Positions 1 to 29,890 of a stretch of DNA of 29,890 nucleotides are shown here, in pieces. Every line of letters starts with the position of its first letter. Positions within the stretch are counted from its first letter, which is position 1. The notes beneath the pieces were generated by a model. The model was not told where the DNA came from, searched no databases, and worked only from the letters and a program-made list of their open reading frames with translations. Source of the stretch: a virus; the IMG/VR virus record IMGVR_UViG_3300030943_000131, positions 1-29,890 of that record. One strand, written 5' to 3'. The position numbers and the translations under genes were made by a program.

Positions 1-2
1 CC

Positions 3-545
3 GGCGCTGCATGGCAAGGGTTTATGGATTTCCTTTCTCAGACAATTTGCCTTTCCACCTCTATCCCGCCGTCTGTTATTATTCCAATTAAAGCAGGAGG
101 AACTGATATACGTCGTGATCTTGAGACTGCGCAAAGAGCGATTGATCCTTGGCAAATGGATATTGCCGCTGAGATGGACGAATTACTTAATTATCTAATG
201 CAAGAGGAAACTATTGACGGTTGCTTGCGTCAAGACTTGCCGGACGATTACGATAATATCGCGTGGAATTTCCCGATGAAAATTTACGTTGATAGAGGGC
301 AAGCGGAGCAAGATAGAAACGATGTTGCGCGCGGACTAATGTCGCTAGAGGAATATCATGGCCGTTATGGTATGGATTCCCTAGAAGTTGAAAAAACAAT
401 TATCCAAGAGGCTGTTAGGCGTAGAGATGCTATCAAGGCAGCTGGCTTTGAAAACACGAAAGAATTTGTGCAAGTTCTCTCACTTGATCCTACAATGTTT
501 CAAGGGCAAGAAGCTCAAGAAGAAAAGGAGCAAGTAAATGAATAA
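3..545 (+). CDS. Phage portal protein, lambda gpB type (C-terminal fragment)
   Basis: The reading frame is already open at the left edge, so this is the last 180 residues of a longer protein; the internal ATG at 24 is not a credible start. The portal is the dodecameric ring at the capsid vertex through which DNA is packaged and ejected. The tail of the protein carries features I associate with lambda-family portals: a long helical segment (PWQMDIAAEMDELLNYL), then a W-x-FP motif at 'IAWNFPMKIYVDRG', followed by a segment rich in Arg/Asp/Glu (QAEQDRNDVARGLMSLEEY) and the GMD-x-x-E region. The acidic Gln/Glu-rich terminus is typical of the flexible end. It overlaps the next gene by 8 nt and is followed by the protease and capsid genes, the usual order. 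Family call is from motif memory and gene order; no alignment was run. Confidence 0.82.
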   Translation, partial: GAAWQGFMDFLSQTICLSTSIPPSVIIPIKAGGTDIRRDLETAQRAIDPWQMDIAAEMDELLNYLMQEETIDGCLRQDLPDDYDNIAWNFPMKIYVDRGQAEQDRNDVARGLMSLEEYHGRYGMDSLEVEKTIIQEAVRRRDAIKAAGFENTKEFVQVLSLDPTMFQGQEAQEEKEQVNE

Positions 546-891
546 AGGCGATTATTTAACGAGTCTTATTGCAAACAATTTCAGCTTGAAGTTTAAGCAT
601 TGGACGGCTGATAGATTGACTAATGAGCATAAGTATATTGGAGAGTTATACGATAAAGTTTCTGAATTGCTTGATGAATTAGTCGAGGTATCTATCGGAA
701 TAGGAATTGTTTTGCCGGAAGATGAAGAAATTGCAATGAATCCAGGCGGAGTATCTGCTTTAGAATTGATTCAGTTTCAAATTACAACTCTCGATGAAAT
801 AGAAAGCGGAGAAACTGATACCGGGATTCTTACGTTGACTGGTGATATACGTAAAGAACTTAATCACGCAATTTATTTCCTAAAAGTATGA
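538..891 (+). CDS. Small helical phage protein, possibly DUF5856-like
   Basis: A 117-residue protein between portal and protease, overlapping both neighbours (8 nt with the portal, 4 nt ATGA with the protease), so almost certainly translated with them. It is predicted mostly helical. The segment HWTADRLTNEHKYIGELYD, followed by a LLDELVE helix, resembles the ferritin-like helical bundle proteins (DUF5856 type) of some large phages, where a 'HW...aeHkaLgeLYD' motif recurs. In classical lambda-type genomes this slot holds no such gene, so it may be a capsid accessory or a moron. I see no metal-binding set complete enough to claim ferritin or Dps activity. Function is unknown; the family suggestion is weak and from memory. 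Confidence 0.6.
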   Translation: MNKGDYLTSLIANNFSLKFKHWTADRLTNEHKYIGELYDKVSELLDELVEVSIGIGIVLPEDEEIAMNPGGVSALELIQFQITTLDEIESGETDTGILTLTGDIRKELNHAIYFLKV

Positions 892-2102
892 AAGTTACAA
901 AAACAAATTTTCCGAATTGGCTTAAGCTTTTAAAGGGTTCAATCGAACAGGATGATGATGAAGCGGTTGACGTTCTTTTAGCAGAGCCTATAGGAGAAAC
1001 GTTTGACAAAGAAACTTGGCAAAAGAGCGGAGTTTCTTCCAAGGCTTTTGGAGATTCTTTAAATCAAATCCCAAGAAAGAAGCCAGTCAATTTACTTATC
1101 AATACTTTAGGCGGTCGTGTTGATGAGGGTGTGGCAATGCACAATATGATTCTTGCTCGCGGGAATGTAACTACATGTGTGATTGGTTTTGCGGCGTCAA
1201 TGGGCGCTGTTATTTTCCAGGGTGGATCAACTCGTAAGATGATGCCCGGAACAAGTTTGGTATTTCATAATCCTCAGAATAGTTCGCAAGGTGATTATAG
1301 AGACATGGAGAACTCTGCTGTTGTTTTAAAGCAGATGAAGGATAATTTAGTTAGTATAATCTCCGCGCGTTCTGGATTATCTAATAAAAGAGTATCTGAT
1401 TTAATGGATACTTTGCCATTTGCTTCTTTCGGCCCAGAGGATGCTTTAGAGCTTGGTCTTTGCGATGAGATTATACAACATCCAGATGCTTGGAATGATC
1501 TTGCTATTGTAAAGGCAAGTAATGTATATAATTTTGTGAACGCGCAAAAACAAGTTCCTAAAATGGAAATTGTTAATGACGCACAAACCCTAAAACAACA
1601 ACAAAAGAAAATGAAACTCACAGATGCGTTGGCGCGATTGAAAGTAATTTCTTCCGCCGATTTGAATGATGATGAAGCAACGATTCAAGCTGAAAAGTAT
1701 TTGAATTCGTTGGCAGAAAAGAACAAACGTTATGAAGATGAGACTAAAAAGCGAATTGAGTCTCTTGTTGATAGCGTTATTAAAGACGGGCTTGTAAAAG
1801 AGTCTAGGAAAGCGTTTTTGATTGAGATTGGAATTTCCAACGAAGTCAACCTTTCGGAAATTATTAACGATTTGAATGAAGTTCGACTTGATTCTCAAAA
1901 GAAAATCGTTGTCAATAAAGTCAATCACGGCGCGGCTCCTGTTCCTAAAGAAAACGGAAGTAATGACGGTGAAGATGTTGATTCCCAAATAAAAAACCTT
2001 GTCAATTCCATGAAGGATCAAAATCTTTCTGAAAGAACCGAAACAATCAAAAAGCTCGCTAAACTTCGTGGCCGTGAAAATCTTTTCGCTGAGAAAAAGT
2101 AA
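888..2102 (+). CDS. Head maturation protease (ClpP/S14 fold) with scaffold-like C-terminus
   Basis: The 404-residue product has a ClpP-like protease domain in its first ~200 residues. The motif LINTLGGRVDEGVAM (about residues 70-84) is the oxyanion-side 'N-S-x-GG' region; the nucleophile is Ser104 in GFAASMGAVI and the general base His127 in LVFHNP. Asp174 in the DTLPF stretch is the best candidate for the third residue, upstream of the family motif PEDALELGLCDEI. These proteases cleave scaffold and capsid N-termini during prohead maturation. Residues ~205-404 are Lys/Glu-rich and helical, like the scaffold domain that lambda gene C shares with Nu3. Met242 (position 1611) could start a separate 163-residue scaffold. 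The gene starts inside the stop of its neighbour (ATGA) and lies directly before the capsid gene. Confidence 0.85.
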   Translation: MKVTKTNFPNWLKLLKGSIEQDDDEAVDVLLAEPIGETFDKETWQKSGVSSKAFGDSLNQIPRKKPVNLLINTLGGRVDEGVAMHNMILARGNVTTCVIGFAASMGAVIFQGGSTRKMMPGTSLVFHNPQNSSQGDYRDMENSAVVLKQMKDNLVSIISARSGLSNKRVSDLMDTLPFASFGPEDALELGLCDEIIQHPDAWNDLAIVKASNVYNFVNAQKQVPKMEIVNDAQTLKQQQKKMKLTDALARLKVISSADLNDDEATIQAEKYLNSLAEKNKRYEDETKKRIESLVDSVIKDGLVKESRKAFLIEIGISNEVNLSEIINDLNEVRLDSQKKIVVNKVNHGAAPVPKENGSNDGEDVDSQIKNLVNSMKDQNLSERTETIKKLAKLRGRENLFAEKK

Positions 2103-2124
2103 ACAATAAAAACAATATACAATT

Positions 2125-3222
2125 ATGAATAAACTAAAACTTCTTTTGTCTGTAATCACTTTGTTGATTACGGTGATGATTGCCACGTCCGGCCAATTGC
2201 TTCTAGCTTTGGTTGTGATGACTGGGCTTTCACTTCTAATCAATACGCGCAAGGCTCAACTTTGCGCTGTTACGTTGTCTGTCCCTGAAATCCTGACCGA
2301 TGTCATGGATGCTTTTAAATTGGAAACTCCTGAATTGTTTCAACCAGGCGGTTTTGGCACAGATTTTTCCAGTAAAACAGCAGTGCTTGGCGACAAGATT
2401 ACAGCCAAAATTGCGCATGTTCCTTTGACTGGAAATTACGACGCAAATAACGGCGGTTTTAAAGCCGCAACACAAGACGTTACAACGCTCATTGAAGACG
2501 TTCCTGTTACACTTGATCAATTCCGGGTTGTTACAATCAATATCAATTGGTTGACTCAACTTGCTTCCAAACTTCCTTTGTATAAAGAAGCTGTCCGAAA
2601 TTACGGTTATGCCCTCGGAAAATTCGTAGTCGATACTGCTCTTGCTACGGTCAATCCTGCTAATTTTTCAAATCAAGTTTCTGTTGCTTTGAATAATATC
2701 ACTTTGGATACGTTTGATAATGATATACGTAGCCAAATGAACCTTCAAAAGCTTTCCAACAAAGGCCGATATTGTATTCTTGGAACGTCGGCAGCGTCTA
2801 AGCTTGGCTCTGATGATCGTGTTCGTTCTTCGTTGTTTTACGGCGCGTTGAACGGTGATCAAGGCTATCGCGTATGGAATAATCTTGCCGGGCTTTCTCG
2901 TATTCGGGAATATCCAGATATGTATAGCCAAAACGGCTTGCTCGGTTTCGCTGGTGATTCTCGCGCTATTGCAATCGCAACTCGGCAAGTTGATTTTTCC
3001 AACTCCGCTGACGCTCTTAATATTCCTAAGGTTATGGAATTTTATCCGATGACAGATTCGGAAAGCACAGTGACAATGACGGGTGCTGCTTGGCAGGAAG
3101 TTGGAACTGGAAATGTATACGTCGCCGCGGGTGTTCTGTTTGGAATTGGCGCTGGAAAACAAGGCGGTGCAAATGGAAGCATTACAGACAACGCTGGCGT
3201 TCGTATTGTTCTTGCTCAATAA
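2125..3222 (+). CDS. Major capsid protein with hydrophobic N-terminal extension
   Basis: A 365-residue protein in the capsid slot, directly after the protease. Residues ~50-365 read like a phage coat protein: VPEILTDVMDAFKLETPELF, an E-loop/strand region with LPLYKEAVRNYGYALGKFVVDTAL, NKGRYCILGTSAASKL, and a C-terminal beta-rich part (FGIGAGKQGG...VRIVLAQ). Similar 'virion structural/P22-coat-like' proteins carry an internal 'grycilgp...a.L' phrase like this one. The oddity is the first ~42 residues: two consecutive strongly hydrophobic stretches (about 5-20 and 24-40) that look like a signal anchor or helical hairpin. If the ATG at 2125 is right, they are presumably removed by the upstream protease. 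No internal start near residue 50 has a clear ribosome-binding site. The coat identity rests on position, length and composition. Confidence 0.8.
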   Translation: MNKLKLLLSVITLLITVMIATSGQLLLALVVMTGLSLLINTRKAQLCAVTLSVPEILTDVMDAFKLETPELFQPGGFGTDFSSKTAVLGDKITAKIAHVPLTGNYDANNGGFKAATQDVTTLIEDVPVTLDQFRVVTININWLTQLASKLPLYKEAVRNYGYALGKFVVDTALATVNPANFSNQVSVALNNITLDTFDNDIRSQMNLQKLSNKGRYCILGTSAASKLGSDDRVRSSLFYGALNGDQGYRVWNNLAGLSRIREYPDMYSQNGLLGFAGDSRAIAIATRQVDFSNSADALNIPKVMEFYPMTDSESTVTMTGAAWQEVGTGNVYVAAGVLFGIGAGKQGGANGSITDNAGVRIVLAQ

Positions 3223-3236
3223 TAAAGGATAAAAAT

Positions 3237-3710
3237 ATGAATGTATTGATTTTGCTTGGCGAGCGAAGGGGTGAAAAAGGCGAAAGGATTATTGACAACC
3301 TATATACTGGAATTGATGGTATTAAGTTCCAAGAAATTGCCGACGTTGCTGCGCGGACAAAATCATATTCGTATATCGGCAGAGTTTCTAATCCTTTTAC
3401 AGCGCCGATGCCGATTGATCCAACTCCAACATCCGGGACTACGCCGACGTTTCCAAGGCCGAAAGCTGTTGAGCAAAATAAAGCCAATCAGCTTTCAAAT
3501 CCAATTGAGGACGCGCTTGCAAAACAACGGGCAGAGCGGTTTAAAGTTCCACCCGTTCCAAAGCCGGTTGAAACTACTCCAATTTCAGCCGTAAAGCCTG
3601 TTGTGGAATCAGTTGAGCCTGAAATCGTAGAATCGACTACGGAAGAAACAGAAGAGCCTGAAAACGATTCTGGAAACAAAAACCAAACAATTAAGAAAAA
3701 GAAAAAGTAA
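3237..3710 (+). CDS. Unknown Pro/Lys-rich protein between capsid and tail genes
   Basis: The reading frame is open from upstream, but the best start is the ATG at 3237, preceded by aaggataaaaat just after the capsid stop; it gives 157 residues. Residues 1-50 look folded (MNVLILLGERRGEKGERI...EIADVAARTKSY). The remainder is low complexity: Pro/Thr-rich, then Glu-rich, ending in a run of six lysines. This would be a disordered basic tail able to touch nucleic acid or an acidic partner. Its position after the major capsid protein is where lambda-type genomes put the DNA-packaging/completion protein gpFI, but I see no sequence support for that. Function unknown. Confidence 0.7.
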   Translation: MNVLILLGERRGEKGERIIDNLYTGIDGIKFQEIADVAARTKSYSYIGRVSNPFTAPMPIDPTPTSGTTPTFPRPKAVEQNKANQLSNPIEDALAKQRAERFKVPPVPKPVETTPISAVKPVVESVEPEIVESTTEETEEPENDSGNKNQTIKKKKK

Positions 3711-3711
3711 T

Positions 3712-4278
3712 ATGAAAAAGAAACTTATCAGTATTCTATTTATTGCGCTTCTTGCGGTTTCTTCCGCATTTGCGCAATCGAATAGCAGCTACACCACAAT
3801 CACACTTCCGTTTACAGCTATTGCTGGAGGAATAACAACAAATTTGTTCAACGGATGGACAAATATCACTACGTATACAAACATCGTTCAGCGATGGGAT
3901 TCGACTAATGGTGTGATAACTAATACGACTAATACGGTTAGTTACACGAATGTTTCGTATGCAAGTTTTACGGCGGCTAACAATCAGAATTCAATTCCGA
4001 TTGTTATGACTGGAAATAGCAGCGACACAACTACTACGTCAAACGTTATTTTTTCAGTAGTTAAATCTATTGATAATATCCATTGGGCCACTAATACGCC
4101 TGATTTGACATGGGAAACAAATAGCGCAACCGGCACTGCTTTTGCGACAGGCCAAGTCGTTATTGATATGACTGGTTATCGTTACGGTCGTATTTATTCG
4201 TTTATTTGGTCAGACACGAACACGTTGCATTTTTGGACGAATTCGTTTTTAGGAAAGAGCGAAAAGCCTACTTTCTAA
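3712..4278 (+). CDS. Exported Thr/Asn-rich protein of unknown function
   Basis: A 188-residue product starting one base after the previous stop. The N-terminus is a textbook Sec signal peptide: MKKK, a hydrophobic core ISILFIALLAVSS, and a cleavage site AFA|QS near residue 21. The mature part is very rich in Thr, Asn and Ser, with TN repeats such as ITNTTNTVSYTN, and probably forms beta structure. Aromatic-Asn spacing (WTNITTYTNIVQRWD, NIHWATNTPDLTWETN) suggests a small carbohydrate- or surface-contacting fold. It sits inside the head/neck operon, where exported proteins are not expected. It could be a virion decoration protein, a superinfection-exclusion factor, or cargo for the host envelope. 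I do not recognise a family. Confidence 0.78.
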   Translation: MKKKLISILFIALLAVSSAFAQSNSSYTTITLPFTAIAGGITTNLFNGWTNITTYTNIVQRWDSTNGVITNTTNTVSYTNVSYASFTAANNQNSIPIVMTGNSSDTTTTSNVIFSVVKSIDNIHWATNTPDLTWETNSATGTAFATGQVVIDMTGYRYGRIYSFIWSDTNTLHFWTNSFLGKSEKPTF

Positions 4279-4282
4279 GAAA

Positions 4283-4621
4283 ATGTCTGTTGTCTCACAA
4301 ATTCTTACACAACAAGCAAACCTAACGGCTGCAATTCATGGAGATACCATGACTTTGCAGCCAATGGGGTTGCAAGTTATTGGATATGCGCAAGAAGTTA
4401 GTGCAGACCCGGACGAAAAGGGCTTAGGCAAAAAACATCCATCTTTACATACTGGGATGGATGATCTTTCTCATATAATATACATTCGCAAAGAAGAGAT
4501 TGGAAATACTAATCTTTCAAACGTAAATACGATTATATTCTTTGACGGAACGTATAGGGTTCAACATTACGTTAATGATCCAGTTACGCCTGAAATTGCT
4601 TTTTACTGCAAAATTGCATGA
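4283..4621 (+). CDS. Putative head-tail joining protein
   Basis: A 112-residue soluble protein with a beta-rich second half (SHIIYIRKEEI...VNTIIFFDGTYRVQHYVNDP) that reads like a small connector or head-closure barrel: strand-turn-strand around 'FFDGTYRVQHYVND' is similar to the ring-shaped stoppers of the lambda FII / HK97 gp7 group. It lies between the capsid block and the tail-terminator/tail-tube genes, the expected location for connectors, and overlaps the next gene by 4 nt (ATGA). No diagnostic motif is present; the role is inferred from size and order. Confidence 0.6.
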   Translation: MSVVSQILTQQANLTAAIHGDTMTLQPMGLQVIGYAQEVSADPDEKGLGKKHPSLHTGMDDLSHIIYIRKEEIGNTNLSNVNTIIFFDGTYRVQHYVNDPVTPEIAFYCKIA

Positions 4622-5355
4622 ACGAAGAAGTTATACAAAGCAATATAGCCGAATTTAATTATCGGCTTGTGCAATATCAACAGGCTTCAGGCAAAGTTCC
4701 AGAGCAGGTTTTACGGGAAAAAGCCGCAAGACTTGGGTATATACTAAAAGAAAATTTTAAGAATTTAATTCCTTCGCAGGGGTATATAACCGATGAACGA
4801 TTGGAAGCTTTAAAAGAGGGAAAAGGTGTAAAGATTAGCAAGGCGGCATCTAGTTACATTTCAGAAAAATATCAAGTTCAAAAACAAAGTGGCAGAACTT
4901 GGATGGCTGTTATGAGCGGAAAGAAACAGCGCGGGAAAAAGGTTTCGTATTTTGCGACAATGGTCCCTGACCCTAAAACTGGAAAACTTTTAAACGTTCA
5001 AGCGTTAAGGGTTCAATTTGAATTAGCCTTGCGCGAATCTGGGCGTGGATTTTTAAGTCATTCATCCGACTTTCACCAGTCAAGGTATATTTCAGGAGAT
5101 TCTGAAAAAGCATACGCTCGCAATAGTTCAGTTTTAGGTGAAGTTGACATGGAAATGTCAATAATGAATGAAAGTGCAACATTAAAATGGGGACGTTCTA
5201 TTTCTCCTTACTCTCGCGGAATTGCAGCGGCAATGGAACTTCCAAAATCCCAGTCAATTATTGCTGATTCTATTCGATATATATCTGAAGATATGAAGGT
5301 GTATATTGATCGTAAGAATAGGGAGAATATGCAAAAAAGCTTTTATGAATCTTAG
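4618..5355 (+). CDS. Putative neck / tail-completion protein (HK97 gp10 position)
   Basis: A 245-residue protein starting in an ATGA overlap with the connector gene. The N-terminal half is helical and Lys/Gln-rich (RLVQYQQASGKVPEQVLREKAARLGYILKENFKNLIP); helical starts of this sort with '...ra.kla..lk..ap' occur in HK97-gp10/lambda-Z-like tail completion proteins. The middle contains basic loops (MSGKKQRGKKVSYF) and the C-terminus is helical again. Gene order (connector, this gene, terminator, tube) matches the gp10 slot. It is longer than the usual 130-190 residues. Assignment is by context. Confidence 0.55.
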   Translation: MNEEVIQSNIAEFNYRLVQYQQASGKVPEQVLREKAARLGYILKENFKNLIPSQGYITDERLEALKEGKGVKISKAASSYISEKYQVQKQSGRTWMAVMSGKKQRGKKVSYFATMVPDPKTGKLLNVQALRVQFELALRESGRGFLSHSSDFHQSRYISGDSEKAYARNSSVLGEVDMEMSIMNESATLKWGRSISPYSRGIAAAMELPKSQSIIADSIRYISEDMKVYIDRKNRENMQKSFYES

Positions 5356-5821
5356 CGATATACGTCAAAACCTTTATAATATCATCAATCCATTGCCGTT
5401 TATGGAATTGTTTGATGCGTCTAAAGTCTTATTGATTGACGATGGAAATCAGCGTCAAGCGATGGAAAGCGCGTTGGTAGATTTTGGAATGGTTATTTTG
5501 CTTTTACCTCCGCAATGCGTAAAGATAAACGAGCAAAGCCGAAAACAAGTTTCGCTTGACTATTCAACTACGGTTTGGATTCGCACAAATCCGAAAGTGA
5601 AATACAAAGAAGGCGAGAAGATTTTTGATCCTTTGGAAATTGAGCAGCAAATCATTCCTGCTGTTATCACTTGGATTCCAAAAGAGAACTTTGGTCAAAA
5701 GCCGTTTACAATTCCGAATGGACTTGAACCGGAAAGTGATTGGTCAGATATTGGAAATGACAGTCGATTGATTCGATTTTCAACACAGATTATTTACTCA
5801 ACAAACACAACAACAACATAG
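5345..5821 (+). CDS. Putative tail terminator protein
   Basis: Start chosen at the ATG at 5345 (MNLSDIRQNLYNIIN), 11 nt inside the previous gene; the frame is open upstream but an earlier start would create a larger overlap. The 158-residue product has the features of tail-terminator proteins: an N-terminal helix, mixed alpha/beta core, a strand pair (QVSLDYSTTVWIRTNPKVKY) and a long C-terminal strand. Terminators cap the tail tube and bind the connector. It directly precedes the tail-tube gene, as lambda U precedes V. No residue-level motif is available, so this is mainly a positional call. Confidence 0.55.
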   Translation: MNLSDIRQNLYNIINPLPFMELFDASKVLLIDDGNQRQAMESALVDFGMVILLLPPQCVKINEQSRKQVSLDYSTTVWIRTNPKVKYKEGEKIFDPLEIEQQIIPAVITWIPKENFGQKPFTIPNGLEPESDWSDIGNDSRLIRFSTQIIYSTNTTTT

Positions 5822-5829
5822 AAAAAATT

Positions 5830-6357
5830 ATGGACGCAACAAAAATTATCGCAACAGGAGATTATCTATTTTTTGCCATCGCGGCAGCAGGAACTTCTTC
5901 TGCGCTTATTAAACCCGCTGCAAACGACGCGGCGTGGATTACTTTAGGCGTTGTCGAGAGTCACGAGGATAAACTTGATGATGAAAAGGAAGAGAAGATT
6001 TTCGCTCCACAAGGAACTACAGGTGTTTTAACTATAAAAGATACAGTTGTCACAAAGCAGAATCTTGAGTTTGTATTTACAACTGGCGAGCTTACCCCTC
6101 TTGCGCTTCAAGCGTTTTATCGGACGTTGAATTTGACTACGGCGTCAACGCAATTTAATCCGCTCTCTGGCACAGTTCCAAAGGGCTGGCTAAAGGTGCA
6201 GCGTTACGCCCAGGACGGCGTTGCGGCGTTTGTTGCCGATCTTTGGGGCCGTCTTAAGGTTACTGGCGGAATGAAGTCTGGCGACGGTTCTATCGTCAAG
6301 CCAGCGTTCTCTCATCTCCTTCTCCAAAGCACTCTTAATACCGTTGCCATTGCTTAA
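5830..6357 (+). CDS. Major tail (tube) protein
   Basis: 175 residues, beta-rich, with the profile of siphovirus tail tube proteins: ATGDYLFFAIAAAG, 'WITLGVVESHEDKLDDEKEEKIFAPQGTTGVLTIKDTVVTKQNLEFVFTTGE' as alternating strands with charged loop, and an Ala/Gly-rich C-terminal strand pair ending in SHLLLQSTLNTVAIA. It starts 8 nt after the terminator stop in an A-rich leader. The abundance of short strands, the length and its place after the terminator support the call. Unusually, the tail chaperones and tape measure that normally follow the tube gene are 6.5 kb downstream. Confidence 0.72.
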   Translation: MDATKIIATGDYLFFAIAAAGTSSALIKPAANDAAWITLGVVESHEDKLDDEKEEKIFAPQGTTGVLTIKDTVVTKQNLEFVFTTGELTPLALQAFYRTLNLTTASTQFNPLSGTVPKGWLKVQRYAQDGVAAFVADLWGRLKVTGGMKSGDGSIVKPAFSHLLLQSTLNTVAIA

Positions 6358-6361
6358 TTTT

Positions 6362-6493
6362 ATGAGCGAAGAACATAGAAAAATTGAAGGCGCTTTCACG
6401 ACTGAAAAACCGGAAGAGATAAAGCTTGTGAGCGAGACCGTAAAAGGTGAAGCTGTTCCGATGCCTAAACTGGAAAAGAAAGAATCTGAATAA
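6362..6493 (+). CDS. Small charged protein, 43 aa, unknown
   Basis: A short gene fills the gap after the tail tube gene. It begins MSEEHRKIEGAF, is dominated by Glu and Lys, and ends in KKESE; its stop shares one base with the next ATG (taATG), so it is probably translationally coupled. Codon choice matches its neighbours. Such charged, unstructured peptides could be assembly factors or virion minor parts. No homologue is recognised. Confidence 0.6.
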   Translation: MSEEHRKIEGAFTTEKPEEIKLVSETVKGEAVPMPKLEKKESE

Positions 6494-7083
6494 TGAAAAA
6501 GATTGTTTTGTTTTTATTGTTGTTGATTACTATTGCGGTTTGCTATGGGGCTGGATTTAATACCAATGCGCCATCTCCTATTACATATCCAGTTAATTCT
6601 GGTAAGTATTCAATAACATTGAATAGTAATAATTGGAATACATACACTAATAGTTGGGCGCAAGGGTTTAGTATTACTTCTTATTCTAATAATATTGGAT
6701 TTATATCTAATTCTGGTTCGCTTGGTATAAATTTTGGTTCTAGTAATTGGGCTTTTTCATCTCCGGGTGTAATTGGAACTTTTGTTTCTTTTACATATAG
6801 TAATTCAAATCCTAATTATTCAGCATACCTTCTAATTACAGATGGCAATGGAGCTTTATACAGTGGATCAACAAATACATTAAATACAAGTGGTATTTGG
6901 ACAAATACTTCTTTTGTTGCATATAATAACCAGTTTGCTCCTACTAACTTTTTTAGTGTTATTATTTTATCAAATAATACTTCATCATCAGCATCATCGC
7001 TAAAAGTTTCCAACGTCCAAGCTGGATATTATTTTCCGGGAACATTTGTAACGAACGCGCCTTCTACAAATACAATCAACTAA
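6493..7083 (+). CDS. Exported Asn/Ser-rich beta protein
   Basis: 196 residues with an obvious signal peptide (MKKIVLFLLLLITIAVCYGA, cleavage near residue 20). The mature part has very high Asn, Ser, Thr and Tyr and regular strand-turn patterns (WNTYTNSWAQGFSITSYSNN, SYSNSNPNYSAYLLITDGNG), consistent with a jelly-roll or beta-sandwich. It is the first of three consecutive exported proteins between the tail-tube and lysis genes. The DNA here is noticeably AT-rich because of AAT/AGT codons. It may be a receptor-contacting or decoration protein; no family recognised. Confidence 0.75.
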   Translation: MKKIVLFLLLLITIAVCYGAGFNTNAPSPITYPVNSGKYSITLNSNNWNTYTNSWAQGFSITSYSNNIGFISNSGSLGINFGSSNWAFSSPGVIGTFVSFTYSNSNPNYSAYLLITDGNGALYSGSTNTLNTSGIWTNTSFVAYNNQFAPTNFFSVIILSNNTSSSASSLKVSNVQAGYYFPGTFVTNAPSTNTIN

Positions 7084-7086
7084 AAT

Positions 7087-7950
7087 ATGAAATGTTATTT
7101 CGTATTATTTTTTGGATTGCTGTTTTCGTTTTCGTCTTTTGGTTCATTGGTGACAGGGACTAATTACAATATTGCCGGAACGCCGGTTGATATTGATATG
7201 ACGTTTACGTCAAGCAATGCGTTTAACGCTGTTCCCGGTGGAATCGTTGTAAAGAATTCTATTCTAGTTCCAACTACTAACGGAGCGTATGCAATAAATA
7301 TTCCCGCCGGGATATACAATTCAATTGCCAACGGAAGATTGCTTTGGACGTTTGCCGTAACAGAGACAACAAATACTCTTAAGATGGTAGATTTAATAAT
7401 CTCAAGTCCTGGAGTTATTAGCTTTTCTCCAATGTGGGGAACTAAGATATACAGTAATGATTCTTCTGCTGGGTATTTGGCTGAGAAGATTACCGCGGGA
7501 ACAAATGTTATAATATACATTGAAACGAATAATAATTCACAAAGACTAGTCATTAACGCCAGTGCCAGCGACCTGACCGCGGCTTTGGCGCAGACTAACG
7601 CAGCGCTGACAATGGTGGATCAGACCAACGCTGCAAACATCTTGATAGTTAGCAATGCCATTCCGATGACCGCCAGCAATCTTTTAACAATTGTTTCCGG
7701 TGAGAATTATCAATTGACTACAATAAATCGTAGATCAGATGGAATTGCAACCAATGCAACTGTTCTATGGCCTGACGGAACGTTTGGAGTGTTCACTACA
7801 ATAGTTATTGGGACTAATTCTTCAGGAGATACTTCAATTGATTCTTACCAACTCACATACACTAACTCGTCTAAAACGATTACCCAACCTAGCGTTGTCC
7901 GAAACGCTGATGGATCAGTAACCAACAAGCCTGCCTTAACCATATTTTAA
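7087..7950 (+). CDS. Exported tail-fibre-like protein
   Basis: 287 residues; the N-terminal 19 residues (MKCYFVLFFGLLFSFSSFG) form a Sec-type signal sequence. Residues ~25-160 look like a beta domain with a conserved-looking GAYAINIPAGIY segment; ~160-205 is a helical Ala/Asn stretch (DLTAALAQTNAALTMVDQTN) typical of fibre coiled coils. The C-terminal ~75 residues include VLWPDGTFGVFTT and ...QPSVVRNADGSV, phrases I associate with the C-terminal domain of many phage tail-fibre or spike proteins. It starts 4 nt after the previous stop with the leader taaaatATG. A signal peptide on a fibre protein is unexpected. Confidence 0.72.
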   Translation: MKCYFVLFFGLLFSFSSFGSLVTGTNYNIAGTPVDIDMTFTSSNAFNAVPGGIVVKNSILVPTTNGAYAINIPAGIYNSIANGRLLWTFAVTETTNTLKMVDLIISSPGVISFSPMWGTKIYSNDSSAGYLAEKITAGTNVIIYIETNNNSQRLVINASASDLTAALAQTNAALTMVDQTNAANILIVSNAIPMTASNLLTIVSGENYQLTTINRRSDGIATNATVLWPDGTFGVFTTIVIGTNSSGDTSIDSYQLTYTNSSKTITQPSVVRNADGSVTNKPALTIF

Positions 7951-7951
7951 A

Positions 7952-9535
7952 ATGAAGAATATAATTATATCATTTCTGCTTGTAATCTCTGCTTTCACCT
8001 CCGCCGCCGGAGTGCTCGACCCGCCGCCGATCTCCAAGGCGACTGTGACAAACATCGCAACCGCCGTCGCGCTTTCAACCTCGCCCAGGGCGTACCTAGC
8101 AACATCGTATCCTATATCGTTAATGCAAAACGGAAGCTATACTACGACGTGGTACGGGTTTTCTTTTGGGAATATTGTGTCAAATAGTTTTGTTGCCACA
8201 AACATTAGCCTGTTTGTTAAGATCGCGTCTTCAAATGCAATAGGAGTTGTCACGTTATACGATTCAGACGTGATTCCAACCAGTTCTATTGGAACCCCCA
8301 TTTGGACTAATAGCAGTGTCTCGTTTAACTATTCACCTTCTACGTTTGAGTCTATTTCAATTCCTATGCCATCAATTCAAATAACGTCTGGCCATTATTA
8401 TGAGTTGCTTATACGATTTCAAAATACAAATATATTGACCCAAGGTTACTTCTATAATCATAATAGCGGTATTCCTTTATGGAGCTTAAGTTCGTTGTCA
8501 GGGGCGACTGATCTGTCTCCAACAAACAATTTCAGCGCATGTGCATTCAATTTCAGCGGTTACCAGAATGTATCAGGTAACGCGAGCAACACGGCTTATA
8601 CGGATGAAGCAAGTGGAATTCCAGGAGCGACAACGGTCAAGAAGGCTTTGGATACTCTCGGAAGTTCTATAGACTTGTCAAAAACTATTATTATTGTCGA
8701 TGGAGATTCAAAAGCAACAGGTCTCGACTCGTATATTAAAGCTGATCCTTGGATGTCTAAATTTGCATGGTATAGCAATGTTGCAGTTGGAGGAACCGGA
8801 CTTTCTGATGTAACTAATTCATGGGAAACGAAAACGAGGTTATTTTCCAGTAATTTAATCGGAGGCACGAATGGAATTTATCTACTCTGGACTGGCCACA
8901 ATGAATACACTCAACCGATTCCAGAATGGATCACGAAACTGACCAACCATATAGCTCGAGTTGCCTCGTCAAATTTCTCAGTTGTATTGCTCACAACAGC
9001 CCCTCGGGCGAGTTATAACCAGGATTCGACAAACAGTTACGAATGGGTTAGCGCCGTAAACAACTGGGAGAGGGACAACGCACCTGTGTGGAGATTGATT
9101 GACGCCGGGGCAATATTTGAGGACGTATACAACATGACACCCTATTCCGACACAACACATCTGGAACCGTTTGGGAACTCGAATATTATAAACATGATTG
9201 TTAAATGTTTGACGACTGAGCAGCGTTTTGTCCGTCCGTCGTTGCGGCCTGTCTCACTTTTTGGGACTAATTTAGTTTTTACCGCTCCGCAGACAAACGG
9301 ACTGCTCAGGCTGGTTGGAAATGTTAATGGAAACACGTGGAACATTAGGCCGACAATCTCTGCAAAGAATGGAGTGTCGATGGTTAATTGCGCCTCTGCA
9401 CCTATACTATCGTATATCGGCGAAACAAACACTGTTATCGAGTGGTGGAGCAATTCAGTTCCACCGACAAAATATGCAACGTATTATGACTTCAACTCCA
9501 ACGTGGTGAATAAAGTCATCGTAACGTTTCCGTGA
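7952..9535 (+). CDS. Exported SGNH/GDSL hydrolase of the tail region
   Basis: 527 residues. A signal peptide (MKNIIISFLLVISAFTSAAG) is followed by a beta-sandwich-like region (about 50-205), a linker with the phage-fibre phrase ATTVKKALDTLGSSI, and an SGNH hydrolase domain from ~245. All four blocks are visible: the nucleophile in G251-D252-S253, the glycine in NVAVGGTGLSD, Asn317 in TGHNEY, and the Asp400-x-x-His403 pair. Such domains remove acetyl groups from polysaccharide or other esters at the cell surface. A C-terminal ~110-residue beta domain follows. The gene starts 2 nt after the preceding one. The combination of signal peptide, beta-sandwich and SGNH suggests a surface-modifying enzyme, either virion-borne or exported. 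Confidence 0.85.
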   Translation: MKNIIISFLLVISAFTSAAGVLDPPPISKATVTNIATAVALSTSPRAYLATSYPISLMQNGSYTTTWYGFSFGNIVSNSFVATNISLFVKIASSNAIGVVTLYDSDVIPTSSIGTPIWTNSSVSFNYSPSTFESISIPMPSIQITSGHYYELLIRFQNTNILTQGYFYNHNSGIPLWSLSSLSGATDLSPTNNFSACAFNFSGYQNVSGNASNTAYTDEASGIPGATTVKKALDTLGSSIDLSKTIIIVDGDSKATGLDSYIKADPWMSKFAWYSNVAVGGTGLSDVTNSWETKTRLFSSNLIGGTNGIYLLWTGHNEYTQPIPEWITKLTNHIARVASSNFSVVLLTTAPRASYNQDSTNSYEWVSAVNNWERDNAPVWRLIDAGAIFEDVYNMTPYSDTTHLEPFGNSNIINMIVKCLTTEQRFVRPSLRPVSLFGTNLVFTAPQTNGLLRLVGNVNGNTWNIRPTISAKNGVSMVNCASAPILSYIGETNTVIEWWSNSVPPTKYATYYDFNSNVVNKVIVTFP

Positions 9536-9595
9536 TTCAACGCCCAGTTAGCACACATTAGTTTTACAACAGCACGGAAAAAAGCTTTGCATAAT

Positions 9596-9769
9596 ATGAG
9601 GAATTTATTTGCATTCATACCATCTGCGGCTGCCATTATTGGATGGTTCGCTCATTGGGAGTCAGTGTTTGTTTCACTGGCTGCCATAGTAGGGTCTATT
9701 TGGAGTTCTATCTTGATTTTTGACTGGATTATGCCTAAGATAATTCGTCGCTTTTTCAAAAAAGCATAA
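9596..9769 (+). CDS. Holin-like small membrane protein
   Basis: The ATG at 9596 gives 57 residues; an upstream TTG at 9587 would add three. Two hydrophobic helices (FIPSAAAIIGWFAHW and VFVSLAAIVGSIWSSILIF) are separated by a short polar turn and followed by a strongly basic tail (PKIIRRFFKKA). This is the usual shape of small class II or pinholin-type holins, which permeabilise the inner membrane and set lysis timing. A lipoprotein and a peptidase follow, supporting a lysis cassette. Holins have no sequence signature, so the call is topology plus context. Confidence 0.65.
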   Translation: MRNLFAFIPSAAAIIGWFAHWESVFVSLAAIVGSIWSSILIFDWIMPKIIRRFFKKA

Positions 9770-9787
9770 CAACAATACATCCGAAAT

Positions 9788-10051
9788 ATGAAAAAAATCC
9801 TACTCTCCGCCTGTTCCGTCGCGCTTTTGTGCGCGTGCAACACGACGCATTACAGCGCCGTCACGGTCTATTCAGACCACACTAACACAACCACACTGGA
9901 TAATAGTCGGTGCATGTGGTCCAGCCAAGGCTATACCGCAAATCTAACAACGAATGGCGGATCGATCACTTGTTCGGCGTCTAGCACGGACACGGCTGCA
10001 ATCGAAGCCGCAACCAAGGGAGCAGTCGAGGGAGCCGCAGCCGCAAAATAG
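9788..10051 (+). CDS. Small lipoprotein, possible outer-membrane spanin or lysis lipoprotein
   Basis: 87 residues with a type II signal peptide: MKKILLSACSVALLCAC, lipobox LCAC with the acylated Cys near residue 17, then Asn-Thr-Thr. The mature part is Thr/Ser/Ala-rich and ends in an Ala-rich helix (AAIEAATKGAVEGAAAA). Position +2 is Asn, not Asp, which favours outer-membrane sorting under the enterobacterial rule. Located between the holin-like gene and a peptidase, it fits the place of an o-spanin, but no i-spanin partner with a long periplasmic coiled coil is visible next to it. A superinfection-exclusion lipoprotein is an alternative. Confidence 0.68.
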   Translation: MKKILLSACSVALLCACNTTHYSAVTVYSDHTNTTTLDNSRCMWSSQGYTANLTTNGGSITCSASSTDTAAIEAATKGAVEGAAAAK

Positions 10052-10057
10052 GAGTCT

Positions 10058-10837
10058 ATGATATTTTTACCAAAGCCAAAGCACATACCTCTCAAGATGG
10101 GTCGTCTCGCGTCCAAGCGAGACAAACGCACTCTCAAGTTTTCTCGCTATCTCAGGACTGCTCTGCCGAACATCCCTGATGTATACCAGTCAGGTCGAGC
10201 TGTCAAAGACTGGCTTGCGCTCGGGAATTTAAACGCAGGTGATTGTGTGTTCGCAACAGCCTTTCACATGCTAATGGATTGGCGGAAAGAGCACGGGATC
10301 GATTTCTCCCCTACTGATGCCCAGGTGCTTGCACTCTACAGCCAGCTTGCAGGATACGACCCGGCCCGGCCATCAACCGACGTTGGATACAACGAACTCG
10401 ACCTGCTCAAATACTGGCAGTCAACAGGCATAGCTGGCAGGCCAATCTCCGCATTTGTGTCCGTTGATCCATCCGAGTTGCAACACATTCGGACGGCCAT
10501 ATACCTGTTTGGGGCTGTGTTCGCTGGCGTTACACTCACGCAGCGAGCAATGGACGAATTCCAGGATCGCGATACCTGGCACCAGACCGCGCCATGGTTC
10601 GGCGGAAAGCGCGTTCTTGGTGGCCACGCCATACCGTTGATCGGTTACGACGCAAAAGGTTTCTGGTGTATAACATGGGGTCGACTTCAATACTTGACAA
10701 ACGAGTGGTGGACAAAATATGGCGATGAGGCGTGGGCTGTCCTGGCGCACGATTGGTCAGACGAGAACACCGTATCCCCGACATCATTCGATTTCATAAC
10801 TTTACAAACCGACCTGGAATCAGTGAAGTCACTATGA
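10058..10837 (+). CDS. Papain-like (C1 family-like) cysteine peptidase
   Basis: 259 residues with a clear Shine-Dalgarno (aggag, 4 nt before ATG). Cys63 sits in LNAGDCVFATAFHM, equivalent to the Q-x-x-x-C-W helix of papain-fold enzymes, and His190 in LGGHAIPLIGYD matches the G-H-A-(V/I)-x-(L/V)-x-G-Y signature. Where classical papains have N-S-W-G, this protein has ITWG (residues 205-208), so the usual third residue Asn is missing. The C-terminal phrase LTNEWWTKYGDEAWAVL recurs in a bacterial/prophage subgroup from memory. No signal peptide. Adjacent to holin and lipoprotein, it may act as an endolysin-like peptidase on cross-links or as a protein-processing enzyme. The region is GC-richer than the rest of the window. 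Confidence 0.75.
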   Translation: MIFLPKPKHIPLKMGRLASKRDKRTLKFSRYLRTALPNIPDVYQSGRAVKDWLALGNLNAGDCVFATAFHMLMDWRKEHGIDFSPTDAQVLALYSQLAGYDPARPSTDVGYNELDLLKYWQSTGIAGRPISAFVSVDPSELQHIRTAIYLFGAVFAGVTLTQRAMDEFQDRDTWHQTAPWFGGKRVLGGHAIPLIGYDAKGFWCITWGRLQYLTNEWWTKYGDEAWAVLAHDWSDENTVSPTSFDFITLQTDLESVKSL

Positions 10838-11268
10838 AGCCGCATTTTTCACTTTTCGGCATACCAGTGTTTCATGGAACGAACGTGTTGTCAAATAACT
10901 CAGACGGTAAGACATGGACGGTTGTTGACAAGCTCGGATACTATTCGGACGTGCTGGCAATGACTGTGACTGTGCTTGCCGGATTCCAGACCGACCTGGC
11001 CAGCATTCCGCAGTTTCTCTGGAGCATTTTATCGCCGTTCGGAAAGTATACCAACGCCGCAATAGTGCATGACTGGCTATATACATTTCAGCCCTGCACG
11101 CGGGCGCAGGCTGACTCCGTGCTGCTTGAAGCGATGGAAGTTTGCGGTGTTAGTTGGTTCACACGAAAGGTCATCTATTACAACGTGCGCATGTTCGGCG
11201 GATCCTATTGGAACCGCGATCATACCGCCGACAAAATCCTCAAACCGATCAACCAATCAACAAAATGA
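10834..11268 (+). CDS. DUF1353-type phage protein
   Basis: The ATG at 10834 overlaps the peptidase stop (ATGA) and gives 144 residues. The core [20 protein letters not shown] (about residues 50-69) followed by [11 protein letters not shown] and a later YYNVRMFGG is the hallmark of DUF1353 proteins, which are common in phage lysis/tail regions and have no established biochemical role. The conserved Asp-Leu-Ala-Ser-x-Pro and His-Asp-Trp-Leu-Tyr motifs suggest an enzyme or hydrolase-like active site, as inferred for the family. It shares the elevated GC of the peptidase gene and probably moved with it. Confidence 0.82.
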
Positions 11269-11480
11269 AAACTATACAATTCATCCAAAACCACTGGCAA
11301 TGGTTCGTTGCCGCTGTGCCAATTATTGGCCGCGCGTATTACGCAATCGTAAACAAGGGTGGCATCGTTGGAATCTGGCGTGCGCTGGTGTTCGGAACAA
11401 ACACGCCAAAACAGCCAGTAGATACCGAGCCTCCATACCCAGAGCCTGGGCAGAATCCAAAACATATATCTTTACAATGA
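11265..11480 (+). CDS. Small membrane-anchored protein, 71 aa, unknown
   Basis: Start at ATG 11265, overlapping the DUF1353 stop by 4 nt, giving [29 protein letters not shown] at the N-terminus. One membrane-spanning segment is likely (about residues 13-30), followed by a short amphipathic part and a Pro-rich tail ([11 protein letters not shown]). It ends by overlapping the fibre gene by 4 nt. A lysis accessory such as a second holin/antiholin or i-spanin-like anchor is possible, but the tail is too short for a spanin. Function unknown. Confidence 0.62.
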
Positions 11481-12892
11481 AAATAAATCTAATTCTTTTC
11501 TGCTTTCTATTTTGTTTTTTCTCGACAAAAGCAGATATAGTAATTCCTTGGGATTTGTATAGTGACAATAATTCAAGTGTTACTAATTATGTGACAGTTT
11601 CGGTTTCAAATTCAACCACTAAAACAGCTTTAGCCCAAAAAGGAATGGCGACTACAGATCAATTAAATGCTACTAATGATGCGCTTGTAGCTAAGACTGC
11701 AACCGCGCAAGCTGCGTGTCAGCCTACAAACGGAAACTTGACGGTATTAGCAAGAAACGATGGCCGATATTTGGATTATGTCGTCGGAACTGGATGCAAG
11801 TCAGGTAATGGAGAGATATATTATAATGGAGCATATTGGGTTTTTACTCAGCCGATTATTGCAGATGGAGGCAGCTTAACGGGCATCACAGCAGGACAAG
11901 TCGGGGCAGCGTCAATAAGTCAACTGGAAGATACCAACGCCGCGCTGCAAACTCAGATTTCAGGCGTGTCAAATTCCGTTACTGTGTCAGTCGCCAGCAC
12001 GACAACAGTAGGTCCCGGTACGAATGCCAACGTTGTCAACATAGGCGATTCCAGGTCTGTTAACCTCCAATTCTCGATCCCAAAAGGCGACACTGGCGCG
12101 ACGGGCAGTCAAGGACCACAGGGCATCCAAGGCGTTGCCGGTGTCAATGGCACTAATGGGATCAACGGCACGAACGGAGCGGCCGGACCCCAAGGCGCAA
12201 CAGGCGCAACAGGCGCTCAGGGACCGCAGGGAATTCAGGGTGTTGCTGGTGTCAATGGGACAAATGGAGTCAATGGCACAAACGGAGTTACGGGCGCGAC
12301 CGGCGCGACGGGACCAGTAGCAACAAATGCGGCCTACGCCACGAACGCTTATTGGGCAGATTATTCTGGGAGCGCTAACTTTTCCACGAGCGCGACTTAT
12401 GCGACAAACTTGTCTTTTACCTATGCAGGTAATACGTGGAGCATCAACTTCAGTCGCCTCCGCGGCAACTCTTGGGTAGTCGATGGTAACATGAACCTGA
12501 GCGGGAGTTATGCCGGTGATGGCAGCCAGCTTTCAAGCATAACAGCAGGCCAAGTCGGCGCGCAGCCGACGAATGCAAATTTGACAACGCTTGCAGGCAA
12601 TAACGGCAGCGCTCTAACTGGTATCACCCCAGGACAAGTCGGGGCGCAGCCAACGAACATGATTCTGACTTCGATAGCGAACGGAGATAGCAGTGTCGTG
12701 ACGAATGCGGCTCATGCAGACTCGTCTAGCACGTCAATATCGACGAAAGGCTTTGAGAACTTTCTCAGAGCGCAAAGGCCGACGGATAATCTACTTACTG
12801 GCCGTGCTTATTTCCAAGCCGACAACACGCCCGGCCTGCGCGTCTGGAACGGCTCGCACTGGGTTAGATTTACAGAAACAAACGACGATTAA
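11477..12892 (+). CDS. Collagen-repeat tail fibre with signal peptide
   Basis: The frame is open far upstream, but the ATG at 11477 (ATGA overlap) begins a typical signal peptide, [19 protein letters not shown]. The 471-residue product then has a helical Thr/Asn region, a GQVGAAS repeat, and residues ~205-280 as Gly-X-Y collagen-like repeats ([16 protein letters not shown] twice), followed by more GQVGAQPTN repeats and a C-terminal knob ([16 protein letters not shown]). Collagen triplets and '[12 protein letters not shown]' repeats are known trimerising elements of phage fibres. It sits directly before the tail chaperones. The signal peptide is hard to reconcile with cytoplasmic virion assembly and parallels the 6493-9535 genes. 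Confidence 0.8.
12110..12319 (+). repeat. Collagen-coding direct repeat, two copies, 108-bp period
   Basis: Two copies of a segment encoding [17 protein letters not shown] start at 12110 and 12218. Their DNA differs mostly at third codon positions, so the duplication is old and maintained for protein sequence. The stretch gives the Gly-X-Y triplets of the fibre. Confidence 0.8.
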
Positions 12893-12907
12893 GATAAATA
12901 TAAATAT

Positions 12908-13267
12908 ATGACAACAGAAAACACAGTTAGTAAAACAGAAACTCTTTTCGGTGGGACTGAACTTGTAGTTTCTTTGAAAGACGGAACATCTGAAATTGTA
13001 AAAGTTATACAACTTCCCGTTTCAAAGTTTATTGACTTCGCAAAAGTTATCGACGATGAATGTGAGATGGTTTCTTTGGTTTGTAATAAGAAAAAAGAAT
13101 GGTGCGATTCATTACAGATTGAAGCTTTTGAGCTTTTAGTTGCTGAATGTGAAAGGATAAATATGGATTTTTTCGGGCGCTGGCTCCAGCGAAGGATCAA
13201 TCGGCAACAAAGAATTCTTCCGGGAACACTTCCGCAATCAGTCTTGCGGACTGGTGCGCAGAAGTAG
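12908..13267 (+). CDS. Tail assembly chaperone, short form (gpG-like)
   Basis: 119 residues in the slot just upstream of the tape measure. The N-terminal ~85 residues (SLKDGTSEIVKVIQLPVSKFIDFAKVID...) resemble tail-chaperone domains, which begin with a strand-rich 'g.v.v.elpl.kl..l.' segment and bind the tape measure. The frame continues to a TAG at 13265, and the last ~30 residues are basic (FGRWLQRRINRQQRILPG) without evident fold. A slippery T TTT TTC at 13168-13174 allows ribosomes to shift to frame -1 and make the longer GT form, the conserved arrangement of siphovirus tails. The leader is aatatATG. Confidence 0.78.
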   Translation: MTTENTVSKTETLFGGTELVVSLKDGTSEIVKVIQLPVSKFIDFAKVIDDECEMVSLVCNKKKEWCDSLQIEAFELLVAECERINMDFFGRWLQRRINRQQRILPGTLPQSVLRTGAQK

Positions 13268-13482
13268 CCATAGAGCTTGGATATACACTTGCGCAAGTTC
13301 TGGGTCATTCTCCTGCGCAACTTGAGCTGCTTACGAGCGCTGCTAAAAGAAAGAATTCAGCAAACGGTTTACTTATGCTAAATACGAGTTATGCTTCTTT
13401 TGCGGCGGTAATGTGCGAGAACGGAAATTCAGTGTATAATAAACTTAGAACAACTCTAGCTTTACAATGTCAGATCAAATAG
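12908..13482 (+). CDS. Tail assembly chaperone, frameshifted long form (gpGT-like)
   Basis: The first 89 codons (12908-13174) are shared with the short form; slipping back one base at 13168-13174 continues from position 13174 in frame -1 for 102 codons to a TAG at 13480-13482, giving ~191 residues. The extension has no independent start and reads as a helical protein: ISLADWCAEVAIELGYT, LAQVLGHSPAQLELL, then MCENGNSVYNKLRTTLA. This matches the T domain, which recruits the tail tube protein during assembly. It overlaps the tape-measure start by 16 nt. The site, the reading and the location all agree with the widespread G/GT system; the frequency of shifting is unknown. Confidence 0.85.
13168..13174 (+). 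promoter_or_regulatory. Programmed -1 ribosomal frameshift site
   Basis: The heptamer T TTT TTC is in the zero frame of the chaperone gene as Phe-Phe and permits re-pairing of both tRNAs after a one-base backward slip. Three bases later lies an inverted repeat (CGCTG at 13178-13182 with CAGCG at 13187-13191) that could form a short stimulatory hairpin, although the spacer is shorter than usual. Confidence 0.82.
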
Positions 13483-16094
13483 AGATTAGAATGGCCCTTT
13501 CCGGGGTTCAATTGATGCAGTCTCAATTGGATCAATTACGGGAAGGGTTTTCTTCTTTTAAAGAAGTTTTAAAAGAAGTCGCTGGCCCTCTCCTTGCGAT
13601 AGGAACAATTGCTGGTTTTACTGAATTGTCAAAAGAAGTATTTAATGTATCAAATGAAATAGTAACTCTTAGCGAAAGAACTGGAGAGTCAACTGGTAAT
13701 ATTATTGCATTTCGTGAACTTTTAAAAGAAAGCGGATCAAGTGCTGATGATGCAGGCAGACTTTTTAAGCAGATGCAAAAGTCGATAGAAGAAGCCGCAG
13801 AATCAGGAGGGGATGCTGCTGGTGTTTTTCATAAACTTGGAATCGATTTAAGTAATATATACCAGGATAGTCCATCTGAGCAGTTTATAAAAATAGCAAG
13901 TGCGATTGGTCGGATTAAAAATAGAGCGGAACAAACATCTGTTTCGATGCATATTTTTGGAAAGTCTGGCGAAGAAGTTGTTGCAATAACAAAACATCTT
14001 GCTGAGTTTCAGGAACAAATTAAAAAACCAGGAGATTATGCAAAGGTGATGGATCAAAGCGGAAATGTGTTTAAGGAAATGTATGTAGCTTTAGACCATC
14101 TCAGCGAGCAGCCTATGCACTTTGTAACAGGGGTTTTAAGTGAGTTGGATTCTCAAATCAAAACTATTGCAGAGGAAATTAAAAATATTGATTTGACTGG
14201 GCTAGGTCAGAAAGTTGGTTCATTTTTTGGAGTAATAATTGAGTCATGGAAAGATGGGAAATTTTCAGAAATGATAGGGCTTGTAATAGAAGCCGGATTT
14301 GAACTTGGCCATATAGCATCTAATCGTATAATGACTGCTATTGGAATAGATGGAGCAGAAATACTTAGCGCATCATCTTTATGGAATGGAATTATGACTT
14401 TTGGAATAAGAGTTGCAGAATTTGTAGTTGAAACTATTACAGCTATAGCAAATGGTTTTGGCGCAACATTAAAGTATATCTTCGCAGAGCTTAATCATGG
14501 AATTGATCTGTTGCTTTTTAATTTGAAAACCGGATTTTATTCTGTTGTAAACTATTTTATAGATAGTTTTAATATGGCTATTAGTTTTGCCATATATCAG
14601 CTTAATAAAGTTCTCGAAAAAGCTGGCGGACATGTCGATGAAAAGGCAATGTCAAAACCTGATTCGTATGTTCAGCCAGTAAAACCTCAAGATAAATCTT
14701 TAGGCGATTTTTATAAAGACGAATCAGACAAAGGAACATCGGAGACTATTATACACGATCTTGAATCTCAGTTAAATAAAGCACGAGAGTCAATTGGTAT
14801 TAAGGTTGATGATTCTGGAAATACTGCAATAAAGCGTTTGTCTGATTTAATGGATCAATACCGAGAAAAACATGCTTTAACGGTTAATGAATCAAAAAAA
14901 CCTATCGAGGTAAATGTAAATAATAAATCTATTGAAGAAAAAACACCCGGAGATCAACTTGATGAATTAAAGCATAATTTAGAACTTTCTCAGCAAGTAA
15001 TGGAAAGAAACAGCGCAGCAAGAAAAGTTACTGATAGCGATTGGCAGTTAACTAATTTAGAAAAGTATCAACTGGATCAAGAGTATAATGCCAAAGAAAT
15101 TAGCGGGCTTGAATATCAAGCTGATTTACTTAGAAAGATTGCCGATATTTATAATAAAACCGGAAAAGAAAAAGAAGCAAACGCAACCATAAAACAAGCT
15201 GATAAAATTGACACTGAAATTACAACCAAAGGAAGTCAAAATGCTCAACTTCCCAATCCAAACAATTACAGTCAACAATTTAAAAAATCTTTTGTTGAAA
15301 TTAGAAACAATTGGAAAGGGTTAGCAACTGAAATGGCAAGCACCCTTAAAAATGTTTTTCAAACAGCAGTATCTTCTATTAGTAATGGAATTACTGGATT
15401 GATAATGCGCACAAAAACTTGGAAGCAAGCTTTATCTGAAATTGGAAATACGATATTGACTTCTATTGTTTCGTCAATAGTAAACATGGGTGTTAGATGG
15501 TTGCTTGAGCATACCATAATGAGCGCGATATCAAAATGGTTTTGGGGGGAAGATGCTTTATCAGCAGAAACAGCCAGCACATCAAAAGTAATAACAATAA
15601 CAACGGCTAATGAAACAATTGTAATATCCAATGCTGCGGTTGCCGGTTCGGGTGCGGCTTCTTCGCAGGCAAGTATACCGTATATTGGCCCGATTTTAGC
15701 TGTAGCTGCAATGATTGGTATTATTGCCGCTGTTCTTTCTATGTGCAAGTTTTCTGAGGGCGGCTACACCGGGGACGGCGGGAAGGATGATGCGGCGGGC
15801 ATTGTCCACAAAGGTGAATATGTAATGAATCAAGAAACAGTCAACCGTGTTGGTCTTAATTCGCTTAACCAAATACAAGCCGGTAAAAACGAATACAATG
15901 CACCCTATGCTAAATCATCTATAGCATCCAGCACTAACGCCGCCACCGGTCGCGCTGGAGCAGCGCAAGGCGTCCAGGTGCATGTTTGGGGCGATTCCAA
16001 GCAGGAGATGGTAAAGCATATTCAGAGCAATTCAGAAGTTCGTCATTCAATGGTTAAATTCTACTCGCAAAATAAACATCAAATTGCATCATGA
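13467..16094 (+). CDS. Tail tape measure protein
   Basis: At 875 residues this is the longest gene. It starts within the chaperone GT reading frame and has the expected order: helical start (LSGVQLMQSQLDQLREGFSSF), a tape-measure domain with SNEIVTLSERTGESTGNIIAFRELL, long coiled-coil stretches, hydrophobic segments (about 330-400 and near 735-755) that could form membrane helices during ejection, and a C-terminal FSEGGYTGDGGKDDAAGIVHKGEYVMN motif (about 760-790) found at the end of many tape measures. The protein sets tail length; at roughly 1.5 A per residue it predicts a tail near 130 nm, an extrapolation from the known rule. It overlaps the next gene by 4 nt. Confidence 0.9.
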   Translation: MSDQIEIRMALSGVQLMQSQLDQLREGFSSFKEVLKEVAGPLLAIGTIAGFTELSKEVFNVSNEIVTLSERTGESTGNIIAFRELLKESGSSADDAGRLFKQMQKSIEEAAESGGDAAGVFHKLGIDLSNIYQDSPSEQFIKIASAIGRIKNRAEQTSVSMHIFGKSGEEVVAITKHLAEFQEQIKKPGDYAKVMDQSGNVFKEMYVALDHLSEQPMHFVTGVLSELDSQIKTIAEEIKNIDLTGLGQKVGSFFGVIIESWKDGKFSEMIGLVIEAGFELGHIASNRIMTAIGIDGAEILSASSLWNGIMTFGIRVAEFVVETITAIANGFGATLKYIFAELNHGIDLLLFNLKTGFYSVVNYFIDSFNMAISFAIYQLNKVLEKAGGHVDEKAMSKPDSYVQPVKPQDKSLGDFYKDESDKGTSETIIHDLESQLNKARESIGIKVDDSGNTAIKRLSDLMDQYREKHALTVNESKKPIEVNVNNKSIEEKTPGDQLDELKHNLELSQQVMERNSAARKVTDSDWQLTNLEKYQLDQEYNAKEISGLEYQADLLRKIADIYNKTGKEKEANATIKQADKIDTEITTKGSQNAQLPNPNNYSQQFKKSFVEIRNNWKGLATEMASTLKNVFQTAVSSISNGITGLIMRTKTWKQALSEIGNTILTSIVSSIVNMGVRWLLEHTIMSAISKWFWGEDALSAETASTSKVITITTANETIVISNAAVAGSGAASSQASIPYIGPILAVAAMIGIIAAVLSMCKFSEGGYTGDGGKDDAAGIVHKGEYVMNQETVNRVGLNSLNQIQAGKNEYNAPYAKSSIASSTNAATGRAGAAQGVQVHVWGDSKQEMVKHIQSNSEVRHSMVKFYSQNKHQIAS

Positions 16095-18034
16095 TTCCAA
16101 TAACTTTTAAAGGGGTAACGGCTTATTTAATTGATAATGAGCCGAATTGGGATAGTCAAGTTGATATTGAAGCTGAAATTCCAAGCGTTGTAAATACTGG
16201 ATTAACTGCGCGTGAAGATCGCAGGGCGTCTGCGGATGCTTTAAGATTGTCTGTAAAGTATTCAACTGTTTTACAAGGAATTGATGCGATAGTTTTATTT
16301 CGTAATAGCTTACTAAACTTAAATATACAAAATGTTCTTTGTCCACTTTGGCCGTTTAGATATGAGGCTGGTGATACTATAGATATACAATCTGAATATT
16401 GTATTTTAATGGGAGATGGGAACGCTTCTGAAATTGTAGAATACGCATCAACTTTTTCGCGCCCTTGCTATCCATTGTTAGTTGGAATATTTTCTGAACG
16501 CCCAGACCCCACTTTGTTAACAGATCAAATTGCAAGTGTTGAAATCAACTTTACGGAAAACGATGAGTCGTATATTACGTTTCCAGCAATAAATCCAGGC
16601 ACATATAAAAATAGTCCAATATTTCCAGCAACCCCAAACTGGGGAAAGGATTTTAATTCAATTCGTTCTGATATACTTTCTATTGAAAGAAAACAAATAG
16701 GCAAGGGCAGGGTTTTATCAGATGCTTTTTACGATCAAGAAAACACAAGAACGTCAGAGCAATATTTTTCTTTGCAAAGCGCGGATATTAAAACATTGTT
16801 TCGTTTCTTTTGCGATAGAAAGTCAACTACAATTCCGTTTTGGATTCCTGTTGGATTGTTAGAATGTTTATTTTCTCAGAATGAAGTAATCGGCGCAACT
16901 TCGGTTCATGTATCTGGAGATTTATCAACAACTTCATTCCCGTTTTACATGGCCTTGAATGGTTCTACGTTTGTTTGTGCGACTTCATTAAACGGAAACG
17001 TCCTAACACTCGATTCAGCTCTTATAATTAACGTAGGGCCGTCCACGCGCCTTGAATCAGCTATACTTGCGCGGTTCAAGGATTCAAAACTAAAGCTTTC
17101 GTTTACAAATCCTATTTTCGCTAATTGTCAATTAAGTTTTCAAGAAGTCCCCGTCGAGACTCCAGGGAGAACAGTTGAGACTGTCGGCTTAACAATAGGG
17201 GCTTTGCCGACTTATGCTTATCTATATACGATAACTGTAAAGTATCCAACCCCTCAGATATATAGGTTTACTTCTTATGAGTCTGATTTAACAAACGGAG
17301 GCAATACTTATATACACGAGAAAATAGAGAACGATGAGATAACTGAAACCGCAAATATTGAACGTCAAACTGTTACAATTAGAGCACGAAGTATATTGCC
17401 GTTTTCACTTTGCATTCCTTTCGCGCCAGAATGGCCAATGTTGATTGACATACAAGAGGTGGATGTTTCTTCTGGCGTTGCGAGCAATTTAACGTATTTA
17501 TTTCATGGTGAATTTTCAGAATGTAATACCGAGGGGCCGTTTCTTGAATTAACCTTCAAGAGCATGTCTTCAATTTATGACAGACAAATCCCAAGTCAAT
17601 TATTCCAGTCAAGTTGTAACTGGCTTTTATTCTCTGCTGGATGCGGACTCCTGAAAACTAATTGGGAATATTTATCAATAATATCAGGAGCAACATCTGC
17701 AACATTAACAATTGGAGCTTTGACTAAAGGAGGCAACGCTGTTTCCGTTGCGGATCATTTCTTTTCTGGTGGATATGTTGAAATAACAAGCGGCTCTGTA
17801 ATCCAATATAGACTAATTTCTGATAACGTTGGTAGTTTAATTACTTTGGCGGTTTATGTTGTAACTCAACCGCAAGCTGGAGATACAATCAAAATGTATC
17901 CCGGATGCTCTGGTGATTATACATTGTGCGGAATAAAATTCGGAAACTCTTCTAAGTTTGGCGGGTTTCCGTTTATGCCTGTTGGCAATCCAACAATAAT
18001 AAACGCAAAAAGTTCTGACTCTGGAAAGAAATAA
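16091..18034 (+). CDS. Fused distal-tail / hub protein with gpL-like Fe-S motif (DUF2460-DUF2163 type)
   Basis: 647 residues. The N-terminal half (to about 380) has a repeat-like beta organisation (GLTAREDRRASADALRLSVKY ... PLWPFRYEAGD) resembling distal tail proteins of the GTA g12/DUF2460 class. The C-terminal half fits the g13/DUF2163 hub: IYRFTSYESDLTNGGNTY ... C509-x8-C518 (CNWLLFSAGCGL), a beta insert, then C606-x6-C613 in PGCSGDYTLCGIKFGNSSKFGGFPF. The two spacings equal those of the four cysteines that ligate a [4Fe-4S] cluster in lambda gpL, although here 87 residues separate the pairs. The gene sits between tape measure and NlpC/P60, as hub genes do. Separate g12 and g13 genes are the norm; a fusion is less usual. 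Confidence 0.82.
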   Translation: MIPITFKGVTAYLIDNEPNWDSQVDIEAEIPSVVNTGLTAREDRRASADALRLSVKYSTVLQGIDAIVLFRNSLLNLNIQNVLCPLWPFRYEAGDTIDIQSEYCILMGDGNASEIVEYASTFSRPCYPLLVGIFSERPDPTLLTDQIASVEINFTENDESYITFPAINPGTYKNSPIFPATPNWGKDFNSIRSDILSIERKQIGKGRVLSDAFYDQENTRTSEQYFSLQSADIKTLFRFFCDRKSTTIPFWIPVGLLECLFSQNEVIGATSVHVSGDLSTTSFPFYMALNGSTFVCATSLNGNVLTLDSALIINVGPSTRLESAILARFKDSKLKLSFTNPIFANCQLSFQEVPVETPGRTVETVGLTIGALPTYAYLYTITVKYPTPQIYRFTSYESDLTNGGNTYIHEKIENDEITETANIERQTVTIRARSILPFSLCIPFAPEWPMLIDIQEVDVSSGVASNLTYLFHGEFSECNTEGPFLELTFKSMSSIYDRQIPSQLFQSSCNWLLFSAGCGLLKTNWEYLSIISGATSATLTIGALTKGGNAVSVADHFFSGGYVEITSGSVIQYRLISDNVGSLITLAVYVVTQPQAGDTIKMYPGCSGDYTLCGIKFGNSSKFGGFPFMPVGNPTIINAKSSDSGKK

Positions 18035-18474
18035 TGAAAAAAGAAACTTTATATAAATTAAAAATATCTGCCGATTCTTGGATTGGAACTCCATTTCTTC
18101 CGAACTGTGCAATAAAAAGCGGAGGGGTTTCTTGTCATAATTTGATTGGCGCTATATACAAAGAGATTGGAATTATACCGGTTGAGTTTTCAATTCCAGA
18201 AGGAAGTCCTAATTGGGGGAATGCGCATAAGAATAGTGTTATTGAACCGTTTATGGATTCTATGGAAGAGTTTGAATCTGTAGATATAAATTCATTTCAA
18301 CCTGGAGATATGCTTGGGTTTAAAATTGGAGGATGTATACATCATTGTGGATTGCTTGTATATGATAAATACTTTATTCATTGTATGCGCGATTCCGGTG
18401 TTGCCTATCGGCGCATTGATGATGCCGCGTATATAACAAGACTTACTAAAGTTTGGAGGCCTAAAAATGGCTAG
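18034..18474 (+). CDS. NlpC/P60-type tail peptidase
   Basis: 146 residues. The fold signature is complete: an N-terminal helix ISADSWIGTPF, the nucleophile Cys34 in GGVSCHNLIGAIYKE, His104 in CIHHCGLLVYD, and a third polar residue candidate His116 in YFIHCMRD. The canonical Asp before Cys is Ser here (VSC for VDC), a conservative change seen in tail versions. These enzymes cleave peptidoglycan stem peptides when the tail tip crosses the wall, as lambda gpK and GTA g14 do. The order hub, peptidase, tip is preserved, and the gene overlaps both neighbours (1 and 8 nt). Confidence 0.88.
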   Translation: MKKETLYKLKISADSWIGTPFLPNCAIKSGGVSCHNLIGAIYKEIGIIPVEFSIPEGSPNWGNAHKNSVIEPFMDSMEEFESVDINSFQPGDMLGFKIGGCIHHCGLLVYDKYFIHCMRDSGVAYRRIDDAAYITRLTKVWRPKNG

Positions 18475-18649
18475 TTCAACAACAACAACAACTAAAGACC
18501 CTGACCCTGGAAATATTCAAGGGCAGCAATTGTCAACAAACGAACAAAACACCCCTGTTCCTTATGTGGCTGGGACTCGAAAGATTTCATTGACTTGGAT
18601 TTCTAGGATATACAATGCTAGAACCGTGAAAGTAAGTTCTGGAAAGTAA
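18467..18649 (+). CDS. Tail-tip protein, N-terminal fragment as separate ORF
   Basis: A 60-residue ORF overlapping the peptidase gene by 8 nt. After a Thr-rich start it contains NTPVPYVAGTRKISLTWISRIYN, which corresponds to the N-terminal 'ipvvyG.rrv.g.wi' phrase of gpJ/GTA-megatron-type tail-tip proteins. It stops with ...KVSSGK-TAA; the 849-residue ORF with the rest of the protein starts 5 nt later in a different frame, at the place where homologues have a flexible Gly/Ser/Lys linker. The N-terminal arm is therefore either a separate polypeptide, joined by frameshift, or separated by a mutation. Confidence 0.7.
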   Translation: MASSTTTTTKDPDPGNIQGQQLSTNEQNTPVPYVAGTRKISLTWISRIYNARTVKVSSGK

Positions 18650-18654
18650 AATAT

Positions 18655-21204
18655 ATGGGCAGTTCATCTTCATCATCAACGTATAAATATTACGGAACGA
18701 TTGCTGGCGTTGTTTGCCAAGGGCCGGTTGACGCCTTAATAGCTGTGATTGTAAACGACAAAGAAATGTGGCCGGGAGGCTCGATATGGAAAGAGGGAAA
18801 GTCAATAAAACAAAACAGCATCTGGCGTTTTAATCATATATCATTTATTGCGATTACAAGTCCAACTGGAATATGGCCTTATACAGCCGCCGATGATAAC
18901 CAGCCTGGAACAATTTACTGGACGGAATATTTACTTGCTCGTGGAAATGATATTTTTACCGATGTCACAATTCCATCGTATCAATATACAGGCGGGACAA
19001 TGCGAATTTATTGGGGGACTCAAGATCAAGTTGTTGATCCTCTTTTAGATGGCGCTATCGTATATAGATATGATCCGCTAAACCCAAATGAATCAATTAT
19101 TATTTCAGGAAACGATTACACAGAATCGCATCCTGATTACAAAGGAATCTGTTATGTTGTTTTGCGTGATTTTGGTTTAGGGGAATCAACAGACGGCGCG
19201 CCAAATATTGAGATTGTTGTTAGACGTTCACCGTTACAATCAATTGTCACAGATACAGCTTTAGTTGACGGTCAGGCGAATTTAACTGCCGCCCTTTGCG
19301 AGATGTTGACAAGCCAAAATATGCTTGGATTATCAAACGATGATTTATATACACTAAAGTTTCAAAATTCAGCGGACTATATGCAATCTCATATGGATTT
19401 GACCGGAGCGTCTATTTTGATTGATAGTCAAGATTCAAGTCAAAGCGTTCTGTCAAAGATTACAGATATGATAGACAATTTTTACAGATATAATCCTTCT
19501 GCAAAAAAGATCGAAACCGGAAACTATATTCATGGAACGCCTCCTGATTCTTTTACTGAAATAACAAACGATGATTTATCAGAAAAGCCAAAGCTGAAAT
19601 CAAGCGGATGGACAGAAGTGTATACTCGTGTTGTTGTTGGATTTTCAGATAGAGGATATAATTATACAAATGTATCAACTAAGTTTGATGATTTATGCGC
19701 ATCTCGTGCAGTTGGTTATATACGTTCAACAAACTTAGATCGCCCTTGGATTGCGCGAAAGTCTCAAGCTGAAGCTCACGGGCTTGAGACGTTGCGTTCT
19801 GTTGGCCGTCCTCCTATGACCGGAGAAATTTCTGTGCGTCGAGAAATTGCGCGCAATATAAAGTCTGGCGATTATGTATTATTGAATATTACACTAGAGC
19901 CGAGTGGAGATGGATTGTTTGCTTATTGTCGTGTAAACCAAAGAACAATTCCACAAGATGGTCCTATTACTTTACAGATAACAGCCGATAACACTCTTGC
20001 GCCTATTCCGTATTCTACAGCACAATCAATAGTCCAATCTGCTGAAACACAAATAGCTGATCCTTATTCAGCATTTGCAATATACGATGATTACAATATT
20101 GTAAATGGAAATGGGATGTTGTTTTTAGTAACTCGACAAGATATTAGAGAAGTAGGCTTTGAGGTTTGGTTTGATGTTAACGAGAACGGTTCTTATGTTT
20201 CATTGGGAAGACAAGCGGCTTTTGCAAGTCAAGGAATTGTTTATAATTCTCCTATTACCGCCACAACAACTACAATTCAATATATACCATCTCCGGCATA
20301 CCTTTCTGATACCGATTATCTTTCTGTTGATGCTGGAAGCTTAAGCGCTGAAAATGATGATCTATTGTTGATACTTATCGCAACGGACAATGGACAAGTA
20401 AAGCAAGACTCTAGCGGGTGTTCGATTCTTGAAGCTTGTTCTATTATTTCTTCAACGTATAATTCAGGTGGATATTTTTCTTTAGAAGTATTACGTGGAA
20501 GGCGTGGAACATTTGCAATTGACTGGGAAAGTCTCGCGCATGCTTTTGTGATTCCAAGGGCTAATTTAGTTTCGTTTTCAAATGCAAACTTTTCAGTTTT
20601 GCGCAATAATCGTATAAATTCCATAACTCCCAATACTGCCTATTTTAAGTTTGTGATGTATAGCAAAAGTCAAGTTCTTGAATTATCAGAAGTTCCAACT
20701 TATGCTCAAATAATGCCAAAGCATGCGCCTAGCCTTCCTGTTTGCACAATGGGTTCAGGTTACCAACCTTGGCAGCAAAAACAATTTCAGACTTGGGTTT
20801 ATGTAAAAATTCTAATCGTAGCCGGTGATAGCCCCATTGCTGGATTTTACGTTTGGCATATAAATAAAGATTCAACAGACTATACAACCCCTACGTATAC
20901 ATACGACTTACGAACCGCAACTGGAAACATAACAACATCATCCGGCGCTTGGACTGGGGTAACTCATCCAGATGGCGTCTCTTGCGTTGCGCTTGGCTTT
21001 TACACTACAGCAAAGGTTAGCTCTAGTGATCTTGCGTATATTGTCGCTTCTGGGGTTGTGGCCGATTCTAGCGAGGTTTGCATTATTGACCAAGTAAATT
21101 ATTCAGCCGGAAATTTGAATGATAAATTTGTTGTCGCGGCATACGATATACAAGGCAGAATTGGACCAAAAGCGATCGGTGGCAAGACGATTATCGAGAC
21201 TTAA
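18655..21204 (+). CDS. Tail-tip / central fibre hub protein (gpJ / GTA megatron-like)
   Basis: 849 residues, starting MGSSSSSSTYKYYGTIAGVVCQGPVDALIAVIVND, the segment that follows the linker in tail-tip attachment proteins. The middle (about 300-460) with VVVGFSDRGYNYTNVSTKF, DRPWIARKSQAEAHGLETLRSVG and SVRREIARNIKSGDYVLLNI matches the phage-tail_3/gp27-like hub domain; a fibronectin-like beta region follows and the C-terminus ends in VAAYDIQGRIGPKAIGGKTI. These proteins close the tail tube and contact the receptor. It follows NlpC/P60 as expected. The stop lies at the edge of a 29-bp spaced direct repeat. Confidence 0.82.
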   Translation: MGSSSSSSTYKYYGTIAGVVCQGPVDALIAVIVNDKEMWPGGSIWKEGKSIKQNSIWRFNHISFIAITSPTGIWPYTAADDNQPGTIYWTEYLLARGNDIFTDVTIPSYQYTGGTMRIYWGTQDQVVDPLLDGAIVYRYDPLNPNESIIISGNDYTESHPDYKGICYVVLRDFGLGESTDGAPNIEIVVRRSPLQSIVTDTALVDGQANLTAALCEMLTSQNMLGLSNDDLYTLKFQNSADYMQSHMDLTGASILIDSQDSSQSVLSKITDMIDNFYRYNPSAKKIETGNYIHGTPPDSFTEITNDDLSEKPKLKSSGWTEVYTRVVVGFSDRGYNYTNVSTKFDDLCASRAVGYIRSTNLDRPWIARKSQAEAHGLETLRSVGRPPMTGEISVRREIARNIKSGDYVLLNITLEPSGDGLFAYCRVNQRTIPQDGPITLQITADNTLAPIPYSTAQSIVQSAETQIADPYSAFAIYDDYNIVNGNGMLFLVTRQDIREVGFEVWFDVNENGSYVSLGRQAAFASQGIVYNSPITATTTTIQYIPSPAYLSDTDYLSVDAGSLSAENDDLLLILIATDNGQVKQDSSGCSILEACSIISSTYNSGGYFSLEVLRGRRGTFAIDWESLAHAFVIPRANLVSFSNANFSVLRNNRINSITPNTAYFKFVMYSKSQVLELSEVPTYAQIMPKHAPSLPVCTMGSGYQPWQQKQFQTWVYVKILIVAGDSPIAGFYVWHINKDSTDYTTPTYTYDLRTATGNITTSSGAWTGVTHPDGVSCVALGFYTTAKVSSSDLAYIVASGVVADSSEVCIIDQVNYSAGNLNDKFVVAAYDIQGRIGPKAIGGKTIIET

Positions 21205-21246
21205 GTTTTGTTAAGGATTTATTGCGAAGTTAAGTTTCGTTAAGGA
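21201..21246 (+). repeat. 17-bp direct repeat pair after the tail operon
   Basis: TTAAGTTTTGTTAAGGA at 21201-21217 and TTAAGTTTCGTTAAGGA at 21230-21246 differ at one base, with a 29-bp period. The first copy contains the stop codon of the tail-tip gene. The second runs directly into an inverted repeat. Such a pair could be a protein-binding site or a recombination scar. Confidence 0.75.
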
Positions 21247-21607
21247 ACAACTGTTCCGGTCTCTCTAATCTCTATAGGGTTAGTGTAGATTTCAACTGGA
21301 TGTGCATATATATATGAGGGGCCAGAAACCGATATACAATACCCATCTAAGTAAGCCCATTTCGCCTGTTTTCTCTATTTCATCGTGTTCTTTACAACAA
21401 CAAAATCATATTTTTCTTCATTTGTAAGTGGTTGATTTTCAGATATTTGCGTTGAAGCATAAAAGTATTTGCATTTTTTATTAGACTTCCTGAGCGAATT
21501 GTCTTACATTTTTCACATCGAAAGGAAAATAAACCTTCCTTCCGGTCAGGGCTCAGCCCCTGGCAAGAGTGAAGTTGAGAATAGATAGCTGCTAGTTCAG
21601 CAAACAA
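21240..21607 (-). pseudogene. Decayed minus-strand gene (zinc-ribbon-like start, in-frame TAG)
   Basis: Reading the minus strand, an ORF from 21607 contains FSFRCEKCKTIRSG (a C-x2-C pair), then loses coherence near 21490. A frame shifted by one continues with good protein-like sequence from 21503: NSLRKSNKKCKYFYASTQIS, ENQPLTNEEKYDFVVVKNTM, then a TAG at 21375-21377, and on in the same frame through KQAKWAYLDGYCISV and HPVEIYTNPIEIRETGTVVP to TAA at 21240-21242. One frameshift and one stop explain everything, so it looks like a recently broken gene, the only minus-strand gene candidate in the window. TAG also ends several + strand genes, so recoding is unlikely. Product unknown. Confidence 0.5.
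21244..21257. promoter_or_regulatory. Inverted repeat GGAACA-ac-TGTTCC
   Basis: A perfect 6-bp inverted repeat with a 2-bp centre. Its two-fold symmetry suits a dimeric DNA-binding protein. It lies between the tail-tip gene and a decayed minus-strand gene, whose final codons it overlaps. Not a good terminator because no T run follows. Confidence 0.45.
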
Positions 21608-21765
21608 AGATTCTCAACTAATCAAGCAAATAGTTGACGGGCAAACTCAAAGAACTTGAGTTACACCGGTGGGTGAAATCCACTGGGCGCATCCGACTGA
21701 AATGCAATAGTAATGTCGCCGGACAATCAAGTCCGCCAGTCCCAAGCCTGGACAGAGACAGAGGG
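21543..21765 (+). ncRNA. Candidate structured RNA, hairpin-rich, class unknown
   Basis: The segment between the decayed gene and the 55-aa gene holds a string of potential helices: CAGGG/CCCTG (21547-21562); a 9-bp GTTGAGAAT (21574-21582) with ATTCTCAAC (21610-21618) enclosing GCTG/CAGC; AACTCAA (21644-21650) with TTGAGTT (21656-21662); CCGGTGG (21666-21672) with CCACTGG (21680-21686, one G-U pair); GACTG (21695-21699) with CAGTC (21737-21741) enclosing CGGAC/GTCCG. It has no good ORF on the + strand and ends 9 nt before a start codon, so it could be a riboswitch-like leader or an independent RNA. The GGTGAAATCC and CCGACTG words recall the cobalamin-riboswitch core, but spacing is off and no intact B12 box is present. 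Confidence 0.5.
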
Positions 21766-21773
21766 TATTGATC

Positions 21774-21941
21774 ATGAAATATATACTCATCAGTGAATCT
21801 GGAAAATATTTTTGCTCCTTAAACCGTCCGCTGTTGACAACAAAATACGGATGCAAAAAATCATCGTATAAAGATGCACTCCGTTCCGCGGTGGCGGCAA
21901 AAAAAGAGTTCGGCGAAAGGTTTGAGGTTGTTAAATGGTAA
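21774..21941 (+). CDS. Small protein, 55 aa, unknown
   Basis: A short gene downstream of the RNA-like segment, with gaggg 9 nt before its ATG. It encodes MKYILISESGKYFCSLNRPL at the N-terminus and ends in an amphipathic helix (AAKKEFGERFEVVKW). The pattern strand-turn-strand-helix and the aromatic end resemble the tiny phage early proteins that display a short beta hairpin followed by 'a..A...g..ye.v' helix. Codon use is normal. It is the first gene of the small-gene cluster before the pentapeptide protein. No function can be assigned. Confidence 0.65.
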   Translation: MKYILISESGKYFCSLNRPLLTTKYGCKKSSYKDALRSAVAAKKEFGERFEVVKW

Positions 21942-21972
21942 AAAAATAAAAAAACATTAAATTACTCCGATT

Positions 21973-22224
21973 ATGAGTCAAATACTAACAACTCAAGCTT
22001 ACTGGCATTCTGTATCAAACTCCGTCAAGGCCTATTGGCGCAATGTTGCCAAAAAAACCAATATGGTAGTCTGCACTGGCCGACCAAATGCGCGAAAATT
22101 CCGGGGCACTACTACCGTCCGCAGAAAATCAACTGGCGGAAAATGGGGGAAATCAGTTGACGAAAAACATCTTGATGTTAAGAAACTTTTGAACGCTGGA
22201 TATACGTTGTTGACAATCAACTGA
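21973..22224 (+). CDS. Small basic protein, 83 aa, unknown
   Basis: Begins MSQILTTQAYWHSVSNSVKAYW and contains a strongly basic centre (RPNARKFRGTTTVRRKSTGGKWGK) followed by a C-terminal helix-strand (DVKKLLNAGYTLLTIN). The charge suggests nucleic-acid contact, but no fold is recognisable. It starts 31 nt after the 55-aa gene in A-rich DNA and is followed 10 nt later by the next small gene, so it is part of the same transcript. Confidence 0.65.
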   Translation: MSQILTTQAYWHSVSNSVKAYWRNVAKKTNMVVCTGRPNARKFRGTTTVRRKSTGGKWGKSVDEKHLDVKKLLNAGYTLLTIN

Positions 22225-22234
22225 TAATAAAAAT

Positions 22235-22444
22235 ATGAACAAAAAAAATCAACCGGAGTTTGTTCGCTGGAATCCTCAACCCACCGGACTTTGGGAGGTC
22301 CAACCCGAGCAGATAACCCAACACGGACATCATTATTGTGATGTTGCCAGCCCGGATGATGATGGATGTATACGCTGCTCTTCGCAGGCTGATGCAATTC
22401 GAGTCGCGTATGAACTGAATAAAAACCTTTGGCATGAAGTCTAA
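22235..22444 (+). CDS. Small protein, 69 aa, unknown
   Basis: Leader aaaaatATG; begins MNKKNQPEFVRWNPQPTGLW. It contains a His/Cys-rich stretch (HGHHYCDVASPDDDGCIRCS) that could bind a metal ion, then a helix (SQADAIRVAYELNKNLW). Two Cys in C-x2-C-like order (GCIRC) and three His are close together, but this is too little to name a zinc-finger type. Its stop lies inside the following 29-codon membrane peptide gene. Confidence 0.62.
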   Translation: MNKKNQPEFVRWNPQPTGLWEVQPEQITQHGHHYCDVASPDDDGCIRCSSQADAIRVAYELNKNLWHEV

Positions 22445-22523
22445 ATTTATCGGATTCTGTTTTGGATTCCTTGTTTGCGCAATAATTTACACTGCCCTAA
22501 TCGCGGCTGTATATCGAAAATGA
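22434..22523 (+). CDS. Single-pass membrane peptide, 29 aa
   Basis: This tiny ORF overlaps the preceding gene by 11 nt and the pentapeptide gene by 4 nt (ATGA), so its frame is framed by coupled translation on both sides. The product MKSKFIGFCFGFLVCAIIYT... has two N-terminal lysines, one hydrophobic helix of about 21 residues and a C-terminal YRK, the layout of a small transmembrane peptide. It could be a membrane-acting accessory such as a toxin or an inhibitor peptide, or a translation leader for the next gene. Confidence 0.5.
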   Translation: MKSKFIGFCFGFLVCAIIYTALIAAVYRK

Positions 22524-23149
22524 ATATTGAAATAAAAGATAAAAACGGAGAAGTGATAAAAATTGTAGTCGATGCTTCCAACTTGCACAATGCCAACTTG
22601 TGCGGTGCCAACTTGCACAATGCCGACTTGCACAATGCCGACTTGTGCGATGCCAACTTGCTCGATGCCGACTTGCACGGTGCCGACTTGTGCGGTGCCT
22701 ACTTGCACGGTGCCAACTTGCTCGATGCCGACTTGCGCGGTGTCAACTTGTGCAATGCCGACTTGCACGGTGTCAACTTGCGCAATGCCAACTTGCTCGA
22801 TGCCAACTTGTGCAATGCCGACTTGCACGGTGCCGACTTGCGCAATGCCGACTTGCGCGATGCCGACTTGCGCGGTGCCAACTTGTGCGGTGCCTACTTG
22901 CGCAATGCCAACTTGCGCAATGCCAACTTGCGCGGTGTCAACTTGGATTACTCTTGCCTGCCCTTGAAATGCGGAGGAACACAGATGATGCTTGATAGGC
23001 ATTTGTCTGTCCAGTTGATATACCATGTTTTTAATCAACAACACGATGACCCTGAAATAATTTCAGCACTGGAACCTTTACGAAAATTTGCTCAAGAATT
23101 TATTGACAAACATCATAAAGATGCAACTCCTTTATCTTTTGAAAAATAA
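22520..23149 (+). CDS. Pentapeptide-repeat protein, 24 tandem units
   Basis: Start chosen at ATG 22520 (ATGA overlap) rather than the upstream TTG; 209 residues. After MNIEIKDKNGEVIKIVVDAS the protein is an unbroken run of A(N/D)LXX pentapeptides (22580-22939), which form a right-handed quadrilateral beta helix. The C-terminal ~65 residues (LDYSCLPLKCGGTQMMLDRH, then IYHVFNQQHDDPEI) form a separate domain that I have seen after such repeats in other phage proteins. Known relatives mimic DNA or bind gyrase (Qnr, MfpA), but phage members are mostly uncharacterised; the C-terminal domain argues for a phage-specific role. The repeat DNA shows an exceptional pattern (see findings). Confidence 0.85.
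   Translation: MNIEIKDKNGEVIKIVVDASNLHNANLCGANLHNADLHNADLCDANLLDADLHGADLCGAYLHGANLLDADLRGVNLCNADLHGVNLRNANLLDANLCNADLHGADLRNADLRDADLRGANLCGAYLRNANLRNANLRGVNLDYSCLPLKCGGTQMMLDRHLSVQLIYHVFNQQHDDPEIISALEPLRKFAQEFIDKHHKDATPLSFEK
22580..22939 (+). repeat. 15-bp tandem array, exactly 24 units
   Basis: 360 bp divide into 24 in-register 15-bp units of the form DAC-TTG-YNC-RRT-GYC with no insertions or deletions. Every third codon position is invariant in all units, and Leu is always TTG. All differences between units change the encoded amino acid. A shadow set of long reverse-strand ORFs over the array is a by-product of the repetition. Confidence 0.9.
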
Positions 23150-23150
23150 T

Positions 23151-25145
23151 ATGAATTTCTCCAAAGAACAAACAGATATATTTGACTGGTTTCAGTCCGG
23201 CGATGGCAACCTAGTGATTGAAGCTTTTGCTGGTACTGGAAAAACAACCACGATCAAAGAAGCATTTCAATTCGCGCCTGAAAGTCGAATACTATATGCT
23301 GTTTTCAACAAAAAAAACCAGATTGAAGCCAAGGAGAAGATTTCTGATGAACGAGTCGATATTCGGACATTGCATAGCCTTGGTTTTTCGTATATCAAAT
23401 CTGTTTATCCAACAGCAAAACCAGATGATTCAGTCGAATGGGATAGAATTGAATCTGCCCTAGAAGGCTTTAACGCAAACCGTGAAACAATTTCCGCGCT
23501 TTTCAAAGCTGTTTCGTTCGCAAAAAATACCAAAATCAATCCTAGTCTTAATGATATACATTGTATCATTGAAGATAAAGATATTGAAATCGGAAACGAG
23601 CTTTCTGAAATTGAATTTTGCGAATACGTCATAAGAGTGTTGAATTTGTCAAAAGCACATCTAGAAGACTTTCAATATCGTATATCGTTTGATGATATGG
23701 TATGGCTTCCGGTTGCATTGGATATTGTCAAGCCGCGATACGATTTAGTAGTTGTGGATGAAGCTCAGGACATGAACATTCCGCAGTTGACAATGGCTAA
23801 ACAAGCTGCTAAAGGCCGGGTTGTAGTTGTTGGTGATTCCCGGCAAGCGATATACGGTTTTCGCGGCGCGGTCCAAAATGGAATGCAAATGATGACCGTA
23901 ACCCTGCAAGCAAAAAAGCTTTTTCTTTCGACTACATACCGTTGCCCAAAGGTCGTGGTCCAGGAAGCGCAGAAAATTGTCCCTCAATATCAAGCAGCGC
24001 CAACAGCCCCAGATGGCCACCTGGAATCAGCTAAGAGCGCAGAAAAAGCGCAAATTGGGGACGTTATCTTGTCGCGCTTAAATGCCCCTCTAATGCCTCT
24101 TGCGCTTCGATTTCTGCGTCGTGGAACACCCGCTCGAATCGAAGGCAGGGACATCGGCGCACAATTATTGACAATAGTCCAATCGCTGAAAGCAACTTCA
24201 TTGGAAGATTTCACCGGAAAGCTTGACACTTGGAAAAATAAGCAACTGAAAAAGCTAACCGGCAAGTGCAACTCCGAGAAGAAAATTGAGCAAATAAATG
24301 ACATTGTAGAAACGCTCTCTACCCTTGCTGATGACGCAAAAGATGTTATTGACATTGGGACTAAAATCAGCAGTCTTTTTCAAGACTCAAAATCAAATTC
24401 GATTCCCGCTGTTTTGTTGTCAACCGTTCATAAAGCAAAAGGGCTTGAGTGGGATTCTGTTTATTTGTTGCGTGACACTTTTTTGCGTAAGAATACTACC
24501 GAGGAACAGAATATATACTATGTTGCTGTGACTCGCGCAAAGAAAAACTTGTGGATTGTAACCGATGATGCGCAAGAAGTCGTAAGCCCGACAAAGCCTA
24601 TAGATTTAGTTTCAATTTCCAATTCTACAAGCCCTAGTCAAATTTTACGGAAGATGTCTGAAAACGATTTGATAAATTTTCTTACTCCCGCCCAAGAGCA
24701 AGAAATGAATACAACAACGGGCGAAACAATAAAACATATGTCAAGAACAAAAAGCAAAGATGGAACATACCTAGAACAGGTTATTAGGCTTATTAAGGCT
24801 GGAAAAACTGAAGCTGCAATTAACAAAGAGTTGACAGCAAAACGTGGAGAGTTGAGCGAACAACAAGTGTATATCATTGGCCGCGAATATCGCCGAGAGC
24901 ACGGCGGTCTAGGCACGGGACGTGGTCGCAGGTCTGGTGAAAAAGTCACAAGCAAAACGCCACCAAAGGTTGTAAAATCCGCTCCTAAAGCCCCTACGGC
25001 TCCAGCAAAAGCCAAAAAGGTGTCCATGCCTCCGAAAGCAACCAAAGCGCCGCCCAAGCCAAAAGCGGAAAAGATTTCAACTTCTATCGCCCCCTCTGTT
25101 GCAACTAAGTCCGATGAAGATGAATCCAATGAAGCTTCGGAATAA
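23151..25145 (+). CDS. SF1 UvrD/PcrA-like DNA helicase with basic C-terminal tail
   Basis: Start ATG 23151 directly after the pentapeptide stop; 664 residues. All superfamily 1 motifs are present: Q-like start NFSKEQTDIFDWF, Walker A AFAGTGKTT (25-33), Walker B VVVDEAQD (200-207), motif III GDSRQAIYGFRGA (228-240), motif IV TTYRCPKVV, motif V TVHKAKGLEWDSVYLL (425-440) and motif VI VAVTRAK (458-464). It is short for UvrD, lacking large 1B/2B insertions, like phage helicases of the UvrD_C_2 group. Residues ~545-600 form a small helical module (EQVIRLIKAGKTEAAINKEL) and the last ~65 are Ala/Pro/Lys-rich, disordered and basic. It would unwind DNA with 3'-5' polarity in replication or recombination. 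A terminator follows. Confidence 0.9.
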   Translation: MNFSKEQTDIFDWFQSGDGNLVIEAFAGTGKTTTIKEAFQFAPESRILYAVFNKKNQIEAKEKISDERVDIRTLHSLGFSYIKSVYPTAKPDDSVEWDRIESALEGFNANRETISALFKAVSFAKNTKINPSLNDIHCIIEDKDIEIGNELSEIEFCEYVIRVLNLSKAHLEDFQYRISFDDMVWLPVALDIVKPRYDLVVVDEAQDMNIPQLTMAKQAAKGRVVVVGDSRQAIYGFRGAVQNGMQMMTVTLQAKKLFLSTTYRCPKVVVQEAQKIVPQYQAAPTAPDGHLESAKSAEKAQIGDVILSRLNAPLMPLALRFLRRGTPARIEGRDIGAQLLTIVQSLKATSLEDFTGKLDTWKNKQLKKLTGKCNSEKKIEQINDIVETLSTLADDAKDVIDIGTKISSLFQDSKSNSIPAVLLSTVHKAKGLEWDSVYLLRDTFLRKNTTEEQNIYYVAVTRAKKNLWIVTDDAQEVVSPTKPIDLVSISNSTSPSQILRKMSENDLINFLTPAQEQEMNTTTGETIKHMSRTKSKDGTYLEQVIRLIKAGKTEAAINKELTAKRGELSEQQVYIIGREYRREHGGLGTGRGRRSGEKVTSKTPPKVVKSAPKAPTAPAKAKKVSMPPKATKAPPKPKAEKISTSIAPSVATKSDEDESNEASE

Positions 25146-25158
25146 AGTTCAGTAAACT

Positions 25159-25201
25159 AAAACATCCGCTTTCCGAAAAGCGGTGGAAGGCGGATGTTTT
25201 T
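25159..25201 (+). terminator. Rho-independent terminator after the helicase gene
   Basis: AAAACATCCGC (25159-25169) pairs with GCGGATGTTTT (25190-25200) over 11 bp, followed by one more T. The 20-nt loop can form its own small stem (CCGC/GCGG). Because the T run is partly in the stem, read-through is possible. It separates the helicase from the recombination genes. Confidence 0.8.
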
Positions 25202-25213
25202 ACGAAAGGAGAA

Positions 25214-25387
25214 ATGAAATTTAATGGGCTTAAAAAGCGTAAAACATATACATTTCAACCCACAAAAGAAAACTATACTAGGTTGAATATGTATAAAAAG
25301 TTTGGAGAGAAATCAAAAAAAATTAACCAAGCTCTTACGTTATTCTTAAGAGCTTCAAACAATGAGAAAAAAAGCAAAATCAATTAA
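25214..25387 (+). CDS. Ribbon-helix-helix (CopG/Arc-like) DNA-binding protein
   Basis: 57 residues with a strong Shine-Dalgarno (aaaggag, 4 nt upstream). After MKFNGLKKRK the sequence reads as one strand (TYTFQPT), a helix (KENYTRLNMYKKFG), a turn with Ser-Lys-Lys, and a second helix (INQALTLFLRAS), the RHH order with the usual 'N-x-A-L-x-x-F/Y' in the second helix. Such dimers bind short palindromes and repress their own operon. It follows the terminator and leads the recombination genes, so it may control them. Its last 26 nt overlap the next gene. Confidence 0.72.
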   Translation: MKFNGLKKRKTYTFQPTKENYTRLNMYKKFGEKSKKINQALTLFLRASNNEKKSKIN

Positions 25388-25598
25388 GTTGACATGTAAG
25401 TGTGGTTATTCGTTCCTGGCTGTATTTATTTATAAAACCATTCCGGTTAAGATTAAATGCTTAAAATGTGGATTAGCGATAAATACTAATGGAAGAGTTT
25501 CCAATCCATTATTCGGTAAAACTTGCCCGGACTGCGGTCGTGAAGATTGGAAAGAAAATAGGAAATGCAAGTTTTGCGGATGGAGTAAAGAATCGTGA
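25362..25598 (+). CDS. Zinc-ribbon protein, 78 aa
   Basis: Contains two metal-binding modules: C-x-C ... C-x2-C (TCKCGYSF ... IKCLKCGL) in the first half and C-x2-C ... C-x2-C (KTCPDCGRED ... RKCKFCGW) in the second. The paired ribbons resemble small nucleic-acid-binding or scaffold proteins. It overlaps the RHH gene by 26 nt and the nuclease gene by 4 nt (ATGA-type gtgAGA context), so it is expressed with the recombination set. No specific role is recognised. Confidence 0.72.
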   Translation: MRKKAKSIKLTCKCGYSFLAVFIYKTIPVKIKCLKCGLAINTNGRVSNPLFGKTCPDCGREDWKENRKCKFCGWSKES

Positions 25599-26650
25599 GA
25601 AACAATATAATAACGGCAAGTAGGATGGTGTGTATACAGAAGTGTTTACGGCAACACTACTGGCAATATGAAATTGGACTGCGTAAAACAGATTCAGCTC
25701 TTGCGCTCCGGCTTGGCTCTGCTTGGGCACGGGCGATGGAAGCAAGATGGAAGGGTGCTAGTTATCAATCCGCGCTTGGTGTTGCTATCCCGGAAGGAAT
25801 TGATCTTGACAGCTACCAATGCGAGACTATAGCAGCTCTGCTTGCTGGTTATTATGACTTTTGGGGACAACGTGAAAATTGCGGTAAAATTCAACCGGAA
25901 TATCAATTTTATTCGGAAATCGAAGGCGCGGATGGATGGGAGTCGAAAGGCATGCTGGATGGTATTGGAAAGCTCAAGGATGGTTCTGGTGTAATCATTG
26001 AGAATAAAACAACATCCGATAGCATAGAGCCTGATTCTGATTACTGGATACGATTGCATTTCAATGTGCAAATTCTGCAATATATTACAGAAGCAATCAA
26101 ACTTGGCTTTGATATACAGTCTTTATATTACGACGTTGTTCACAAGCCGATGATAAAGCCGAAAATGGTTGATGTTCTTGATAGAAACGGAAAAAAGATT
26201 GTTCTTGATAGAAATGGGAAACGAGTCTTTTTTGAATCTGGAAAAAATAAAGGACAACCAAGGCAAACATCCGATAAAGCAAAAGGATATACAGTAAAAT
26301 CTCATACTGAAACCCCTGGAGAGTTTTCAGATCGGCTTTGGAAAGATACTGTTGCACGTCCAGAATTTTACTTTACAAGGCGGCAAGTTCCAATTCTTGA
26401 CGACGTTCTTGAGACGTTTAAAATCCATCGGCTTAATATCATCAAGCTAATCGAACACTTGCGCGCTCAAGAACAATTTAAATTTGACCCTGAACCTTGG
26501 ATGCGTTTTGTCGCAAGTGATAATTGTAAATACTGCACATATAAATCGTTTTGTTTACAGAATACAACAATCAACATAAACAACCCGCCAGAAGGCTTTG
26601 AAATAAAATCGTTTAACCCTGAATTAGAAAATGAATCCACCAAAATTTAA
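25595..26650 (+). CDS. Cas4/RecB-like PD-(D/E)XK exonuclease with Fe-S cluster motif
   Basis: Begins at an ATG/GTG-rich junction at 25595 (GTG start, read as Met), 351 residues. The nuclease core is clear: RLGSAWARAMEARW (His/Gln-type motif region), GMLDGI with Asp122, VIIENKT with Glu136 and Lys138, and QILQYITEA, the downstream Q-x-x-x-Y motif. Cys17 and the C-terminal C311-x2-C314-x5-C320 match the four cysteines that hold a [4Fe-4S] cluster in Cas4/AddB-type nucleases. An insertion at about 195-245 carries repeated 'VLDRNGKK' sequence. In phages this protein is the resection nuclease that partners Sak4-type annealases; here the next gene is exactly that. A 20-nt overlap links them. Confidence 0.87.
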   Translation: MRNNIITASRMVCIQKCLRQHYWQYEIGLRKTDSALALRLGSAWARAMEARWKGASYQSALGVAIPEGIDLDSYQCETIAALLAGYYDFWGQRENCGKIQPEYQFYSEIEGADGWESKGMLDGIGKLKDGSGVIIENKTTSDSIEPDSDYWIRLHFNVQILQYITEAIKLGFDIQSLYYDVVHKPMIKPKMVDVLDRNGKKIVLDRNGKRVFFESGKNKGQPRQTSDKAKGYTVKSHTETPGEFSDRLWKDTVARPEFYFTRRQVPILDDVLETFKIHRLNIIKLIEHLRAQEQFKFDPEPWMRFVASDNCKYCTYKSFCLQNTTININNPPEGFEIKSFNPELENESTKI

Positions 26651-27464
26651 ACCACCAATTCAACAGTCAACAAACTTTTCGTTTGGTCAAATTCCAAAAA
26701 AGAAAGGCCATAAAATTGTATTATACGGCACAGGTGGCATTGGTAAAACAATGCTTTCATTGACTGCCGGAAAGAAGATTGCCTTTTACGATTTTGACGA
26801 ATCGTTGCCGGTTCTCAAACCGCAAATTGAAAGTCTTGATTTTACGCTGCCGCTTGTCGCAGAAGGTGTAACTGACTATTTAACCTTTCGCAAGAGTTTG
26901 CAAACTTCAAATTGGGCTGGAATTGATACAATTGTTATTGATACAGGAACTAAGCTTGAAGAGATATGTTCTGCTTATGTTCGTTCTAAAATTTTGCTAG
27001 ATCGTGGAACTAAAGCAAAGTCAATTGAAGATTATGGTTGGGGCAAAGGCTATCAATATTTATACGATGCTTTTCTTTTGCTTCTTGCTGATTTTGATAT
27101 ACAAGCTCGTGCTGGAAGGAATATAATCATTCTATGTCATGAATGCACTTGCACGGTGCCGAATCCGACTGGTGAAGATTTTTTACGATATGAACCGCAC
27201 CTTCAAAATCCAAACAGCGGAAAAGCTTCTATTCGATCACGAGTAAAAGAATGGGCGGATCATGTGCTTTTCCTTGGCTACGACATAGCCGTTGACAAGG
27301 AGGGAAAAGGAAAAGGAAACGGAACAAGAACGCTATGGTGCAATGAATTGCCGCACTGCTTGGCAAAATCCAGGACGTATACAGGTTTAATAAACGTTCC
27401 TGATTTTAATTCATCAACCCCGGATGAAATTAAAGAAACCGTATGGGGACAAATAATAAAATAA
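26631..27464 (+). CDS. Sak4-like RecA-fold ATPase (single-strand annealing)
   Basis: 277 residues, starting 20 nt inside the nuclease gene. P-loop GTGGIGKT at 33-40 follows a short basic N-terminus; Walker B is IDTIVIDT (98-105). Other recognisable phrases are AFYDFDESL and the later RNIIILCHE, where the catalytic/sensor His sits, and LFLGYDIAV. This is the AAA_24/Sak4 family, RecA-like ATPases that promote strand annealing and pair with an SSB and a Cas4/RecB-like nuclease in phage genomes. The order nuclease, ATPase, SSB-like protein here is the standard one. Confidence 0.85.
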   Translation: MNPPKFKPPIQQSTNFSFGQIPKKKGHKIVLYGTGGIGKTMLSLTAGKKIAFYDFDESLPVLKPQIESLDFTLPLVAEGVTDYLTFRKSLQTSNWAGIDTIVIDTGTKLEEICSAYVRSKILLDRGTKAKSIEDYGWGKGYQYLYDAFLLLLADFDIQARAGRNIIILCHECTCTVPNPTGEDFLRYEPHLQNPNSGKASIRSRVKEWADHVLFLGYDIAVDKEGKGKGNGTRTLWCNELPHCLAKSRTYTGLINVPDFNSSTPDEIKETVWGQIIK

Positions 27465-27472
27465 CACAAAAT

Positions 27473-28375
27473 ATGTCACAACGATCACTACCAAATCCAG
27501 GAACATACCTAGCCAAACTCAACGGGAAAATTGTAGTATACAATACCGAATCTGACGCTTTGTGCGCTGCTGTTCCTGTTACTTTGATTGACTCGGAAGT
27601 AAAATGGTCCGGCAAAGCAACCGTTCTACTAGGCAAGCAAGATGGAACAGTTCAACGTCGATCAATCGAAAATCTGAAAAAGATTTTTAATGGCAAGCCG
27701 GATACAGAAGGCGAGCTTGCTTTTACCGGCGAGAATCCACGTGACTTGATGTATAAAGATAAAGTATATACAGATGGCGTTCAATTTGAAGTCGTGGGAG
27801 AAATTGAAGACAGTCTTCCAAAAGAAGGTGAAGAGCAACACAAGGTGTTTAAAATCCAGTGGATCAATCCTATCGGCGGATCGAGCGTTATGCCTGAACC
27901 TATTGATCTTCAAACTTTCTTGGCTAAGTGGGGCAGTAATTTCAAGGCGCAATTTTCAGCAGCTAATAAAGTTGTCAAGAAGAAAGTCGAAAAGCCTGTT
28001 GAAATTGAACTTGAAAAAGATCAAGAAGAAGAGCCGGAAGCTACAGAATCGGAAGCACCTGAAGAAGCACCTGAAGTTCCTGCGCCAGCGCCAGAGCCTC
28101 CTAAAAAAGTTGCCGCGAAAGCGCCGCCTGTTACCGCAAATCCAGCCACAAGTGGTCCGCCGAGCCGAAAAGCAACATCCGCATTTGCACGGACAGCCAA
28201 TCAGCAAGAAGTTTGGGAACTTTTTGTAAATCGAAATGAGACACTTGAAACTCCACTTACTGAAGATGAACTTGGAGTTAAATGGTGGGAAACAGTCAAT
28301 AAAATTGCTCCTGAAAAAAACGGAGATTTGACAATTCAACAGTGGGGAAAAGTTGCCGACAAGCTCGAAGTTTAA
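27473..28375 (+). CDS. Putative SSB-like partner of the Sak4 ATPase
   Basis: ATG 27473 (leader aaaatATG) is preferred over the in-frame ATG at 27443, which would overlap the previous gene; 300 residues. Residues 1-165 read like the OB-fold DUF669/SSB-type proteins of phages: PNPGTYLAKLNGKIVVYN, a core with AAVPVTLIDSEVKWSGKATV, and TDGVQFEVVGEIEDSLPKEG near the end. A long Glu/Pro/Ala-rich linker (about 180-245) follows, then a compact C-terminal domain (NQQEVWELFVNRNETLETPL, then QQWGKVADKLEV). Bacterial-type SSBs end in an acidic tip, which this lacks. The location beside Sak4 supports an SSB role; sequence evidence is modest. Confidence 0.6.
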   Translation: MSQRSLPNPGTYLAKLNGKIVVYNTESDALCAAVPVTLIDSEVKWSGKATVLLGKQDGTVQRRSIENLKKIFNGKPDTEGELAFTGENPRDLMYKDKVYTDGVQFEVVGEIEDSLPKEGEEQHKVFKIQWINPIGGSSVMPEPIDLQTFLAKWGSNFKAQFSAANKVVKKKVEKPVEIELEKDQEEEPEATESEAPEEAPEVPAPAPEPPKKVAAKAPPVTANPATSGPPSRKATSAFARTANQQEVWELFVNRNETLETPLTEDELGVKWWETVNKIAPEKNGDLTIQQWGKVADKLEV

Positions 28376-28392
28376 TTGACAACAAATAGTTT

Positions 28393-28416
28393 TGCCGTTC
28401 TATTTACAAAACGGCA
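28393..28416 (+). promoter_or_regulatory. Hairpin between SSB-like gene and small gene
   Basis: TGCCGTT (28393-28399) can pair with AACGGCA (28410-28416) over a 10-nt loop, followed by a short T-containing stretch. It lies in the 60-nt gap before the ATG at 28436. It could act as a weak terminator or attenuator. The TTGACA at 28376-28381 lies just upstream, but no good -10 at proper spacing is seen. Confidence 0.4.
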
Positions 28417-28435
28417 TTTAACAAAACAATATACA

Positions 28436-28615
28436 ATGATTTCACAATTTGAATTGATGGTTCAAGATAACAAGATCGTAGATGTTAGATTCGGTTTTGT
28501 TATTATTGACATTTATGAACAAGACTTTAAAGGGATATATAAATTATCACATCAAGTCTCACATCTTATTTCAAAACCAGAACGCAAAATCCTCCGCAAA
28601 TACTTTCGATGTTAA
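28436..28615 (+). CDS. Small protein, 59 aa, unknown
   Basis: The ATG at 28436 (leader aatatacaATG) is used rather than the upstream TTG at 28376. Product begins MISQFELMVQDNKIVDVRFG and continues with a beta/alpha pattern (VIIDIYEQDFKGIYKLSHQV) ending in basic residues (KPERKILRKYFRC). Nothing in it names a family. It stops one base before the next gene begins. Confidence 0.58.
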   Translation: MISQFELMVQDNKIVDVRFGFVIIDIYEQDFKGIYKLSHQVSHLISKPERKILRKYFRC

Positions 28616-28616
28616 T

Positions 28617-28757
28617 ATGTATCAAATACAATATTGGGATAAAAAGAAAAATCAATGGATTCCAATAATGGAACCTTTTAAAAACAGAATTGACGCTGAA
28701 AAAGCGATTAAGAAAAGCCACCGCAAAGGCATCGAATACCGTTTAAAAGTTAGCTGA
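28617..28757 (+). CDS. Small protein, 46 aa, unknown
   Basis: ATG 28617 after leader gttaat; product MYQIQYWDKKKNQWIPIMEP followed by NRIDAEKAIKKSHRKGIEYRLK. The strand (YQIQYWDKKKNQW), helix (AEKAIKK) and final strand (IEYRLKV) resemble the short phage proteins of the 'y.v.v.d...g.W.......f.t..eA......g..yRi' type. The 21774 product has a similar outline. Function unknown; translated with the genes around it. Confidence 0.6.
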   Translation: MYQIQYWDKKKNQWIPIMEPFKNRIDAEKAIKKSHRKGIEYRLKVS

Positions 28758-28759
28758 TT

Positions 28760-29635
28760 ATGAGCAAAGAAATACAAGACACAAAGAAACTGGATAGGTT
28801 GAATTTTCTCGAAAAAGTATGCAAAGATGGCCGGATTATATTTATGATAACTGGCGCGGCTCTTGCAGAAATTAAAGAGCAAAAGCTTTTCGAGTTGAAA
28901 GGTTTTAAAACCTTTATTGACTACGCAAAGTCAATTGGATATACAGAACGATATTGCAATCAGTTGATTGTAAGTTCAAAAGCCACAAAAGAACTTCCCG
29001 AGTCATTGCAGAAATTTATACAATCTGAATCTGCTGCTCGTGCTTTGTCAAAGATTCCAGAATCTTTGCGAATTGAAGTTGCGGAAAAGGCCACAGAAAA
29101 AGGAACAAAGCCAGCAACTGCAAAATCTATCAAAAAATCATCCCCACCTGCGCCGCCCGCGCCACCTAAAGCCGCTCCAAAAGTCTCTCTGTTGCCAGAA
29201 AACGATTTACCAGACGAAGATCCAGAAGAAGAAGAAAACGAGCCCACAAATGAACCTAGCGCGATTTTGATGGACTCTACAGGGTTGCCCGTTCCACCTG
29301 AAATTCAACCGCTCTGGAAAAGCTTCCAAGAAATTGAGCCGATGCTAAATTCAATTTCTCAAATTCGTTCAATGCTTAAAAAAGCAAAAGAAGAATCTGA
29401 TTTGTTGTTTACTGAAATGGATTTAACAAACGATCAGTCTATCCTTAATCAGTTATATACTGATTTCAAACGCGCAAAACCCTATGCGGTTTGTCCTAGC
29501 TGCCAAGGTATTTCGGTTGCGCTTACAAAGTCCTGTTTAACTTGTAAGGGCCGTGGGTTCGTTTCTCAGTTTTATTGGGATAATTGTATAACAGAAGAAA
29601 TCAGAAACTTTCGCGCAAAAGCAAAGAAAAGGTAA
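28760..29635 (+). CDS. Phage protein with helical N-domain and C-terminal zinc finger
   Basis: 291 residues. Residues ~15-120 are helical and include ALAEIKEQKLFELKGFKTFI, IDYAKSIGYTERYCNQLI and SAARALSKIPESLRIEV, phrases similar to helix-turn-helix/ParB-neighbour modules that are common in phage and plasmid proteins. A Pro/Ala-rich and then acidic linker (130-185) follows, a coiled-coil region (ISQIRSMLKKAKEE), and a Cys pair set C-x2-C ... C-x2-C (AVCPSCQG ... SCLTCKGRGF), which looks like half of a DnaJ-type zinc finger. A DNA-binding or scaffold function is plausible. It starts 2 nt after the previous gene and its stop shares a base with the next ATG. Confidence 0.65.
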   Translation: MSKEIQDTKKLDRLNFLEKVCKDGRIIFMITGAALAEIKEQKLFELKGFKTFIDYAKSIGYTERYCNQLIVSSKATKELPESLQKFIQSESAARALSKIPESLRIEVAEKATEKGTKPATAKSIKKSSPPAPPAPPKAAPKVSLLPENDLPDEDPEEEENEPTNEPSAILMDSTGLPVPPEIQPLWKSFQEIEPMLNSISQIRSMLKKAKEESDLLFTEMDLTNDQSILNQLYTDFKRAKPYAVCPSCQGISVALTKSCLTCKGRGFVSQFYWDNCITEEIRNFRAKAKKR

Positions 29636-29890
29636 TGGCTAAAACTTCCCCAACTCAACGAAGTCTTGCCTATCTGCGTGAACAAGGAATGACAGTTGCT
29701 ATCGTAGAGCGCTGGAATGCTTTTGCGAAGATTAGGCAAGACTTGTTTGGATTTATTGACTTAGTTGCGCTTTGTCCTAGAAATGGAATTATCGGCATTC
29801 AGACAACTACTAAAGTGAACATGCAAGCAAGGGTTAATAAAATCCTTGCTGAAAATAAATCTAAACTCTGGCTAGAGGCTGGCGGAAGAA
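29635..29890 (+). CDS. PD-(D/E)XK-type phage nuclease (3' incomplete)
   Basis: Starts at taATG (stop of previous gene shared) and runs off the right edge after 85 codons. The start SPTQRSLAYLREQGMTVAIVERW is followed by RQDLFGFIDLVAL, where Asp42 is in the position of the metal-binding Asp, and GIIGIQTTT, where Gln56 replaces the usual Glu and no Lys follows in QTT; NMQARVNKI and WLEAGG come after. This 'R-x-D-L-F-G-F-x-D ... Q-x-T' pattern is typical of a small VRR-NUC/Holliday-junction-like nuclease family in phages. Placed among recombination genes, a junction- or flap-cleaving role is likely. Confidence 0.72.
   Translation, partial: MAKTSPTQRSLAYLREQGMTVAIVERWNAFAKIRQDLFGFIDLVALCPRNGIIGIQTTTKVNMQARVNKILAENKSKLWLEAGGR

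Follow-up and report, generated by a model that had tools for sequence, protein, structure and literature searches.

Signal peptides on fibre-like, spike-like and capsid-neighbouring proteins in the structural operon of a tailed-phage lineage

The virions of tailed phages are taken to be built wholly in the cytoplasm, and to our knowledge no tailed phage attaches fibres after export; full-text literature searches returned no report of signal-peptide tail fibres. Among filamentous phages, pIII is a Sec-exported virion receptor-binding protein that is attached at release. Phage morons and superinfection exclusion genes of the Lom type are stand-alone units with their own promoter and terminator and a sporadic distribution. 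Structural proteins of filamentous phages are anchored in the membrane (PMC3185693), and pIII and pVIII are directed to the inner membrane and, like the appendages proposed below, become part of the particle late, upon release; unlike the lineage described here, these phages are filamentous and non-lytic and have neither an HK97-type head nor a tail. The gene for lambda Lom, an exported membrane protein, is flanked by tail-spike and tail-fibre genes (PMC12309495). As at our locus, Lom and its like among exported phage membrane proteins have a signal-peptide gene within a tail-gene operon, but Lom is a single membrane protein, neither fibre- nor spike-like, and is not part of a conserved set beside capsid and tube genes. 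Pantoea stewartii WceF is a tailspike-like glycanase likewise exported through a signal peptide (PMC7949094); it is, however, encoded by a bacterial gene, carries a Tat signal and retains a P22-like head domain.

The closest isolates by portal are Verrucomicrobia phage P8625 and Akkermansia phage Moulinsart, whose + strand genes lack signal peptides and which have neither the small protein SP1 nor the capsid hairpin described below. In the minor-tail cluster of the Arthrobacter phage TripleJ (gp26-gp31), the C-terminal domain found in our gene 7087 recurs beside an SGNH esterase gene, but none of these proteins has a signal peptide and the host is Gram-positive. Here we analyse the 29,890-nucleotide virus record IMGVR_UViG_3300030943_000131 (the window), which belongs to a little-known tailed-phage lineage with secretion signals on proteins that resemble the fibres and spikes of its tail and on one encoded next to the capsid gene. 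Genes are named by their start positions, and the relevant features are as follows.

888 to 2102, + strand: head maturation protease (ClpP-like) with a scaffold-like C-terminal part (PHROG E 8e-40)
2125 to 3222, + strand: predicted major capsid protein; hydrophobic N-terminal two-helix hairpin at residues 4-41 (about 2134-2247)
3712 to 4278, + strand: SP1; signal peptide at residues 1-21 (predicted cut between AFA and Q), then a beta-sandwich/jelly-roll domain
5830 to 6357, + strand: tail tube protein, start of the signal-peptide interval (32% identical to relatives' tube-position genes)
6493 to 7083, + strand: signal-peptide protein from the rule scan, 196 aa, Thr/Asn-rich, no family
7087 to 7950, + strand: signal-peptide protein with a phage tail-cluster C-terminal domain (residues 212-286, 7720-7944)
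7952 to 9535, + strand: signal-peptide protein with SGNH-hydrolase motifs (GDS, GxN, DxxH) found by eye
9587 to 9769, + strand: holin-like small membrane protein, from its translation
9788 to 10051, + strand: small lipoprotein (lipobox LCAC) in the lysis cassette, between 9587 and 10058
10058 to 10837, + strand: peptidase-like protein, candidate endolysin (phrog_19005, a family of unknown function, E 5e-25)
11477 to 12892, + strand: signal-peptide collagen-like fibre; tip DIVIPW at 11534-11551, collagen repeats at about 12077-12334
12908 to 13267, + strand: tail assembly chaperone, end of the signal-peptide interval (PHROG E 2e-8; alignment with relatives)
13467 to 16094, + strand: tape measure protein (PHROG E 1e-27)

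The first-pass annotation had reported six Sec-type signals within a virion operon, and these are borne out as five canonical Sec/SPase I signal peptides (3712, 6493, 7087, 7952 and 11477) and one lipobox at the N-terminus of 9788 (MKKILLSACSVALLCAC), which sets this sixth protein apart. Each of the five has lysine in the n-region, a hydrophobic core of 12-19 residues and an AxA/AxG-type site, as in 3712, where MKKKLISILFIALLAVSSAFA is followed by Q. Signal peptides were called by our own strict rule applied to late genes, which was positive for 28 of 121 late genes in the lineage and 18 of 94 in sister lineages, against 0/531 in portal-related outgroup contigs, 0/63 in the + strand genes of P8625 and Moulinsart (0/27 and 0/36) and 24 of 6050 shuffled proteins (0.4%). 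These controls rule out chance hydrophobic N-termini, and the two isolates rule out signal peptides as a trait of all verrucomicrobial phages. Mis-called starts are ruled out by start-codon and upstream-stop context: in-frame upstream starts are absent for all genes except 11477, where the start codon and the stop of a small upstream ORF overlap (ATGA); the 6493 start overlaps the stop of a 43-aa upstream ORF (TAATG); and 7087 and 7952 begin 1-3 bases past the preceding stop. Starts downstream of the hydrophobic stretch are not supported. In portal and terminase trees, signal-peptide phages occupy several deep branches; the close contigs without a label mostly either end before the fibre genes or were never labelled, so counts of changes along these trees carry no information.

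The signal peptides are kept in orthologues on independent contigs, where the sequence drifts while physico-chemistry and AxA sites stay constant. Homologues lacking the segment occur only at a distance (TripleJ gp28-30, VSW-3 gp27, Axy04 gp43 and pphageT12 gp52). Judged from sequence, Sec export of the five proteins is strongly supported, and they would be exported and cleaved; because they carry secretion signals, they should leave the cytoplasm, the usual place of virion building. It is very improbable that the hydrophobic N-termini are instead uncleaved helices that trimerise appendages or anchor them in the virion. In favour of this reading, these phages have a capsid protein with a hydrophobic N-terminal hairpin distinct from a signal peptide, but the canonical three-region layout with AxA sites speaks against such helices, as do the free variation of the signal segment in length and sequence among orthologues and the Gln that follows 19 of 43 predicted sites, a count to be read with the scoring's slight preference for Q/A/E/D/S there. 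A shared Thr/Asn-rich composition had also been proposed, and it holds (Thr+Asn 19-28% in signal-peptide proteins vs 6-15% in other late proteins); the common origin drawn from it is unsupported, since comparison of the window's signal-peptide proteins found no homology among them.

The exported protein on the capsid side is SP1, located between a small post-capsid gene and the head-closure gene. Homologues with signal peptides occur in relatives L002, L003, L005, L006, L007, L013 and L019, with weaker ones in G011/G012; each of the eight core-clade members that could be assessed encodes a signal-peptide protein after its capsid gene, and sister lineages with a different capsid gene architecture have one at the same place. 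The AF2 model of SP1 (pLDDT 74) weakly resembles a capsid cement protein: fold searches returned nothing more specific than jelly rolls, and the best PDB match, the BPP-1 cement protein, is weak (E 0.014, TM 0.29/0.36), with many other jelly rolls scoring alike. No receptor-binding or enzymatic module homologous to a fibre or spike was found in 3712 or 6493. Gene 2125 matches phrog_283 at E 7e-4, and its body is homologous to the P8625 coat protein (hhalign probability 93.5, E 2e-7), which lacks the hairpin; by this homology it qualifies as a predicted HK97-fold major capsid protein. Searches of a phage collection with the capsid protein and with SP1 gave no matches, and among 68 genomes in the phylum of a Hydrogenedentes MAG the sole capsid match was a known 3.8-kb contig.

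The capsid hairpin itself, overlooked in the first-pass annotation, is conserved in core-clade relatives and modelled by AF2 as helices 3-21 and 25-39 (pLDDT 68-83), the body being unreliable (pLDDT mostly under 50). In HK97/T5-type capsids the head protease removes a helix-loop-helix, the delta domain, from the N-terminus; the hairpin here is predicted to form a helix-loop-helix but is strongly hydrophobic.

On the tail side, five phages encode signal-peptide fibres in the interval from tube to chaperone gene. Gene 11477 matches Pfam Collagen (1e-14) and PHROG tail fibres (4e-22, driven by collagen); a phage-collection search with its C-terminus gave no matches. In all five phages (the window and four others) the fibre's mature N-terminus bears a short hydrophobic-proline tip, and exactly one signal-peptide protein per interval carries it; the joint chance is about 5e-9, for a motif chosen post hoc after the data had been seen. 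BLASTP among the four tip-bearing fibres compared found no similarity. A conserved N-terminus with a variable body is the layout typical of phage fibres. A family search with the tube protein gave no match, and a tube-based scan no new phages. Across relatives, the capsid gene is followed by a signal-peptide protein, and the tube gene by fibres or spikes with signal peptides.

Our best reading, a tentative one, is that these proteins are tail appendages which are first exported and then added to the particle during lysis. The collagen fibre, the SGNH-esterase protein, further fibre-like proteins and, in relatives, beta-helix depolymerase spikes would be made as Sec precursors, as would SP1, the small jelly-roll protein next to the capsid gene. 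Host Sec machinery would export them, signal peptidase I would cut off the signal peptide, and the mature proteins would fold and accumulate in the periplasm or on the cell surface while heads and tails are assembled in the cytoplasm. Opening of the inner membrane by the holin would then let the exported parts attach to finished particles, the main fibre docking via the hydrophobic-proline tip at its new N-terminus. Sequence comparison establishes that signal peptides and gene positions are conserved, that the starts are correct, that several mature parts hold phage tail modules and that the tip is shared; attachment to particles at lysis is moderately indicated, and docking through the tip weakly suggested. 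If appendages are exported and join the virion, the rule of cytoplasm-only assembly in tailed phages would be broken. A more far-reaching version is unlikely: that virions are completed outside the cytoplasm, with heads assembled on the inner membrane by way of a capsid transmembrane hairpin, and a head-decorating protein and fibres or spikes Sec-exported, processed by signal peptidase and clipped on at lysis by cleavage-made N-terminal tips.

The main rival, possible if doubtful, is that the proteins are non-virion effectors: fibre and spike modules that lost their docking parts, gained signal peptides and are secreted during infection. They would break down or cover polysaccharide and receptors on the surface of the infected cell itself, and in this way prevent superinfection and release progeny. 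Such phages would have turned receptor-binding proteins into secreted surface-modifying enzymes. The spike of relative L025 bears on this. Its residues 22-221 match spike or appendage proteins of VSW-3, pphageT12 and Axy04, sharing an N-terminal pectate-lyase-like module at 30-38% identity. Homology begins at residue 22-24, immediately past the signal peptide, which stands in place of the 318 (VSW-3), 243 (Axy04) or 30 (pphageT12) residues that precede the module in proteins without signal peptides. The extra residues presumably dock the isolated phages' spikes on the virion, so their loss from L025 fits a free secreted enzyme and counts against virion attachment. Exported precedents exist in WceF, with its Tat signal (PMC7949094), and in Lom, encoded among tail-spike and tail-fibre genes (PMC12309495), and the esterase (7952), lyase (L002 7895, with a K1-lyase C-terminal domain) and adhesin (L103 12383, Invasin_D3/Big_1) modules suit surface remodelling; the likeness of some of the relatives' exported proteins to bacterial adhesins also counts against appendages. 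Against secreted effectors stand the fixed place of SP1 beside the capsid gene and that of a fibre with a conserved mature tip between tube and chaperone, as well as the size of the exported cargo, up to about 3,000 aa in one phage (three interval proteins of L003 sum to 2,944 aa). The genes are, moreover, packed inside the structural operon, where scans for promoters and terminators found no more than in shuffled sequence. The first-pass annotation had left the choice between cell-surface remodelling and an unusual virion route; export is upheld under both, and the evidence leans slightly to the unusual route. In both cases the lineage is a natural source of phage-encoded proteins, polysaccharide-active and adhesive, that lend themselves to export.

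The predicted mature parts include genuine phage tail modules: a homologous receptor-binding or enzymatic module is present in L025, L002 7895 and the window's 7087 and 11477. The C-terminal domain of 7087 is 46-48% identical to the C-termini of TripleJ gp28/gp29, with gp30 weaker. The SGNH hydrolase proposed at 7952 has its GDS, GxN and DxxH blocks by eye but no match in Pfam, NCBIfam or PDB sequences. Signal-peptide SGNH/GDSL-like proteins recur in L005 (5888, by eye) and L101 (12801, Pfam Lipase_GDSL_2 E 2.7e-4, below the cut-off). Scans of viral contigs found no close relatives of 7087 or 7952, and phage-collection searches with 7952, L101 12801 and L002 7895 gave no matches. A mixed arrangement, with SP1 and the tube-chaperone fibre as virion parts and the esterase, adhesin and lyase proteins as free exported factors, would suit the restriction of the tip to one signal-peptide protein per phage, the fixed capsid-side position of SP1 and the variation of the other cassette members from phage to phage. 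We consider it improbable: 7087 and 7952 parallel the TripleJ tail cluster of the same domain and an SGNH esterase, and for this reason they too may be appendages.

Two further genes deserve mention. The J-like tip protein 18655 could alone act as receptor-binding protein, an observation that counts against the appendage reading. Lipoprotein 9788, originally listed with the exported set, keeps its lipobox but is probably an ordinary member of the lysis cassette; lipobox genes lie near lysis-type genes in L012, L013 and L015 too.

The late operon of this linear virus record (29,890 bases) is of the tailed-phage type, running from the portal end through head protease, capsid protein, neck genes and tail tube to a mixed interval and, beyond it, the genes for the tail chaperone, the tape measure and the tip proteins. 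Lineage-wide conserved export signals on appendage-type phage proteins are real. The genes concerned in the window are:

3712..4278 (+), SP1, the signal-peptide protein encoded behind the capsid gene (2125)
6493, signal-peptide gene behind the tail tube (5830), start overlapping a stop (TAATG)
7087 and 7952, signal-peptide genes, starts 1-3 bases after a stop
9788, lipobox gene
11477, collagen-type fibre with a signal peptide, before the tail chaperone (12908)

The five signal peptides and the lipobox at 9788 claimed by the first-pass annotation held up: the five read as clear SPase I-type N-termini, and the lipobox is present at the N-terminus. None of these genes has an in-frame start further upstream, with the exception of 11477; there the ATG overlaps with the end of a small ORF just before it, at the stop codon. 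This start-codon layout means that the hydrophobic segments are translated. Gene 9788 is flanked by one holin-like and one peptidase-like gene, and in relatives, too, lipobox genes lie near lysis-type genes; its product is most likely a lysis-cassette lipoprotein.

Our own fixed rule (not SignalP) required a positive n-region, core hydropathy of at least 2.2 and an AxA-like or lipobox site. In the window and closest relatives it marked 28 of 121 late genes, a count that includes some capsid hairpins and misses 11477, where the gene caller took a longer reading frame. Sister lineages gave 18/94, an outgroup with related portal (66 contigs) 0/531, the isolated phages Moulinsart and P8625 0/27 and 0/36, and shuffled proteins 24/6,050. 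Signal peptides in late genes exceed chance, and the Sec-type proteins are likely exported.

Positions are conserved as well. The capsid protein has counterparts of 64-69% identity on six contigs, and deeper relatives were gained via portal and terminase searches. SP1 lies shortly behind the capsid gene in all core members with the region (window, L002, L003, L005, L006, L007, L013, L019), and profiles detect SP1 relatives in contigs G011 and G012. Sister contigs L012 and L014, with an apparent protease-capsid fusion, likewise have a signal-peptide protein at the post-capsid place; L015 and P8625 have none there. In sister lineages (L012 14302-16632, L014 17750-20206, L015 5674-7950) a single long reading frame apparently encodes head protease and capsid protein together. 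The tube-to-chaperone interval holds at least one signal-peptide protein in every assessable phage (window, L111, L096, L099, L121), and others are encoded among the tail genes of G002, G007, G009, G011, G012, G013 and L025.

Several mature parts resemble appendages. In L025, a spike module (residues 22-221) matches VSW-3 gp27 from 319, the Axy04 appendage from 244 and pphageT12 gp52 from 31 (E 9e-14 to 5e-11). Whereas these three phage proteins carry their own N-terminal part before the module and no signal peptide, L025 has a signal peptide, which therefore takes the place of that part. L002 7895 ends in a K1-lyase C-terminal domain. The 7087 C-terminal domain is 46-48% shared with proteins of an Arthrobacter phage tail cluster, which includes an SGNH esterase, paralleling the 7087/7952 pair. 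SP1 is predicted to fold as a beta-sandwich; its matches are generic jelly rolls, of which a phage cement protein ranks first, though weakly. Spike genes L023 15393-18404 and L024 12119-15130 are identical over the final 300 codons but only 50-78% identical per 100 codons over the first 400; their C-terminus is either exchanged or conserved, as expected of swapped appendage modules, and the pattern reads as recombination inside a signal-peptide spike. Separately, L103 12383-13435 encodes Invasin_D3 and Big_1 domains in a signal-peptide protein of a phage tail region.

Exactly one signal-peptide protein per interval, in 5/5 phages with a known tube-chaperone interval, carries a tip motif a few residues past the predicted cleavage site: three hydrophobic residues (Gly permitted first), Pro and a hydrophobic residue (IVIPW, GVIPV, YVLPV, GVIPL, FVLPL). 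Multiplying the single chances gives ~5e-9 for a motif chosen post hoc. The tip would become exposed only once the predicted signal peptide is removed. BLASTP found no mutual similarity among the compared fibres (11477, L111 7895, L096 7357, L099 10319); phage fibres usually combine a conserved N-terminus with variable bodies. Mainly because of this tip with variable bodies, a lead rather than proof, we prefer attachment of the predicted exported proteins to the virion at lysis, a reading we rate close to evenly balanced, over free secretion; that they are exported surface factors outside the virion, the main rival, is possible but on balance doubtful.

The capsid protein carries N-terminal hydrophobic helices (residues 3-21 and 25-39; window 2125-2259) in all core members, L008, L013 and L019 included. 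AF2 modelling supports this hairpin and not the rest of the protein. The homologous P8625 coat protein lacks it, whereas the capsid body aligns from residue 23 of that protein; the hairpin is therefore an addition of about 45 residues. Positive residues flank both sides and are absent from the turn, a pattern that predicts a cytoplasmic capsid body (N-in/C-in). The inner membrane is where T4 heads are assembled, and the delta domains of HK97/T5 are believed to be helix-loop-helix (PMC3185693); the hairpin may be membrane-bound or act as a hydrophobic delta-like element. In sister lineages that have signal-peptide fibres the hairpin is absent, which shows that one trait can occur apart from the other.

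The isolates nearest by portal infect Verrucomicrobiota. The 3.8-kb contig L008 (CAIYET010000123.1), closely related by capsid and portal, is binned in a Candidatus Hydrogenedentes MAG, a weak host hint. At 19/43 predicted cleavage sites in the window and relatives the mature protein would begin with Gln, which could be another hint by analogy with the Bacteroidetes Q-rule, described without mention of Verrucomicrobia (PMC5837995). Elsewhere in the window, the protein encoded at 22475-23149 consists mostly of pentapeptide-like repeats (A/N-D/N-L-x-x), and a helicase-like gene lies directly downstream.
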